From assembly GCF_003946545.1 (NCBI RefSeq), contig NZ_RHOA01000002.1, positions 1 to 64,000 on the forward strand: DNA of 64,000 nt, read 5' to 3'. Positions 1 through 64,000 of the stretch are shown here, in pieces (within the stretch, counting starts at the first letter, position 1; each line of letters opens with the position of its first letter). A model generated the notes under the pieces. It did not search any database. It was not told the origin of the DNA and was given only the letters and a program-made list of their open reading frames with translations. The stretch is from Levilactobacillus tangyuanensis (GTDB taxonomy: Bacteria; Bacillota; Bacilli; Lactobacillales; Lactobacillaceae). The translations under genes and the position numbers were made by a program.

Positions 1-111
1 TGGGTTTGATATAAATATCAAACCGCCCTACACATATTTGGTTTGTCGAAACAATGTTCAGTTTTCAAAGGTCTACCTTGCCAACGACTTACTCGCCGTG
101 ACAACTTTTAA
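1..111 (-). other. 5' leader of an rRNA operon (16S gene lies beyond the left edge)
   Basis: Read on the minus strand, the stretch after the promoter carries a boxA-like GACCTTTGAAAACTGAAC segment and a GTGTAGGG segment, which I recognise as typical of the transcribed leader just upstream of 16S rRNA in lactobacilli. At 3-24 lies a perfect inverted repeat, GGTTTGATAT-N2-ATATCAAACC, which would form a stem in the leader RNA. The 16S gene itself is outside the window, so the assignment rests on leader similarity and on the strong promoter upstream. Confidence 0.7.
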
Positions 112-140
112 AGTATAGCATGTCGTCAAAACCCTGTCAA
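112..140 (-). promoter_or_regulatory. Strong rRNA operon promoter
   Basis: On the minus strand, -35 TTGACA (135-140) is followed after 17 bases by -10 TATACT (112-117). The -35 is a consensus match and the sequence upstream is AT-rich, compatible with an UP element. It directs transcription leftward into the rRNA leader. Confidence 0.8.
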
Positions 141-325
141 CAACTTTTCAAACATCTTTTTGAATAAATATCGACGTTTTGAGAAGCCGGTGAATAAATA
201 TTCTTAACAACACATCTAACTATATCAATAATTAATTAGACCGTCAAGCCTTTTATTGAATTATCGGTATGGCGTTGATGCCTCATCATCGACCGTGTTT
301 CCACGAATTGACAACAAAAAATAGT
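141..325. other. AT-rich intergenic stretch without a recognisable gene
   Basis: This stretch lies between the rRNA promoter and the small ORF downstream of ltaS. It is AT-rich, with several A and T tracts. I see no convincing ORF, hairpin terminator or second consensus promoter. It probably contains upstream activating sequence of the rRNA operon and the end of the ltaS transcript. Confidence 0.4.
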
Positions 326-463
326 TTACCAATATCTGACCAAATGGTCAAGAACAAAATGAATAATTACTTGAATTTCTTCCACCAGGCCACCAATACC
401 ACCTAAAAAAGCGCCAACCCCTGCTATATACAGGAATCGACGCTTCAACCGAACAACAACCAC
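326..463 (-). CDS. Small 45-residue hydrophobic protein immediately after ltaS (hypothetical)
   Basis: A GTG codon directly follows the TAG stop of ltaS in the same frame and opens 45 codons ending in TAA. The product starts MVVVRLKRRFLYIAG, continues through a Gly-rich hydrophobic stretch (AFLGGIGGL) and a second hydrophobic/amphipathic part (VIIHFVLDHL), so it resembles a small membrane protein with a basic N-terminus. TAGGTGG at the junction could be the ribosome site for a TTG start at residue 6 (position 448). Alternatively it is translated by coupling to ltaS or by stop-codon readthrough. I do not recognise the family; it could also be a chance ORF. Confidence 0.4.
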   Translation of the reverse strand: MVVVRLKRRFLYIAGVGAFLGGIGGLVEEIQVIIHFVLDHLVRYW

Positions 464-2521
464 CTATTTCAACTCTGGTGCATCCGTCTTGTAATCAATA
501 TTCTTATTACCGTTCTTCGACATGACACTGGTCTTCTCTTTCTCCTGTGCCTCTGCCAATTTCTCCATTGCTGGCTTTAACTTGTACGTAAAGTCAGTCT
601 TATTCACCTTCGTAAAGCCCTTAGGCGTGTAGAACCGTAGTAAGTCACCATAGATAACCCGATCAGACAGAGAGAGTTCAGTTGTCACATGGTTCTGCAT
701 CTGATCAACGGCCTGCTTTTGCTTAGCCGTTAACGTCAGGACTTTCCCCGTCTTAGTATCATAGACAGTACTTCCCAACTTGGTATACTTCGGTGAAACG
801 AAATTCCCGTTTCGAAAGGCAACCGTCTGGTTCCTATTCTTAGCCAATAGGTCTTGGCCAAACTGAATCGTATCCGTATTCTTCACACCCAACAAGTCTA
901 GTAACGTTGGCAAGACATCGATCTCCCCACCATAGGTATGACTGATGCCACCCTTGAGCCCCTTAGCATGAATCATGAATGGAACCTTTTGGAATTGCGC
1001 AAGATCAAAGCTTGTGACCTTGTCCTTGCCTAATAGTTGAGCAATTGCTGCCCGGTGATTATTAGAAATCCCATAATGGTCCCCATAGGCCACAATCACA
1101 CTGTTCTTGTCGAGTCCAGCCTTCTTGAGGTAGCTCAGGAACTCAGCGAATGCCTGATCCAAGTAATGGGCTGTCTGGACATAAGGATCCACCGTCTTAT
1201 CCCCAGTCTTGGTAGCAGGGAAATCCGTGTTCTTCTTGTCCAATTCATATGGATAATGGTTGGTCAACGTAATGAGCTTCGCGTAAAACGGCTGTGGTAA
1301 TTGATCGATATACTTAGCCGACTGTTTGAAGAAGATCTTGTCCTTCAAGCCATAACCAACACTGTACCCCGGTTTCTCGGTATAGTAACTGGAGCTAAAG
1401 AAGTACTGGTACCCCCATGACTTATAGGTATTGTCCCGGTTCCAGAAACTTGGCACATCCCCATGGAAAGCCGCCGTCGTGTACCCCGCCTTCTGACTCA
1501 ACAACGCTGGTGCCGCCTGGAACGTGTTCTGTGTCCCATAGGTCGTCATCGCTGACCCTTGAGGGAGTCCAAACAGAGAGTTTTCTAGCATCATCTCAGC
1601 ATCCGAGGTCTTCCCCTGGGCAACTTGATTATAGAAGTTGTCATACGACAACGTGTTCTTACTATGATAGAACTTGTTCAGAGTTGGGGTAACCTCCTTA
1701 CCGTCCACCTTGTAATCCAGTAGGAACTGCTGGAAACTTTCCAGGTGAATGATGAAGACGTTCTTCCCCTTCTCCTTGCCATAGTAAGAGACATTCGGAC
1801 TTACCTGATTTTGTTTCAGGTATTTCCGGACACTCTTCATATCACTAGCGTTCGCACTCGCCCGCGTGGCACTTTCCTTCTGCGTTTGATAGGCATTGAA
1901 CGCTGCATATTCATTGAGACCCAAGTATTTAACAATATAGTTATTATCAAACGTCCGCGTCAACAAACCGGAACGGTCAGCATTGGCCATCCCAAATTCG
2001 GCAAACATCAAGCCAAACGACAACACGGTGATCGACAGCGCGTACCGACGTTTGAACGGCCGTGGGTCAATTCGAATCACATGCATCACCAGTAACACGA
2101 TCAAAATAACGATATCGACGTAAACAAAGAAATCATAGACATGGGTAATCTGAGCCAAACTCTTTCCCAGATTATTGCCAACGTCACTAGACCCCTTCAT
2201 AATCCCAAAGGACAAGAAGTCAGAAAATTCACGATAATAGAGGATATTGGCAAAAATCCAAGTGGATTCTAATACATTGATGATAAGCATCAGCCAATAA
2301 GAGAGTCTGCCCCTAAAGTATAAAGCAATCCCGAAGACCAATAAGGTAGCCGGAATCGGGTTAATGAAGAGCAAGAACTGTTGTACGCTGCCCTTCGCGC
2401 CTAAAGAAAATTCAGTTTGATAGGCGATGTAAGTCTTCACCCAGAATAAGACGACAACTAACAGGAAGAACCCCATACGGGTATTCAGCCAATTCGTCTT
2501 GTGTTTAAAAAAATTCGCCAT
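464..2521 (-). CDS. ltaS: Lipoteichoic acid synthase LtaS family sulfatase-fold protein
   Basis: This enzyme polymerises glycerol phosphate from phosphatidylglycerol onto a glycolipid anchor outside the membrane. The 685-residue protein has about five N-terminal membrane segments (to about residue 180) and then an extracellular sulfatase-like domain. Visible active-site elements are E261 in HLESFQ, the nucleophile T305 in QGKTSDAE, and D481-H482 in YGDHYG. An Ala-rich linker near 220-226 could be the signal-peptidase cleavage site seen in the family. The start follows a CTGGAGG ribosome site. The gene has its own promoter and lies downstream of the glycolipid-anchor genes, which fits its role. 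Whether it is the primary LTA synthase or a primase paralogue cannot be told from sequence alone. Confidence 0.93.
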   Translation of the reverse strand: MANFFKHKTNWLNTRMGFFLLVVVLFWVKTYIAYQTEFSLGAKGSVQQFLLFINPIPATLLVFGIALYFRGRLSYWLMLIINVLESTWIFANILYYREFSDFLSFGIMKGSSDVGNNLGKSLAQITHVYDFFVYVDIVILIVLLVMHVIRIDPRPFKRRYALSITVLSFGLMFAEFGMANADRSGLLTRTFDNNYIVKYLGLNEYAAFNAYQTQKESATRASANASDMKSVRKYLKQNQVSPNVSYYGKEKGKNVFIIHLESFQQFLLDYKVDGKEVTPTLNKFYHSKNTLSYDNFYNQVAQGKTSDAEMMLENSLFGLPQGSAMTTYGTQNTFQAAPALLSQKAGYTTAAFHGDVPSFWNRDNTYKSWGYQYFFSSSYYTEKPGYSVGYGLKDKIFFKQSAKYIDQLPQPFYAKLITLTNHYPYELDKKNTDFPATKTGDKTVDPYVQTAHYLDQAFAEFLSYLKKAGLDKNSVIVAYGDHYGISNNHRAAIAQLLGKDKVTSFDLAQFQKVPFMIHAKGLKGGISHTYGGEIDVLPTLLDLLGVKNTDTIQFGQDLLAKNRNQTVAFRNGNFVSPKYTKLGSTVYDTKTGKVLTLTAKQKQAVDQMQNHVTTELSLSDRVIYGDLLRFYTPKGFTKVNKTDFTYKLKPAMEKLAEAQEKEKTSVMSKNGNKNIDYKTDAPELK

Positions 2522-2555
2522 GAGACAGCCTCCAGAAAATAATTAACATTACTAC

Positions 2556-2583
2556 AGTATAGCTGATATTGGCGGTGAATCAA
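2556..2583 (-). promoter_or_regulatory. Promoter of ltaS
   Basis: On the minus strand, TTGATT (2578-2583) and TATACT (2556-2561) are separated by 16 bases, about 35 bases before the ltaS start. A terminator lies immediately upstream, so ltaS appears to be transcribed independently. Confidence 0.65.
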
Positions 2584-2623
2584 TTCTTAGAAATAACCTT
2601 TGAAAAAATTCAACCTTTAGTCT

Positions 2624-2659
2624 ATAAAAAAACAAAACTATGGAACCCATAGTTTTGTT
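2624..2659 (-). terminator. Terminator after the YkuJ-like gene
   Basis: A 13-bp perfect stem (AACAAAACTATGG with its complement, 2631-2659) is followed on the minus strand by a T-run. It begins inside the stop region of the upstream gene. Confidence 0.85.
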
Positions 2660-2894
2660 AGTTATCCGTCAATAAATCAAATAATTCGATGGCTACTAAA
2701 TCAATGTTATCGAATTCAAAAGTTGTTTCCGGATTGTGTTCAGTTAACGTGTAGGTGTGGGTTGCTTGGTTAAAGACGACCAAGGCTTGTTCCACGCCTT
2801 CTTTTTCAAAACGACGGGGCTGTGGCTCGTCGGTGGCATCTTCTTGCATCGCCTTAAGACGATTGATGATACCAATCAGTTGAGATTCTTCCAT
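2658..2894 (-). CDS. YkuJ/DUF1797-like small conserved protein
   Basis: A 78-residue protein starting MEESQLIGIINRLK and ending FDNIDLVAIELFDLLTDN. The FDNIDLVAIE(I/L)FDLL ending resembles the small conserved Firmicutes family of YkuJ (DUF1797), of unknown biochemical role. The start at 2894 is chosen because GAAAGGGG lies at the right distance; a longer frame to 2951 has no ribosome site. A probable promoter (TAAAAT -10) lies just upstream, after the end of the flippase-like gene. No membrane segment or catalytic motif is visible. Family assignment is from memory of the motif. Confidence 0.7.
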   Translation of the reverse strand: MEESQLIGIINRLKAMQEDATDEPQPRRFEKEGVEQALVVFNQATHTYTLTEHNPETTFEFDNIDLVAIELFDLLTDN

Positions 2895-2969
2895 GGTTAA
2901 TCCCCTTTCTAGCTTCAAATCAATTTTACCAAACTTAGGTCCCGTTGACACGACCTATTCGATAAAAAC

Positions 2970-4004
2970 TCAGCCATTTGGTAAATTATCTTTCTCGATC
3001 ACCTTATCAGGACGCATGACCATCGCCACGAGCCCCGCTAACATGCCCAAGTAGTAGGTCAATAGCCGCCAAAGAATCATTGCGAGCACCAATTTACTAT
3101 TTGAAGAAATATAACTCCTAAAAATCATTTCAAAACTGTATTCCGCGCCACCGGAACCCCCAGGGATTGGAAACAGTGAGATGACCATGACAATTAAGAT
3201 ATGCAGACTGGTCACCATAACAATATTCGCCGAGGTATAGCCCAGTGCCAACATGATGAAGTATGGAATCAGATAGTAAAACATCAGTTGAACAAATGTA
3301 ATGCCAAAGACTCGTAACATCAGCTTCCATTGGCCACTAATGCGGACACTTTCGGCATAGAACGAATCGATCTTGCCGTTAATGTTGTCTTCCATCCGGC
3401 TGAATCGATCAGCCTTCATCACCCAGCGCATAGGGGTCAACACGACCTTCACCATCTTCTTGGTAAAAGCATGCCAGAACATCACCATGAGTAACCCGAC
3501 GATGACTGCCAAATGAATCGTGAAACCAAAGACAACCAGCCAGGCCAAGGCATGTAACTTGTCCTGAATGCTGTGAAAGCCAATCACCAAGGCAAAAAGA
3601 AAGTTGATGACAATCATCGATTGGTAAACCACGAACTTCATCAGCAGGACGGAGCTAGCCTTACCGGCGTCTACCCCAGTCTGCATGAGTGCAATCAGTT
3701 GGGCGGGTTGGCCACCCGATGAAAATGGCGTAATCCCATTGAATAGTTGCTCAACCATTGGGATTCGGATGGCATCTTTAAAAGTAAAGCCCTCAATTCG
3801 GTCCGAGATAAAGACCTTGACGATAACCCCTTCCAACGCCAGGTAGGCCAGCATACAAAGCACGGCCACCCCGAACCACCAGAAGTTAATATGAACAAAG
3901 TCATCGACTAAAATTGAAAATTTAATGTCACGCATTGAAAAAGCCATAATGCCAATGCCTAAGAGTAACATCAACGCTAAAACCCATTTATTTCGTCGTG
4001 ACAT
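2970..4004 (-). CDS. MprF/AglD-type flippase-like integral membrane protein
   Basis: A 344-residue polytopic membrane protein with about eight hydrophobic segments, matching the lysylphosphatidylglycerol synthase transmembrane region/UPF0104 family. Typical segments are PFSSGGQPAQ near residue 95 and FPIPGGSGGAEY near residue 280. It lacks the C-terminal aminoacyl-transferase domain of full-length MprF. The start follows AGAGGGG and lies only four bases from the stop of the glycosyltransferase upstream, so both are co-transcribed with the two LTA-anchor glycosyltransferases. Its position suggests it translocates the glycolipid anchor across the membrane; that is inference, since the family is known for lipid flipping in MprF but this member is not tested. 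Confidence 0.85.
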   Translation of the reverse strand: MSRRNKWVLALMLLLGIGIMAFSMRDIKFSILVDDFVHINFWWFGVAVLCMLAYLALEGVIVKVFISDRIEGFTFKDAIRIPMVEQLFNGITPFSSGGQPAQLIALMQTGVDAGKASSVLLMKFVVYQSMIVINFLFALVIGFHSIQDKLHALAWLVVFGFTIHLAVIVGLLMVMFWHAFTKKMVKVVLTPMRWVMKADRFSRMEDNINGKIDSFYAESVRISGQWKLMLRVFGITFVQLMFYYLIPYFIMLALGYTSANIVMVTSLHILIVMVISLFPIPGGSGGAEYSFEMIFRSYISSNSKLVLAMILWRLLTYYLGMLAGLVAMVMRPDKVIEKDNLPNG

Positions 4005-4008
4005 TCAG

Positions 4009-5031
4009 TTACCCCTCTTTTGCCTGTTGCTGATAAAATTCCCGCCAGATATCGGTCAGGTGCTCCTCGGAATAGCGGTCAGCCGCCTTGATGCTGCGGT
4101 CGTGCCAATGGGCCATCGCCGCCGCATCCGTTGGCAATTCATGCAACAAGTCATTCATTTCTGCATAATCTTTGGCCGGTGCGTAATCGCCACTAATAAT
4201 CGCGTGATAGAGCTCCAGGTCACGAAGCATGACGGGTGTTCCCGTGCTAAATGCCTCCAACACAGACATTGGAAACAATTCATTAAACGAGGGCAATAAA
4301 AACAGGTCGGCCAGATTATAATAATCCACTAGTCGATCACGGTCGACAATCCCCGGGAAACTCAAGTTAGCCGGTGGATCGTCCACAACCTTCTTCAATT
4401 TTGCATAGCCATCCGTCATTCGACCAAAGGAAAAGCCACCGGCCCAGATAAATTGTAGATCCGGATTCTCACGCGCCAGCTTAATGAAATCAAACAGGCC
4501 TTTACGCTCCTGAATCTGACCCGTTCCCAGAATGGTAAACGTCTGCGGATCAACGTGATATTGTTTCCGTAACGCTAGCTTACGTTCCGCATCAACCGGG
4601 TAAAATTCTTGGCGGCTGACAAAGTTGGGAATATAGGTCACCTTCTCCTCCGGAATGCCATAAGCCACCAGCTTCGGAATGAAGGTGGGATTAACCACCA
4701 CGATATGGTCCATCCGCTTGTAAAAGGCAATCACATATCGATAAAAGATCGCCCGAAACGGCTGGGGAATGGTCAAACTTCCCTCTAGTGTCTCTGGCAA
4801 AAAGTGAACATAACCAATCTTACGGCCACGTCCCGGAAGAAATGTGGATAAGTAGTAAGAGAAGTTAATGGTATGGTAGTGCGTTAAGTCCGCGCGCCCA
4901 TACTTGTTAACGGTCACCGAGAACTCCTTGGTCAGGCGCGTACGCAGTAAATTCATCAATTCATTATAGGCACTACCAACACCCTGTCCCTTAACGGAAT
5001 CAGCTGCGGAAAACATATTGATTTTTAACAT
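4009..5031 (-). CDS. lafB: Glycosyltransferase, second sugar of the diglycosyl-diacylglycerol LTA anchor
   Basis: A 340-residue GT4 family (GT-B fold) enzyme. It resembles LafB/BgsA-type transferases that add the second hexose to monoglucosyl-diacylglycerol on the cytoplasmic face. The C-terminal half shows the retaining E-X7-E region (NELFPMSVLEAFSTGTP, near 255-270) and a donor-site glycine segment (ILGTGQIQERKG, near 168). The start follows AGAGGAG; it lies 12 bases after the stop of the first glycosyltransferase and 4 bases before the flippase-like gene, forming one operon. Whether the sugar is galactose or glucose cannot be read from the sequence. Confidence 0.85.
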   Translation of the reverse strand: MLKINMFSAADSVKGQGVGSAYNELMNLLRTRLTKEFSVTVNKYGRADLTHYHTINFSYYLSTFLPGRGRKIGYVHFLPETLEGSLTIPQPFRAIFYRYVIAFYKRMDHIVVVNPTFIPKLVAYGIPEEKVTYIPNFVSRQEFYPVDAERKLALRKQYHVDPQTFTILGTGQIQERKGLFDFIKLARENPDLQFIWAGGFSFGRMTDGYAKLKKVVDDPPANLSFPGIVDRDRLVDYYNLADLFLLPSFNELFPMSVLEAFSTGTPVMLRDLELYHAIISGDYAPAKDYAEMNDLLHELPTDAAAMAHWHDRSIKAADRYSEEHLTDIWREFYQQQAKEG

Positions 5032-5043
5032 CCAATAACTCCT

Positions 5044-6222
5044 CTAATTACTAAAGTCTGGTGAATCCTCATGCGTCCGTTCATAACTGGTCTGAGCATC
5101 CTGATAAAACGCCAGGATATGCTGGCCAAAGGTATCCGCTGAGATCTCTGAAAGCTTTTGGGCCAAGAGATCAGGGTCCTGTTCTTCATCCCCATGAAGG
5201 AGATAATCAACGACATTGGTAATCATGGTCTCGGGGTCCTTAAAGGTCACCCCAAGCGCCCGACTAGATAACAATTCATCCGTATAGGGGCTCGTCATCA
5301 CCACGATCTTGGTCCCGGCCGCCATCGCCTCAATATAGGTTAACCCTTGCGATTCCGAGTCGGACGAGGATAGGAAGACATTCGCCATATGATAGTAACG
5401 AAAGACTTCATTGTTATCAACCTCACCCGTAAACGACACGTGGTCATCCAACGCCATCGTCTTCACTTGTTCCTCGAGATCTTCTTTAGCCGGGCCATCC
5501 CCAACAATGAGCAGCTGAGCGTTGGGAACCTGTTCCAAGATTTTAGGCATCGCATTGATACTTTCAGAAATGTTCTTTTCATAGGCTAATCGACTGAGGG
5601 ACAGAATAACTGGCGTCTCGTCATCGAAGCCCAACTGACGTCGTAGGTCAGCAGTGTCCGGTTGTTCGTATTGATGGAGGTTAACCCCCGTTGGAATAAC
5701 CCGGATTGGTGCCTTAACACCATAATCAGTTAAGGTCGTTAATACCCGGTCACTTGGGGCGACTACACCCGTTAAGTGATAACAGAAGGCCAATGTTCCC
5801 TGCTTAACGTGAACGGGCTTCAAGATTTTCCCATTAGCCACGTAATGCAAATAGTCCTCATACATGGTGTGATAAGTATGTAAACAAGGAATCTCCAGAT
5901 TCCGCGCCACAAACTTCCCGATCCAGCCCATCGAAAACTCGGTTTGCGTATGGACCACATCCAGATTTAATTCCTTAGCGATTTGGTACGCCTGAAACAG
6001 TCCCCTAACTGCAATACGGCGTTCTGTAAACGACACGAACGGGATGCTTTGAAAACGAAAGACGTTTCGCTCATAAACATTTCGTTCTACCTGTGGATCG
6101 GTGGTAGTAAAGATGTAGACCTGGTTACCCTGCTTCTCCAACTGATCCCGCAACGTTTTAATCGATGTTGCGACCCCACTCACTTGAGGGAAATAGGTGT
6201 CCGTAAATATACCAATGTTCAT
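5044..6222 (-). CDS. lafA: 1,2-diacylglycerol 3-glucosyltransferase (monoglucosyl-DAG synthase)
   Basis: A 392-residue GT4 enzyme that transfers glucose from UDP-glucose to diacylglycerol, the first step of the LTA glycolipid anchor. The N-terminus MNIGIFTDTYFPQVSGVATS is characteristic of this family. The acceptor loop region holds HTYHTMYEDY (about 110-120) and the C-terminal E-X7-E is in SESQGLTYIEAMAAGT (about 290). ATG 6222 is preferred to the upstream in-frame TTG 6228 because the AAGGGGG site is correctly spaced only for ATG. It is the first gene of the leftward lafA-lafB-flippase operon, with its own promoter after the ptsI terminator. Confidence 0.9.
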   Translation of the reverse strand: MNIGIFTDTYFPQVSGVATSIKTLRDQLEKQGNQVYIFTTTDPQVERNVYERNVFRFQSIPFVSFTERRIAVRGLFQAYQIAKELNLDVVHTQTEFSMGWIGKFVARNLEIPCLHTYHTMYEDYLHYVANGKILKPVHVKQGTLAFCYHLTGVVAPSDRVLTTLTDYGVKAPIRVIPTGVNLHQYEQPDTADLRRQLGFDDETPVILSLSRLAYEKNISESINAMPKILEQVPNAQLLIVGDGPAKEDLEEQVKTMALDDHVSFTGEVDNNEVFRYYHMANVFLSSSDSESQGLTYIEAMAAGTKIVVMTSPYTDELLSSRALGVTFKDPETMITNVVDYLLHGDEEQDPDLLAQKLSEISADTFGQHILAFYQDAQTSYERTHEDSPDFSN

Positions 6223-6290
6223 CGCCAATCCCCCTTACTTTTAAACGTTCTTATGACTACTAAATCGGTTCATAGCATACAATCAGTACA

Positions 6291-6319
6291 ATTATATGGG
6301 TTTGCCAAGTTGATTGCAA
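6291..6319 (-). promoter_or_regulatory. Promoter of the lafA operon
   Basis: On the minus strand, TTGCAA (6314-6319), a 17-base spacer and a perfect TATAAT (6291-6296). It sits between the ptsI terminator and lafA, so glycolipid synthesis is uncoupled from ptsHI transcription. Confidence 0.8.
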
Positions 6320-6340
6320 ACCTCAACGCCAATCGCTAGG

Positions 6341-6388
6341 AAAAATAAAAGAGTCGTTAACCAGTCAGTAACGACCGGTCAACGACTC
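6341..6388 (-). terminator. Terminator of ptsHI
   Basis: A long stem built from GAGTCGTT and AACGACTC plus inner pairing, followed on the minus strand by TTTTATTTTT. It lies about 30 bases past the ptsI stop. Confidence 0.85.
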
Positions 6389-6417
6389 ACGTTCGGTTTC
6401 ATTTATTCACTCATAGA

Positions 6418-8148
6418 CTATGAAACGATGCCAGGAACGGCAGCCTGCACCATCGTCACGACTTCCTGGCTCGTGCTAGCCGAGTTCAAGGCCGTTTCTG
6501 CTAAAGCTCCCAGATCGGCAGCGGTCAGCTGACCAATCAGCTCCCGCGTCTTTAGGATTGTTCCAGCACCCATCGAAAACTCGTCCAAGCCCATCCCCAA
6601 CAACAATGGAACGGCTATGGGGTCTCCAGCCATTTCGCCACACATCGCTACGGGAATTCCCGCAGCATGTCCCGCCGAAATGACTTGGTTAATCAGGCGC
6701 AAGACGGCTGGATGATAAGGCTGATAGAGATACGCCACATCCTGGTTAGTCCGGTCTGCGGCCAAGGTATACCCAATCAGGTCATTGGTCCCGATACTCA
6801 TAAAGTCGGCCTCCTGGGCAAATCGATCGGCCAACATGGCCGCGGCCGGTACCTCGACCATCATCCCAACCTTAATCTCACCCAACGGCACCTGCTTAGT
6901 GGTAAGCTTCGATCGCTCATCATCATAGATCGCCTTTGCCTGACGGAACTCGTCAAGCGTGGCAATCATCGGAAACATAATCCGGAGATGGCCGTACGCC
7001 GAAGCCCGCAATAACGCCCGCAACTGGCTACGGAAGATTTGCTGGTGCGCCAAGCTCTGACGGATCGCTCGCTCCCCAAGGAATGGATTTGCCTCGGGAT
7101 GCTGATGCAGATATGGCAACGGCTTGTCGCCACCAATATCCAACGTCCGAATGACCACCGTCTTAGGCGCTAAGGCCTTAACAACCTCGCGATACACATC
7201 AAACTGTTCATCTTCGGTTGGCAACTTGTCGCCATTCATATAGAGAAATTCCGTTCGCATCAATCCAACGGCCTCAGCACCATTATGCAAGACGCTAGGT
7301 AAATCACTCGCATTCCCAATATTAGCCGCCAGCGTGACGCCGCGACCGTCCTTGGTTGTCGTCTTATGGTTTCTAAACGCCGCTAAGTGGTCCAGATTTG
7401 CCTGGCGATCGGCCATGGCCTGTTGTGCCATCTGCCATGTCGCCGCATCCGGTTCGATGGTCACCGTGCCTTGAGTTCCATTAATCACCAGCTGGTCCCC
7501 CGATTTAACGGCCTGGGTCACCGTCTGAGTTCCCACCACGGCAGGAATATTCAGCGACCGAGCAAGAATCGATGAATGCGAGGTCCGTCCGCCAACATCC
7601 GTCACAAACCCGAGAATGAACTGCGGATTTACTGAGACCGTATCGCTAGGGATGAGATCATGGGTAACAACAATCACCGGTTGGTCGATCAGGGCCAGGT
7701 CTGGCAACGACACTCGAAGCAGGTGAGCTAACACACGCTTGTTAATATCATGGAGATCCGTCACCCGTTCCTGCATATACGGATTGTCGGTTAATTTTTC
7801 AAGCGCCGTCTCGTATTGGGCGACAGCACTGGCCCAAGCGGACTCCGCATTGACCTCTTCCTTGCGAATGGTCTGGTCGACCGTTCCAATGAGTTCTGGG
7901 TCCTGGAGCATCGTTATATGGGTACTAAAAACCTGGGCACCATCAGTACCCAGGCTTTTAGTTGCACGCATTTTGATCGTCTCGACGTCGGAGACTGCTG
8001 CCTCAAGGGCCTGATGGAATCGTTCCAATTCGTTATCAAGATTTGATACCTGCTGTCGCTGGAAGCTAAGGTCCGGTTCAACTAGTCGGTAGGCCCGACC
8101 ACAAACCAAGCCATCACTTGCGGCAATTCCCTTGAGATTCACAGTCAT
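6418..8148 (-). CDS. ptsI: Phosphotransferase system enzyme I
   Basis: This 576-residue enzyme transfers phosphate from phosphoenolpyruvate to HPr, the first step of all PTS sugar uptake. The phosphorylated histidine is in the GGRTSHSSILAR segment (about 188). PEP-binding motifs of the C-terminal barrel are visible: RTEFLYM (about 296), DIGGDKPLPYL, and SIGTNDLIGYT (about 450) with the catalytic cysteine in VAMCGEMAGD (about 502). Length is normal. Its ATG overlaps the ptsH stop by one base (TAATG), so the two are translationally coupled. The neighbours upstream and downstream are as in other lactobacilli. Confidence 0.97.
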   Translation of the reverse strand: MTVNLKGIAASDGLVCGRAYRLVEPDLSFQRQQVSNLDNELERFHQALEAAVSDVETIKMRATKSLGTDGAQVFSTHITMLQDPELIGTVDQTIRKEEVNAESAWASAVAQYETALEKLTDNPYMQERVTDLHDINKRVLAHLLRVSLPDLALIDQPVIVVTHDLIPSDTVSVNPQFILGFVTDVGGRTSHSSILARSLNIPAVVGTQTVTQAVKSGDQLVINGTQGTVTIEPDAATWQMAQQAMADRQANLDHLAAFRNHKTTTKDGRGVTLAANIGNASDLPSVLHNGAEAVGLMRTEFLYMNGDKLPTEDEQFDVYREVVKALAPKTVVIRTLDIGGDKPLPYLHQHPEANPFLGERAIRQSLAHQQIFRSQLRALLRASAYGHLRIMFPMIATLDEFRQAKAIYDDERSKLTTKQVPLGEIKVGMMVEVPAAAMLADRFAQEADFMSIGTNDLIGYTLAADRTNQDVAYLYQPYHPAVLRLINQVISAGHAAGIPVAMCGEMAGDPIAVPLLLGMGLDEFSMGAGTILKTRELIGQLTAADLGALAETALNSASTSQEVVTMVQAAVPGIVS

Positions 8149-8414
8149 TAGTCAGACAAGCCCTCTTTTTTCAGCGTTTCGGCAACGGCGTTCATCGCAT
8201 CCGCTTCGTCTTCACCATCAGTCGTGATTGTGATTTCGGCATTTTGACCAACACCTAATGACATAACACCCATGATGGACTTTAAGTTAACGGACTTGTC
8301 TTGGTACTGCAAGCTGACTTCTGAGCTGAACTTGCTAGCAGTTTGAACTAACAATGTTGCTGGACGTGCATGAATACCCGTTTCTGCTGTAACATGAAAT
8401 TCGCGTTTTTCCAT
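8148..8414 (-). CDS. ptsH: Phosphocarrier protein HPr
   Basis: An 88-residue PTS carrier protein. The active histidine is H15 in [12 protein letters not shown], and the regulatory serine lies in the [11 protein letters not shown] segment (about residue 46), the target of HPr kinase in carbon catabolite repression. The start at 8414 follows AAAGGAG; a longer frame to 8537 overlaps the promoter and is not used. It is the first gene of ptsH-ptsI with a leader of roughly 100 bases. Confidence 0.97.
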
Positions 8415-8521
8415 AATTGATCGATCTCCTTTAAGCTTAGGTTGAATTCTATCTGGTCGTGATACTCCCTGACCTTGCGCATTGGCCAAACAACCATTCC
8501 GAGTATTACGCCTACTCATTA

Positions 8522-8550
8522 AGAATATCAATCTCACCTCTAAATTACAA
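8522..8550 (-). promoter_or_regulatory. Promoter of ptsHI
   Basis: On the minus strand, TTGTAA (8545-8550), a 17-base spacer and TATTCT (8522-8527). Just upstream at 8557-8571 is an imperfect palindrome TGTGAAACGCTTACA that contains one good cre half site. Confidence 0.55.
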
Positions 8551-8581
8551 GCGCATTGTGAAACGCTTACATCAAAAAAAC

Positions 8582-8782
8582 TTATTGATCGCTGTTTCCG
8601 GCTTCATAATCATAATGATAAATAAGTTTACCGCCCTTTTCAGCCTGGCCAATCACCCGTTTACGGGTGTCGAAGGCCATAAAGGCTTTTTGAAACTCGG
8701 GAAACTCCTCCGGTGTGACTTCAAATGTTGATAATTGCTTGTCCTTCAGTTGATTCATGAGGGCTGTAAAATCCTTTGCCAA
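8582..8782 (-). CDS. Small conserved-looking protein, 66 residues, function unknown
   Basis: A small soluble protein starting [17 protein letters not shown], with mixed charge and no membrane segment or known motif. It starts at a TTG codon preceded by AAAAGGAAG, and has a well-formed promoter of its own. It reads toward ptsH and away from clpE. Its upstream region contains the CIRCE element, so it could respond to heat stress, but that is inference. I do not recognise the family. Confidence 0.7.
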
Positions 8783-8812
8783 GTCGCCACTTCCTTTTCT
8801 ATCAATACCTTA

Positions 8813-8841
8813 TTTTACGGTGAAAAACACCAACGGTCAAA
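8813..8841 (-). promoter_or_regulatory. Promoter of the 66-residue gene
   Basis: On the minus strand, TTGACC (8836-8841) and TAAAAT (8813-8818) are separated by 17 bases. The -35 lies about 27 bases from the CIRCE element. Confidence 0.65.
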
Positions 8842-8868
8842 AATTTTTAATGTTTCCAAGAAGTCTGT

Positions 8869-8895
8869 TTAGCATTCTATAGGATAGAGTGCTAA
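8869..8895. promoter_or_regulatory. CIRCE element (HrcA operator)
   Basis: TTAGCATTC-N9-GAGTGCTAA matches the HrcA operator TTAGCACTC-N9-GAGTGCTAA with one change in the left arm. On the plus strand the element itself contains a possible promoter, TTAGCA-18-TAAAAT, so HrcA binding would occlude it. It lies about 175 bases upstream of clpE. Confidence 0.85.
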
Positions 8896-8900
8896 AATAA

Positions 8901-8939
8901 GGGCGTTCGTGAGTAAAACCCACGTGGCGCCCCGTTTTA
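8901..8939 (+). terminator. Hairpin with T-rich tail between CIRCE and the clpE promoter (possible attenuator)
   Basis: GGGCG (8901-8905) can pair with CGCCC (8928-8932) and CGTG (8908-8911) with CACG (8921-8924), followed by CGTTTTATT. It would form at the very 5' end of a transcript started in the CIRCE element. The function is uncertain; it may terminate or attenuate that transcript. Confidence 0.4.
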
Positions 8940-8957
8940 TTGGGGCAAGCTAAATAC

Positions 8958-8985
8958 TTGCAACCCTGCCGGACCGCGCTATAAT
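8958..8985 (+). promoter_or_regulatory. Promoter of clpE
   Basis: TTGCAA (8958-8963), a 16-base spacer and a perfect TATAAT (8980-8985), followed directly by the CtsR operator. Confidence 0.85.
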
Positions 8986-8994
8986 GTAATCAAT

Positions 8995-9011
8995 GGTCAA
9001 GAAAGGTCAAA
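8995..9011 (+). promoter_or_regulatory. CtsR operator of clpE
   Basis: GGTCAAGAAAGGTCAAA matches the CtsR heptad repeat (GGTCAAA-N3-GGTCAAA type) with one change. It overlaps the expected transcription start, ten bases after the -10 box, so CtsR would block transcription. Confidence 0.92.
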
Positions 9012-9070
9012 CTATTCTTGACAGTCGCGGGCAACTGCGATAACTTTCCGGCACGAAAGGAGACGACAAG

Positions 9071-11302
9071 ATGCTATGTCAAAATTGCCACCGCAATGAA
9101 GCCACTATTCACCTCTATATGAGTGTTAATGGGCAGCGGCAACAAGTTGACCTGTGCCAAAATTGCTATCAGCTGCTGAAGCAGCAACAATCAAACGATT
9201 CTGGAAATGGAGGTGGCCGTATGGCACAAGATCCATTCGGCTTCGGTAACCTGGACGATATCTTCCGGGCCATGCAAGGTGGTCAGGGGTCGCCTAACGA
9301 TTACCGGCAAGCAGCCGCACAAAATAACCAGCCAACACAGCCTGCGGGCAACCAAGGCTCTGGGAATAATGGCCTGCTCAATCAATATGGGTTGAACCTG
9401 ACTCAGTTGGCCAAGGACGGTAAAATTGACCCGGTCATTGGCCGGGACAAGGAAACTGCCCAGGTCATTGAAATCCTTAACCGTCGGACCAAGAACAATC
9501 CAGTTCTGATTGGTGAAGCCGGGGTCGGTAAGACGGCCGTGGTTGAAGGATTAGCAGAACGTATCGTTGAAGGTAACGTTCCGCAAAAGCTTGAAAATAA
9601 ACAAATCATCCGTTTGGATGTCGTTTCACTGGTTCAAGGCACCGGTATCCGGGGCCAATTTGAACAACGGATGCAACAATTGATGAAGGAAGTCCAGAGC
9701 AATCCGGACATCATTCTGTTCATCGATGAAATCCATGAAATCATGGGCGCAGGTAACGCTGAAGGCGGGATGGACGCTGGTAACGTGTTGAAACCAGCTC
9801 TTGCCCGGGGCGACTTTCAATTAATTGGGGCCACCACTTTAAACGAATACAGAGATATTGAAAAGGACCAAGCGTTAGCCCGTCGGTTCCAACCCGTTAC
9901 GGTTGATGAACCGAGCGCCGATGAAGCCATCAAGATTTTAAAGGGCATCCAAAAGAAGTATGAGGATTACCACCATGTCCACTACGCTGACGATGCGATT
10001 GAGGCTGCGGTTCGGTTATCCGACCGCTACATCCAAGACCGCTTCTTACCCGACAAGGCCATCGACTTACTCGATGAGGCCGGGTCACGGAAGAACTTGA
10101 CCATCAACGTTGCCGATCCAAAGGCCATTGATGAAAAGATCAAGAGCGCCGAGGACCAAAAACAAGCCGCCCTTAAGCAGGAAGACTACGAGAAGGCCGC
10201 CTACTACCGCGACCAAGTCACGAAGTTGGAAAAGTCTAAGGAGTCCGCTAAGAACGCCGACGCCACCACTTCGGCCGAGGTCACGGTCAAGGACATGCAA
10301 GACATCGTGGAAGAAAAGACCGACATTCCAGTTGGCGAATTACAGGCCAAGGAACAGCATCAACTTAACAGTTTGGCTGGCGACCTGGAGAAACACGTCA
10401 TCGGTCAAAATGAAGCCGTTGATAAGGTGGCTCGAGCCATTCGGCGTAACCGAATCGGTTTGAACGGTACCGGTCGACCAATTGGTTCCTTCCTCTTCGT
10501 TGGCCCTACTGGGGTTGGGAAGACCGAGCTTGCCAAGCGGTTAGCCAATGAACTCTTTGGATCTACCGATGCCATGGTTCGTTTCGACATGTCTGAGTAC
10601 ATGGAGCCACATTCAATTTCCAAGTTGATCGGGTCACCACCTGGCTACGTCGGCTATGAAGAAGCTGGACAACTGACGGAACAAGTTCGCCGGCACCCAT
10701 ACACGTTAATCCTGTTGGACGAAATCGAAAAGGCCCATCCAGACGTTATGAATATGTTCTTACAGATTCTTGACGATGGTCGCCTGACTGACTCGCAGGG
10801 CCGGACGGTTTCCTTTAAGGATACGCTGATCATCATGACCAGTAACGCTGGGACCGGTGATGCCGAAGCCAACGTTGGTTTCGGTGCTGCCGCCGAGGGA
10901 ACAACGCACTCAGTCCTCGGTAACTTAACCAACTACTTCAAGCCTGAATTCTTAAACCGTTTTGACGACATCGTTGAATTTAATTCCTTGTCTAAGGATA
11001 ACCTGATGCACATCGTCGACCTGATGATCAACGATGTTAACACCATGTTGGCTGGTCAAGGCATTCATATCCATGTCACGGAACCCGTTGAAGAACAACT
11101 GGTCACTAAGGGCTACAACCCAGCAATGGGTGCGCGGCCACTGCGGCGAGTTATCCAAGAAGAAATTGAAGACCGCATTGCGGACTACTACCTGGATCAC
11201 ACGGATACCAAGAACCTCGTTGCCCGGATCGAAGATGGCAAGATTGCCATTGCCGCCGACAACGATGCAGCGGCACCCGTTACGGACTCAGATAAAGACT
11301 AA
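9071..11302 (+). CDS. clpE: ATP-dependent Clp protease ATPase subunit ClpE
   Basis: A 743-residue AAA+ unfoldase that feeds stress-damaged proteins to ClpP. The N-terminal zinc finger is visible as CQNC (3-6) and CQNC (29-32), the mark of ClpE. Two nucleotide-binding domains follow: Walker A GEAGVGKT (about 155) with Walker [10 protein letters not shown], and Walker A GPTGVGKT (about 477) with [10 protein letters not shown] UvrB/C-type coiled-coil motif (about 360-380) lies between them. The start follows GAAAGGAGACGACAAG. Expression is likely repressed by CtsR and possibly by HrcA, whose operators lie upstream. A terminator follows. Confidence 0.97.
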
Positions 11303-11311
11303 ACAATTTTT

Positions 11312-11345
11312 AAAGAGACAGGACGTTGGTCCTGCCTCTTTTTTA
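11312..11345 (+). terminator. Terminator of clpE
   Basis: An 11-bp stem AGAGACAGGAC/GTCCTGCCTCT with one mismatch, followed by a T-run. Confidence 0.9.
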
Positions 11346-11438
11346 TTGGTCATTTCTAAATCGCTTTCAGTAAAATTGCCTCGTGGCCGCGGATTGCGGT
11401 ATACTAAAAATAATAAACTACCTAGGAGGTGAAAGGTC

Positions 11439-12533
11439 ATGGCATTCTTTAACTGGTTACGGCAAATAATTGCCCCACGAAATAACGCCGTGAAGCACCG
11501 GCCTCGTCATGCGACGCATCGGCCTAGCCAGCCTGAAGTCCAACCTTCCCCTCTCCCAGCAACACCCGAGCCAGCAGCCATCGTCCAGCCAGTCGAACCC
11601 ACCGCTCCCCGGCCCGAACCCGTTAAATTAGGGCCAGCGGCCACCCTCGTGGTTCGGCTGGTCGATCAACGCGATCGGCCCTTACAGCCGGCACTCATCT
11701 TGACGGGGTATCAATTTGGCCCTGTTCACGGCGAAATTCCAGAGATTGAAGGCTATGTTCTCGTCGATATTCAGGGATTCACCCAGACCTTTCTTGCTGA
11801 ATATGGCCTCATGACGCTGACGTATGCCAAGGAGCAAGGACAACCGCTGTTAACCTACTTCCTGGATTACGATAATGGTCACCTGCTTAGAAAGCCTGAA
11901 ATCAAGAAGGGGTTGCTTGGTGCCCCCTACGCTTCGGTTCCGCCAGAATTTCCTTTTTATCGAATCTTTCAGGCCCACGGGGATCATAAGGGCCATTATT
12001 CCCGGCAATCTAACCAAATGACCTATTTTTATCGCCGCAACGATTGGGAGACCGTCCAACAGGTTCACCAGTTCATGGAGCTTCTGGTGGATCACGTGAT
12101 CTACGACGCCCCGGCAGGTGAGCCCTACAGCTATCAATTCCCGGCAACCTCCATCTGGCGGGTCTTCACCATTATCACTCGACAAAATCATGAAAAATGG
12201 TTAAATCTGGGTGGTGCGCAGTGGATTCCGATGACCGATGTTGAACGACGCGATGGTCCTATCCGTCCCGAACTCCCTCACCGCACCTGGCAGCCAGAAC
12301 CCTATGACCGGCTGGGGATTGTCGACTATGTCGCCCATCAGGCCGTCACCGTCTTCGAGGAACCCTATGGGGCATCCAATGGTGAAATTGAAAATGGCGC
12401 CACGATCGAAATTCGCGGCCGCATCATTGATGACCAACAACTCATCTGGTATCAGATTGGGCCGGACACCTATATCAACGCCCGGTACACCCGACTGCTA
12501 CCAACAGCTACCAACAGCTACCATTTAGAATAA
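11439..12533 (+). CDS. Unknown Pro-rich protein with C-terminal SH3-like domain
   Basis: A 364-residue protein I do not recognise. It has a short amphipathic basic N-terminus (MAFFNWLRQIIAPRN), a Pro/Ala/Glu-rich linker (about 25-65), and a beta-rich segment (ATLVVRLVDQRDRPLQPALILTG, about 68-90) resembling MucBP/beta-grasp repeats. A mixed central domain follows, then an SH3-like C-terminus (VTVFEEPYGASNGEIENGATIEIRGR ... YINARYTRLLP). There is no signal peptide or LPXTG anchor, so it may be cytoplasmic or membrane-associated. The start follows CTAGGAGGTG. The last codons sit in a 10-base tandem repeat (12497-12523). Domain calls are tentative. Confidence 0.75.
   Translation: MAFFNWLRQIIAPRNNAVKHRPRHATHRPSQPEVQPSPLPATPEPAAIVQPVEPTAPRPEPVKLGPAATLVVRLVDQRDRPLQPALILTGYQFGPVHGEIPEIEGYVLVDIQGFTQTFLAEYGLMTLTYAKEQGQPLLTYFLDYDNGHLLRKPEIKKGLLGAPYASVPPEFPFYRIFQAHGDHKGHYSRQSNQMTYFYRRNDWETVQQVHQFMELLVDHVIYDAPAGEPYSYQFPATSIWRVFTIITRQNHEKWLNLGGAQWIPMTDVERRDGPIRPELPHRTWQPEPYDRLGIVDYVAHQAVTVFEEPYGASNGEIENGATIEIRGRIIDDQQLIWYQIGPDTYINARYTRLLPTATNSYHLE
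12497..12523 (+). repeat. 10-base tandem repeat at the 3' end of the Pro-rich gene
   Basis: The unit GCTACCAACA occurs twice and then seven bases of a third copy. The period is not a multiple of three, so gain or loss of a unit would change the C-terminal residues and the stop. Confidence 0.9.
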
Positions 12534-12545
12534 TTTCTTTAACCT

Positions 12546-12590
12546 AAAAAACCACCAGCAATCATTTAAAATGATTGCTGGTGGTTTTTA
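12546..12590. terminator. Bidirectional terminator between two convergent genes
   Basis: A perfect stem of about 16 bp (AACCACCAGCAATCAT and its complement), flanked by A-run and T-run. It serves the Pro-rich gene on the plus strand and pepD on the minus strand. Confidence 0.92.
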
Positions 12591-12597
12591 ATTGGCC

Positions 12598-14031
12598 TTA
12601 AAGGTTCTTATCCATGTTGAAGGTTAACTTCGACAGGTTCAAGCCCTCTTCGATTAGTTCATTGGTAAACTTAGTGGTATCAGCCTTCATCGCTTTAACG
12701 ATCGCATAGTTTTGCGCAGTTAAGTAAGCGGTTAGGTCATCCCCAGATAACGTCTTAGCGTGGGCCTGCGTGGCGGCCACGTGAGCCCGGAACGTTTCCT
12801 TGGCAGCCGTGATGTAATCCGTATCCCGTTCGATGAAGTTGCGGTAATGAGATTCAACAATCATCGACAGCTTACGGTACATCCAGTAGGCACTCTTGTC
12901 ATCCAAGTGAACGGGCGTGTCACTATACGATGGGTCTGTATCCGTCGCGTTGGCGAAGAATGGCACGTATGGTGAGAACGCTGGGACACCAAAGCATAAC
13001 CACATGATGGCAGCACTGGCTGCGGGCACATCGTTACGAATCTGTAAGACGTGGGAATTTTGGGTCCGGTTCATGGAGATTGGCCGGAACTTCTTCCGGT
13101 CGGCTTCACTCCCCTGACCGAATGGATCATAGGGCGTTTCGTTGTAGTGTGAGCTCAAGATGTATTCAACATCTTCCACGCTGATCTTGTGACTGGTCCG
13201 GCAAATGAATGGCAGGTCACTGGATTGTGGATCTTGGTCGATCTCTGGATTCAAGACCCGTTGGCCAAACCAAACCCGTGGCGTGTTGTAATGCCGATCC
13301 TTTTCGTTGCTGGTACCGAAGATATGCCGGAAATTCCAGCCATTCTGATCCGGATTCAAATGGTTAACCTTAACAAAGTCCTCAATGCCTTCAGAAAACA
13401 TGAAGTTATCGGGATCGTCAAAGGTAACCTGTTGAATGGCAACTTGGTTAGCAGCGATGGCGTAGGCATCGTCTGGAATACGTTGGGCAACCCAGTGGTG
13501 GCCAGTGACAATTTCCATATACCACACTTCGTCGTTGTCAGAGAATAAGACCCCATTGCCTTCAGGTGACCCGTACTGCTTGATCAGGTTGCCCAGGTAA
13601 CGAACACCGTCACGAGCAGAAGTGATGTAAGGCAGAACGAATGTCTGCAGTGAATCTTCGGCCAAGCCATTGGCCACCAAGGGATCACAGGCTAAAGCTG
13701 CCGGATTTCCATAAACACTTTCGGTGGCACTCATGGCAACGTTGTGGTCGTTAAAGCCACTTTCGGCATAGACCCCTTCCTTATCGACTTCCACGTTAGG
13801 GGTTGCCTGATAACGATAACCGTCATGTGGAATTGGGGCCGTGAACCCATTTTGGTTAGAAACCCAAGTCCGATCTGGCTGATCATGCTCAGCGGGATGC
13901 ATAACGAATCGTTGAGGTGTCAGGGGTAAGAACGTATCGTCATTTCTGGCAATCAAGGTTGACCCATCAACCGTTGCCTGTTTGCCGACTAATACGGTCG
14001 TACAAGCAGATAAATGTTTTGCAGCTTTCAT
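12598..14031 (-). CDS. pepD: C69-family dipeptidase
   Basis: A 477-residue Ntn-hydrolase peptidase that cleaves dipeptides in the cytoplasm, part of the proteolytic system for amino-acid supply. The nucleophile is the cysteine in LSACTTVLVGKQATVDGS (Cys9), as in lactobacillar PepD, followed by the conserved ARNDD segment. Length is usual for the family. The start follows AAAGGAGTGG. It is a single gene, convergent with the Pro-rich gene and divergent from the NADH oxidase. Lactobacilli often have several PepD paralogues, so substrate preference is unknown. Confidence 0.93.
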   Translation of the reverse strand: MKAAKHLSACTTVLVGKQATVDGSTLIARNDDTFLPLTPQRFVMHPAEHDQPDRTWVSNQNGFTAPIPHDGYRYQATPNVEVDKEGVYAESGFNDHNVAMSATESVYGNPAALACDPLVANGLAEDSLQTFVLPYITSARDGVRYLGNLIKQYGSPEGNGVLFSDNDEVWYMEIVTGHHWVAQRIPDDAYAIAANQVAIQQVTFDDPDNFMFSEGIEDFVKVNHLNPDQNGWNFRHIFGTSNEKDRHYNTPRVWFGQRVLNPEIDQDPQSSDLPFICRTSHKISVEDVEYILSSHYNETPYDPFGQGSEADRKKFRPISMNRTQNSHVLQIRNDVPAASAAIMWLCFGVPAFSPYVPFFANATDTDPSYSDTPVHLDDKSAYWMYRKLSMIVESHYRNFIERDTDYITAAKETFRAHVAATQAHAKTLSGDDLTAYLTAQNYAIVKAMKADTTKFTNELIEEGLNLSKLTFNMDKNL

Positions 14032-14148
14032 TTATTGACCACTCCTTTTAATTTCCTACATGCAATAGTGTACCTCTTTTACGCGGTTCCGACTAGTTTC
14101 GGTTTTTTCATCTATCGGGTGCTAAATGGTTACACATTCAAGAAAGTG

Positions 14149-14176
14149 TTGACATTAATCCCGAATTGCTTAAAAT
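14149..14176 (+). promoter_or_regulatory. Promoter of the NADH oxidase gene
   Basis: A perfect TTGACA (14149-14154), a 16-base spacer and TAAAAT (14171-14176), about 90 bases before the start codon. Confidence 0.85.
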
Positions 14177-14266
14177 AGAGTTGTATTCAATTGAAATGGC
14201 TTTCATTTGGATCATCTTGTGAAAGAAGCTTCAAAGTCAAAATCTTGTTTTGGGAGGCAACATATT

Positions 14267-15622
14267 ATGAAAGTCACAGTTGTAGGTTGTACGCATGCAG
14301 GAACCTTTGCCATCAAGCAAATCCTGGCAGAACACCCAGACGCTGAAGTCACCGTCTACGAACGTAACGATGTCATTTCATTCTTATCCTGTGGTATTGC
14401 CCTGTATCTTGGCGGCAAGGTCGCAGACCCTCAAGGCTTATTCTATTCAAGCCCAGAAGAACTTAAGGGCTTAGGGGCCAATGTTCAAATGAACCACAAC
14501 GTCCTAGACATCGACCCAGATGCTAAGACGGTCACGGTGGAAGACTTAAACAGCCACGAAAAGACGACCGATACTTATGACAAGTTGGTCATGACCTCCG
14601 GCTCATGGCCAATTGTTCCTAAGATTCCTGGGATCGACAACGCTAAGGTTAAGCTTTGCAAGAACTGGGCCCACGCTCAGGCCTTGATCGAAGACGCCAA
14701 GTCCGCTAAGCACATCACCGTTATTGGTGCTGGATACATTGGTGCTGAATTGGCAGAAGCCTACTCCACGACCGGTCATGACGTGACCTTGATTGATGCC
14801 ATGGATCGGGTGATGCCAAAATACTTTGACAAGGAATTCACGGATGCCATCGAACAAGACTACCGGGACAATAACGTTCAGTTGGCCCTGGGTGAAACCG
14901 TTAAAAGTTTCGATGATGCCGGCAATCGGTTAAAGATCACCACCGACAAGGGCAGCTACGATACTGACCTGGCCATCCTGTGCATCGGATTCCGGCCAAA
15001 CACCGACCTCTTAAAGGGTAAGGTTGACATGGCTCCTAATGGCGCCATCATTACGGATGATTACATGCGGTCATCCAATACCGACATTTTTGCCGCCGGT
15101 GACAGTGCCGCCGTTCATTACAACCCAACTCACAAGAATGCCTATATTCCACTGGCAACCAACGCCGTTCGCCAAGGGATCCTCGTTGGTCAAAACTTGG
15201 TTAACCCAACGGTAAAGTACATGGGAACGCAATCAACCTCTGGCTTGGCACTCTACGGCAAGACCATTGTTTCGACTGGACTAACCTTAGCCGCTGCTGA
15301 GGACCAAGGAATTAAGGCTGATCAAGTGATTGTTAAGGACAATTACCGGCCTGAATTCATGCCTTCGACAACGCCTGTCCTGATGTCTTTGGTCTTTGAC
15401 CCAAGTACTCACCGGATCTTAGGTGGTGCCCTGATGAGTGAATACGATGTTTCTCAATCAGCCAACACCCTCTCCGTCTGCATTCAAAACGAAAACACAA
15501 TTGATGACCTGGCCATGGTTGACATGCTCTTCCAACCTAACTTCGACCGACCATTCAATTACTTAAATATTGTGGCCCAAGCTGCCCAAGCCAAGGTGGC
15601 TAAACTCGACGCTGTCGACTAA
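14267..15622 (+). CDS. nox: NADH oxidase (H2O-forming type)
   Basis: A 451-residue flavoprotein of the pyridine nucleotide-disulphide oxidoreductase class III family. It reduces oxygen with NADH, probably to water, regenerating NAD+ for heterofermentation. The single redox cysteine is in FLSCGIALYLGG (Cys42). The FAD site is VVGCTHAGTFA (N-terminus) and the NADH site is TVIGAGYIGAELAEAY (about 152); the second FAD motif is DIFAAGDSA (about 280). ATG 14267 follows GGGAGGC; the frame extends upstream to 14207 without a good ribosome site. A CoA-disulphide reductase role is less likely but cannot be excluded. Confidence 0.92.
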   Translation: MKVTVVGCTHAGTFAIKQILAEHPDAEVTVYERNDVISFLSCGIALYLGGKVADPQGLFYSSPEELKGLGANVQMNHNVLDIDPDAKTVTVEDLNSHEKTTDTYDKLVMTSGSWPIVPKIPGIDNAKVKLCKNWAHAQALIEDAKSAKHITVIGAGYIGAELAEAYSTTGHDVTLIDAMDRVMPKYFDKEFTDAIEQDYRDNNVQLALGETVKSFDDAGNRLKITTDKGSYDTDLAILCIGFRPNTDLLKGKVDMAPNGAIITDDYMRSSNTDIFAAGDSAAVHYNPTHKNAYIPLATNAVRQGILVGQNLVNPTVKYMGTQSTSGLALYGKTIVSTGLTLAAAEDQGIKADQVIVKDNYRPEFMPSTTPVLMSLVFDPSTHRILGGALMSEYDVSQSANTLSVCIQNENTIDDLAMVDMLFQPNFDRPFNYLNIVAQAAQAKVAKLDAVD

Positions 15623-15638
15623 GCATCTTGACCAACAC

Positions 15639-15669
15639 AAAAAAACCGACCAATTGGTCGGTTTTTTTG
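15639..15669. terminator. Bidirectional terminator between nox and the WxL gene
   Basis: A perfect palindrome ACCGACCAATTGGTCGGT flanked by A-run and T-run of seven. It lies 17 bases after nox and about 70 bases after the convergent WxL-lectin gene. Confidence 0.93.
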
Positions 15670-15742
15670 TGTCTCAGACTAACAAGCCCTAGTCACTTGC
15701 CCAGCTCCGAGGCCTAATGTTTTTTATCGTACATGCCCTAGT

Positions 15743-17872
15743 CTAGGATGGCACATCGTTTAAAGTCCACGTTAATTTGGCTTCATAGTCGCCGTGAACG
15801 GCTGCGCTATTGAGTTCCAGCATCAACCCCTGGTCATCGTCCCAGTTGCCGGCAACATCGGTTAAATCATCACCATCCGTGGCCGTCCCGGTCCCAACGG
15901 TCGTGGCAACGTCCGTTATGGGGGTCTGGTCGCCACCATCAAAGTAGAACAGGTTTCCGGCTAACTTAGCCCCATCGGACCGTTTGAAATCCGTCCCGGT
16001 CACCTGTAGACTCCACTTGGCACCAGCCTCACGAGTGTCCAACACCTCAACCTGCCACCCCTTTAGGCGACGAACCTTCTGCTTCGTACCGGTCAGGGTG
16101 GTGTCGGCAAAGGCACCCGTGCCATCGCCAGTCTGCAATAACAATTGCCGGTTAACATCGATGGTATAAGTCACTTCGTTCGAAACGTTGCCAAACGGGT
16201 CTCCAACCACAAAGGTCAGCTGATTGCGCCCCGATTTTAGCTTGGCAGCAGGAACCGTTACCGTAAAAATCCCACTGTCATCGCCCTCGCCTTCAGGAAT
16301 TTGGAAGCTCGGCAGATCCTCGCCATTAATCTTAGGCTTGACGGTCATGTCAGAGTTTCCCAGACCCAATCCTTCCGGAATCACCACTAGCCCCCGCATG
16401 CTAACATCCTTACCCGCTTCGACCGCTGTACCTGAACCGGATAGTGAGAGAGCATACAATTCTAACGTTGGATTTAAGACCAGCGAAGGTGTTGAGGTGG
16501 TGACAACCCCGTTCACGGCAGCAAACGTGCTGACACTAGAATCGATCGGCGTGGCGCCCTTAACATCCTCCGCCTTCCCGGTGAAGGAAATCACGGCGGA
16601 CTTGTTGGTGTCCGAGAGGGCCTCCGTTAGCGTGTAATGCACCTTGTTATCACTGAGATCATCCAGGCTAACATCGGCAGTGGTCCCATCGCTATACGTA
16701 ATCTTGGCCGACTTGTAGTCGATATGATCGGGTAGTTGAATCTGAGCATCAACGTCCTTCCACGTCTGCTTTCCCTTGAGATAATCCAGTTGATAGTCGA
16801 CTTGCACTTGATGGGTTCCCATCAGGGATTCCCCGTCGCCGACGGTCTTGCCCGTCGTCGTATCAGTGACCTTGGTCTTAGCCGTCGCGTCGACCAATCC
16901 GGGAACCTCTTCAAAGAGCACTAAGTTATTTTCATAACTCTCACCAGTGGCCCCCGTGAACCCCCAGCGAACCTTGTTGGTTCCCTTAGGGTCAATCTTG
17001 GCGAGATCTAAAGGCACCGTTTGGGTTGTTCCCGTCTTTTCCTCGCCAGTATTCGGGTCCTTGTCATCAAAGGTGTACGTCATCTCCTGGGCCTTAGCCG
17101 ACCAGTTCAAGCTTAAATGATGCCACGCCCCGTTGGCTAGCATCGTGTAGTCCCCACTGATAACCCCTTCGTGGGCCTGCGTCGCATAGTAACCAACCCC
17201 ATAAATAGGAATGTAGGTGACTGTTCGGACCATCTCATAGGTTTCCGGTGCTCCTGGATAATTGCTGGCAATGTGTGGCCCCTTAATCGAAACGTCAAAA
17301 GAGTCCGCATCGCCAGAATTACCATAACTGGTCGAGTTGTTTAAATGCGTATCAAACTCCAGTGCCCAGCTATTTTGAATGGCCAATGAGGCAATGGTCC
17401 CCGGGTCAGTGTTCTTACGGTTGTTGTCGACGCCCCAAACCCCCAAGGTTTCACCGGAGATGGTCTTGCCGAACTTTGGCGAGGCCGCCAGGCCATTCTC
17501 GTCATTTTGGAAAACCAGTGCCATGCCGTCGGCGGCCTTTTTCCCGGTATTCCCAAAATACATCCACATCGAGGCCGAGTGATCCTGGGTTAAGTCGAAA
17601 ACGTTTTCATTAGTAGACCATAGGGCCCCGAATTGCTTCTTCCCATTGTTCACCCGCGCGGCCTGCGTCCCCTTGACGTTGGGATTGGTCACGTCGACCA
17701 CTTGGGCCTGGTTGTTACCTGCGGTTCCCGGTGTAAAAACATTCTCGAGGGCAATCCCTTGAGGGGCGGTCTTCAGTGCCTGGTCGTAGTCAGCATCGGC
17801 CCTGGCCACAGTGCCTCCTGCGCCCATTACCCCTAAGCTCACTAGAATGCCCAACCATACCTTCAGTTTCAT
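15743..17872 (-). CDS. Secreted WxL-domain surface protein with L-type lectin domain
   Basis: A 709-residue secreted protein. The signal peptide (MKLKVWLGILVSLGVMGAGGTVARADA) is followed by a legume/L-type lectin domain (about 35-285, with LEFDTHLN and WHHLSLNW segments), Ig-like/adhesin repeats (about 290-570), and a C-terminal WxL domain recognisable from WSLQVTG and the final LTWTLNDVPS. WxL domains bind peptidoglycan non-covalently, so this is likely a cell-surface adhesin binding glycans. ATG 17872 follows GAGAGGGGTGG; the longer frame to 17896 has no ribosome site. Unusually, no partner WxL/DUF916 gene lies beside it. Confidence 0.9.
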   Translation of the reverse strand: MKLKVWLGILVSLGVMGAGGTVARADADYDQALKTAPQGIALENVFTPGTAGNNQAQVVDVTNPNVKGTQAARVNNGKKQFGALWSTNENVFDLTQDHSASMWMYFGNTGKKAADGMALVFQNDENGLAASPKFGKTISGETLGVWGVDNNRKNTDPGTIASLAIQNSWALEFDTHLNNSTSYGNSGDADSFDVSIKGPHIASNYPGAPETYEMVRTVTYIPIYGVGYYATQAHEGVISGDYTMLANGAWHHLSLNWSAKAQEMTYTFDDKDPNTGEEKTGTTQTVPLDLAKIDPKGTNKVRWGFTGATGESYENNLVLFEEVPGLVDATAKTKVTDTTTGKTVGDGESLMGTHQVQVDYQLDYLKGKQTWKDVDAQIQLPDHIDYKSAKITYSDGTTADVSLDDLSDNKVHYTLTEALSDTNKSAVISFTGKAEDVKGATPIDSSVSTFAAVNGVVTTSTPSLVLNPTLELYALSLSGSGTAVEAGKDVSMRGLVVIPEGLGLGNSDMTVKPKINGEDLPSFQIPEGEGDDSGIFTVTVPAAKLKSGRNQLTFVVGDPFGNVSNEVTYTIDVNRQLLLQTGDGTGAFADTTLTGTKQKVRRLKGWQVEVLDTREAGAKWSLQVTGTDFKRSDGAKLAGNLFYFDGGDQTPITDVATTVGTGTATDGDDLTDVAGNWDDDQGLMLELNSAAVHGDYEAKLTWTLNDVPS

Positions 17873-18014
17873 CACAACCACCCCTCTCCGTCCCATAAAA
17901 TGTTGTGGGACTTAATCAAGTCGTCATCTTTCTCCTACAGGCATAGTAGCATATATTAAACTATCAATTGATAAAACATCATTTTTTGACGTTAATTCTT
18001 TGAATTTTGACTAC

Positions 18015-18043
18015 AAAAAAAGCCGCCCCTTATGGGGACGGCT
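18015..18043 (-). terminator. Terminator of prfC
   Basis: A stem AGCCGTCCCC/AGGGGCGGCT with one G-U pair, then a T-run on the minus strand, starting just after the prfC stop. Confidence 0.92.
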
Positions 18044-18049
18044 ACACTA

Positions 18050-19627
18050 TTATAATTTAGACGTTAGTTCAACATCAGGATACTTGTCCTTGAACCAGCG
18101 TTCTGCAAATTGATTTTCGAATAAGAAGAGTGGTTCCCCCTGGTTATCCTTAACCAACAGATTTCGGGACGACGACATCCGTTCGTCGAGCTGGTCGGGA
18201 TTAATCCACCGAGCCGTCTTCTTACCCATTGGTTCCATAATCACTTCCGAATTGTATTCATTCTGCATCCGGAACTGGAAGACCTCAAACTGCAGTTGAC
18301 CAACCGCACCCAGGATGTAATCGCCAGTCGAATACGAGGTGTACAGCTGAACAGCCCCCTCTTGAACCAGTTGATTAATCCCTTTGTGGAAGGACTTTTG
18401 CTTCATCACGTTCTTCGCCGTGACCCGCACAAAGAGTTCTGGCGTGAATTGTGGTAACTTTTCAAACTTGATCGACTGCTTGCCGGTGTAGATGGCATCG
18501 CCAATCTGGAAGTTACCGGTATCATATAGCCCAATAATGTCCCCGGCGACCGCCGTTTCCACATTTTCCCGGGTATCAGCCATGAACTCCGTCACGTTGG
18601 ACAAACGGAGTTTCTTCCCCGTCCGTTCCTGCATAACATCCATGCCGCGATCGAATTCCCCGGAACAGATCCGCACGAAGGCAATCCGGTCCCGGTGATT
18701 AGGGTTCATGTTCGCTTGAATCTTAAACACAAAACCTGAGAATTCTGGATCGGTCGGCTTCACTGTATCTCCAGCCTCGGTCGTGTGTTCGGCTGGCTTA
18801 GGCGCGTACTGGAGATAGGTTTCTAGGAATGTCTTGACCCCAAAGTTCGCCAAGGCTGACCCGAAGAACACGGGCGTCTGGTCCCCACTAGCAATCTTGG
18901 CCTCGTCAAAGTCGTTACCGGCCTCTTCAATCAATTCCATATTATCACGGGCATCTTGGTACCAGCCGTCGTTTTCCAAGTCGTTGGGTTCGGCGAGATC
19001 ACCCGCCTCGTCCAAAGGAAGGTATTGTTCGCCATCGGCATCGGCCCGGTACAGGGCAACGCGATGATGATGCCGGTCGTACAGGCCCTTCAATTCCTTA
19101 CCCATCCCAATGGGCCAGTTCATGGGATAACCCTCGATGCCCAAAACGTCTTCCAATTCGGCAATCAGGTCCATGGGATCACGACCATCACGGTCCAATT
19201 TGTTCATGAACGTAAAGATCGGAATGCCCCGCATCTTACAGATTTGGAACAGCTTCTTGGTTTGGGGTTCAATCCCCTTGGCGGAGTCAATAACCATGAC
19301 CGCAGAGTCCACCGCCATCAACGTCCGGTACGTATCTTCGGAGAAGTCTTCGTGTCCTGGGGTATCCAGGATGTTAATTCGCTTACCTTGATAGTTGAAT
19401 TGCATCACGGAACTGGTAACGGAGATCCCCCGCTTTTGTTCAATTTCCATCCAGTCGGACTTGGCGAAGTTGCCACTCTTACGAGCCTTCACGGTCCCGG
19501 CCTCACGAACCACACCACCAAACAACAATAATTGTTCCGTGATGGTCGTCTTCCCAGCATCGGGGTGAGAAATGATGGCAAAGGTGCGTCGTTTGTCGAC
19601 CGCTGGTGCTAAAGTTTTTTCACTCAT
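18050..19627 (-). CDS. prfC: Peptide chain release factor 3
   Basis: A 525-residue translational GTPase that recycles class I release factors from the ribosome after termination. GTP-binding motifs are clear: P-loop SHPDAGKTT (about 20-28), G3 DTPGHEDF (about 90), and G4 NKLD (about 142). Length matches the family. It is a single gene between the WxL-lectin gene and the small membrane protein, with its own terminator. The RBS before 19627 is weak (TGAGGAT). Confidence 0.96.
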
Positions 19628-19812
19628 AGTTTATCCTCACAAAAATTTATTTTCGGTTTAATTAATTTTAAGTCTTTTTATTTTTTACACAGCGCTTTGA
19701 TTTTAACACACTTGACCCAACAATTCACGGTTGCTACTAAGCCCATCCCGTAATTGGTTATTTCGTGGTATGATAGAGGAATGAAGTTTATCAATTAGAA
19801 ACGGGTGAAAGT

Positions 19813-20370
19813 ATGTCGGCTAGTTCTGAAGCCATCCTGATCGAAAGTTTGTTTGGACTGGGAGCACTGATTGTTATCGGTGGCCTAGTCACCTTGGTTA
19901 TCGCCCGCAAGCGGCAACAGACGCTGCGTTCGCCGATGACCATTATCATCTGTGGCGCCGGAATCGCCATCATCGCGATCCTGCTCAACGTCTTGATGTT
20001 TAAGACTTACGACAACGTGCGGCTTAAAAAAAATCAGTATTATGAAGCCACCAGCCTAACCAGCAACATGCGGCAATCGTTGGCTAGCTCGCGAAGCGCG
20101 AACCAACCGGTGGCACCAAACGACAAGAAGGCCAGTAAGAATGTGACCTATCTGGTTAAACATACCAATCAAACGAAAACGGCTCTTAAACGGGCCCAAG
20201 ATGCCCAACAACAGTTGGAAACCAAGCGTCATCCCGATATTCAACGCATTCATCGGGATTATCGGGTCGTCCTTCAAAGTTACTTCGATAAGATCGTCAC
20301 CGGCAAGGACGCGGATCGCTTAACCAAACACGCCTATCGGCAAGTGCTTCATTTCAATAAAAACGCCTGA
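19813..20370 (+). CDS. Small membrane protein with an extracytoplasmic or cytoplasmic helical tail, unknown
   Basis: A 185-residue protein with two hydrophobic segments (about 9-33 and 43-63) joined by a short basic loop (RKRQQTLRSP), followed by a charged helical region rich in Lys, Gln and Arg (about 70-185), possibly a coiled coil. No known family motif is visible. The stop codon lies inside a terminator stem. It stands between prfC and the teichoic-acid genes, reading convergently with tagF. By the positive-inside rule the loop is cytoplasmic and the tail would be outside. Function unknown. Confidence 0.75.
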   Translation: MSASSEAILIESLFGLGALIVIGGLVTLVIARKRQQTLRSPMTIIICGAGIAIIAILLNVLMFKTYDNVRLKKNQYYEATSLTSNMRQSLASSRSANQPVAPNDKKASKNVTYLVKHTNQTKTALKRAQDAQQQLETKRHPDIQRIHRDYRVVLQSYFDKIVTGKDADRLTKHAYRQVLHFNKNA

Positions 20371-20392
20371 GAGACAATCTCAGGCGTTTTTT
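20361..20392. terminator. Terminator after the small membrane protein gene
   Basis: A stem AACGCCTGAGA/TCTCAGGCGTT followed by a T-run; the stop codon of the plus-strand gene is part of the stem. It also faces the end of tagF on the minus strand. Confidence 0.88.
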
Positions 20393-20393
20393 G

Positions 20394-22418
20394 CTAACCA
20401 TTTTTCTGAATTTGTTGAATCACGTAGTTGACAATCTTCAGGGAACTTAACCCATCATCAATCGAACAGAAGCGCCGATAGAAGGCCATGAACTTCTTAT
20501 TGTCACTCATGTCTGGCGTAGCAAGCTTGTCGCCGATCAACGATAAGAGTTGATCTTCATTCTGGGCAATCTCACCGGGCAGGTCCTTCTCGTAATCGAG
20601 ATAGAAGCCCCGTAATTCATCCTTATACATATGATAGTCATAAGGATAGAACAGGATGGGCCGCTTCAAGTAAGCGAAGTCGAAGAAGACGGAAGAGTAA
20701 TCCGTAATCAACATATCACTAATCAAGTAAAGGTCAGAGATATTGGGGTGGTTGGAGAAGTCGAAGACCACGCCTTCGTACCCACTAATATCCAAGGCAT
20801 TGGAGATCAGGTAGTGCATCCGTAGGACCAGCACCGTGTCATCCCCATACTGCTTCCGAAACTCATCCAGTGAGAATGGCAATTCGAAGGTATACTTCCC
20901 CTTCTCGGCAAACTGGTTATCCCGATAAGTTGGGGCGTACAAGACCACCTTCTTATCCAACGGAATCCCCAACTGTTGCTTCAACGCAGTCACATCATCC
21001 GGCGTACTGTTAATCAGTTCGTCGTTCCGTGGATAACCAACCTTCAGGATCTGGTTGTTATAACCAAAGGCCGACCGGAAGATCCGTGTTGAATAGTCGT
21101 TAGGTGAAACCAAGGCGTCCCACCGATTGGCCTCACGCACGAAGTTCACGTGATACTTAGCCGTGGTTGTCCCCGGCATCGACACGTTTTCGATGTCCAG
21201 CCCCAACTTCTTCAATGGCGTCCCATGCCAAGTCTGGATGTAAGTCAGGTATTGTGGCTTCTTAACCCATGATGGGAACCGGGCGTTACTAATCCAGAAA
21301 CTGGCCTTCCCAAGAACCCGCACCCACTTAGAGGTCCGCCGAATGACATATGAAATATCATTTTCCTTACAGAAATGTTTCTGCGAGCGGTCAATGGACC
21401 AGATAAAGTTAAACCCGGGATACAGTTGTTTAAATAAGAGATAAATCGCATAAGGTGAATCACTGACCTGGCGTCCACCAAAGCTTTCAAAGACAATCGT
21501 TGGTTGGTCATATGGCCGATGACCCCGCCTGAATAACCGGCGCATGTAAACCAAGTTGGCCTTATCCATCAACGTGCTCAGGATGCGGGTTACCCCACCG
21601 ACCTTACCAGGAACGGCAGCAATTCTTTCGGGAACGGTTAGTGCGGCCGTCTCTTGGACGCGAATACCGTTATCATACCGTTTCTCAAGCATGACCAGCC
21701 GATGGCCAGCCGTAATGGTTTGCGTGACCTGTCCGGCCAAAGATTGGGACATAACGACTCGTTGCTCAAGGTCCTGACCATTCACGGTCGACCGAATGAA
21801 GAGTTGTTGCGTGGTATCCATGGCCAGGTCAGACAAGGGGATGACCCCTAGAAACAGCCCATGTAGGCTCATGTGAGTAATGGGCCATTCTGCCGTGCTG
21901 TCGGCCGAGGTGTTCTTTAACACCAGTCGCTGGTTTTCGATCGGCTGATTGTTAATCCGACTGGGACCAGTAATCTGAAGCTGATCGTCCTGCAAGTTAA
22001 TGGCCTTGATCGTGAATTCATTGTCGGCCTGCTGAGTATGCATATTGAAAACGGCCATCCCGTTGGCATCGCTATTAACTTGATAATAGCTGGTCAACGT
22101 CAGTTGATGCCGATCACTCAGGTATTCACTCTCGACCTGAATCAGCCCGCGAGTATGTTGTTGACGAAGGTTCAGATACATTTCCCAACTGAACTCGCTC
22201 TGGCTCCCTGCCTGGTACTGCAAATCGTTTGCATCCACCTTGATCCGCACAACGTCCGCACTAACGGCCTTGCTAATCGGAATCGTGAGAGAAGCCTGCG
22301 ATTGCTTTTCCAGGAAGGTGACGGCTAAATCGTCAAAGGGTTCCGGAACGTCAATGAGTTCCAGTTCCAACTCCTGTATATTCTTTTTATGATGTAATCC
22401 AGATAAAATCGCACGCAC
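20394..22418 (-). CDS. tagF: CDP-glycerol glycerophosphotransferase (teichoic acid polymerase type)
   Basis: A 674-residue enzyme that adds glycerol phosphate from CDP-glycerol to growing wall teichoic acid on the inner membrane face. The N-terminal 260 residues are a beta-rich domain; the catalytic Glyphos_transf domain follows, with the signature histidine regions TWHGTPLKKLG (about 403) and LRMHYLI (about 535) and the segment LITDYSSVFFDFAYLKRP (about 570). The start is GTG, 10 bases after AAGGAG. It follows the orphan TagE-like gene by 14 bases, with tagD further upstream. Whether it is primase (TagB) or polymerase (TagF) is not certain from sequence; length favours TagF. Confidence 0.88.
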   Translation of the reverse strand: MRAILSGLHHKKNIQELELELIDVPEPFDDLAVTFLEKQSQASLTIPISKAVSADVVRIKVDANDLQYQAGSQSEFSWEMYLNLRQQHTRGLIQVESEYLSDRHQLTLTSYYQVNSDANGMAVFNMHTQQADNEFTIKAINLQDDQLQITGPSRINNQPIENQRLVLKNTSADSTAEWPITHMSLHGLFLGVIPLSDLAMDTTQQLFIRSTVNGQDLEQRVVMSQSLAGQVTQTITAGHRLVMLEKRYDNGIRVQETAALTVPERIAAVPGKVGGVTRILSTLMDKANLVYMRRLFRRGHRPYDQPTIVFESFGGRQVSDSPYAIYLLFKQLYPGFNFIWSIDRSQKHFCKENDISYVIRRTSKWVRVLGKASFWISNARFPSWVKKPQYLTYIQTWHGTPLKKLGLDIENVSMPGTTTAKYHVNFVREANRWDALVSPNDYSTRIFRSAFGYNNQILKVGYPRNDELINSTPDDVTALKQQLGIPLDKKVVLYAPTYRDNQFAEKGKYTFELPFSLDEFRKQYGDDTVLVLRMHYLISNALDISGYEGVVFDFSNHPNISDLYLISDMLITDYSSVFFDFAYLKRPILFYPYDYHMYKDELRGFYLDYEKDLPGEIAQNEDQLLSLIGDKLATPDMSDNKKFMAFYRRFCSIDDGLSSLKIVNYVIQQIQKNG

Positions 22419-22432
22419 GATGGAAAAACTCC

Positions 22433-23317
22433 TTAGTAGTTAAAAATCAGCTGGTTCGGCATTTGCGGTGAAAAGGCCGCGTTGATTCCCAGATCCACGT
22501 AAAGACAGGTCTTGGGCGTCATCATTTTGTTCAGGACCTCTTGATAGAAGGCGTACAGGTTATTGAAGCGCCGGTAGTTTGCGTAGACCAACACGCCAAA
22601 GTAGGTTTCCGTCGTGGAAACAATCGATGTATGGTCAATCGCCTCTTCATTGGCCTTATCGCGGTCACGTTGCGTCATATTGGCAATGCTGGCATTCTGC
22701 TTGGCATCACCGAACTTAGTCGCTAGCATGGCCGAAGTGGTACTCAAATTATAGACCTGTTCCACTGGTCGGTCGTGTCGAACGAACCGCAGCACGGCCT
22801 CTCCCTTTTCATTCAGGAGGTAACTCGTTTGTGCGACCTCATCGTGAACCTTTTCGATGCCAATGACCTTGCCATCTAATCCATAGGTATCAATCTGGTC
22901 GAGTTGGTCACTGTGATACTGGCGAAGGACCATGGGTGTCTCATTGTCCAATTGCCGTAGCTCGGCCACCAGGTGTCCTGCTTGCAAGTAACGCTTGACC
23001 TGTTCCTCACTGTCCGCAAACAACCGCTCGTCAAGCTGGTCGAGTTGCGCCGCATTCCGTTCCTCAGCGGTTAACGCCAGCCCAGATTCCTGGCTGAATA
23101 AATCCGCCAGAGTCACCAATTTCACGTTGGCCACGGCCGCATGCTTCTTCACCAATCGGTTCAGGTATTCCCGAACCGTCCAGGTTGCGGCAAAGTCCAT
23201 GACCGTCACCAGTAGCGTGACGGGGACTTGCTCTTGCAAGGCCTTTAATAGCTGTTTGGAAAAATTAGGCTTGTGAATGCTATCTAAAGACGTCACTAAA
23301 AAGATAATCTGCTGCAT
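22433..23317 (-). CDS. Orphan protein resembling the N-terminal half of a TagE-type glycosyltransferase (tentative)
   Basis: A 294-residue protein I do not firmly recognise. It starts MQQIIFLVTSLDSIHKPNFSK, and the middle (IDTYGLDGKVIGIEKV, YLLNEKGEAVLRFV) resembles the repeated beta-strand meander found in the N-terminal half of poly(glycerol-phosphate) alpha-glucosyltransferases. The protein ends LIFNY where such enzymes would continue into the GT-B catalytic half, and no E-X7-E motif is present. It sits in a teichoic-acid cluster, 14 bases before tagF. It may be an accessory subunit or a degenerate transferase. Start follows GATGGAGG. Confidence 0.6.
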   Translation of the reverse strand: MQQIIFLVTSLDSIHKPNFSKQLLKALQEQVPVTLLVTVMDFAATWTVREYLNRLVKKHAAVANVKLVTLADLFSQESGLALTAEERNAAQLDQLDERLFADSEEQVKRYLQAGHLVAELRQLDNETPMVLRQYHSDQLDQIDTYGLDGKVIGIEKVHDEVAQTSYLLNEKGEAVLRFVRHDRPVEQVYNLSTTSAMLATKFGDAKQNASIANMTQRDRDKANEEAIDHTSIVSTTETYFGVLVYANYRRFNNLYAFYQEVLNKMMTPKTCLYVDLGINAAFSPQMPNQLIFNY

Positions 23318-23344
23318 TGCTTTGCCTCCATCTATGCCGATTAC

Positions 23345-23373
23345 GAAAAAATCCCTAGTCTGCGACTAAGGAT
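23345..23373 (-). terminator. Terminator of tagD
   Basis: A stem ATCCTTAGTC/GACTAGGGAT (with one G-U pair) and a three-base loop, followed by a T-run on the minus strand. It separates tagD from the downstream two teichoic-acid genes. Confidence 0.88.
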
Positions 23374-23383
23374 TGTTCTCACG

Positions 23384-23800
23384 CTACTCTTCTTCCTTCC
23401 AGTCGTCTTCTTCCGTCAAACCAAGATCATGCTTAATCTTAGTGGTTGAGATACCTTCAGTCCGTGGTAAGTAAACCACTTCACAATAATCTTTCAGGAA
23501 ATCAAACTTACCCTTCCAGTCGTCGCCCATAACAAAGATGTCGATATCATTGTCTTGAACGTCCTTAATCTTCTGATCCCAAGACTTTTCAGGAATCACG
23601 CGATCAACGTATTTAATTGCTTCAAGAATGTACTTCCGGTCTTCGTAAGAGGTGTAAGCCCGCTTACCCTTTTCGACGTTAAATTCATCGGATGACACGC
23701 AGACGGTCAAATCATCACCGAGTGCCTTGGCCCGTTCTAACAACCGAATGTGTCCTTTATGTAAAAGGTCGAACGTTCCGTACGTAATTACTTTTTTCAT
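23384..23800 (-). CDS. tagD: Glycerol-3-phosphate cytidylyltransferase
   Basis: A 138-residue enzyme making CDP-glycerol from CTP and sn-glycerol 3-phosphate, the donor for wall teichoic acid. The N-terminus MKKVITYGTFDLLHKGHIRLLERAK has the HxGH nucleotidyltransferase motif, and RTEGISTTKI is the second signature (about 113). Length is normal with an acidic C-terminal tail. Start follows AGGAGATTC. It is upstream of, but separated by a terminator from, the TagE-like and tagF genes. Confidence 0.97.
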   Translation of the reverse strand: MKKVITYGTFDLLHKGHIRLLERAKALGDDLTVCVSSDEFNVEKGKRAYTSYEDRKYILEAIKYVDRVIPEKSWDQKIKDVQDNDIDIFVMGDDWKGKFDFLKDYCEVVYLPRTEGISTTKIKHDLGLTEEDDWKEEE

Positions 23801-23922
23801 GTAGAATCTCCTACTTTATCTGGTTAGTCTCCCGGCCACTTGGGCAAGGGTGCTCGTAAAAATCCAATAACAAGTTAAATACTAGCATATTCAGCGGTCA
23901 CGTCAACTTGAAACCACAAACG

Positions 23923-25065
23923 TTAGTCTTTTCTTGATAACTTTTCTGCCGGAACTGCCACTGGCTTTTCCGGATGTTCCAATTGCCAAATGCTATAGAG
24001 GTATTGTACCACCGTCTTCACCACGGCATACAACGGCACAGCCAGGATCATCCCCAACAGGCCGGCAATGTTCCCGGCTGCCAATAAAATGATTATGATC
24101 GTTAATGGATGAATTTGTAAAGAACGACCAATGATGTTGGGATAAACCAAGTTACCATCAATCTGTTGGACCACAATGACCACGATGACCACGTAGATGA
24201 CCATATTAGTACTCATGGTAAAGGCAACAATCATTGCCGGTAAAATACCAATGTACGGCCCGACGTAAGGGATCAGGTTACACAGGCCCCCGAAGACTCC
24301 GAGGAGTAACGCATACTTTTCCCCGATTAGGAAGTAGCCAATGGCCGTGAAACTCCCGACGAAGACACACTCCAGAATTTGGCCGCCAACGTAGCGGGCA
24401 ATCGTGGCGTTCATCTTGCCGAGTAACTCTACCGTCTGATCGGCATGCTTAGCCGGCAGCCACTTTTGGATGGCCGGCATAAAGCGTTCGCCGTCCTTTA
24501 ACATGTAGAACAACATTACGGGCACGGTAACCACCGTAACGGTCACGGACGTCACAGTGCCAATGATTGTCCCAATACCGTTCGTTAGGCCACTCATGAA
24601 GCTCTCAGCGTACTTGGAGAAGGCACTTTGAATCTGAGTAAGATACTTGGAAAAATCAATGTTATGGAACATCGGCCGGTCAATGACCTTGGACAGGACG
24701 GATTCACTGGCATGGGCAAAGTCCGGAATGTTGCCAATCAAATTGGTAATCTGATTAACTAACCGGGGAACCACCCACATGCCACCGGCAACCAACACGC
24801 CGACTAATAATAGAAAGACGATGGTGACGGCCCCGGTTCGGTTGATCCGAAACTTCTTCCACCGAACCTTTTCCAATAACCGAACGATTGGGTTTAAAAG
24901 ATAGAAGAGCACCCCTGACAAGAGTAGCGGCGCAAAGATGGTGGAGAGAAAGACCCCAATCGGTGAAAACATGAAGCTAATCTTCGTACAGACCCAGATG
25001 ATCGTGGTCACAACCAAAATTTCCAATGACCAAAACATCAGCCGCGAATTTGCCACCCATTTCAT
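23923..25065 (-). CDS. AI-2E family transporter (PerM/YdbI family)
   Basis: A 380-residue membrane protein with about eight hydrophobic segments of the AI-2 exporter-like superfamily. The conserved region PYVGPYIGILPAMIVAFT (about 265-285) and the C-terminal GNIAGLLGMILAVPLYAVVKT are typical. Substrate cannot be inferred; members are annotated as autoinducer exporters or Na+/H+ antiporters. The start follows AAAGGAGG. It stands between tagD and ntdP, with the ntdP terminator upstream, so it is probably transcribed alone. Confidence 0.88.
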   Translation of the reverse strand: MKWVANSRLMFWSLEILVVTTIIWVCTKISFMFSPIGVFLSTIFAPLLLSGVLFYLLNPIVRLLEKVRWKKFRINRTGAVTIVFLLLVGVLVAGGMWVVPRLVNQITNLIGNIPDFAHASESVLSKVIDRPMFHNIDFSKYLTQIQSAFSKYAESFMSGLTNGIGTIIGTVTSVTVTVVTVPVMLFYMLKDGERFMPAIQKWLPAKHADQTVELLGKMNATIARYVGGQILECVFVGSFTAIGYFLIGEKYALLLGVFGGLCNLIPYVGPYIGILPAMIVAFTMSTNMVIYVVIVVIVVQQIDGNLVYPNIIGRSLQIHPLTIIIILLAAGNIAGLLGMILAVPLYAVVKTVVQYLYSIWQLEHPEKPVAVPAEKLSRKD

Positions 25066-25115
25066 GGCACTGCCTCCTTTCGCAAAACAAGTTTTTTTAT
25101 AGACACGTATTTTCT

Positions 25116-25149
25116 AAAAAAGGAGCCAGCCACGAATGGACTTGCTCCT
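25116..25149 (-). terminator. Terminator of ntdP
   Basis: A stem AGGAGC/GCTCCT with inner CCA-TTCG-TGG pairing, then TTTTTT on the minus strand. Confidence 0.85.
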
Positions 25150-25169
25150 GGTGATGCGGAAGACAACCC

Positions 25170-25727
25170 TTACTGATCATTCGAGCGGCGGAGTAACTCT
25201 TGGTATCGTTGATACCAAAGGTCGACATAAGCCTGGGAAAAGGGCCCCTTTTGATGATTAATCCAATCGACTAACGTTAAGACATTGGCCTTCAATATCC
25301 GGTCGGTCTCCGCGCCATAATGCCACCGTTGACTGAAATCCTCGTACTCATCAACGTCGAGCAGACGCTTCTCCCCATCCGGAAAAACCTTTACGTCGAG
25401 ATCATAATCAATGTATTTGAGCGCTTCTTTATCCATAACATACGGGGAAGCCAGGTTACAGTAATACGACACCCCGTTGTCCCGAATCATCGCAACAATG
25501 TTAAACCAGTAATGCTTGTGAAAATAAACGATTGCGGGCTCACGAGTCACCCACCGGCGGCCATCGTCTTCTGTGACCAAGGTATGGTCATTGACGCCGA
25601 TGACGGCGTTTTCGCTTGTTTTGAGTACCATGGTGTCGCGCCAAGTTCGATGCAAACTTCCGTCGTGCTTGTAGCTTTTGATCGTAATGAAGTCGCCTTC
25701 CTTAGGTCCTCTAGCTTCGCGCGTCAT
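25170..25727 (-). CDS. ntdP: Nucleoside tri-/diphosphatase (DUF402/UPF0374 family)
   Basis: A 185-residue DUF402 protein; characterised relatives hydrolyse nucleoside tri- and diphosphates. Visible signature parts are [15 protein letters not shown] (near residue 18) and a metal-binding acidic region [11 protein letters not shown] ... [14 protein letters not shown] ... DVDEYE (about 90-125). Length fits the family. A TATAAT-like -10 lies upstream, and a terminator follows. The RBS is weak (AGTAGGG). Biochemical role is from family knowledge. Confidence 0.88.
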
Positions 25728-25937
25728 GTATTAACCCTACTTTCTAAGTAACGGGTAACTATAAAAATTCACTCAATATTATACCAGATTCACCCGTATT
25801 TGGATAGGCGGCATCCCCTCTCACCCATAAAAATCTTGGGTTCCCATAAGTTACTGCCTAACGATCTCGGCTCCCATGACCTAATCGACCAACTAATGAC
25901 TGGCAAGATTGGGACGAATGGTTAGCCATCAACACCC

Positions 25938-25968
25938 AAAAAGGCGTCCCAACAACGTCGGGGCGCCT
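25938..25968 (-). terminator. Terminator of the serine hydrolase gene
   Basis: A stem AGGCG(C/T)CCC with its complement, ten bases past the stop codon, followed by a T-run on the minus strand. Confidence 0.85.
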
Positions 25969-25979
25969 CACTCATCACT

Positions 25980-27152
25980 TTATTTTAATTGGCCACTCTC
26001 CAGTAGGTTCCAAATATTTTCCGCCGGTACCTGAGACAATTGATTTGCCCGATAATAATTACTGAGCAAGATGACGCCATCTTGACCATCGCGACTCACC
26101 AGCGCCGTCGCCTCATAGCCGTAAGCCAGGCCATGCACACGAATGTACCCAGGGTACGCGTAAGCACCGCCACCGTACATCGATGCCGTGCCCGGGTTTA
26201 ACAGGACTGCGGCATCTGCTTGCGGATAAAGCTTGCCCAATAACATGTTCCGTTCGCCAACAAATAGATCATGAACGGACATGTAGACCTGCCCCGTCCC
26301 AAATTGATAGAACATGGACGCCTTAGATTCGCCATATAGCCGATTATAATTAGGCACAACGTCATTGATATCAGTATTTTGATAGCCTTGAGAATAACTG
26401 GAACGGTGCCGCATATTGAAGACAAAACCGGTATGGTTTAAATGCCACGGCCGAATAATATTCTCCGTAAAGTATTGGCGATAGCTTTGGCCACTCACTT
26501 GTTCAATAATCCCCGCAAGCAACATGAAGTTTACCGGTGAGTAGTTCCATTTGCCAATTTTCTTTGGTTGGCTATTCACGTTCTGTAGGACGAACTTCAG
26601 CATCCCATTTTCCGATTCCAACTTATCCGGAAAGGCCGACAGCGTTAACCCACTCTTCATATCCAACATGTCTCGCAGTGTAATGAGCTTGGACCCAGCA
26701 ATCTGTGGATAATAGGTCGATAAGGGATCGGTTAAGGCCAGCTTGCGACCCGCCGCTAGTTTCATAATCATCCCGGCCGTAAAGGACTTTTGAACGGAAG
26801 CCAATTGATAAATCGAATTAGGCCCATTCTTTTTTTGTTGCGTGGCGTCGGCATACCCGTAACCCTGATCAAAGATGACCTTGTTTTGATGCATGACCAG
26901 TGCCGTCCCTACAAACCGGTTGGCTCGTAAGATGGCATCAATTTGCCGAGCGGCCGCCGTTTGCTTTGGTTTAGCCACCGGCTTTTTCTTGACTGGTTTA
27001 GGCTTCTTAGGCACCACCTTACGCTTGACCACCGACGAGCTAACCGCCGCCGGTTTGGCCTGTGTCTGGCCGTTAAACCACCAGGCTAGGCCCCCGCCAA
27101 TTCCCAATACAGCTGCCAAGGCAACCACTGTCCCCCAAGTCTTTGGCTTCAT
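25980..27152 (-). CDS. Beta-lactamase-family (class C/DD-peptidase-like) serine hydrolase, membrane-anchored
   Basis: A 390-residue protein with an N-terminal membrane anchor or signal (about 5-27), a Lys/Pro-rich linker (KRKVVPKKPKPVKKKP, about 43-58), and a serine beta-lactamase-like domain. The catalytic SxxK is SVQK in YQLASVQKSFTAG (about 118) and the YxN motif is in YSPVNFML (about 203). Such proteins act on peptidoglycan peptides or D-amino esters outside the cell; the exact substrate is unknown. Start follows AAGGGGG. It is encoded next to recX but 34 bases apart, probably in one transcript. Confidence 0.88.
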   Translation of the reverse strand: MKPKTWGTVVALAAVLGIGGGLAWWFNGQTQAKPAAVSSSVVKRKVVPKKPKPVKKKPVAKPKQTAAARQIDAILRANRFVGTALVMHQNKVIFDQGYGYADATQQKKNGPNSIYQLASVQKSFTAGMIMKLAAGRKLALTDPLSTYYPQIAGSKLITLRDMLDMKSGLTLSAFPDKLESENGMLKFVLQNVNSQPKKIGKWNYSPVNFMLLAGIIEQVSGQSYRQYFTENIIRPWHLNHTGFVFNMRHRSSYSQGYQNTDINDVVPNYNRLYGESKASMFYQFGTGQVYMSVHDLFVGERNMLLGKLYPQADAAVLLNPGTASMYGGGAYAYPGYIRVHGLAYGYEATALVSRDGQDGVILLSNYYRANQLSQVPAENIWNLLESGQLK

Positions 27153-27186
27153 TTCTGAGTCCCCCTTACTCTTTTAACGGCTAGGG

Positions 27187-27987
27187 CTAATCCGCCGATT
27201 CCCCTAAATCAGCGAGCCACTGACTGATGTCATCTAGCTTAAACCCTTTCCGATACAACGCCTGTTTCGTTTTATAACGCCGTTCACTATCACGCAATGT
27301 CCGATAGCGATGCCACATTTTCTCACCCTGCTTGGCCAGCAAAACCTGTTGCTCGTCGATGTCCGGTGTGAGGTCTAAGGCCGCCAACATTTGTGTGGCC
27401 TCATCAACCGCAAACCCCCGGGTGATCAACCCCTGTCGAATCTTTTGTTTCTGGGTGCCAAAGGCCTGGCGTCGATACCGTTTAGCCAGCTTTTCGGCCA
27501 CCGCCGTCCCAATCTCTAACCGATCCTCGGTTGTGTAGACTTGTAACGCGTCGTCAATCAGCTTCTCCCCAATTCCCTTTTGTCGCAGATGTTGCTGAAT
27601 GACCCGTGGTCCCTTATCGCCCGTATGCATCATGGTCCGGACGTAACTGACGGCGTAGTGACTGTCATCAACGAGATTCAACTCTCGGAGCCGTTTCATC
27701 GTCTTTTCCACGGTTAACGGTTCAATGTCCAGACTGATCAGCTTATCATTAATTTCTTTTTCCGTTCGGAGCTGATGGGACAAATAGTCCAGCGCGCGAT
27801 TGTAGGCCTTGGAGACGTCATCGGCCGAAACCAACTGCTCCTCTAACGCCTTATCAATCTCCATCCCCTTGAACAATCGGAAATCAATCAAGACATTTTC
27901 ACTAACGGGGAAGGCATAATGGCCATCCACATAGATGTTAAACCGGCCCTGTCGTTTTTGCGCTTCAATCATGGTAATAATTGCCAA
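27187..27987 (-). CDS. recX: Regulatory protein RecX
   Basis: A 266-residue cytoplasmic modulator of RecA filaments. It shows the three-helix RecX repeats (for example YLSHQLRTEKEINDKL, about 80-95, and LRQKGIGEKLIDDAL, about 135). A TTG start at 27987 is preferred: it gives MAIITMIEAQKRQGRF, which aligns with the MxxITKIxxQK N-terminus of relatives, and has AAAGGTG eight bases upstream; the longer frame has no ribosome site. Length is that of the Firmicutes form. It is followed by the serine hydrolase? No: recX reads leftward into that gene's start region, with the hydrolase downstream. Confidence 0.9.
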   Translation of the reverse strand: MAIITMIEAQKRQGRFNIYVDGHYAFPVSENVLIDFRLFKGMEIDKALEEQLVSADDVSKAYNRALDYLSHQLRTEKEINDKLISLDIEPLTVEKTMKRLRELNLVDDSHYAVSYVRTMMHTGDKGPRVIQQHLRQKGIGEKLIDDALQVYTTEDRLEIGTAVAEKLAKRYRRQAFGTQKQKIRQGLITRGFAVDEATQMLAALDLTPDIDEQQVLLAKQGEKMWHRYRTLRDSERRYKTKQALYRKGFKLDDISQWLADLGESAD

Positions 27988-28136
27988 TGTTACCGTCACA
28001 CCTTTCGTTAAGAACAGCAATCGCTGCTCTCAAAATTTATTCTAACAGCTCCGCAGACCCAACGTTTCATTAATGGATAGATTAGTTAGTCGATCATCTT
28101 TTCGCCGGCATCATGGTGTGCCCATCTAACGATTCC

Positions 28137-28165
28137 TAGCCAGGACGACTCTCGCCTGGTATAAT
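28137..28165 (+). promoter_or_regulatory. Promoter of the flavodoxin gene with inverted repeat in the spacer
   Basis: TAGCCA (28137-28142), 17-base spacer, perfect TATAAT (28160-28165). CCAGG (28140-28144) and CCTGG (28155-28159) form an inverted repeat with inner CGA/TCG that fills the spacer, suggesting an operator. Confidence 0.6.
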
Positions 28166-28200
28166 GAGGCCGCAATTCAAACTCATTGAGGAGGCGCGCT

Positions 28201-28650
28201 ATGCTCACAGCCCATGTCGTTTATGCCACCATTACCGGCAACAATCGCCAAGTCGCCGACATCGTCACCCAACAGTTAAGCAACCAAGGCTGTCGGGTCA
28301 CCGAAACCGAGATTTCGCAAACAGATGCCGCAGACCTGAAGCACGTCGACATCTGTGTGGTCTGCGCCTATACCTACGATAACGGTGCCCTGCCCGATGA
28401 AGGCCTCGACTTCTACGAAGACCTACAGACCACTCGCCTAACGAAGCAAGTTTACGGCGTGGCAGGTTCCGGTGACACCTACTATGGTGATGACTACAAT
28501 ACCACCGTTGATCACTTCGAGACAGCCTTTCAACTTACGGGTGCGCGCCAAGGTGCTCTGCCGGTCAAGATTGACCTGGCGCCGGACGCAACCGACCGCC
28601 AAAGACTCGCCAGCTTTACCACAGCATTAATTCACACCGCTCAGGGTTAA
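28201..28650 (+). CDS. Flavodoxin
   Basis: A 149-residue FMN-binding electron carrier. The N-terminal phosphate loop is YATITGNNRQVADIV (about 8-22), close to the T/S-x-T-G-N flavodoxin signature. The FMN-contact region VCAYTYDNGALPDEGLDFYEDL (about 55-75) and VAGSGDTYYGDDYN (about 89-102) follow. Length is that of short-chain flavodoxins. ATG 28201 follows GAGGAGG; the frame upstream to 28186 is not used. It is a single gene with its own promoter and terminator. The redox partners are not visible in the neighbourhood. Confidence 0.93.
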   Translation: MLTAHVVYATITGNNRQVADIVTQQLSNQGCRVTETEISQTDAADLKHVDICVVCAYTYDNGALPDEGLDFYEDLQTTRLTKQVYGVAGSGDTYYGDDYNTTVDHFETAFQLTGARQGALPVKIDLAPDATDRQRLASFTTALIHTAQG

Positions 28651-28652
28651 TA

Positions 28653-28687
28653 AAGGCCGGGACACAACTGTCCTGGCCTCTTTTTTT
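28653..28687. terminator. Terminator of the flavodoxin gene
   Basis: A stem AGGCCGGGACA/TGTCCTGGCCT with one G-U pair and a run of seven T. It touches the end of the convergent YihY gene, whose transcript may also end here. Confidence 0.9.
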
Positions 28688-29606
28688 ACTTTTCATCATC
28701 GTCATCGTCTTTTTCCTTGCCATGACGTTTCAATAACGCCTGCAGGGTCGTTCGTTCCTCAATATTCCCCGTGACCAGCTCTTGGATCGCGGCGTTCAAC
28801 ACGGCCCCAAACATCAAAATGAGACCGGTAAAGTCTAACCAAAACATCAGGACGATAAAGGTTCCGATGGTCTTATAACTATCGATATTGTGGATAAAAT
28901 ATTTAATATAGAGTGTAAATGCTTGGGACAGGAACAACCAACCGATGGTTGCCGTCAATGCCCCGGGCCAGACAAACCGCAGCTTTAACTTAGCACTGGG
29001 GACCAAATAAAACAGGATCATCAGCACAAAGAAGACCATGGTAAAGGTCACCGGCCATTTCACTGCGTTGACTGAGGCCAACACCACGTGTGGAATCCGC
29101 AGTAACGGTGTCAATTGTTCCAGCACCAGTTGCCCGAAACTAAAGAACAGCATCACCAGGAATAGCAACACAATTAAGGCCACCATCCAGAAGAAGGCCA
29201 GCCCCCGATTAATCAATGCATTCTGATCCTGCGCAACCCCATAGGCCCGGTTAACCGTCCGCTGAAACGCCGCAACGGCCTTGGAGGACGACCAGAGGGC
29301 CACAATGACCCCGATCGACAAGACGCCGCTACTTCGATTATTTAAGAAGGAGTGAACCGCCGGGGCCAGCATGTCAAAAATACTCTCCGGCACCATGGGT
29401 TCAATATTATTGAGCACCGTACTTGTTTCAATATGAAGATACGGTAACAGGCTGGCTAGTACCAGCAACGCCGGAAACAGGGATAACAGAATATAGTAGG
29501 CGAGCACAACTGCCGAATCCCCCACGTTTGCCATTTGATAGTGTTTGATGATTGTCTGGAGCACGTGCTTAACCGGCCCCATGAGTTTTCGCCAACGATT
29601 ATACAA
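28686..29606 (-). CDS. YihY/BrkB-family inner membrane protein
   Basis: A 306-residue membrane protein with about six hydrophobic segments (Pfam Virul_fac_BrkB). Family segments are visible: SLFPALLVL (about 42), WSSSKAVAAF (about 105) and WLDFTGLILMFGAVLNAA (about 255). Once mis-named ribonuclease BN; its actual function is unknown. The acidic tail KDDDDDEK is unusual. The TTG start at 29606 has AAAGGGG at a rather long distance; ATG 29582 is an alternative. It is third in the leftward wecB-NERD-YihY run. Confidence 0.85.
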   Translation of the reverse strand: MYNRWRKLMGPVKHVLQTIIKHYQMANVGDSAVVLAYYILLSLFPALLVLASLLPYLHIETSTVLNNIEPMVPESIFDMLAPAVHSFLNNRSSGVLSIGVIVALWSSSKAVAAFQRTVNRAYGVAQDQNALINRGLAFFWMVALIVLLFLVMLFFSFGQLVLEQLTPLLRIPHVVLASVNAVKWPVTFTMVFFVLMILFYLVPSAKLKLRFVWPGALTATIGWLFLSQAFTLYIKYFIHNIDSYKTIGTFIVLMFWLDFTGLILMFGAVLNAAIQELVTGNIEERTTLQALLKRHGKEKDDDDDEK

Positions 29607-29627
29607 GGCCAGTCGCGCCCCTTTCGC

Positions 29628-30479
29628 TTAAAACGACCCGTAGTCCTCTGCGAACTTCAACGTACCGATCATTTTTTCTAGAGTTTTTCGGCTGAACCGC
29701 ACTCGCTTGGCCTCACGGAACGTCTCAATAAACGTTTTTAAGTCGTGATAGTTTCCAACCGCCGTACAGTTGTAAGCATCGTTTGGATTCAGCTTCGTCT
29801 TATTCCCAACTACGAGTGAATTGGTTCGGTCGTAGCGGTCATAGTAGTTGTAATACACCAGTGGCTTAACGAAATCAATCGTCCGGTCATTCTTGTTCTC
29901 CAGCTTACGGTGCATGGTTAACTCGCTATTGATATAGCGCACCAACAGCTTAGACGATAGTTCAGCCTGAGTTGCCGGATTGCTAATGCCCGTATGGAGT
30001 GTAATCGACCGTTGCCCCCGACCCTCTTGTTCCAGGCTCATGGTATACCCCTGCGTTAAGGACTCGTTTTCTTCTGATAGATTCGGCAAGAAGAAACGAT
30101 CCAGTTGCTTCGTGAGCGTTTCCGCGGTGTCCTTGGACTGACGCTTCAAGTTCACGGCAGAAAATTCGTCAAGACTCGACGAAAAAATTTCATCAGATAA
30201 ATCGTGAAAAATCATGCCTCGCCAGTATTTACTCTCCACATTGATCACGCCGAATGAGGTCACCAACAGGTTATCAATCTGCATCACCCGCCATGAGTCG
30301 CCGTCATTCATTTCCTGCGTAATGGGATTCTTGACCTTATTGGCAAAGTGCACATTTCGCAAGATTTTATAATCAAAGCGTTCATTGTTCTTGCGGGCTG
30401 CTTCGTGAATATCCCGCATAATTTCTGATAACTGTTCTGTGGTCTTAATTTCGGCCCGGTCATAAGCCGTCTCAGCCAT
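29628..30479 (-). CDS. NERD-domain (nuclease-related) protein
   Basis: A 283-residue soluble protein. The segment MQIDNLLVTSFGVINVESKYWRG (about 67-89) matches the NERD-domain core (a QIDxhhh ... G hhhhExK pattern of restriction-like folds), with D70, E83 and K85 as candidate metal-binding and catalytic residues. The rest is unrecognised. Its start overlaps the end of wecB by eight bases, so translation is likely coupled. NERD proteins often have DNA-processing roles; a role here with an envelope enzyme is unexplained. Confidence 0.7.
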   Translation of the reverse strand: MAETAYDRAEIKTTEQLSEIMRDIHEAARKNNERFDYKILRNVHFANKVKNPITQEMNDGDSWRVMQIDNLLVTSFGVINVESKYWRGMIFHDLSDEIFSSSLDEFSAVNLKRQSKDTAETLTKQLDRFFLPNLSEENESLTQGYTMSLEQEGRGQRSITLHTGISNPATQAELSSKLLVRYINSELTMHRKLENKNDRTIDFVKPLVYYNYYDRYDRTNSLVVGNKTKLNPNDAYNCTAVGNYHDLKTFIETFREAKRVRFSRKTLEKMIGTLKFAEDYGSF

Positions 30480-31605
30480 TCAAATTGCCCCCATTGATTT
30501 TGTTGTCGATTGCCGTTAAAATTCGTTCGGCAGCATGGCCATCGCCGTATGGGTTCTTGGCCATTGCCATCTTTTGATAAGCCTGGTCATCATTAAGCAG
30601 CGTTTCCATTGCCGTCGTCACCTTGTCTGGATCAGTCCCCACTAACTTCAGGGTCCCATTAGTCACGCCTTCGGGCCGTTCCGTCGTATCCCGCAGAACC
30701 AGCACCGGTTTATTCAACGATGGGGCCTCCTCTTGAACCCCACCAGAATCCGTCATAATGAAGTAACTCCGGGCGGAAAGATTGTGGAAGTCAACGACAT
30801 CCAAGGGATCAATCAGGTGAATCCGGTCCATGCCATCCAGCTCTGCGTGCGCGACCTTTTGAACGGCCGGGCTTAAGTGAACGGGATAGATGACCTCAAC
30901 GTCCGGATGCTGCTCGACCTCACGACGAACGGCCTTCAACACGGCATGCATGGGTGCCCCCTGATTCTCTCGTCGATGCATGGTCAACAAGATCAGGCGA
31001 TGCCCCGGTTTAACTTGGTCGAGGACCGCGTGATGATAATCCGGGTCCACCGTTTGGGCCAGGGCATCGATGGCCGTATTCCCGGTAATATAAATATGGT
31101 CGTCCGGATGAGCCTGCTTCAACAGGTTTTCCCGTGAGAGCTCCGTGGGGGCAAAATACAGGTCGCTCAGGATGTCCGTCAATTGGCGATTCATTTCCTC
31201 GGGATAAGGAGAGTACTTGTCCCACGTCCGTAAGCCGGCCTCCACGTGGCCCAACAGGGTCTGGTGGTAGAAGGCACTGACACTCGCCGCAAACGTGGTT
31301 GTGGTATCCCCATGAACCAGCACAATGTCGGGTGCCGCCGTGGTCAAAATGTCATCGAGCTGGTTAAGGACGCGGGTGGTAATGCCACTCAACGTTTGAT
31401 TGGGCCGCATGATATTCAAATCGTAGTCCGGTTTGATGTGGAAAATGTCGAGCACCTGGTCCAACATTTCTCGATGCTGGGCCGTCACCACCGTGATCGG
31501 TGTGAATTTATCGGGTTGTTGTTGCATAGCTAAGATAATTGGGGCCATCTTAATGGCCTCCGGACGGGTTCCAAACACCGTCATTACTTTAATTGGTTTC
31601 GTCAC
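30472..31605 (-). CDS. wecB: UDP-N-acetylglucosamine 2-epimerase (non-hydrolysing)
   Basis: A 377-residue enzyme interconverting UDP-GlcNAc and UDP-ManNAc, used for teichoic acid linkage unit or polysaccharide synthesis. Signatures are FGTRPEAIKMAPI (about 10-22), VHGDTTTTFA (about 95), HVEAGLRTWD (about 118), HRRENQG (about 210) and TDSGGVQEEAPSL (about 287). The start is GTG, six bases after GGAGGG. It is the first gene of a leftward group with the NERD protein and the YihY protein. An extended -10 promoter lies upstream. Confidence 0.96.
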   Translation of the reverse strand: MTKPIKVMTVFGTRPEAIKMAPIILAMQQQPDKFTPITVVTAQHREMLDQVLDIFHIKPDYDLNIMRPNQTLSGITTRVLNQLDDILTTAAPDIVLVHGDTTTTFAASVSAFYHQTLLGHVEAGLRTWDKYSPYPEEMNRQLTDILSDLYFAPTELSRENLLKQAHPDDHIYITGNTAIDALAQTVDPDYHHAVLDQVKPGHRLILLTMHRRENQGAPMHAVLKAVRREVEQHPDVEVIYPVHLSPAVQKVAHAELDGMDRIHLIDPLDVVDFHNLSARSYFIMTDSGGVQEEAPSLNKPVLVLRDTTERPEGVTNGTLKLVGTDPDKVTTAMETLLNDDQAYQKMAMAKNPYGDGHAAERILTAIDNKINGGNLNG

Positions 31606-31639
31606 AATGTTCCCTCCAACGGAGAATTATTTAAGCTCA

Positions 31640-31645
31640 ATTATA
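31640..31645 (-). promoter_or_regulatory. Extended -10 promoter of wecB
   Basis: On the minus strand TGCTATAAT, a TG-extended perfect -10 box, about 35 bases before the GTG start. The -35 region (TAACAT at 17 bases) is weak. Confidence 0.55.
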
Positions 31646-31805
31646 GCAGATGCCATTCACTCATGTTATTATATCCGGCGATTCTTAGGAAATTCACGCC
31701 GCTATGAACCGTTTATTTCAGGCTACCACCCGTTCCTTTACCAACCAAATCCCATAAACCCCCGAACATTCGCGAACCTGGTACAGTAATGTAAAATAAT
31801 TTTAA

Positions 31806-31834
31806 TAGTCAACCACCTGAATTTGAGGTAAAAT
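31806..31834 (+). promoter_or_regulatory. Promoter of the GT2 gene
   Basis: TAGTCA (31806-31811), 17-base spacer, TAAAAT (31829-31834), 29 bases before the start codon. Confidence 0.55.
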
Positions 31835-31863
31835 TAGAACGTTGTGTGAAAGGAATGTCAGTG

Positions 31864-32805
31864 ATGAAAAAGCTTAGTCTGGTCGTTCCTTGCTATAACG
31901 AGGAGGAGTCAATTCCACTATTTTACCGAACCGTTAGCAAGGTGATCGAGTCAATGAATACACCTACTCCGACGGTAACGCCGGAATATATTTTCGTAGA
32001 TGATGGCTCGAGTGACCACACCTTAGACGAAATGAAAGAGTTACACCAGAGTCATCCGGAGACCGTTCACTTTCGGTCGTTCTCCCGAAACTTTGGTAAA
32101 GAATCGGCACTTGCTGCTGGCTTACAAGCCACGACCGGGGACATGGTGGCAGTCATGGACGTCGATCTTCAGGATCCACCGGAGTTGTTACCTAAAATGG
32201 TCAGCTTAATTGAAAATGATGGTTACGACTGTGTCGGTACCATCCAAAAGGAACGTCGCGGTCAAAGTAAGTTCCGTGCCTTCCTATCTTCAAGTTTTTA
32301 CAGTGTCATCAATAAGATTTCTGAAGTTCGGATCGAGCCCAACGCTCGTGACTATCGCTTAATGACCCGGCAGTTCGTGGATACTGTCATCTCATTACCC
32401 GAATTCAACCGATTCTCCAAGGGAATCTTTAGTTGGGTGGGCTTTAAGACCACCTATCTTGAATACGAGAGTCAACCCCGTGCCGCCGGGACCACGCACT
32501 GGAGTATCAGTCAACTGTTTGCCTACTCAATTGAAGGCATCATCGACTTTTCAAACGTGCCCTTACGTCTCGCAACTTGGATCGGGAGTTTGTCTTTCAT
32601 CCTTTCCATCGTGGGCCTCATCTTCGTCATTGTTCGCGCATTGACGGTTGGCGGGTCCGTTGCAGGTTGGCCGTCACTTGTCGTTATCCTCTTATTGGTT
32701 GGTGGCATTCAATTATTCTGTTTAGGAATTTTGGGTCAATACATCAACAAGATTTATCTGGAAACGAAACACCGACCACAATACATCGTCCGCGAAGAAA
32801 AATAG
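31864..32805 (+). CDS. Family 2 glycosyltransferase, GtrB/bactoprenol glucosyltransferase type
   Basis: A 313-residue enzyme with a GT-A catalytic domain and two C-terminal membrane segments (about 225-250 and 260-290). Motifs: VVPCYNEEESI (about 7), DDGSSDHT (about 45) and the metal-binding DVDLQDPPE (about 99). Such proteins load a sugar onto undecaprenyl phosphate for modification of surface polymers by a partner flippase and polytopic transferase; none lies beside it. ATG 31864 follows AAAGGA; an upstream in-frame ATG lacks a spaced site. Confidence 0.92.
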   Translation: MKKLSLVVPCYNEEESIPLFYRTVSKVIESMNTPTPTVTPEYIFVDDGSSDHTLDEMKELHQSHPETVHFRSFSRNFGKESALAAGLQATTGDMVAVMDVDLQDPPELLPKMVSLIENDGYDCVGTIQKERRGQSKFRAFLSSSFYSVINKISEVRIEPNARDYRLMTRQFVDTVISLPEFNRFSKGIFSWVGFKTTYLEYESQPRAAGTTHWSISQLFAYSIEGIIDFSNVPLRLATWIGSLSFILSIVGLIFVIVRALTVGGSVAGWPSLVVILLLVGGIQLFCLGILGQYINKIYLETKHRPQYIVREEK

Positions 32806-32806
32806 G

Positions 32807-32843
32807 AAAACGCCATCGAGATTTGATCTCGATGGCGTTTTTT
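32807..32843. terminator. Bidirectional terminator between GT2 and GH8 genes
   Basis: A perfect 14-bp stem AAACGCCATCGAGA-type with a short loop, flanked by A-run and T-run. Confidence 0.92.
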
Positions 32844-32846
32844 GCG

Positions 32847-33974
32847 CTATTGTAAGGCCGTCACCACTTGTAACGTTGCCGAGAAATAGTTGTTTGTCTC
32901 AATCTTCTTTGGCAGTTGCTTGGCCGTCTTCTTAGCTAGACTCGACTTTCTCATGGTGATCGCCGCCACGTGAATCGGCGCGGTGAAGGCGGTATTTGCA
33001 TAATGGTTGACCGCCTTACCGCCCAGCGTGTACACCGCCGTAATCCGCTTCTGCTTATTGAAGAAGGTCAGTTGCTTATTCAGGGCCCGCTTGGTCACCC
33101 CATTGTGGGTGAGCTTGACCGTCTGGGCCAACCGCCATGGCACCCGGCAGGCATTGTACCCCACCTGATTATCCGTCGCCGACTCAATCGAAAATGGTTT
33201 GACCGCTCGCAACTTGATGCTCTTACCTGTGGCCAAGATAAAATCCGGGAAGAGACCCGTCTTCTGTCGCGCGCTGAGTTTCTTAACCGCCAACTGACTG
33301 CGGCTAGCCACGGTATTCCAACTCTTGTCATGGCTAAAGGCCGCAAACTGGCGAAAATACCCCATGGTTAGATCCGCTGTCCGGAGCTTCTGCTGATCAT
33401 AAGCCGACGTCGCCCAGTTGCCCATCATAGGGAGCTTCGTCGTTGAATTGATTTCCTTTTGTTTAATGGCCTTGAGGAGTTTTAAGGCAGCCTGATGATA
33501 ATTTACTTGCCGACTTCCCCACTTCTTATCTGCCAATATCAAGGAGTAGGCAATATCTAAATCCCCATCTGTCGCAGAATTTCTCTGCGATCCAGTACTC
33601 TTCAACTTGCCGTTTTGCATCGTCTGTTGCCATTGCATCAAGGGGTATTGACTGGATACCCGGTGCGATCGGTAATACCGATACATTTGATTATAAGTAC
33701 CATGGGCATTGGCACCTTTCTTGGCCGCCAGAACCGTGGCCAACATCCCATAGCCCTGCCCCTCGGACAACGTCGTTGTGGGGCCTTGACCATTGTTCGA
33801 CCGCACATACTTCTGGGCCTTCCCGCCAACGTAGGCTCTCTTCCACTGGTTATACCAGGTCATCGACTGACTGGTCTTCGCTGCGGCAGGGACCGGTATA
33901 CCAAACACCAAGCCACCCAACAAAGCCCCTGCAACGGTCAGGCTCAGCAAACCTTTCCAATCATACTTTTTCAT
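32847..33974 (-). CDS. Secreted glycoside hydrolase family 8 (endoglucanase/BcsZ-like)
   Basis: A 375-residue secreted beta-glucanase-like protein. A signal peptide (about 1-31, ending VPAAAKT) precedes a GH8 (alpha/alpha)6-barrel domain. Catalytic elements: the general acid glutamate in TLSEGQGYGMLATVLA (about 67) and the aspartate in SATDGDLDIAYSLILAD (about 130). GH8 enzymes cleave beta-1,4-linked glucans, chitosan or lichenan; the substrate is not deducible here. ATG 33974 gives a proper signal peptide; the longer frame to 34004 is less likely. Convergent with the GT2 gene; the two could act on one surface polysaccharide (inference). Confidence 0.9.
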   Translation of the reverse strand: MKKYDWKGLLSLTVAGALLGGLVFGIPVPAAAKTSQSMTWYNQWKRAYVGGKAQKYVRSNNGQGPTTTLSEGQGYGMLATVLAAKKGANAHGTYNQMYRYYRSHRVSSQYPLMQWQQTMQNGKLKSTGSQRNSATDGDLDIAYSLILADKKWGSRQVNYHQAALKLLKAIKQKEINSTTKLPMMGNWATSAYDQQKLRTADLTMGYFRQFAAFSHDKSWNTVASRSQLAVKKLSARQKTGLFPDFILATGKSIKLRAVKPFSIESATDNQVGYNACRVPWRLAQTVKLTHNGVTKRALNKQLTFFNKQKRITAVYTLGGKAVNHYANTAFTAPIHVAAITMRKSSLAKKTAKQLPKKIETNNYFSATLQVVTALQ

Positions 33975-34044
33975 TTTTCCATCATCCTCGTCTATGGCAT
34001 TCAATCCAATGACTATCCGGTCACTCCCGAATCACTTCAGTTCA

Positions 34045-34050
34045 ATTATA
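34045..34050 (-). promoter_or_regulatory. Probable -10 box of the GH8 gene
   Basis: On the minus strand a perfect TATAAT about 70 bases before the start, with a weak ATTAAC at 16 bases. Further upstream at 34108-34121 lies GTAATC-N2-GATTAC, a possible operator. Confidence 0.45.
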
Positions 34051-34129
34051 ACGCGTGCCAACACCAGTTAATGCCAGGTTCATTGACCACTTCACTCATT
34101 GTGCCCCGTAATCGTGATTACCCGTACAT

Positions 34130-34152
34130 AAAAAGGCAGCCTAGGCTGCCTT
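34130..34152 (-). terminator. Terminator of the universal stress protein gene
   Basis: A perfect palindrome GGCAGCCTAGGCTGCC followed by a T-run on the minus strand, eight bases past the stop. Confidence 0.9.
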
Positions 34153-34160
34153 GACGAGTC

Positions 34161-34613
34161 TTATCGAACAATCATAACTGAAATGGGCGCATACTTGGCC
34201 ATGTAGGCCGCTTGGCTACCAAAGTACTTTCGCACGCCACCCTTAGACAATGAGCCAACCACTAGTAGGTCGGGTTTAATCTTGGGAATAATCGTCTTAA
34301 CAATCGTTTCACCGGGATCACCTTCACCAATGACGATACTGACCTGCTTAATACCAAACCGTTCGGCAAGGTGTTGATATTGAAGTAAATGTTCCTGCAA
34401 ATCAGCTCGCTGGCCATGAACATAGTCCTTGCTCAGGGCTTGGTAAATGTTCATCGTATCCGATTCCAAAACAGAACAGATCACGAGTTCCGCCTGGTCA
34501 AACTTGGCCCGGTTCATGGCATACCGAAAGGCTAACTGGGCATCGGGTGAATCATCCACACCCACCAGAATTCGCGTGAACTTCTTAGGATTCATTGATT
34601 CCACGTCGTCCAT
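34161..34613 (-). CDS. Universal stress protein (UspA family)
   Basis: A 150-residue cytoplasmic Usp-domain protein. The N-terminal ILVGVDDSPDAQLAFRYA (about 15-32) and the C-terminal ATP-binding segment DLLVVGSLSKGGVRKYFGSQAAYMAKYAPISVMIVR (shown in part) fit the ATP-binding class with the G-X2-G-X9-G-S/T pattern. Function is general stress tolerance with unknown mechanism. ATG 34613 follows AGGAGG at the right distance; a frame extending to 34733 is not used. It is a single gene with its own TATAAT box and terminator. Confidence 0.93.
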   Translation of the reverse strand: MDDVESMNPKKFTRILVGVDDSPDAQLAFRYAMNRAKFDQAELVICSVLESDTMNIYQALSKDYVHGQRADLQEHLLQYQHLAERFGIKQVSIVIGEGDPGETIVKTIIPKIKPDLLVVGSLSKGGVRKYFGSQAAYMAKYAPISVMIVR

Positions 34614-34641
34614 TGCACATTCCTCCTTGGTCACTATCCCT

Positions 34642-34647
34642 ATTATA
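34642..34647 (-). promoter_or_regulatory. -10 box of the universal stress protein gene
   Basis: A perfect TATAAT on the minus strand, about 30 bases before the start codon. The matching -35 (TACCTA at 17 bases) is poor, which fits a regulated gene. Confidence 0.5.
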
Positions 34648-34734
34648 AAGGAATTGACCACGTTTAGGTATCGTAAACCATTAAAACCCGGCTTTTTCAA
34701 TTCCGCCAAGGACCCCCTGGGAAAAATTGCCAAT

Positions 34735-34762
34735 CAAAAAAGCCGAGACCTTCGTCTCGACT
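34735..34762 (-). terminator. Terminator after tRNA-Arg
   Basis: GTCGAGAC/GTCTCGGC stem with a GAAG loop, then TTTTTT on the minus strand, 16 bases after the tRNA 3' end. Confidence 0.9.
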
Positions 34763-34777
34763 AATCAAGAATCATAC

Positions 34778-34850
34778 TGTCCCCACCCGGACTCGAACCG
34801 GGATCATTCGCTTAGGAGGCGAGTGCCCTATCCAGTTGTGCTATGGGGAC
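34778..34850 (-). tRNA. tRNA-Arg (anticodon CCU)
   Basis: A 73-base cloverleaf on the minus strand. The acceptor GTCCCCA pairs with TGGGGAC, the T arm is CCCGG-TTCGAGT-CCGGG, and the anticodon loop CTCCTAA gives anticodon CCU, reading AGG. The discriminator is A; no CCA is encoded. Pair 27-43 is C-A and pair 12-23 is A-G, both non-canonical. It lies between a DEAD-box helicase gene and the universal stress protein gene, with its own terminator; a TTTACA/CAAAAT pair upstream may be its promoter. Confidence 0.95.
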
Positions 34851-34896
34851 GCAATCCGCTCTTAATTTTGACACGGATTACAATAATTGTAAAGGA

Positions 34897-36267
34897 TCAT
34901 TCTGATTGTTGGGCATCCCGATCACGCCACTTCTTCCGCATCCCCTTGTTTTTGGAATGACGATTCTTATGTTTCTTCTTTTTACTGGGATTTGGCGTCA
35001 CTGGCCCCGCGGCTTGAGCCTTGGCGGCCGGCTTGGTCGTGGACTTGGACTGTCCCTTGACCGTGACTGATTTTATGTCGACCTTGGCCGTTGGCTTGCT
35101 CGTGGTTTGCGTGCCCGCGTTTGTTCCTGGGGTTGGTGTCTCCTCAGGCTTAACCGTGGCAACCGGCCGTTCCGTCGTTAATTTACGACCATTAAAGTAA
35201 AGTGGAACCAAGTCGTAATCCGTCTCCTTCAGGAGTTTCTTCAGATCACGGAGGTCATGGTCATCCCCCAGGCTGATCACCTGCCCGGGTTCACCCATTC
35301 GGCCTGTCCGGCCAACCCGGTGAACGTATTCATTCACACCACTAGGGAGGTCGTAATTGATCACGGCCGGCAGCTTAGGAATGTCTAATCCCCGGGCCGC
35401 CACATCAGTCGTCAATAGCAGGCGGGTCCGACCGAGGCGAAAGTCCTGTAAGGCCTTCTCCCGTTGCACTTGCCGCAGGTCGCTGGTCAGACTCGTGGCG
35501 GAAACGTGGTCATGATAGAACTTCGTGGCCGTATGCTGTAACGCATTGGTCTGCTTAAAGAATACCAGCGCCCGGAAGTTGGGAATCGCCAACAATCGTT
35601 TGAGCATCTGGTCCCGTTTGCCCATCCCCACTTGGAGCATGCCGTGGCGAACCTTCCCTTGTGTCTGGTCTTGCTCGCGCACATCAATCCGTTCGACGGT
35701 CTGGCCAAACCATTGGTCAAGTTCATGTAGGATGGGGGTGTCGGTTGCGGAGAAGAACCCCAGTTGAACATCAGCCGGCGCTGCCTGGGCAATTTCCCTG
35801 ACCGTTGCCAAGGTATCCCCATTCAACAGGTCATCCGCCTCATCAATGATCAGCATTGAGACCAGGTGAAGTTTGAGCTTGCGGTCATTAACCAGGTTCA
35901 AGACCCGTCCCGGTGTTCCCACCACAATTTCGGGCCGTTTCTTCAGCCGTTCGGTTTGCCGCTTAACATTGGCCCCACCGGTTAGGGCGGCTACCTTCAA
36001 ATCAAGTAGCTTGGCCCAGTCCCGCATCACCCGACTGGTCTGAATAGCCAGTTCTTGCGAGGGCTCCAACACAATCAACTGAATTCCGTCCCCAGGGAGC
36101 AGATTAGCCAAGGCTGGTAACGTAAAGGCCACCGTCTTTCCGGAACCCGTTGGCGCTAAGCCTAACACGTTGTGATCACCCGCCATTGGGCCATACACGG
36201 CGTCTTGAATGGCCGTGGGCTCTGAATAACCGAGCGCTTTAAAGTGTGTTTCAAATTGTTTTAACAT
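34897..36267 (-). CDS. DEAD-box RNA helicase
   Basis: A 456-residue ATP-dependent RNA helicase with an N-terminal Q-motif region, Walker A APTGSGKT (about 40), motif Ia variant EPSQELA (where PTRELA is usual, about 68), DEAD in LIIDEADDLL (about 140), SAT in FFSATD (about 175), and the C-terminal ARGLDIP and HRVGRTGRMG motifs (about 290-320). The tail (about 365-456) is Ala/Thr/Lys-rich and ends in a basic RNA-binding stretch KKKKHKNRHSKNKG. Likely roles are ribosome assembly or cold growth. It starts 11 bases after the Gfo/Idh gene, so they share a transcript. Confidence 0.95.
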   Translation of the reverse strand: MLKQFETHFKALGYSEPTAIQDAVYGPMAGDHNVLGLAPTGSGKTVAFTLPALANLLPGDGIQLIVLEPSQELAIQTSRVMRDWAKLLDLKVAALTGGANVKRQTERLKKRPEIVVGTPGRVLNLVNDRKLKLHLVSMLIIDEADDLLNGDTLATVREIAQAAPADVQLGFFSATDTPILHELDQWFGQTVERIDVREQDQTQGKVRHGMLQVGMGKRDQMLKRLLAIPNFRALVFFKQTNALQHTATKFYHDHVSATSLTSDLRQVQREKALQDFRLGRTRLLLTTDVAARGLDIPKLPAVINYDLPSGVNEYVHRVGRTGRMGEPGQVISLGDDHDLRDLKKLLKETDYDLVPLYFNGRKLTTERPVATVKPEETPTPGTNAGTQTTSKPTAKVDIKSVTVKGQSKSTTKPAAKAQAAGPVTPNPSKKKKHKNRHSKNKGMRKKWRDRDAQQSE

Positions 36268-36278
36268 AGTTTTCCTTC

Positions 36279-37283
36279 CTATTCGTGGTCATCAGCCGGG
36301 AAGCGTAAATTACCGGCTACCCGCAGACCGTATAACACCTGGTTGACCTGTTGACTCCAGAGCAACCACCGGTGATAATCGGCAACATTAGTCTCTGCGA
36401 CAGGGTCTTCTAGCACCCTGGCAAAGTCTTGGACCTCTGGTAACATTGGGTTGACCAAGGGCTGGGCACTAAGATCCGTCAATTTCTGACCATCTTGACG
36501 CAATCCCACCTGCGTTAACTCGCCCGCACTATCCATCTCCACCGTTTCCTTGAGCCCATAAATTTCTGATGGGGCCACTGAGTTACTGGTTTTGCCAAAA
36601 TTAACGGTAACATCGTAAGTTCCGTAGCGTAAGACGGCGACACCCTTGCCGTCCACCCCCGTTTGAATCAGGGTTGGGAAATAGTTCACCTGGGCCGGCA
36701 CCCCGAAGAGGGCCACGGCCAGGTAGACAGGATAGACCCCTAAGTCTTGGAGCGCGCCACCCGAGAACTCCCGGGTGAACACATTGGGTTCGCCCCCATC
36801 CAGGACCTGGTCATACCGTGAAGAATATTTCATATAGGTCAGACTGGCGCCCTGAACCGCGGGTAACCCACTCAAGGCCCGCGCCACCGCATGAAAGTTT
36901 GGCGTGTGGACATTACGTGCGGCCTCGAACAACTTGGCCTGGGGGTGATCGGCTAATGCCGCCATGATGGCAGCCATTTCTTGTGGATTGCTGAATGCCG
37001 GTTTCTCGACAATGACCGTGATATTTTGCCGAATGGCCTTCAAGGCTTGGTTGAAATGCAGACTATTGGGTGATGCCAAGTAGACAACATCCAGTCCCTT
37101 AAGGTCCAGTAACTCTTGATAATCCGTGACAGCTTGCTCCGCCTGGTTCTTACGGGCAAAGGCCTGGGCCTTCTCGACACTTCGAGAATACACGCCGGCC
37201 AGTTCAAAGCGCCCCGACATGGCTGCGGCCTCGACCAATTGCTGGGTAATCCATCCCGTTCCGACCGTTCCTAATCGCAACAT
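36279..37283 (-). CDS. Gfo/Idh/MocA-family oxidoreductase
   Basis: A 334-residue NAD(P)-dependent dehydrogenase. The Rossmann N-terminus LGTVGTGWITQQLVEAA and the EKPAFSN segment (about 90, the family's EKP motif) are visible, with a C-terminal alpha/beta domain. The segment GGALQDLGVYPVYLAVALFG (about 155) is typical of dihydrodiol/sugar dehydrogenase members. Substrate is unknown. ATG 37283 follows GGAGG. Co-transcribed with the downstream helicase. Confidence 0.92.
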   Translation of the reverse strand: MLRLGTVGTGWITQQLVEAAAMSGRFELAGVYSRSVEKAQAFARKNQAEQAVTDYQELLDLKGLDVVYLASPNSLHFNQALKAIRQNITVIVEKPAFSNPQEMAAIMAALADHPQAKLFEAARNVHTPNFHAVARALSGLPAVQGASLTYMKYSSRYDQVLDGGEPNVFTREFSGGALQDLGVYPVYLAVALFGVPAQVNYFPTLIQTGVDGKGVAVLRYGTYDVTVNFGKTSNSVAPSEIYGLKETVEMDSAGELTQVGLRQDGQKLTDLSAQPLVNPMLPEVQDFARVLEDPVAETNVADYHRWLLWSQQVNQVLYGLRVAGNLRFPADDHE

Positions 37284-37452
37284 CCACGATTCCTCCATTC
37301 CAAATTCAATGACTTTTAATCTATTTTAACAGTCGCCATCCCTCCGCGATAGTCTGACCTTAAAATTCCTTTATGAACAGGAAGGTTAGACGAGCAATTT
37401 CACAGAAAAATGTTATATTAAAGAAGATAAGCAATTCAAGGGAGGGATTACG

Positions 37453-37821
37453 GTGAAACGCAAAGAGATGGCATTATTTGGACTCTCGCTTGTTGCCGGA
37501 CTGACTAGCGGGTTGTCCTTACGAAAATCAAAACCTACCCCCAAGAATGATTCGCCATTATTCTACGTGGGGACCTGGCAATTCATCGATCCAAACAACC
37601 AACGTCGGCATCGACTCATCATCAGTCCGAGCCTTGACGTGCAGATCGACAATCATCCCCTCCACGTACAGGTTAAAAATCTCAGTGAACAACAACTCAC
37701 CTTTCAAGACAAGTTTGGCTATCACTTAACGATTCACGCCAATGAACGGCGACCAATCTCATTCTTCGATGAGGCCGATGACTGTACATACCCCATTGCC
37801 GCCTCATCTGACAATGCCTAA
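37453..37821 (+). CDS. DUF4828-type small protein
   Basis: A 122-residue protein with an N-terminal hydrophobic segment (about 6-22, MALFGLSLVAGLTSGLSL) and a beta-rich domain beginning FYVGTWQFIDPNNQRRHRLIISP (about 37) and ending FFDEADDCTYP. This pattern matches the lactobacillar DUF4828 family as I remember it. It is probably membrane-anchored or secreted; function unknown. The start follows AAGGGAGG. A bidirectional terminator separates it from the convergent GH25-like gene. Confidence 0.78.
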   Translation: MKRKEMALFGLSLVAGLTSGLSLRKSKPTPKNDSPLFYVGTWQFIDPNNQRRHRLIISPSLDVQIDNHPLHVQVKNLSEQQLTFQDKFGYHLTIHANERRPISFFDEADDCTYPIAASSDNA

Positions 37822-37823
37822 AA

Positions 37824-37870
37824 ACAAAACGCTCCTCACGATCTAACGGATCGTGAGGAGCATTTTTATT
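37824..37870. terminator. Bidirectional terminator between DUF4828-like and GH25-like genes
   Basis: A perfect 13-bp stem GCTCCTCACGATC with its complement and loop TAACG, flanked by A-run and T-run. Confidence 0.93.
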
Positions 37871-38632
37871 TTATTGAGAGAACGACTCCCAGTCGGACTT
37901 ACGACCGTTAAATACCGAGAAGCCCACCGTCTGGCCCTGACCATTCTGATTGATGGTGCCATCGGCCTGGTATTCCACAAACTTCGCGTGATCCGCATGA
38001 TCGCCCAGCTCCCCATCGGCAATCCAACAGGTTTGCTCGGGCAAGACCGGCTTAACAAATTGGTCGAGAACCGCTTGCTTCGCATAAATCACGACCCCTT
38101 GACGGTAATGGGCCTTGAGTAACTGAACTAACCGTTCGAGCTTCTGACCCTGGGCCGCCATCTGCGGGTTTTTACTATTATATTTATCATAATAACCAAC
38201 ATTAATCATAATCGGTAGGGTTCCCGTATCATGCCCCGTTGTCGCGGTGAAATGTTGATACTGTCGTTTCGCGGAACTGGTAAAACTAAAGGTATGGGTC
38301 ACCCCTACCAGAATATCGGCGCCCTGAGCTCGCGAATAATTGTCGCTATAATCATCATCCGTATAGGTGGCACCGGACGTCGCCTGGAGATACGCAAACT
38401 GATAGTGATTGGCCAGCGATTGGTAATCCAAGTAGCCACTATCCTGACTGATGGTGACCCCCCGAACGGGATAGTTTGCCAGCCGCTGTCGTTCGTAATG
38501 CTGCCAACGTTGCCAACCGAAGACCCCTAGGCCGACCAATAAGCAGACCAGCAGCCAAATTTCCCAGCGACGAACGCGACGGTTACGCCGGAAGGTATTG
38601 TCATATATTGGTTGATAGTCTCGTCGCTTCAC
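37871..38632 (-). CDS. Membrane-anchored GH25-like (lysozyme-fold) protein with altered catalytic residues
   Basis: A 253-residue protein with a cytoplasmic basic N-terminus, one membrane segment (about 24-42, WEIWLLVCLLVGLGVFGW) and a GH25-like extracellular domain. The fold signatures are YQFAYLQATSG (about 78) and ADILVGVTHTFSF (about 105). The catalytic acids usual in GH25 are missing: the N-terminal DVS is TIS in GVTISQDSG, and the D-x-E motif is INVGYY in LPIMINVGYYDKY. It may bind rather than cleave peptidoglycan. Encoded alone between a terminator and the RpiR gene. Confidence 0.82.
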   Translation of the reverse strand: MKRRDYQPIYDNTFRRNRRVRRWEIWLLVCLLVGLGVFGWQRWQHYERQRLANYPVRGVTISQDSGYLDYQSLANHYQFAYLQATSGATYTDDDYSDNYSRAQGADILVGVTHTFSFTSSAKRQYQHFTATTGHDTGTLPIMINVGYYDKYNSKNPQMAAQGQKLERLVQLLKAHYRQGVVIYAKQAVLDQFVKPVLPEQTCWIADGELGDHADHAKFVEYQADGTINQNGQGQTVGFSVFNGRKSDWESFSQ

Positions 38633-38716
38633 CGTCAGTCCCCGTTTCGTCGTCAGCTAGTCTTAAATGCCACGCTTGGTTAGCCGCAAAATTTAATTAC
38701 CATTATAACATGCCAA

Positions 38717-39601
38717 CTAAGATTCGTGACGGGTCTGTTCAATCACGTCACGAACTCGGGTCAGCACCCGTTCCGTCCGTGATGAAATCCGTAGGACGGT
38801 CATCATGAACAGGCTGTCCAGAATCGTCAATTGCGAGAGCAGTGAATACATGCCTTCCGCCCGATACTTGACCTCATCCGTTAAGGAGAGAAAGGTCACA
38901 TCGGCCGCCTGAGCTAATGGTGACCCACTGTAGCTGGTGATGGCAATGATGGCAACGCCATTGCGTTCCAACTCTGCGACGACCTTTAAGGTTTCCTGAT
39001 TGCGACCGGAATGTGAAATAACGACGGCACAATCTTCTTCTCCCAACTTGGCGGCCTGCATGAGCTGAATATCAAAGTCCGGGTGATAGATCACGGACAA
39101 CGAGGTCCGTAAGAATTTATGATACCCGTCCAGGGCAGCAATCGACGAGCCACCAAGGCCGAAGAAGCCCACCGTCTTGGCATTGATTAGTTTTAACACG
39201 GCGCGCGCCAAGTCCTTTTCATTTAAGGCCTCATTGGTTGCCTCCAAGGAACTAATGGAGAAATGGAACGTTTTGTTGGCAATCGTTGCCAGCGAGTCGC
39301 CTTCGGCTAGCTCTGGAAACGAACTAGGGGCCGCCGGTTCATCCACACTGCTGTGAACCAAGGACATCGTAAATTCCCGATAATTCGCGTAGCCGAGGCG
39401 CTTCACCAATCGAGAAACCGTGGCTGTTGAGACGGCCGCAGCCCTTGCCAGTTCCTTAATCGTCATTTCCCCCGTCGTTGCCGGCTGATCCAAGACCAGT
39501 TCGGCAACTTTTTTTTCGGTGGGCGATAACTGATCATAACTCCCCCGAATCTGTCCAATCGTCGACCGTGCGATGACCAACGCCTCCCTTTCAACGGTCA
39601 T
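38717..39601 (-). CDS. RpiR-family transcriptional regulator of the gluconate operon
   Basis: A 294-residue regulator with an N-terminal HTH_6 domain (LSPTEKKVAELVLDQP and TIKELARAAAVSTATVSRLVKRLGY, about 25-75) and a C-terminal SIS domain (VGFFGLGGSSIAALDGYHKFLR, about 140; VVISHSGRNQETLKVV, about 193) that likely senses a phosphorylated sugar such as 6-phosphogluconate. It is divergent from gnd-gntK-gntP and probably controls it. Start is uncertain: ATG 39601 has no ribosome site, while AAAGGGAGG lies just inside the frame with a TTG only two bases beyond. Confidence 0.9.
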   Translation of the reverse strand: MTVEREALVIARSTIGQIRGSYDQLSPTEKKVAELVLDQPATTGEMTIKELARAAAVSTATVSRLVKRLGYANYREFTMSLVHSSVDEPAAPSSFPELAEGDSLATIANKTFHFSISSLEATNEALNEKDLARAVLKLINAKTVGFFGLGGSSIAALDGYHKFLRTSLSVIYHPDFDIQLMQAAKLGEEDCAVVISHSGRNQETLKVVAELERNGVAIIAITSYSGSPLAQAADVTFLSLTDEVKYRAEGMYSLLSQLTILDSLFMMTVLRISSRTERVLTRVRDVIEQTRHES

Positions 39602-39623
39602 TTTGACCGGTTATTTCATGTTT

Positions 39624-39638
39624 TGTAAATATTTTACA
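39624..39638. promoter_or_regulatory. Probable RpiR operator 1 in the rpiR-gnd intergenic region
   Basis: TGTAAATATTTTACA is a perfect inverted repeat TGTAAA-N3-TTTACA. On the minus strand it overlaps the -10 (TAAAAT) of a candidate rpiR promoter TTCACA-17-TAAAAT, so binding would autoregulate the regulator. Confidence 0.7.
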
Positions 39639-39647
39639 TCATCCCAC

Positions 39648-39676
39648 TTGAAATGTGAAACTTTTTTACATATAAT
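39648..39676 (+). promoter_or_regulatory. gnd promoter with RpiR operator 2 filling the spacer
   Basis: TTGAAA (39648-39653), exactly 17 bases, then TATAAT (39671-39676). The spacer is TGTGAAACTTTTTTACA, a near copy of operator 1 (TGTRAA ... TTTACA), so the bound regulator would sit between the two promoter boxes. Confidence 0.8.
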
Positions 39677-39720
39677 AACCTTGTCAGAAAAAATAAGGTC
39701 TCGCAAAGGAGAAAGAATTT

Positions 39721-40626
39721 ATGAAACTCGGATTGATTGGTTTAGGTAAGATGGGATTAAGCCTTGCTCAAAACGCAATGGATCACAACCACGAAATCGT
39801 CGGTTTTGATTTGAACAAAGACTTCGTCAACAAGGCCGTTGAGGCTGGTGCTGAGGGCGCAACCGACTTAGAAAACATGGTTGCTAAGTTACCTTCACCA
39901 AAGATCGTTTGGGTCATGGTACCTGCAGGCAAGCCAACGGATTCAACCATCGAATCCTTAAGCAACCTCTTAGGCAAGGGCGACATCTTAATTGATGGTG
40001 GGAACTCTTACTACAAAGACTCACTGCGCCACAACGAACTTCTTAAGGCCAAGGGCATTGACTTCTTTGACTGTGGAACTTCAGGTGGTATGGAAGGCGC
40101 TCGTTCACACGGGAACTTCATGATCGGTGGCGACAATGCCGATGCTTTCGAAACTCTGCGTCCCCTTTACGAAGACATTTCCGAAAAGGATGGTTACCTT
40201 TACACCGGCCGTGCCGCTTCAGGTCACTACTTGAAGATGGTTCACAACGGGATTGAATATGGTGAAATGCAAGCCATCGCCGAAGGCTTCGAGGTCCTCG
40301 AAGCTTCCGACTTTGACTACGACAACGAAGCCGTTGCCAAGGTTTGGAGCCATGGTTCCGTTATCCGCGGCTGGCTCATGGAACTTGCTGAACAAGCCTT
40401 TGCCGAAGATCCTGAATTGGAAAAGATTGCTGGTCGGATGCATGCTTCCGGTGAAGGTCAATGGACCGTCCAAGAAGGTTTGGACAGCCACGTACCAACG
40501 CCAGTTATCGCCTTATCATTAATGATGCGTTACCGTTCAATGCAAGACGACACCTTCACGGGTAAGGTTGTTTCCGCATTACGGAATGGTTTTGGTGGCC
40601 ACGCCATGGACAAAGCCGACAAATAA
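39721..40626 (+). CDS. gnd: 6-phosphogluconate dehydrogenase, decarboxylating (short GntZ type)
   Basis: A 301-residue enzyme that oxidises 6-phosphogluconate to ribulose 5-phosphate. Rossmann motif GLIGLGKMG (about 4-12), substrate region DCGTSGGMEGARSHGNFMIGGD (about 119-140) and catalytic Lys in HYLKMVHNGIEYG (about 170-182). It is the short form (about 300 residues) seen in gluconate operons, not the 470-residue form. The start follows AAGGAGAAAG. It is the first gene of gnd-gntK-gntP. Confidence 0.96.
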   Translation: MKLGLIGLGKMGLSLAQNAMDHNHEIVGFDLNKDFVNKAVEAGAEGATDLENMVAKLPSPKIVWVMVPAGKPTDSTIESLSNLLGKGDILIDGGNSYYKDSLRHNELLKAKGIDFFDCGTSGGMEGARSHGNFMIGGDNADAFETLRPLYEDISEKDGYLYTGRAASGHYLKMVHNGIEYGEMQAIAEGFEVLEASDFDYDNEAVAKVWSHGSVIRGWLMELAEQAFAEDPELEKIAGRMHASGEGQWTVQEGLDSHVPTPVIALSLMMRYRSMQDDTFTGKVVSALRNGFGGHAMDKADK

Positions 40627-40656
40627 TTAAGCGTTAAACAGGAAAGGAAGATCACG

Positions 40657-42204
40657 ATGGATTACATGATTGGTGTCGACATTGGAACGACCAGTGTTAA
40701 GACAGTATTGTATGACACGGCAGGGAAAATGCAGGGGTATTCAAATAACCTCTACCCTCTTTACCAGGACGTTCCTGATATGGCCGAAGAAGATCCAGAT
40801 GAAATCTTTTCTGGCATCATCGATGGCTTGACAACGGTCATGCGGAAGGCTGACTTAAAGAATGGTCAGATCCGCGGGGTTTCCTTTTCCGCTGCCATGC
40901 ACAGTCTGATTTTGCTTGATGAGAATCACAAGCCATTGACCCGGGCCATTACCTGGGCCGATAACCGGGCGGTCAAGTACGCCGATGAATTACGCGAAAA
41001 CGGTCTTGGTAAACAACTTTACGAGAAGACCGGGACCCCCATTCATCCAATGACGCCGCTCAGCAAGTTAATCTGGCTGCGCAACGAACAACCCGACCTC
41101 TTCAAGCAGGCGCGTTGGTTCGTTGGAATTAAGGAATACGTCTTGTACAAGCTCTTCGGTGTTTTACAAGAAGACTACTCCATTGCCAACGCGACTGGAT
41201 TGTTTAACATCTTCAACATGGACTGGGATGACCAGGCCTTGGAAGTTGCCGGGGTTACTCGCGACCAGTTACCTAAGCTCGTTGACACGACCGATACCAT
41301 CTCTGGTATGAACAGTGACTATGCTGGCGTCATTGGCATGGATCCGGAGACGCCATTCATCATGGGCGCTTCCGATGGTCCCCTGGCCAACTTGGGGGTT
41401 AACGCCATCAAGCCCGGTGTCGTTGCCGTTACCATTGGGACATCTGGTGCCGTTCGGGTTGTTACCGACAAGCCAAAGATTGACCCTAAGGGCCGTGTAT
41501 TCTGTTACTACCTTTCCAAAGACCATTGGGTTGTTGGTGGGCCAGTTAACAACGGTGGGATTGTCTTCCGTTGGGTCAGAGACCAACTCTTCGCTCCTGA
41601 AAAGCTGACCGCTGAACAACTTCAGATTGATTCCTACGACCTGTTAACTGAAATTGCTGCCAAGGTTCCCGCCGGTTCCGACGGCTTGATCTTCCACCCA
41701 TTCTTGGGTGGCGAACGTGCCCCTATCTGGGATGCCAACGCTCGCGGGTCATTCTTCGGCCTGACGCGGACACATTCACGGGCTCACATGGTTCGTGCCG
41801 CCCTGGAAGGCATTGTTTACAACCTCTACACCGTCATGTTGGCGTTGGAAGAAGTGGTTGGAAAGCCTACCAGCATCCAAGCAACCGGTGGCTTCGCCCG
41901 TTCCGAGCTCTGGCGTCAAATGTTGGCTGACATCTTCGAGCAAGATGTTACCATCCCAGAAAGTCCTGAAGGGACCGCTCTGGGGGCGGCCACATTAGGG
42001 ATGTATGCTTTAGGCATGATTGATGACCTGAGCGCCGTTAAGAACTTTATCGGGGTTGCTAACGTTCACCATCCTAACCCAGAAACCTTTGACGCCTACC
42101 GGGCCCTGGTTCCCATCTATATTCGTTTAAGTCGGCAGTTACAATCCGAATACAAGAATATTGCGGAATATCAACGGACCCACGTGCACAAGACAACGAA
42201 GTAG
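40657..42204 (+). CDS. gntK: Gluconate kinase (FGGY family)
   Basis: A 515-residue kinase converting gluconate to 6-phosphogluconate. FGGY signatures: N-terminal phosphate loop GVDIGTTSVKTVLYD (about 5-19), catalytic Asp region SDGPLANLGVNAIKPG (about 239), ATP-binding VTIGTSGAVR (about 258) and C-terminal ATGGFARSELWRQMLADIF (about 408). It follows gnd by 30 bases and precedes gntP by 142; the cluster supports gluconate over xylulose or glycerol as substrate. Confidence 0.95.
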   Translation: MDYMIGVDIGTTSVKTVLYDTAGKMQGYSNNLYPLYQDVPDMAEEDPDEIFSGIIDGLTTVMRKADLKNGQIRGVSFSAAMHSLILLDENHKPLTRAITWADNRAVKYADELRENGLGKQLYEKTGTPIHPMTPLSKLIWLRNEQPDLFKQARWFVGIKEYVLYKLFGVLQEDYSIANATGLFNIFNMDWDDQALEVAGVTRDQLPKLVDTTDTISGMNSDYAGVIGMDPETPFIMGASDGPLANLGVNAIKPGVVAVTIGTSGAVRVVTDKPKIDPKGRVFCYYLSKDHWVVGGPVNNGGIVFRWVRDQLFAPEKLTAEQLQIDSYDLLTEIAAKVPAGSDGLIFHPFLGGERAPIWDANARGSFFGLTRTHSRAHMVRAALEGIVYNLYTVMLALEEVVGKPTSIQATGGFARSELWRQMLADIFEQDVTIPESPEGTALGAATLGMYALGMIDDLSAVKNFIGVANVHHPNPETFDAYRALVPIYIRLSRQLQSEYKNIAEYQRTHVHKTTK

Positions 42205-42241
42205 TTTCAAGACTTTCTTAGTCAGGCGCGAAACTAAATCG

Positions 42242-42270
42242 TAGTCAAATGTTATTAATTAAAGTACAAT
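42242..42270 (+). promoter_or_regulatory. Possible internal promoter of gntP
   Basis: TAGTCA (42242-42247), 17-base spacer, TACAAT (42265-42270), about 75 bases before gntP. The same TAGTCA -35 precedes the GT2 gene. Confidence 0.45.
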
Positions 42271-42291
42271 GTGTTTACTTATTCCTGGGAA

Positions 42292-42314
42292 GCCAGCGCC
42301 CGTCGTTGGCTTTT
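42292..42314 (+). terminator. Hairpin with short T tail in the gntP leader
   Basis: GCCAGCG (42292-42298) pairs with CGTTGGC (42304-42310) with one G-U, then TTTTC. It might attenuate readthrough from gntK or protect the transcript; the T tail is too short for a firm call. Confidence 0.4.
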
Positions 42315-42346
42315 CAAAATTTCATTGATGAAAGGGCTTACTGATT

Positions 42347-43705
42347 ATGGAACTTATAGCTTTACTCATCGGGGTCATTTTCTTATTGGTCTTGATTATT
42401 CGCTTCAAGATCAACACGTTTGTTTCCCTGATTTTAACCTCTGTCCTAACGGCTATGCTGTTAGGCATGGACCTCACGAAAATTGCCACCACGATTGAAG
42501 CCGGGATCGGGAGCCAATTAGGCGAACTGTCACTGGTCTTCGGTTTCGGTGCCATGCTGGGTCGGTTAGTTGCCGATGCCGGTGGGGCCTACATGATTGC
42601 CACGACGCTGATTGACAAATTCGGGAAGAAACGCCTGCAACTTGCTATTATGTTGGCTTCATTTATTCTCGGGATCGCCCTCTTCTTCGAAGTTGGGATG
42701 GTTCTGTTAATTCCTATCGTCTTTGCCATCGCGGTTGAAGCCCAAGTGCCAATCCTCTACTTAGGGATTTCCATGGCTGCCGCATTGTCCGTTACGCATG
42801 GGTTCTTACCTCCTCACCCCGCACCAGTTGCCATTGCGCAAGTCTTAGGTGCCAACGACGGTAAGGTCCTCCTCTTCGGTTTAGTTGTTGCGATTCCTGC
42901 CGCAATTATTGCCGGTCCATTGTTCACCAAGTTGGCCCAAAAGTTTGCGCCTAAGGCCTTTGAACAAAAGGGTAACCTGTCTTCATTGGGTGAAGTTAAA
43001 ACTTTTAAGCCTTCCGAAGCTCCAAGCTTTGGTCTGTCCGTTTTGACTTCCCTCTTTCCAGTTATCTTGATGGCCATCACGACCATCTACAAGATGACCG
43101 TTGATGGTGGGGCAACACCTACCAAGAACGCTTCAATGCTAGACCAAATCGTTGCCTTAATCGGTGACCCAGCCATCGCCATGTTAATCTCTCTGATGGT
43201 TGCGATGTTCACCATGGGTTGGGGTCGGAAACGTAAGACCGCTGACATCATGGCAACATTGGAAAACGCCGTTAAATCAATCGCTATGCTGCTGTTAGTT
43301 ATCGGTGGTGGTGGGGCCTTCAAGCAAGTCCTCATCGACGGTGGTGTTGGTAAGGAAGTCGCTAAGCTCTTCATCGACTCCAACATGTCACCACTTATCT
43401 TAGGGTGGTTAGTGGCCGTTGTTCTCCGGGTTGCTTTAGGTTCCGCAACGGTTTCTGCATTGACCGCCGCCGGGATCGTCGCCCCATTGATGGCCGCTTC
43501 CGGTGTTGACCCTGCCCTGATGGTTCTGGCTATCGGTGCTGGTTCATTAGCCGCATCTCACGTTAACGATGCTGGTTTCTGGATGTTCCGCGAATACTTT
43601 GACTTAACGGTTAAGCAAACGTTGAGCATCTGGACGGTACTTGAAACGGTTATTTCCATTGTCGGGATCCTGATTGTTCTGCTCCTAAACATGGCCTTCC
43701 ACTAG
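42347..43705 (+). CDS. gntP: Gluconate:H+ symporter, GntP family
   Basis: A 452-residue permease with about 12-13 membrane segments, taking up gluconate with protons. The family segments VTHGFLPPHPAPVAIA (about 147-162, the conserved histidine-proline loop) and GAGSLAASHVNDAGFWMFREYF (about 401-422) are visible, as is GGGGAFKQVLIDGGVG (about 322). The start is preceded by GAAAGGG. Last gene of the gnd-gntK-gntP group, followed by a strong terminator. Induction by gluconate through the RpiR regulator is inferred from the operators upstream of gnd. Confidence 0.96.
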   Translation: MELIALLIGVIFLLVLIIRFKINTFVSLILTSVLTAMLLGMDLTKIATTIEAGIGSQLGELSLVFGFGAMLGRLVADAGGAYMIATTLIDKFGKKRLQLAIMLASFILGIALFFEVGMVLLIPIVFAIAVEAQVPILYLGISMAAALSVTHGFLPPHPAPVAIAQVLGANDGKVLLFGLVVAIPAAIIAGPLFTKLAQKFAPKAFEQKGNLSSLGEVKTFKPSEAPSFGLSVLTSLFPVILMAITTIYKMTVDGGATPTKNASMLDQIVALIGDPAIAMLISLMVAMFTMGWGRKRKTADIMATLENAVKSIAMLLLVIGGGGAFKQVLIDGGVGKEVAKLFIDSNMSPLILGWLVAVVLRVALGSATVSALTAAGIVAPLMAASGVDPALMVLAIGAGSLAASHVNDAGFWMFREYFDLTVKQTLSIWTVLETVISIVGILIVLLLNMAFH

Positions 43706-43725
43706 ACAAAATTGAACAAGAAATG

Positions 43726-43760
43726 AAGCGTCGCACCATTGTTGGTGCGGCGCTTTTTTT
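43726..43760 (+). terminator. Terminator of the gluconate operon
   Basis: A stem AAGCGTCGCACCA/TGGTGCGGCGCTT with one G-U pair, followed by seven T. Confidence 0.93.
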
Positions 43761-43761
43761 G

Positions 43762-43789
43762 TTCAACTTACCAGTCGCCGTGCTATAAT
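43762..43789 (+). promoter_or_regulatory. Promoter of the APC permease gene
   Basis: TTCAAC (43762-43767), 16-base spacer, TG-extended perfect TATAAT (43784-43789). Confidence 0.75.
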
Positions 43790-43828
43790 AGTTAAATCAG
43801 TTTTAAGAGAGAAAAGAGGATTTACGTT

Positions 43829-45157
43829 TTGGCAAAAGAACTCCGCCGGGAAATCGGCACCTTTACTGCACTCGCAACCGTCATGGGAACGGTTATCGGT
43901 GGTGGGGTCTTCTTCAAGACCGCCAGCGTCGTTGCCGCCAACCATTCGGCCAATATGACCCTACTGGCATGGCTACTCGGTGGTCTATTAACTATTTGTG
44001 CTGGTTTGACCAGTGCCGAGCTTGCCGCCGCCATTCCCCGCACAGGGGGCGCGATGCGTTACCTAGAATACGCCTATGGGAAGCCGGTCGGTTTTCTAAT
44101 GGGCTGGGCCCAAATGTTGGTCTACTATCCGGCCAACATCGCGGCACTATCCATTATCTTCGGCATTCAGTTCGTCAACCTGTTTCGGTTGGGATCCGGC
44201 TGGCAGTTACCGATTGCCATCATCTGTGGTGTCAGCATCACCGGTTTGAATTTCCTTGGCGCCCGGGTTGGTGGCGCCGTTCAGACAATCGCCCTGGTGT
44301 TCAAACTGATTCCAATTGTGATTATCGTTGGCTTCGGGCTCTTTGCTCCCGCTGCGAATACGCCTATTTCCATTTGGCCCATTGCCACCGGCCATCATCT
44401 AGGCTGGGGCGGGGCCTTTGCCTCGAGTCTGCTAGCGACTATGTTCGCCTACGATGGCTGGATTAACATCGGTAACATTGCCGGAGAAATGAAGCATCCT
44501 GAACGAGACCTGCCCCGAGCCATCATCCTGGGACTGGCCTTGATCACGGTCATCTACACCCTGGTCAATTTAGTCTTCTTAAAGACCTTGCCGATTGAAG
44601 CCATTGCCGGCAACCAAAACACGGCTGCTGATGCCTCGATGCGCCTCTTCGGTCATCTAGGGGGCAAGCTCGTGACAATTGGCATCCTGATCTCCGTCTA
44701 CGGGGCCATCAATGGCTACACATTGACCGGGATGCGGGTCCCTTACGCCATGGCCAAGGAAGATAGCCTGCCCTTTTCGAAATACCTGAGTCGGCTGTCC
44801 AACCGGACCTCCGTTCCCTATGTTGCCGGTCTGGTTCAACTGGGCATTGCCCTAATCATGATGCTGATGGGCAACTTTGACATGTTAACCGACATGTTGG
44901 TCTTCGTTATGTGGGTCTTTAACTGCCTGATCTTCTTGGCCGTCTTTCGACTGCGGCGACGGGAACCGGAACTGCTTCGCCCCTATCGCGTGCCCTTCTT
45001 CCCTGTCATCCCGGTCATTGCCCTCATCGGTGGTCTCTTCATCCTGATTACCACCCTTGTAACCGAAACCGGATTGGCAACGGCCGGTCTGGCCTTAACC
45101 GCCATCGGACTGCCCATCTACCTTTACCATCAGCGACATCTCGCAAACAACAATTAA
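43829..45157 (+). CDS. APC-superfamily amino acid permease
   Basis: A 442-residue membrane transporter with about 12 segments. The N-terminal TVMGTVIGGGVFFKTASVVA (about 17-36) is the APC substrate-binding helix with the G-x-G-x-G pattern, and FAYDGWINIGNIAGEMKHPERDLPRAI (in part, about 205-230) matches the LAT/SteT subgroup that exchanges amino acids. TTG 43829 follows AAGAGGA eight bases upstream. Single gene with own promoter and bidirectional terminator. Substrate unknown. Confidence 0.92.
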   Translation: MAKELRREIGTFTALATVMGTVIGGGVFFKTASVVAANHSANMTLLAWLLGGLLTICAGLTSAELAAAIPRTGGAMRYLEYAYGKPVGFLMGWAQMLVYYPANIAALSIIFGIQFVNLFRLGSGWQLPIAIICGVSITGLNFLGARVGGAVQTIALVFKLIPIVIIVGFGLFAPAANTPISIWPIATGHHLGWGGAFASSLLATMFAYDGWINIGNIAGEMKHPERDLPRAIILGLALITVIYTLVNLVFLKTLPIEAIAGNQNTAADASMRLFGHLGGKLVTIGILISVYGAINGYTLTGMRVPYAMAKEDSLPFSKYLSRLSNRTSVPYVAGLVQLGIALIMMLMGNFDMLTDMLVFVMWVFNCLIFLAVFRLRRREPELLRPYRVPFFPVIPVIALIGGLFILITTLVTETGLATAGLALTAIGLPIYLYHQRHLANNN

Positions 45158-45194
45158 AAAAATTCCAATCGGCTAATCCGATTGGAATTTTTTT
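45156..45194. terminator. Bidirectional terminator between the APC permease and GshA-like genes
   Basis: A stem AATTCCAATCGG/CCGATTGGAATT with loop, flanked by A-run and T-run. Confidence 0.92.
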
Positions 45195-45196
45195 AA

Positions 45197-46711
45197 TTAG
45201 CCTTGATGGACCACCAGTGGTGGCAACTCTGGGAATAATTCCCGTAGCCGTTGTTCCGGATGGCGACCACGCATCTCCTTGTCCTGCAGAATCTGCGTGA
45301 TGCCATCGTAAGTAAACATCAGCAGATCGCCCTCAGACCCATCGCTAATTTCATAGAACCGCACGCCGGCTTGAATGGCCGCCATCACGAATCGCTGGGT
45401 GTGATCATTCAACATGGTCAATCGGGGTAAAAGTGGTTTCGTCGTCCGCCGCTCAAGCGTCCACGTATTCGCAACGTCCGCACCAAATGCCATCAGGCTG
45501 CCATCTTTCATTTGGGCGACCAATTTGGCCGCCGGCGTCAGCTCGGGACGAACTAGGCGTTGTTCCAAGTCGTCCAGCACGGCCCCATCCACCGGATTAC
45601 CTAAATGGTCCAACATTTCCCGCATCTCCAGGAATAGTGCCTGACCTTCCGCCAGGAACGCCGTTGGCCGATCCGGTGCCTCCAAAGCGACCAGTTGATT
45701 TCGCTCTTGCGCCGCCGTCAACGTGGTCGTTAACCCCTGATTGGATAATGGCTTTGTGAGCAGATAAGCGAGAAAGATTTTCAGAAAACGCAACCCCTGC
45801 TGACTCACCCCGTCCGGAGCAAATGGCGAATTATCAAAATTACGCAACTCAAGGTAGCGGACGCCGCCCATCAAGAAATCTCGTTCGTTCGCCTGCCCCC
45901 GTAGCCGAACCGGGCCATAAAATTCCTGAGTTGAGGCAAACGTCCCATTATCAATATTCCGCTGCAAGTGTGTCAGATAACTGGCCAGTGAAGCGTAGGT
46001 CACCCGCTCCTGGGCGCGATTGACCCGTCCATAGGGGCTATTTAAAATGCTGCGAACTGGCCGGCGTAATGGTGCCGGAACGGTGTCAAAGAACCCCTCT
46101 TCGGCAATCGGACTGGCCCCAAACAAGTAGGTAATCAACCATTGGTAGCGCACGTAATTTTGGGCCAGGCGGAAGTATAAGGCATTCTTGAATGCTACTA
46201 ACGAATGAAACTCCTCGGTATAGTGGAAATAGAGCCGATGAATCACTGGATCGGGCAAGCGAAAGTTCACGTGAACGGCGGTTAAGCAGCCCTGGGTCAC
46301 GCCATACTTTTCCATTAAATAGGGCTTAATTGCCGCTTCAGCCGACCAATGAGTATCCCCCATAATCTGTTGCCGATCATCCTCAGACAGCCGTGGTGGC
46401 ATGCTGAGCGGCCAAATACGGTCGGCTGGGTCCAGGGAACGATACAAGACCGTCTGCAAGGTTGCCAGATCATCCAGGTTTTCCGCGACCGTGGCCGCAG
46501 AATCGGTACTCACGACCACTTGCATATCGGCGTAACGCGTCTGAAAATACGGGTGCAAAGCGGGCGCGCCCAGCACCTCCGGATGCGGTTCCCGGCTTAG
46601 CCGACCAGCCCGATCTACCCGTCGTTCTTCAACGTTAAAACTCATTAAACTATGAAATAATTGTGTCGCTAAATCTTCATCATGAATAATCCCAAGTAAG
46701 TTATCTAACAT
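45197..46711 (-). CDS. Divergent glutamate-cysteine ligase (GshA) family protein
   Basis: A 504-residue protein of the GshA/GshAB N-terminal family (gamma-glutamylcysteine synthetase fold). Family segments are EFYGPVRLRGQ (about 260) and GVRYLELRNFDNSPFAPDGVS (about 278-298). But the usual GLExE is NVEERRV (near residue 26) and TDFSESQxE is TRYADMQVVV (near 60), so several active-site acids of classical GshA are altered. No C-terminal ATP-grasp glutathione synthetase domain is present. It may ligate another amine to glutamate, or be inactive. ATG 46711 follows GGGGGAGG; the longer frame to 46780 is not used. Confidence 0.82.
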   Translation of the reverse strand: MLDNLLGIIHDEDLATQLFHSLMSFNVEERRVDRAGRLSREPHPEVLGAPALHPYFQTRYADMQVVVSTDSAATVAENLDDLATLQTVLYRSLDPADRIWPLSMPPRLSEDDRQQIMGDTHWSAEAAIKPYLMEKYGVTQGCLTAVHVNFRLPDPVIHRLYFHYTEEFHSLVAFKNALYFRLAQNYVRYQWLITYLFGASPIAEEGFFDTVPAPLRRPVRSILNSPYGRVNRAQERVTYASLASYLTHLQRNIDNGTFASTQEFYGPVRLRGQANERDFLMGGVRYLELRNFDNSPFAPDGVSQQGLRFLKIFLAYLLTKPLSNQGLTTTLTAAQERNQLVALEAPDRPTAFLAEGQALFLEMREMLDHLGNPVDGAVLDDLEQRLVRPELTPAAKLVAQMKDGSLMAFGADVANTWTLERRTTKPLLPRLTMLNDHTQRFVMAAIQAGVRFYEISDGSEGDLLMFTYDGITQILQDKEMRGRHPEQRLRELFPELPPLVVHQG

Positions 46712-46866
46712 CTCTAGGACCTCCCCCAAAGTCTTGAGTCGCTTAAACTCACCCCAGATTTTACCCACTTTCGCCCCCACTGTCAGGCACTAAGCACAGA
46801 ATTAGACGAACTTCTGGTCATTATCTGGGGCCGGCTTGGCGCATGAACTAATTAACTAACGGCATA

Positions 46867-46894
46867 GAAAAAGCCCTGGGAAAATTCCCAGGAC
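46867..46894 (-). terminator. Terminator of the XRE regulator gene
   Basis: CCTGGG/CCCAGG stem with AATTTT loop, then a T-run on the minus strand, about 65 bases after the stop. Confidence 0.85.
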
Positions 46895-46957
46895 TCATGT
46901 CGAATAATCTGTTTTATTAGCCGGACCAGCCCGGACCCCATTGACGCGTTATCTTGC

Positions 46958-47203
46958 TTACTCTTCGGCCGCTCGCTGCCGCAGCAAACGAATAAACTCG
47001 TTTTTATTCCCAAAAAAGAGGTTATCTTTAGGAATTTGATAGAGCTGCGATAGCCGTTCGATCGTTTGAAATCCTAAATCAGAACTGTCTTTTTCCCAGG
47101 CAGCTAAGGTTTGGTAATGAATGCCTAGATGGGCAGCCGCCTCTTTTTGAGAATAGCCAGCATTGTGGCGAGCGGCGTCAAGTGTAATTTGAAGTCGATC
47201 CAT
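46958..47203 (-). CDS. Small XRE-family regulator, probably autoregulated
   Basis: An 81-residue protein that is almost entirely an XRE helix-turn-helix domain (SQKEAAAHLGIHYQTLAAWEKD, about 18-39) plus a short tail NEFIRLLRQRAAEE. ATG 47203 follows GAGGAGGTG. The promoter has a perfect inverted repeat in its spacer, and the same 18 bases recur in the 3' end of the coding region (46986-47003, encoding NEFIRL). Divergent from a second XRE gene. No phage, toxin or peptide gene lies beside it, so its targets are unknown. Confidence 0.88.
   Translation of the reverse strand: MDRLQITLDAARHNAGYSQKEAAAHLGIHYQTLAAWEKDSSDLGFQTIERLSQLYQIPKDNLFFGNKNEFIRLLRQRAAEE
46986..47003. repeat. Intragenic exact copy of the XRE operator
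   Basis: AAACGAATAAACTCGTTT on the plus strand is the exact reverse complement of 47237-47254. It holds the inverted repeat AAACGA-N6-TCGTTT. Centre-to-centre distance is 251 bases. Confidence 0.85.
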
Positions 47204-47231
47204 GACGCACACCTCCTCATAGCACTTAAGT

Positions 47232-47260
47232 ATCATAAACGAGTTTATTCGTTTTGCCAA
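47232..47260 (-). promoter_or_regulatory. XRE gene promoter with inverted-repeat operator in the spacer
   Basis: On the minus strand, TTGGCA (47255-47260), 17 bases, TATGAT (47232-47237). The spacer and the adjoining base hold AAACGA-N6-TCGTTT (47237-47254), a perfect 6-bp inverted repeat, probably bound by the regulator itself. Confidence 0.8.
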
Positions 47261-47357
47261 TAAAGCATTAAGGCGGTGTCCTTTCGTTCGATTTGCTTGT
47301 GTCCAATCGATTCGTTATAATGACGACAGCAGGTATCTTTATGAAGGAGTGAGTGTG

Positions 47358-47726
47358 GTGCCCCGCCATGAATTATCCCCGTTTGAACGTAACATTCGTC
47401 GAATCATTGCTCAGAACCTTAAGATTGCTTGCCAAGGCATGACACAGAATGACTTGGCGGTTAGGACTGGAATCCCCAACTCGACGTTATCCGGCTACTT
47501 CGCCGAACGGTCGACACCGAGTCCCGGTAATGTCCAAAAGATTGCCAATGCGCTGGGCATTCATAAGTCTGACATTGACCCGCGCTTTGGTCACAGTGAA
47601 CTCGCTAATGATGCCTGTCTCCAGGCGGCCTTTGGTCAATTAAGCGATAACCGGCAGCTCGCCGTCATTCGCTATGCTGAAAACCAGTTGCAACGACAAC
47701 GTTCCGACAATCTGCATCAACCTTAA
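47358..47726 (+). CDS. XRE-family regulator, Cro/CI-like, 122 residues
   Basis: An XRE helix-turn-helix protein: MTQNDLAVRTGIPNSTLSGYFAERSTPSPGNVQKIANALGI (about 28-68; shown in part) is the DNA-binding domain, followed by a short C-terminal region without the peptidase part of CI repressors. GTG 47358 is chosen because AAGGAG is eight bases upstream; GTG 47355 and 47349 are alternatives. The promoter is TTGCTT-17-TATAAT. Divergent from the other XRE gene; targets unknown. Confidence 0.85.
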   Translation: MPRHELSPFERNIRRIIAQNLKIACQGMTQNDLAVRTGIPNSTLSGYFAERSTPSPGNVQKIANALGIHKSDIDPRFGHSELANDACLQAAFGQLSDNRQLAVIRYAENQLQRQRSDNLHQP

Positions 47727-47734
47727 CCCAACCA

Positions 47735-47770
47735 AAAAGGAGCCATGACATCCGTCATGGCTCCTTTCAT
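47735..47770. terminator. Bidirectional terminator between the XRE gene and rlmD
   Basis: A 14-bp stem AAAGGAGCCATGAC with its complement, loop ATCC, flanked by A and T tracts; serves the plus-strand XRE gene and can serve rlmD on the minus strand. Confidence 0.88.
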
Positions 47771-47833
47771 TTCGACTTATTTTCCGACCACGTGACGTGG
47801 ACGGCGGTCCTCGTCACATGACTGGTCACTAAA

Positions 47834-49201
47834 TTACTTTTTAACCAGGACCGTCACACTTTCAACGTGTGGCGTTTGTGGGAACTGGTCAACGGGTTGA
47901 ACTGGGCCGTCAATCTCATAGCCCAATTCATTGAAACGAGCCACGTCACGAACCAAAGTAGATGGGTTGCAACTGACATAGACCACTTTCTTAGGCCCCA
48001 TCTTAGTGGCACTTTCAATCAGACTGTCAGCCAGACCCTTACGTGGTGGATCGACGACAATGACATCCGGCTTCACGCCGGCAGCTTGCCACGTTGCCAT
48101 CTGGTCTTCGGCCTTACCAACCTCAAAGGTGACATTGGTCAAATGGTTCTTCTGTGCATTGACCTTAGCATCCTCGATGGCCTCGGGCACGATTTCTACC
48201 CCATAGACTTGAGCCGCATGCTTAGCCAAGGCTAAGGAAATGGTCCCAATCCCACAGTAGGCATCGATAACGGTTTCTTTACCAGTCAATTCTGCCTTGT
48301 CGATAGCCATTTGGTAAAGCTTTTCGGTTTGTTGAGGGTTCACTTGGTAGAATGACCGTGCCGAAATGGCGAAGGTCAGTCCTAACAGTTCGTCCTCAAT
48401 CGTTGGCTTACCATAGAGCACCCGCGTCACGTTACCCATGATCACATTGGTCTTCTTGGCGTTAACGTTCAAGATGATGCTGGTAACTTCTGGCAAGGCC
48501 TTGTGGATCTGGTCAACCAGTTGTGCCTGACTAGGAATCTTCTGTTGCCGACTGATCAACACAATCATCATCTCATGGCTGTAGTAGCCCCGACGAACCA
48601 TGACGTTACGGATAACACCCTTGTCATTGATTTCATCATACGCGGGAATTTCAAATTGGCGTAACAGGTCACGAACCTTCACGATGGCCGTATCAATGGC
48701 TGGATCCTGAATGTAGAAGTCCGTTAGCGGAATCAATTCGTGGCTGTGTTGCCGGTAAAAACCCGTCTCTAGTTGACCTTTAACCTTGCGGACGGGAACC
48801 TGTGCCTTGTTCCGGTATTGCGTTGGGTTGGCCATCCCTAAGGTTGGGGCAACTGTGACGTCTTGATGAGCCTTGTTGAAGAGCTCTTCCAATTGATGTT
48901 GTTTAAACTTTAATTGGGCTGGGTAGGCCAAATGTTGCAGAGGGGCAATCCCGGTTTGCCGGTATGTCTTGTCGATATCGACCACCCGATCCGCAGATTC
49001 AACGGACCACTTGGTGACCCGAGCGAAACCGTAATGCTTCTGTACCTTAGTGACTTGGACGGTGACTTCTTCACCAGGTAAGGCATTCTCGATGAACAAT
49101 GGAAAATCGTCCACCTTGGCCACACCTAACCCTTGGTAGGTCAGGTCCATAATCTTAACGTCTAACTGCTCATTCTTTGCTACTGGTGCTTTAATTTTCA
49201 T
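47834..49201 (-). CDS. rlmD: 23S rRNA (uracil-C5)-methyltransferase, RlmD/RlmCD family
   Basis: A 455-residue SAM-dependent methyltransferase that makes 5-methyluridine in 23S rRNA (RlmCD can modify U747 and U1939). An N-terminal TRAM domain (about 10-65) precedes the catalytic domain with IDAYCGIGTISLALAK (about 310), DPPRKGL (about 390) and the catalytic cysteine in VYVSCNPSTLVRD (about 420). The Fe-S cluster cysteines of E. coli RlmD are absent, as in Firmicutes. ATG 49201 follows GAGG; a longer frame is not used. Last gene of the gat-dagK-rlmD run. Confidence 0.94.
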   Translation of the reverse strand: MKIKAPVAKNEQLDVKIMDLTYQGLGVAKVDDFPLFIENALPGEEVTVQVTKVQKHYGFARVTKWSVESADRVVDIDKTYRQTGIAPLQHLAYPAQLKFKQHQLEELFNKAHQDVTVAPTLGMANPTQYRNKAQVPVRKVKGQLETGFYRQHSHELIPLTDFYIQDPAIDTAIVKVRDLLRQFEIPAYDEINDKGVIRNVMVRRGYYSHEMMIVLISRQQKIPSQAQLVDQIHKALPEVTSIILNVNAKKTNVIMGNVTRVLYGKPTIEDELLGLTFAISARSFYQVNPQQTEKLYQMAIDKAELTGKETVIDAYCGIGTISLALAKHAAQVYGVEIVPEAIEDAKVNAQKNHLTNVTFEVGKAEDQMATWQAAGVKPDVIVVDPPRKGLADSLIESATKMGPKKVVYVSCNPSTLVRDVARFNELGYEIDGPVQPVDQFPQTPHVESVTVLVKK

Positions 49202-49230
49202 AATAACCTCAATTTCTGTGCTTAATGACA

Positions 49231-49267
49231 AAGGGATTTTGCCGTGAAAAGTCTAAGCAAAATCCCT
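49231..49267 (-). terminator. Hairpin between dagK and rlmD
   Basis: AGGGATTTTGC and GCAAAATCCCT form an 11-bp stem with a 14-base loop, then only TTTG. A weak terminator or RNA-processing stem. Confidence 0.45.
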
Positions 49268-49274
49268 CTCGTCC

Positions 49275-50291
49275 TTAATCTTCCGTTGTCTGATCCGCGT
49301 CTTCTGGTAACTCTTCAACCTGTTTAACAAACTTTTGTTCCGCTTCCAAGAATTCGGCAGTTTCATTAGTCACCGCTGAATCCGGAATGGCATCCAAGTT
49401 GGCAAACATTTCAATGTGCTGCCGAAGGTTATGGAACTTCATTGGTGCATCGCCACCATATTCTCCATCCAGGTTGATCATCATTCGGTCCTCAACGGGA
49501 CGGGCAATGACCTTACTGGTCTTTTTGTAGATAATATGGGGGTCGTTGATGTGTTTCCCGCCATTCAGGACCAAGCCCATCAGGCGTAAGATCTCCGGCA
49601 TGCTGGCCGTCTTCACAATAATCATGGTAAATTTACCATCATCTAAGGCAGCATCCGGCACAATCTGTTCGAAGCCGCCGATTGAATTGGTCAAAGCCAA
49701 TAAGAACATCGAGGCCTTCCCACGGAAATGACCGCCATCGTAGGTCAAATCCATCTCAATCGGTTTAATCCGTGGCAGAATCTCGGCGCCCTTTAACAGG
49801 TAAGCCAGGTAACCAAAGATTGACTTCAAGTTAGATGGCACGTCATAGGTTAACTCAGTCAAGAGTCCCCCACCAGCGATATTAATAAAGTACGTATCGC
49901 TAGCCTGGCCAATATCCATCTTAATGGTTTGATTCTTTAACACAACTTTAGCGGCCGCCAATGGGTCCTCACGAGGAATGTGCAACGCACGTGCATAGTC
50001 ATTCGTGGTCCCGGCGGGGATAATCGCCATCATTGGTCGGTGCGGCAAGCCGGCAATCCCATTAACCACTTGGTTAATGGTCCCATCGCCACCGGCCGCC
50101 ACAAGTAATTCGAACCCGGCCTTGGCTGCGCGAGTTGCCTCATCCTGGGCTGAGTTAGGCGCAGCAGTCGTGGCGTAGGCGCTGGTTTCGTAGCCTGCCT
50201 GTTCGAATACCGCTAGTATATCAATTAGGTCCTTCTTCAATGCCTCCCGGCCAGAAGTTGGATTATAAATAACCCGTGCCCGTTTACGCAT
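49275..50291 (-). CDS. dagK: Diacylglycerol kinase (DgkB type)
   Basis: A 338-residue lipid kinase that phosphorylates diacylglycerol, recycling the DAG released by LTA synthesis. The NAD/DAG-kinase-fold motif AAGGDGTINQVVNGI (about 65-79) and IPAGTTNDYARAL (about 95) are visible, with C-terminal VEDRMMINLDGEYGG (about 277-291). Length fits DgkB. The start is ATG preceded by TTGGAGG. It follows gatB by 15 bases in the gatCAB-dagK-rlmD order common in lactobacilli. Confidence 0.95.
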   Translation of the reverse strand: MRKRARVIYNPTSGREALKKDLIDILAVFEQAGYETSAYATTAAPNSAQDEATRAAKAGFELLVAAGGDGTINQVVNGIAGLPHRPMMAIIPAGTTNDYARALHIPREDPLAAAKVVLKNQTIKMDIGQASDTYFINIAGGGLLTELTYDVPSNLKSIFGYLAYLLKGAEILPRIKPIEMDLTYDGGHFRGKASMFLLALTNSIGGFEQIVPDAALDDGKFTMIIVKTASMPEILRLMGLVLNGGKHINDPHIIYKKTSKVIARPVEDRMMINLDGEYGGDAPMKFHNLRQHIEMFANLDAIPDSAVTNETAEFLEAEQKFVKQVEELPEDADQTTED

Positions 50292-50306
50292 GTCGTTCCT
50301 CCAATG

Positions 50307-51728
50307 CTAGCCCTTCAGAGAAGCAATCAACAGTTGGTTAACCACCGTTGGGTTTGCTTGTCCATGGGTCTGTTTCATAATTTGTCCCACTAAGAACCCG
50401 ACGGCCCGTTGCTTACCGTTGTTAAAGTCCTCAATCGATTGTGGGTTGGCAGCCAAAACATCATCGATGATTGGTTGCAGCTTAGCAGGGTCGGACAATT
50501 GAACCAACCCATGCGCTTCAACGTACGCCTTAGGTTCCTCACCATCGGTCAGGGCCTTGAAGACCTTCTTGGCCATCTTCGTTGAAATAGTTCCATCGGA
50601 AATCAAGTTGATCATTCCAGCCAGGTTCTCAGGCGTTAACTTCGTTTCGCTCAGGTCCACCTGATTGTCGTTTAAGTAAGCATTAACATCCCCTTGCAGG
50701 TAGTTAGATGCCATCTTAGGGTCGGCCTTCAAGGCAACAGTCGCATCAAAGAAATCTGACATTTCCTTGGTTTGCGTTAAGACCATGGCATCGTAATCCG
50801 TCAGCCCAAGATCGTTAACGTAACGGTCGCGACGCTTACCAGGCATTTCTGGCATGTTGTCGTCCAGTTCCTTAATCCAGTCATCACTGATGTTCAATGC
50901 TGGCAGGTCAGGTTCTGGGAAGTAACGATAATCATCGGCACCTTCCTTAACCCGCATCAGAATCGTTTCACCAGTCGTCTCGTCGAACCGACGCGTCTCT
51001 TGGCGGACACTGCCACCGGACATGAGAACCTTTTGTTGCCGTTGCTCCTCGAATTCAAGGCCGCGGCGAACGTAGTTAAATGAATTCAAGTTCTTCAATT
51101 CGGCCTTCGTCCCAAATTCCTTTTGACCGATTGGCCGAACGGAAATGTTGACGTCAACCCGCATAGAACCCTCTTCCATCTTCACATCAGAGATCCCAGT
51201 AAATTGGATCCGTTGGCGCAGGGCTTCAAGGTAGGCATAGGCCTCGGCTGGAGACGCAATGTCTGGCTTCGACACGATTTCGATTAAAGCCGTGCCCTGC
51301 CGGTTAAGGTCCACGTAAGAGTAATCCTTTTCGTGGGTGTTCTTCCCAGCATCCTCTTCAATGTGCATTTCTTCAATACCGACTTTTTTCTTGACGCCGT
51401 CGACATCGATTTCAATCCAGCCATCATGACCAATTGGCTTTTCCGCCTGAGTAATTTGGTAAGCCTTAGGGTTATCAGGATAGAAGTAGTTTTTCCGGTC
51501 AAAATGCGTGTGCTTTTCAACCGTGGCATGAAGAGCCAGCGCTGCAATAATTCCATCGGCGACGACACCCTTGTTGGTCGTTGGTAAGACCCCAGGGTAC
51601 CCCCAGTCAATGACGTTAGTATTGGCATTAGGGTCAACCCCAAATTCTACTGCTGAGGGACTAAAGATCTTTGAATGAGTCTTCAGTTCCACGTGGACTT
51701 CAAGTCCAATCGTTGTTTCAAAGTTCAT
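50307..51728 (-). CDS. gatB: Aspartyl/glutamyl-tRNA amidotransferase subunit B
   Basis: A 473-residue subunit of the GatCAB enzyme that amidates Glu-tRNA(Gln) and Asp-tRNA(Asn). Signature [19 protein letters not shown] (about 7-25), and the central region [14 protein letters not shown] (about 185) and [20 protein letters not shown] (about 208-227). The C-terminal YqeY-like tail is complete. Its ATG overlaps the gatA stop by one base, so the two are coupled. Confidence 0.97.
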
Positions 51729-53197
51729 TAGTTTTGGCCTCCTAACTTGGGTAATTGTGAATGGAAGTCTGTATTTTGTTCAAAGGCATACCCTGCCTTG
51801 TACAGCGTCCCCTCATCAAATGGCCGCCCAATCAATTGCATCCCAACCGGCAAATTGTTGCTAAATCCGGCAGGAACTGCCAACCCTGGCAACCCAGCTA
51901 AGTTAACGGGAATCGTCAAGACGTCATTCATATACATGGTAATTGGGTCCATCAGTTCATCACCAAGGCCAAATGCTGGCGTAGGGGCGACGGGGCCCAT
52001 GATGAAGTCGTGGTCCTTTAAGACCGCCTTGAAGTCATTCATGATGACCGTCCGCACCTTGGCAGCCTTCAGGAAGTAAGCATCATAGAATCCAGCGGAC
52101 AATGAGAACGTCCCCAACATAATCCGACGCTTAACTTCGTCGCCAAAGCCTTCGGAACGAGACTTCACATAGACGTCTTCCAGGTTCTTCACGTCTTGAG
52201 CCCGGTAGCCATACCGAATACCATCGAACCGTTGCAGGTTAGATGAGGCTTCGGATGAGGCAATGATGTAGTAAGCCGCCACCCCATACTTGTTATGTGG
52301 CAAGGAGACTTCATCAACCGTGGCGCCTAATTGACGATAAGTGTCAGCGGCAGCCAGAATGGCGTTGCGGACGTCATCGTCGACCCCTTCGGCCAGGAAT
52401 TCCTTAGGCAAGCCAATCCGCATGCCCTTCACGCTGGTACCCTCATTCAGGCCGGCAGCAAAGTCCGGAACGGCCTTATCTGAGCTGGTCAAATCGTGCT
52501 TATCATGGCCGGCAATCGCACTCAAGACCGTAGCATTGTCCTTAACGGTCCGTGTCATTGGCCCGATTTGGTCCAAGCTGGACCCAAAGGCAATTAAGCC
52601 CCACCGAGAAACCCGACCGTACGTTGGCTTCATCCCAACAATCCCGTTGAATGAGGAGGGTTGGCGAATGGAACCACCCGTATCGGAACCAAAGGCAACG
52701 GGCACTTGACCCGAAGCCACGGCAGCCGCAGAACCACCCGATGATCCACCAGGAACCTTCGTCTGGTCCCAAGCGTTTTTAGTCGTCTGGAAGGCAGACG
52801 TTTCCGTTGACCCACCCATGGCAAATTCGTCCATGTTCGTCTTCCCAATGGTAATCGTCTTGGCAGCCGTCAACTTTTCAACAACCGTGGCGTCATAGAC
52901 TGGCGTAAAGTTAGCCAAGATTTTGGAACTAGCAGTCGTCTTCAGGCCCTTGGTGACGATGTTATCCTTCACCCCAATAGCAATCCCTGCCAATGGATCA
53001 TCGGCAGCAACGCCCTCGGCATCGATAGCATCAGCCTGCTTCAAAGCAGCGTCTTCATTTAACGTCAGGAAGGCCCCAATCTTAGGATCCGTTGCCTTTA
53101 CATTGGCGAACGTCTCCTGGGTTAATTCCCGGACACTCATCTTTTTATTAACTAAATCATCATGGAGGCTAGCGAGATCTTTGTCAAAATAATTCAT
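51728..53197 (-). CDS. gatA: Aspartyl/glutamyl-tRNA amidotransferase subunit A
   Basis: A 489-residue amidase-signature subunit that releases ammonia from glutamine. The Ser-cisSer-Lys triad is visible: K in [10 protein letters not shown] (about 77), the cis-Ser in [14 protein letters not shown] (about 150), and nucleophile Ser in [19 protein letters not shown] (about 174). Start follows GAGGATG. In the operon gatC-gatA-gatB, 3 bases from gatC. Confidence 0.97.
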
Positions 53198-53200
53198 CGC

Positions 53201-53509
53201 TTAATCATCCTCGCTTTCATCAATGATGGCAGGCACCTTAATGTACCCACGTTCGGCGTCTGGCGCGTTGTCTAAGAGAGCCGCACTTTGGCCCCAGTCC
53301 TCGGCAACGTCCTCCCGCATAACGTTCAGTTGGTCAGAGACGTTGGTCGTCGCTTCGACGCCCTCCGTATCAACTTCACTCAAGGTTTCAAACAACCCAA
53401 TAATGTCATCTAATTGTGGCGTAAAGGCATCCAATTGAGTATCCGTAAATTCGAGCTTTGCTAATCCAGCAACGTGTTGAACTTGTTCTCGAGTAATTCG
53501 ATCAGCCAT
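53201..53509 (-). CDS. gatC: Aspartyl/glutamyl-tRNA amidotransferase subunit C
   Basis: A 102-residue helper subunit that stabilises GatA in the GatCAB complex. Motif ITREQVQHVAGLAKLEFTD (about 4-22) is typical, and the C-terminus GYIKVPAIIDES matches the family. ATG 53509 follows AGAAGGA; a longer frame to 53536 is unlikely. First gene of the gat operon, with a promoter after the camS terminator. Confidence 0.96.
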   Translation of the reverse strand: MADRITREQVQHVAGLAKLEFTDTQLDAFTPQLDDIIGLFETLSEVDTEGVEATTNVSDQLNVMREDVAEDWGQSAALLDNAPDAERGYIKVPAIIDESEDD

Positions 53510-53582
53510 CAATATCCTTCTTTCCGTATCATTCACTTCTCACCGTTCGACTCCCATTTCGGGAATAAAACATACAAGACCT

Positions 53583-53610
53583 ATTTTACCATATATCCCC
53601 CGTACACCAA
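53583..53610 (-). promoter_or_regulatory. Promoter of the gatCAB operon
   Basis: On the minus strand, TTGGTG (53605-53610), 16 bases, TAAAAT (53583-53588). Confidence 0.65.
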
Positions 53611-53618
53611 GGGATCTA

Positions 53619-53657
53619 ACAAAAAAATCGGCGGCCTTCGAGAACGAAAACCACCGA
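53619..53657 (-). terminator. Terminator of camS
   Basis: TCGGTGG pairs with CCGCCGA (one G-U) with further inner pairing, then a T-run on the minus strand, eight bases past the stop. Confidence 0.85.
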
Positions 53658-53664
53658 CAGAATC

Positions 53665-54810
53665 TTAGTAACTGTTAAAGACGTGACTGCTAAACTTCTT
53701 CTCGCCACTTGCTCGTGATAAGAAGCTTTGAACCCCGTCCGTTGAGGACACCGTAATATCAATTGGCACGCTTGAAGGTAAGTACTTCTGAGCGGCCGTT
53801 TGCAGATACTGCGTAAAGTTAATGATTTCAGTCTGACTGTAGAACTGCGTCGTAATGTTGACGTGCATCCCGGTCAGCGTCTTGCCATTGTAGTGAGCTT
53901 GAGCCGTCACACCACTTAGGTTAGGGAAGAAGTTTTCAACCTCATTCTTGAAGTTGGTGAATGAACTCTCGTCGTTGCTGTTAGGGCTGCTAGAACCACT
54001 TTCGATTGGGAAGACATAGTTCTTCTCATCCAACGCTTTCCAACTGGACACACTCGTCGATCCCGCCTTATTTTCTGAATAAGACAGGAAGCTCCCACCA
54101 ACCAAGCTATCGTTAGAAGCCTGACGATAGACCGCAATCACAATCGGCACGTTCTTCAGGCCTGATTGCTTACGCAACCGTTGCAGAACCGTATTGGCCG
54201 CCTTCTTTGCGTAGGCTTCACCCTCGGCCTTGGTAATCTTGGTCTCGAAGGTAGCCCCGTACTGAGTCTTCTTGTAATAGTCGACCGAGTTCACGGCAAT
54301 CCCAACGGTAATCCCGCCTAAGGATAACTTGTTGTTCTTTTGGATCATGTAGTCTTGTTCTTCCAAGGCCTGAATGTAAACAGGATTTCGTTTAGTTGGG
54401 GAAGTTGACCCATTGCTGGCAGGATTCAAACCATCGGGGTTCGACTTGGACTTACGATCAAGCCAGTTTTGAACTGTCGATGTCTTCAGATACTGCCCTT
54501 CTTGGAACACATACTTTTTGGTAGAGAAAACGTTCTTGGAAACGCCTAACATGCCGTTTTCAAAGCTTTTAACGTTATAAGTATTGCCAGAGTCTTGACT
54601 ATTGGTGACCCCACGCGACTTACTCGTTTGATAATGACCACTCTTAATAACCCCTTCGTAGTCACCATCAGTGCTTTGTCCGGTTAACTGAGTGCCACCA
54701 GAATTCGTGGAGCCAGAACCGGAAGACATGCTGGAACTATTCAAGTTCCCACATGCCGCTAAAAATAAGGGGACTGCGGCTAAGGCAATCCAGATTCGTA
54801 ACCGTTTCAC
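53665..54810 (-). CDS. camS: CamS family sex-pheromone lipoprotein
   Basis: A 381-residue lipoprotein. Signal peptide with lipobox FLAACG (Cys20) and a Ser/Gly-rich spacer (NSSSMSSGSGSTNSGGTQ, about 23-41) precede the CamS domain. In enterococci the signal peptide of CamS-type proteins gives rise to the cAM373 pheromone; here the signal peptide sequence differs and no plasmid context is visible. Start follows AGGAGGAAAC. Downstream of ligA by 22 bases, last gene of pcrA-ligA-camS. Confidence 0.93.
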   Translation of the reverse strand: MKRLRIWIALAAVPLFLAACGNLNSSSMSSGSGSTNSGGTQLTGQSTDGDYEGVIKSGHYQTSKSRGVTNSQDSGNTYNVKSFENGMLGVSKNVFSTKKYVFQEGQYLKTSTVQNWLDRKSKSNPDGLNPASNGSTSPTKRNPVYIQALEEQDYMIQKNNKLSLGGITVGIAVNSVDYYKKTQYGATFETKITKAEGEAYAKKAANTVLQRLRKQSGLKNVPIVIAVYRQASNDSLVGGSFLSYSENKAGSTSVSSWKALDEKNYVFPIESGSSSPNSNDESSFTNFKNEVENFFPNLSGVTAQAHYNGKTLTGMHVNITTQFYSQTEIINFTQYLQTAAQKYLPSSVPIDITVSSTDGVQSFLSRASGEKKFSSHVFNSY

Positions 54811-54832
54811 GACTTGTTTCCTCCTAAAGTCT

Positions 54833-59138
<4,306 letters not shown>

Positions 59139-59173
59139 CGTGAACTCAATCCTCTCTGTCATTAGTCTTGACC

Positions 59174-59182
59174 ATTATAGCA
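59174..59182 (-). promoter_or_regulatory. Extended -10 promoter of pcrA
   Basis: TGCTATAAT on the minus strand, a TG-extended perfect -10 box with no good -35. The implied start site is within a few bases of ATG 59162. Confidence 0.65.
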
Positions 59183-59239
59183 AAAAAACATACGTTCCGC
59201 TGAGATGACTCCGCCAATTTTTTTGAACCCTTTTCATAG

Positions 59240-59270
59240 AAAAAGCGATTCTCGTTAATCGAAAATCGCT
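59240..59270 (-). terminator. Terminator of the PurK-like gene
   Basis: AGCGATTTTCG pairs with CGAGAATCGCT (one G-U), loop ATTAA, then TTTTTC on the minus strand. Confidence 0.85.
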
Positions 59271-59283
59271 CCCTGTCGCTACT

Positions 59284-60426
59284 CTATTCAGTATCCGTCG
59301 TTGCCGTCCAGATACCGGTATCATCCAATTGGTCTAATAATAATTTAGTCGTATTGCCTTGAACGGTGATGTGACCCATCGTCTCGTCATCGGCTTGTTT
59401 CCGCAAATGGTAGAAGGTGAAATGCCAATCCGGCTTCAACTGCCACTGGGTGCGAATGGCACTCAGCTGGACCGTCGTAAAGGACGCCGTGACGGCCGGC
59501 GTCATCAGCTTAGGCTCGGCTAGAGGTAACCCGGCAATGGCTCGCAGATGCTCCTCAAATTCATCAACGGTCGTGGCATCCGCGAAGATATACCCCGTTT
59601 CACTCGGTGCGGGCACAATCTTTTTAACGTAAAGGGCCCCGCTCGCCGTGAGGTAGAACGACACTTCAAAGACCCCAACGTAGTTAACATGCTTGGCAAC
59701 CTCGCCAGCGATTCGCCGCATCTCACCAGCAACCGCATCGTCAACCTGGGCGGGTACCCAAGTCATCTGCGGACGATCGTCGACGGACTGAACCTCGGTA
59801 ATTGGGAAAGCCTGTTGGTCGCCCGCTTGATCTCTGGCAACCAGAATTGAGTATTCGCGTTCGTAAGCAATCTGTGACTCAAGGATATAAGTTCCCCAGT
59901 CCAGTAGACCAGCCGCCTTGGCAATATCGGTTTGCGTCCGAATCACGAGTTCACGGCCATGGGACCATTCCTTTTGAATTGGCTTCAAGACACAAGGATA
60001 CCCAATGGAGTTGACCGACTGATAGACATCGTCAAGGTTAATAATCGTTGCATAGGGCGCAATGTTGACGTTGAGCTGTTCGAAGAAGGCCCGTTCAAGC
60101 AAGCGGTCTTGCATCATTTCCAGCATATCGCCACCCTGTGGGACCTGCGTGTAACCACTCAGAAAGTTCACCACACTGGTACTAACCTGTTCTGAGTCAT
60201 AGACCACGGCCGAACAGCTTTCAGCAAAGTGCTGTAGCTTGTCGCGATCTTTATTGCTACCAACGGCTTTGAAGTCTGCCAATTGCAGCGCTTCACTGGT
60301 TTCATCGGCACCATAAGCCCCAACACGAAGCCCCATTTTCCGGGCCGTTGTCACTAACATTGCGGCGTTGGCACTACTACCAATCACGCCAATCGTATCT
60401 CCAGGATATAAGACTGTGTTCGCCAA
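59284..60426 (-). CDS. PurK-like ATP-grasp protein with altered signature motif
   Basis: A 380-residue ATP-grasp protein resembling 5-(carboxyamino)imidazole ribonucleotide synthase (PurK): DTIGVIGSSANAAML (about 10) replaces the usual GGGQLGRM start, and the end of the grasp domain reads YVKKIVPAPSETGYIFA (about 275) where PurK has NEIAPRPHNSGH. The GYDGKGQ loop is replaced by EWSHGREL. FEEHLRAIAGLPL (about 295) is retained. Substrate- and metal-binding residues are thus largely lost; it may be a regulatory or substrate-shifted relative. TTG start after AGTAGGGAG. It follows xpt in the same direction with 109 bases between. Confidence 0.8.
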   Translation of the reverse strand: MANTVLYPGDTIGVIGSSANAAMLVTTARKMGLRVGAYGADETSEALQLADFKAVGSNKDRDKLQHFAESCSAVVYDSEQVSTSVVNFLSGYTQVPQGGDMLEMMQDRLLERAFFEQLNVNIAPYATIINLDDVYQSVNSIGYPCVLKPIQKEWSHGRELVIRTQTDIAKAAGLLDWGTYILESQIAYEREYSILVARDQAGDQQAFPITEVQSVDDRPQMTWVPAQVDDAVAGEMRRIAGEVAKHVNYVGVFEVSFYLTASGALYVKKIVPAPSETGYIFADATTVDEFEEHLRAIAGLPLAEPKLMTPAVTASFTTVQLSAIRTQWQLKPDWHFTFYHLRKQADDETMGHITVQGNTTKLLLDQLDDTGIWTATTDTE

Positions 60427-60535
60427 TTTGCTCCCTACTTTCTCGCTTTAATAAATGTCGTCAATAAATGATTAACAACTGTCTTTATGATTAATTCTAA
60501 AGTTAAATAACGGTTTAGACAAGGCGTGCTGTCAA

Positions 60536-61111
60536 CTAATTCTCTGAAAAGACAACCTGACCATCTTCGAATGCCGCGATACTGGCCAACGCCACCAATG
60601 GGACGCCGGCTGCCTTAACCAATTCGTGACCCTTTTGGAATCGTTTCTCAATGACGACGCCCACCCCAGCAACGGGAATTTGAGCGGCATTCGTGATGTC
60701 CAACAAGCCCTGTACGGCTTGACCATTGGCCAAAAAGTCATCGATGATGAGCACCTTATCAGTCGTCGATATGAACCGCCGATCGATAGAAATATCATTC
60801 GTCACGCGCTTTGTATAGGAATAAACCTTCGCCGTGTACAGGTTATCCGTTAACGTTAAGCTCTTGTGCTTACGGGCAAAGATCACGGGCACCTTCAAGT
60901 GCAATCCCGCCATCACGGCCGGGGCAATCCCAGACGACTCAACCGTCAGAATCTTGGTCACGCCGGCATCTTCAAAGTATCGGGCAAACTCGGCACCGAG
61001 CTCATCCATCAATTGGGGATCAATCTGATGATTCAAAAAATTATCAACCTTTAAAACATCTCCGGGTAATACCGTTCCATCACGACGAATCCGTTCTTCC
61101 AATATTTTCAT
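60536..61111 (-). CDS. xpt: Xanthine phosphoribosyltransferase
   Basis: A 191-residue enzyme converting xanthine and PRPP to XMP for purine salvage. The PRPP-binding motif is [13 protein letters not shown] (about 124-136) and the N-terminal [22 protein letters not shown] (about 11-32; part shown) is typical of Xpt. The start ATG overlaps a tiny ORF ATG-ACA-GTA-TGA that lies right after the GGAGG ribosome site. No purine-riboswitch fold is apparent in the 90 bases upstream. Followed by the PurK-like gene. Confidence 0.95.
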
Positions 61112-61201
61112 ACTGTCATTGACCCTCCAGTTTGGTTTAATCCTATTTTACCCGATTGACCCTTAAAAAAACAATGTGAACCCCCTGACATTTACCAATG
61201 C

Positions 61202-62110
61202 TTAACCGAACCAGAGTCCTAAGGCCTCGGCGATCACCGTTGTCAGTGCCAGGATCGCTAGGTTACGAACGGCCAGGATGAAGGTCTCGCGCTTCACTTG
61301 CCGTTGAAAGAATCGTCGAATATTCTGGGCTACCGGCAAAATGCTAATCAGTGCCAGGTAACTCCAGCGTGGCAAATCCCCTCGCCAAATACTTAAGATC
61401 AACAGGACATAGCCGACAATATAAAACCCGGCAAAGAGCCATAGTGAACGTTGCTTCCCCAGATAATAGACGATCGTCCGCCGGGCCAATTGACGGTCCT
61501 CACCCTCATCGCAGATATTATTGGCCAGCAACAAGGCGGCGATGGCCATCACGGCCACACCGGCTGCCAAGAAGACGCGACCGGCCAGCGACCAGGAGAG
61601 GCCACCCCGATTATATATATTCAAGTATACCGTGATTAACATAATCATATAACCCATCGTGAATCCGGCAAAGAATTCCCCTGTCGGGGTGCTCGACAAG
61701 GGTCTCGGGCCGCCAGCATAGGCGTACCCGACGGCGAAGCAGAAGATCCCCATTGTCAGGAGCGGCCAGCCGGTCATCCAAACAAGTCCTAGGCCAATCA
61801 CGGCGGCAACCCCGGCAAACGTCACCATCAGGCCGCCAACCAGGCGCATAGACAGGCCATGCACACCGATGATGTTGGTCCGCTTCTTCCAATCTGCCGC
61901 TTGCGTTCCGGCCCGCCGATAATCTTGAAAGTTATCATTGATGTCTACGGCCATGTTAAACAGGACCATTGCCAAGAAGAACCAGCCCGAGGTCGCCCAA
62001 TCAATCCGTCCCAAATTGGCTTGGACGAAGATGAGTCCAAGGAGAAACGGCCAGATCGACGCAATTTTCGCCTTAATCTCGACCAACTCCAAAAAGGTTT
62101 GCCATGTCAT
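61202..62110 (-). CDS. menA: 1,4-dihydroxy-2-naphthoate prenyltransferase (UbiA family)
   Basis: A 302-residue membrane prenyltransferase attaching a polyprenyl chain to dihydroxynaphthoate to make demethylmenaquinone. The first Asp-rich motif is NMAVDINDNFQDYR (about 52-65, N-D-x2-D type) and the second is LLANNICDEGEDRQLARRT (about 195-213). About eight membrane segments. Divergent from the polyprenyl synthase gene that would make its lipid substrate. Upstream men genes are not in the window. Confidence 0.9.
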   Translation of the reverse strand: MTWQTFLELVEIKAKIASIWPFLLGLIFVQANLGRIDWATSGWFFLAMVLFNMAVDINDNFQDYRRAGTQAADWKKRTNIIGVHGLSMRLVGGLMVTFAGVAAVIGLGLVWMTGWPLLTMGIFCFAVGYAYAGGPRPLSSTPTGEFFAGFTMGYMIMLITVYLNIYNRGGLSWSLAGRVFLAAGVAVMAIAALLLANNICDEGEDRQLARRTIVYYLGKQRSLWLFAGFYIVGYVLLILSIWRGDLPRWSYLALISILPVAQNIRRFFQRQVKRETFILAVRNLAILALTTVIAEALGLWFG

Positions 62111-62156
62111 GTTACTTCCCCCTAATAACGAATTCTAAATGAATCATAACCTTTAT

Positions 62157-62185
62157 TTGACAACGTTTCCACTTGTCGGTAAGAT
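62157..62185 (+). promoter_or_regulatory. Promoter of the polyprenyl diphosphate synthase gene
   Basis: A perfect TTGACA (62157-62162), exactly 17 bases, TAAGAT (62180-62185). The -35 overlaps the likely divergent control region of menA. Confidence 0.8.
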
Positions 62186-62216
62186 GAATTTTATCGGGGA
62201 TACAGGGAGGTAGCGT

Positions 62217-63194
62217 ATGGATCGACAACTTTGGCAACAATTTCCAATTGTGGCACCCCAACTAACCGCCTTACAAGGTTACTTGTTGGATGCGATCCAG
62301 TTGGATAACCCACCAATCCATCATAAAATACTCGCACTACTGGAATCCGGCGGAAAGTTTCTCCGCCCGGGTTACTTTTACCTGTTCGCCAGTCTCGGCA
62401 CAGGGGCCACGCCAGGCCAACTTCAGGCGGGCGCCGCGGCACTAGAGATTCTGCACGTCGGGACGTTGATTCATGACGATGTGATCGATGACTCGTCTAC
62501 GCGACGTGGCGTACGGACCATTCAGATGAAGTACGGCCAACGAAATGCCATCTATGCGGGTGACTTCATGTTCACGGTCTACTTCAACCAGGTTCTGAAG
62601 TCCACTAGTGACCTCAAACTCGTCCAGATCCACATCGATGCCATGCATCGCATCCTTCAGGGAGAGCTGGCACAAATGGCCCTCAACTACCAGGAAAAGA
62701 CGACCCTCGCCGAGTATCTCCGTGAAGTTGCCGGCAAGACCGCCGAACTCTTCTCACTGAGTTGTTTCCAGGGTGCGGCCCTGGCAAAGACCAGTCCCGA
62801 GGTTCAACAATTAGCCAAAAAAATCGGTGAGGCCATTGGTATCGCCTATCAAATTTTGGATGACATCTTGGACTATGCCGGCGACCCGGCCAAGACCCGA
62901 AAACCCGTGCTGGAAGATCTACGATCCGGGGTCTATTCGTTGCCACTCATTTTGGCTATCCCGGAAGCTCCCAAGGACTTCCATCGCCTATTGAAAAAGA
63001 AACATGACCTCACGGCGGCCGACATCACCACCATTCAGGAAATGGTCCTTGCCCATCACGGTGTCGCCGCGAGTCATCAGCTGGCCAAGGAAAAGACTGA
63101 AGAGGCTCTTAGCCTCATCGACCGCCTCCCCGCTGGTGACCCGCAAACCGCGTTACGCCAGCTAACAACGAAACTGCTTAACCGCGACCATTAG
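62217..63194 (+). CDS. Polyprenyl (heptaprenyl-type) diphosphate synthase
   Basis: A 325-residue trans-prenyltransferase making the side chain of menaquinone. First Asp-rich motif LIHDDVIDDSSTRRG (about 83-97) and second QILDDILDYAGDP (about 216-228). The upstream KFLRPGYFYL segment is the usual substrate region. The start follows GGGAGG. Located head-to-head with menA and next to cydC, so it probably feeds quinone synthesis. The chain length cannot be told from the sequence. Confidence 0.93.
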   Translation: MDRQLWQQFPIVAPQLTALQGYLLDAIQLDNPPIHHKILALLESGGKFLRPGYFYLFASLGTGATPGQLQAGAAALEILHVGTLIHDDVIDDSSTRRGVRTIQMKYGQRNAIYAGDFMFTVYFNQVLKSTSDLKLVQIHIDAMHRILQGELAQMALNYQEKTTLAEYLREVAGKTAELFSLSCFQGAALAKTSPEVQQLAKKIGEAIGIAYQILDDILDYAGDPAKTRKPVLEDLRSGVYSLPLILAIPEAPKDFHRLLKKKHDLTAADITTIQEMVLAHHGVAASHQLAKEKTEEALSLIDRLPAGDPQTALRQLTTKLLNRDH

Positions 63195-63222
63195 CCGCAC
63201 CGCATTTCATCTCACTAACCCC

Positions 63223-63260
63223 AAAGCGCCAACCTGAAGTTAATCAGGCTGGCGCTTTTT
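63223..63260. terminator. Bidirectional terminator between the polyprenyl synthase gene and cydC
   Basis: AAAGCGCCA-ACCTGA and TCAGGC-TGGCGCTTT pair around a short loop, with a T-run on the plus strand and A-run on the other side. Confidence 0.9.
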
Positions 63261-63271
63261 ATATATATCGT

Positions 63272-64000
63272 TTATTTCTGTCCGCGATCAAGGTTATACA
63301 ACGCTTGGAATCGGGTGTTATCCCGATACAATTCTGCTGGCGACCCTTGCATATCAAAATGGCCGTCCTCGATGAACCGGACTTGGTCGACATGGTCAAT
63401 CCCAGCCAAATGGTGGGTTACCCAGATAATCGTCTTGTCCTTTAGAACCCGAAAAACCGTATCAAGCAGATCTCTTTCCGTAATCGGATCGAGACTCACC
63501 GTTGGCTCATCCAGAATGATAATCGGTGCGTCTTGCAAAAGGATCCGGGCCAACGACAACCGTTGCCGTTCACCACCGGAGAAACGGCTACCCGCCTCAT
63601 GGACCTGCGTGTCCAGGCCCGCCGGCAACCGTTCAATCAACTCATCTAACGCAACGGCCTTTAACGCCGCACGCACCTGGTCATCCGTGGCCGTTAGATT
63701 ACCTAGGCGCACATTGTTCATCACCGTGGTATCGAAAAGATAAGGTTGTTGGTCTAACACCCCAAAGAGTTGCGACCGCTGTTCCTGCAAGTGCTCAATG
63801 CCGACACCATTCAGGCTAATGCTACCGGCATCCGGCGTTTCATCCCCCAGTATTAGCTTCAACAAGGTGCTCTTCCCGGTCCCACTGGGCCCAAGGAGCG
63901 CGAGCTTTTCCCCCGGCTTCAGGCGTAACGACAGGTCATCGATCACCTGTCGCTCGGCGCCAGGATAAGTAAACGCGACGTGATCCACGGTCAGATCCGT
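63272..64000 (-). CDS. cydC: CydC-type ABC exporter ATP-binding domain, C-terminal part (truncated by the window edge)
   Basis: The final 242 residues of a fused membrane/ATPase ABC exporter; the frame continues beyond 64000 (TDLT precedes the GTG at 63988), so the membrane part lies outside. Visible: Walker A LLGPSGTGKST (about 35 from the window edge), Q-loop, signature SRFSGGERQRLSLAR (about 137-151) and Walker B PIIILDEPTVSLDP. CydCD heterodimers export thiols or haem precursors for assembly of cytochrome bd. The Cyd assignment rests on sequence feel plus the quinone neighbours; other exporters are possible. Confidence 0.8.
   Translation of the reverse strand, partial: TDLTVDHVAFTYPGAERQVIDDLSLRLKPGEKLALLGPSGTGKSTLLKLILGDETPDAGSISLNGVGIEHLQEQRSQLFGVLDQQPYLFDTTVMNNVRLGNLTATDDQVRAALKAVALDELIERLPAGLDTQVHEAGSRFSGGERQRLSLARILLQDAPIIILDEPTVSLDPITERDLLDTVFRVLKDKTIIWVTHHLAGIDHVDQVRFIEDGHFDMQGSPAELYRDNTRFQALYNLDRGQK

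What the first reader, a model, noticed from the sequence alone, without database searches (positions are those of the whole stretch)
46986..47260. XRE regulator operator is duplicated exactly inside the 3' end of its own gene
The promoter of the small XRE gene carries AAACGA-N6-TCGTTT at 47237-47254, in the spacer of TTGGCA-17-TATGAT. The same 18 bases, including the six non-repeated middle bases, recur in reverse orientation at 46986-47003 inside the gene, where they encode NEFIRL. An exact 18-base match this close is very unlikely by chance. The centres are 251 bases apart, close to 24 DNA turns, which would suit two repressor dimers looping across the gene or an intragenic roadblock. Intragenic auxiliary operators are known in lac- and gal-type systems; for a solitary 81-residue XRE protein this would be unusual.
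Basis: partly seen in the sequence, partly recalled or inferred. Interest (0 to 1): 0.78.

Follow-up and report, generated by a model that had tools for sequence, protein, structure and literature searches.

The report
Phage-switch operator repeated inside cro gene
The repeated 18-base sequence is real and is most likely a pair of repressor binding sites of a small virus-type on/off switch in a Lactobacillus-type chromosome, one site in the promoter and one inside the gene, an arrangement already known from related bacterial viruses.

Summary
In detail: 47237-47254 and 46986-47003 are exact inverted copies, beyond chance. The gene is not solitary. It is the Cro/MOR-like half of a two-gene phage-type switch in Levilactobacillus; the divergent gene 47358-47726 is a CI-type repressor. 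In relatives the promoter operator recurs near the end of the cro-like gene and the two copies change together: 31 of 42 loci outside the chromosomal clade share 14 or more of 16 bases there, against 1 of 42 and 0 of 42 in control stretches; 0 of 20,000 re-pairings matched the true pairing. Codons in the site are strongly biased. This is the published 'distal operator' OD of TP901-1-type switches (PMC7250872); its spacing there, 248 by my reading, is close to the 251 here. Special here: the switch stands alone in the chromosome, on one contig with a trmA-like gene in 16 of 17 carriers (the 17th cannot be told); its CI stops before the multimerisation domain; OD was lost in one clade of seven species. 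Roadblock versus loop is unresolved; helical phasing is not conserved.

The parts
47237..47254 (-). OL-type operator in the spacer of the cro promoter
   Evidence: exact palindromic half-sites; conserved within 1 mismatch of 10 in 13 of 15 named chromosomal loci
46986..47003 (-). OD-type operator, exact inverted copy of the promoter operator, inside the 3' end of the cro gene (codons NEFIRL)
   Evidence: perfect half-sites in 8 of 15 named chromosomal loci; exact or near copies in phage relatives
46958..47203 (-). 81-residue XRE gene, Cro/MOR-like lytic regulator half of the switch
   Evidence: HTH_3; relatives annotated as phage Cro, e.g. BK5-T and EJ-1; model mean pLDDT 91.4
47358..47726 (+). 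divergent 122-residue CI-type repressor: HTH domain plus a C-terminal helical stretch resembling the TP901-1 dimerisation hook; no multimerisation domain
   Evidence: the start at 47358 (GTG) is my choice from the ribosome-binding site and relatives; an ORF start at 47349 is also listed
47232..47260 (-). promoter of the cro-like gene (TTGGCA-17-TATGAT)
47293..47321 (+). candidate promoter of the divergent repressor gene (TTGCTT-17-TATAAT), with only a half-site TCGTT (47312-47316) where many phage relatives have a further operator
   Evidence: read by eye; not reported by the scan; phage sites
46871..46896 (-). terminator-like hairpin after the cro-like gene, so the gene is probably transcribed alone
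   Evidence: 2 terminator-like sites found, shuffle mean 1.2
47012..47017 (-). T6 tract (T8 in most phage relatives with OD) just upstream of OD on the coding strand
   Evidence: role unknown

Best explanation
The two 18-mers are the promoter operator (OL) and the distal operator (OD) of a phage-type CI/Cro (CI/MOR) genetic switch that now stands alone in the Levilactobacillus chromosome. Shown by sequence: a two-gene divergent switch homologous to phage switches; the operator pair; covariation of the pair across relatives; loss of OD in one clade. Inferred: the CI-type repressor, probably also the Cro-like protein, binds both sites as a dimer. Binding at OL shuts the cro promoter. Binding at OD, about 250 bp further on and inside the gene, adds a second brake on cro expression. 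In phages with a multimerising CI this is probably a joint multi-operator complex, as proposed for TP901-1. In this chromosomal version, whose CI ends after the dimerisation hook, I think OD works mainly as an obstacle to elongating RNA polymerase (about 45% for the obstacle, 30% for a loop or joint complex, the rest relic or other). Because OD lies in codons, the operator also dictates residues near the end of the Cro-like protein, and these differ between operator classes.
For: Exact pair, none in shuffles. 18 of 35 Levilactobacillus genomes carry the gene. A divergent homologue of the CI-type gene in 33 of 36 loci examined, some of them the same element fetched twice. Own promoter versus own gene end (plus 40 nt): mean 14.4 of 16, at least 14 in 31 of 42; 5' part of the gene 1 of 42; downstream stretch 0 of 42. 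Re-pairing test 0 of 20,000. Codons inside OD in 26 loci: Asn AAC 16 of 17 versus 40 of 116 elsewhere, Arg CGT 15 of 17 versus 14 of 105. In BK5-T the three annotated operators find their best match in the sequence fetched downstream at one place, in the 3' end of cro (13, 13 and 14 of 18). TP901-1 has a third CI operator in the distal part of mor (PMC7250872, passages and Introduction); its OL-OD spacing by my reading is 248. phi13 CI binds OD in vitro (PMC8516035, passages). The CI-type protein aligns with TP901-1 CI residues 32-126 (hhalign probability 90%). Both genes show low dN/dS in the chromosomal clade (medians 0.05 and 0.13 on 25 and 22 usable pairs of 78 each).
Against: No binding has been measured for these proteins. 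Seven of 17 chromosomal copies have lost OD while keeping OL, so OD is dispensable at least there. Lambda CI, lambda Cro and 186 CI are poor roadblocks, though looping strengthens lambda CI as one (PMC10310618, passages); this counts against the obstacle step. In some relatives the distal site spans or follows the stop codon (TP901-1; Javan490, L074, L091, L076), so non-stop mRNA cannot be the general purpose. 11 of 42 loci show no copy by the test (one of them, BK5-T, does); the 31 is a count by score, and a few (L071, L076, L079) have their best match outside the expected place or in A-rich sequence. Only 10 of 54 loci fall at or below 2 of 200 codon shuffles (window 2 of 200), because the amino acids themselves already carry much of the operator. 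In the chromosomal clade the Asn codon bias is not significant (AAC 7 of 7 versus 23 of 37, p 0.08).
Confidence: 0.75

Rival explanations
1. OL and OD are held together by a repressor-mediated DNA loop or joint complex, as proposed for the hexameric TP901-1 CI; the gene body is the loop.
For: TP901-1 model of a hexameric wheel around which DNA loops (PMC4941734, passages); OL-OD spacing is similar in 18 loci of the AACGA class, mean 251, SD 9.
Against: No helical phasing (p 0.23-0.44); the window CI ends where TP901-1 CI begins its multimerisation domain (domain limits from PMC7250872), and the truncated TP901-1 CI of 122 residues forms dimers; other operator classes show other spacings, and in BK5-T the sites lie 789 bp apart.
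Confidence: 0.3
2. OD is a relic: inherited from the phage ancestor and not used in the chromosomal copy.
For: OD is lost in one clade of seven species, all of which keep OL; 15 of 15 named chromosomal loci show no further operator within 1 mismatch of 10 between the genes.
Against: In the chromosomal clade Arg codons inside the site are CGT 7 of 7 versus 15 of 59 elsewhere (p 0.0002; rows are related, and the Asn bias is not significant); in two species OL is degraded while OD has perfect half-sites.
Confidence: 0.2
3. The match is a by-product of a conserved protein motif (NEFIR) that happens to spell the operator.
For: NEFIR is conserved in protein and the codon-shuffle null is high (mean 13.2 of 16 for the window).
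Against: The peptide differs between operator classes (NEFIR, YEFIR, DELIR, NAFS); codons are biased inside the site; TP901-1 and some relatives have the site across or after the stop codon.
Confidence: 0.03

Closest known systems
TP901-1 CI/MOR switch (and phi13), operators OR, OL, OD
   Same: Divergent CI and small HTH gene; OL over the lytic promoter; [quoted passage not shown] OL-OD 248 bp by my reading versus 251 here
   Different: Operator sequence differs (AGTTCAYR half-sites); OD there spans the mor stop codon by my reading; TP901-1 CI has a multimerisation domain; it is in a phage; whether TP901-1 MOR is homologous to this 81-residue protein was not tested
BK5-T cI/Cro region
   Same: Homologous Cro (39% identity); a place resembling the annotated operators (13-14 of 18) in the 3' end of cro
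   Different: Operator class CCGA-TCGG; an extra ORF separates promoter and cro, so the distance is 789 bp
C.Kpn2I controller protein
   Same: Small regulator with its binding site inside its own ORF, acting as elongation roadblock (PMC6237814, abstract and passages)
   Different: Site in the initial transcribed part of the gene and not at the end; belongs to a restriction-modification system; its site is not upstream of its own promoters
LacI-O3 auxiliary operator
   Same: Auxiliary operator in the 3' end of the repressor gene (recalled, not from a call)
   Different: Tetrameric LacI loop and a catabolic operon; unrelated protein family (recalled)

Membership tests
TP901-1-type CI/MOR three-operator phage switch | divergent CI-type repressor gene and small HTH lytic regulator gene | tested here: met
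TP901-1-type CI/MOR three-operator phage switch | operator overlapping the lytic promoter (OL) and distal operator in the small gene (OD) | tested here: met
   (by sequence; binding not tested)
TP901-1-type CI/MOR three-operator phage switch | central operator OR at the divergent promoters | tested here: not met
   no site within 1 mismatch of 10 there in 15 of 15 chromosomal loci; only a half-site in the window. 3 of 16 phage loci also show only two sites
TP901-1-type CI/MOR three-operator phage switch | CI with HTH domain and helical hook | tested here: met
   hhalign 90%, E 1.5e-6 to TP901-1 CI 32-126; helices 86-93 and 97-119 in the model, mean pLDDT 85
TP901-1-type CI/MOR three-operator phage switch | CI C-terminal multimerisation domain (residues 122-180) | tested here: not met
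   protein ends at 122 residues; 117-122 residues in 13 chromosomal loci
TP901-1-type CI/MOR three-operator phage switch | CI:MOR protein complex and bistability | not testable with these tools
   needs purified proteins and reporter strains
Phage Cro family (BK5-T, EJ-1) | sequence homology to annotated phage Cro | tested here: met
   (142 phage records with a match, all under 60% identity; 60 were listed)
Prophage | neighbouring integrase, replication or structural phage genes | tested here: not met
   five window neighbours are amino acid permease, glutamate-cysteine ligase, uracil-5 methyltransferase, diacylglycerol kinase, GatB; in five relatives, read by eye, no phage genes were recognised (one has an ORF that I read as a transposase)
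Elongation roadblock autoregulator (C.Kpn2I type) | bound regulator stalls RNA polymerase in its own gene | not testable with these tools
   needs transcription assays

The most novel reading that the evidence does not exclude
Levilactobacillus has domesticated a phage decision switch as a minimal two-gene, two-operator device. The intragenic operator is now used by a dimer-only CI as a roadblock in the lytic gene, next to a conserved T tract that weakens the stalled transcription complex. The chromosomal CI, whose operator sequence is shared with phages, gives immunity to them.
Probability: 0.2. Interest if true: 0.68.

Novelty: new variant of a known kind. Interest (0 to 1): 0.5.

Why it matters
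It turns a curious repeat into a clean case of overlapping information: a DNA operator and codons near the end of a protein of the same switch are written in the same bases, and they differ together across phages with different operator sequences. The chromosomal clade offers a natural experiment on the role of the distal operator, since OD was lost in one clade and kept elsewhere. It also flags a phage-type repressor kept in chromosomes beside an operator sequence that occurs in phage contigs, which is testable for immunity.

Tried and rejected
Rejected: chance repeat; pure protein-motif by-product; prophage location of the window copy; strict helical phasing. Not supported: a wide regulon. 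Of the 7 other AACGA-N6-TCGTT places in the genome, 4 were looked at (three, one): three lie in coding sequence, one between genes. The gpsB-like one recurs unchanged in six of six relatives, as a conserved coding stretch would.

Led nowhere: Rfam search of 46500-48000, no match at gathering scores; PDB sequence and fold searches gave general XRE folds, and I saw no TP901-1 CI structure among the rows listed; EJ-1 showed no copy by my test. Literature searches in the open-licence library led to the TP901-1/phi13 topology; among the titles and abstract starts listed I saw no report of the Levilactobacillus switch. The older TP901-1 operator papers were seen only as references (one, tried, is not held), so this does not show absence from print.

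Rows dropped and limits of the counts: searches used named loci; L066 (L. andaensis, frameshifted gene whose site is intact in L020, the same genome) was left out of all three, and one search used 13 of the 15 others (L055 and L057 left out). In one search, 99 loci were tried, L095 was dropped as too short, and loci with 97% or more identical genes (ungapped comparison) were collapsed to 54; the 12 chromosomal ones were left out, leaving 42. Loci fetched after one search are not in those counts. In one search two of the 28 loci counted as having OD lacked the IFF-type motif and dropped out, leaving 26. The permutation is not corrected for relatedness. The 18 spacings were picked by me, all of the AACGA class, some from close kin; over 36 loci of all classes the offsets between best-matching 16-mers, which are not always OL, range from 228 to 324. 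In one search, L034 is scored 'no OD' at 1 mismatch of 12 although it has a copy with more mismatches (missed because the window there was 75 bases).

Full report
1. The observation. AAACGAGTTTATTCGTTT lies at 47237-47254 and its exact reverse complement at 46986-47003. The pattern AAACGA-N6-TCGTTT occurs at these two places only in the window and in none of 100 shuffles. In the 2.19 Mb genome there is one more place, with another centre, in the last codons of a gene that I read as gpsB. The gene 46958-47203 encodes 81 residues with an HTH_3 domain. Its promoter and a terminator-like hairpin at 46896-46871 flank it, so it is probably a single-gene transcript.

2. It is not solitary. The window comes from a Levilactobacillus; the nearest named relative is L. 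senmaizukei, 99% identical in this protein. The divergent gene 47358-47726 encodes 122 residues and has a homologue, divergent to the XRE gene, in 33 of 36 loci examined (some loci are one element fetched from two collections). In 31 loci read (3 of them chromosomal) the divergent ORF looks by eye like an HTH repressor in all but L044, many with a long C-terminal part that I read as a peptidase domain. The XRE gene has relatives in 142 phage records, among them annotated Cro repressors of BK5-T and EJ-1, and in 23 of 397 genomes of the family at E 1e-10 or better. So the window holds a CI/Cro (or CI/MOR) type switch.

3. The operator pair is a family trait. In 15 of the 20 first phage loci, a 16-mer from the promoter region recurs with 14 or more matches in the last 75 bases of the cro-like gene (L034 makes 16 when a longer stretch is used), even where the operator has another sequence (for example CGCTAAAAGCG; in other loci TTCGAATTAATTCG). 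Across 42 loci outside the chromosomal clade, the best shared 16-mer between promoter region and gene end (plus 40 nt) has 14 or more matches in 31 of 42, against 1 of 42 for the 5' part of the gene and 0 of 42 for a downstream stretch (Wilcoxon p 2.9e-7 for gene end versus 5' part). This counts scores, and a few of the 31 (L071, L076, L079) have their best match off the expected place or in A-rich sequence. Swapping promoters and gene ends among loci never reached the observed mean in 20,000 permutations (14.05 observed; permuted mean 12.6, maximum 13.3). The loci are related, so this is not a corrected probability, but the separation between operator classes is plain in the same call. In BK5-T each of the three annotated operators finds its best match in the downstream sequence fetched at one and the same place, in the 3' end of cro, with 13, 13 and 14 of 18 bases. 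A stricter null, shuffling synonymous codons, is reached by the window in 2 of 200 shuffles, and only 10 of 54 loci fall at or below that, because the amino acids themselves carry much of the site.

4. Codons. In 26 non-Levilactobacillus loci with a copy, Asn in the site is AAC in 16 of 17 cases (40 of 116 elsewhere in the same genes) and Arg is CGT in 15 of 17 (14 of 105 elsewhere). In the chromosomal clade Arg is CGT in 7 of 7 (15 of 59 elsewhere, p 0.0002), while the Asn bias is not significant (7 of 7 versus 23 of 37). Glu, whose third base lies in the non-repeated centre, varies (GAG 12, GAA 5). The site therefore appears to be kept as DNA. The peptide it spells, residues 68-73, lies at the start of the last helix of the modelled protein, residues 67-80.

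5. Position. In several relatives the distal site spans the stop codon or lies just after it (TP901-1, by my reading; satellite Javan490, Gemella L074, L091, L076). Lying inside codons is thus not essential. Within the AACGA class the distance from OL is 238-271 bp in 18 loci, mean 251, SD 9, without helical phasing. TP901-1 gives 248 by my reading of its sites. Other classes differ, and BK5-T has 789 bp.

6. The chromosomal version. 18 of 35 Levilactobacillus genomes have the gene. The G019 copy has the sequence of a viral contig and lies far from trmA. Of the 17 others, 16 have it on the same contig and strand as the trmA-like gene, 0.6-24 kb away; for G009 the contigs do not tell. Five neighbours in the window are ordinary chromosomal genes, and in five relatives I recognised no phage genes (read by eye). 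Both genes are under purifying selection by a rough measure (dS is near saturation, so only 25 and 22 of 78 pairs were usable). Of 16 phage loci, 13 show three or four operators within 1 mismatch of 10 and 3 show two. In 15 named chromosomal loci there is never a further site between the genes, 13 of 15 keep OL and 8 of 15 keep OD with perfect half-sites, and in two species OD is perfect while OL is degraded. On the tree the seven species without OD form one clade, so one loss explains them. By the 17 genomes the count is 10 with and 7 without (sequences).

7. How it works. The literature describes three CI operators in TP901-1, with OD in the distal part of mor, and says that the topology appears to be shared by many lactococcal and streptococcal phages with other operator sequences (PMC7250872, passages and Introduction). 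phi13 CI binds OD in vitro (PMC8516035, passages). TP901-1 MOR binds the CI N-terminal domain and hardly binds DNA itself (PMC11149083, passages; PMC7250872), so which protein occupies OD here is open. In TP901-1 the full CI is a hexamer and a looped complex has been proposed, while a 122-residue truncation forms dimers (PMC4941734, passages). The window CI aligns with TP901-1 CI up to residue 126 and then ends, so it looks like a natural dimer-only CI. That favours independent binding at OL and OD, with OD hindering RNA polymerase within the gene; a precedent for a small regulator acting so is C.Kpn2I (PMC6237814, abstract and passages). Against it, lambda and 186 phage repressors are poor roadblocks, though a loop strengthens lambda CI (PMC10310618, passages). 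I therefore hold the identity firmly (a phage-type OL/OD pair) and the mechanism loosely.

8. Novelty. The topology is known. I saw no account of the stand-alone Levilactobacillus switch, of its short CI, or of the operator-peptide covariation in the listings of the searches made, which cover open-licence papers only. I file it as a new variant of a known kind.

Noticed in passing
window 47012-47017 (coding strand T6); most phage relatives: The codons for IFF just before the distal operator form a T8 tract in 21 of 26 loci with OD; Ile there is ATT in 23 of 23 cases against 74 of 133 elsewhere. But a T7 or T8 tract is also found in 8 of 11 loci without a detected OD (Ile ATT 9 of 10), so it is not tied to OD. 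Unexplained.
   Followed up: partly
L020 / L066 (L. andaensis): The T tract is one base shorter than in the nearest relatives and the reading frame shifts there, so the end of the cro-like protein is changed while the operator bases remain.
   Followed up: no
L125, around 1501 (G000:C1:235491): A near-operator AAACGATTTTATTCGTTC, identical to the OD of several relatives, lies between genes upstream of an ORF that I read as a MarR-type regulator; possible further target or chance.
   Followed up: partly
window 45197-46780: A glutamate-cysteine ligase homologue (PF04262) that scores below the cut-offs of the three NCBIfam models it matches lies downstream of the switch here and in L. senmaizukei, but was not found in the fetched flanks of the 14 other named Levilactobacillus loci.
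   Followed up: no
Viral-contig loci L112-L124: The exact 18-base operator of the window promoter occurs in 13 IMG/VR stretches; 12 of the 13 hold a cro-like gene and at least one further copy nearby, so phage or prophage contigs share the operator of the chromosomal switch.
   Followed up: partly
G019 (L021): The one Levilactobacillus genome in which this cro type was found far from trmA, with the sequence of a viral contig, shows no second copy; compatible with immunity, but a single case.
   Followed up: no
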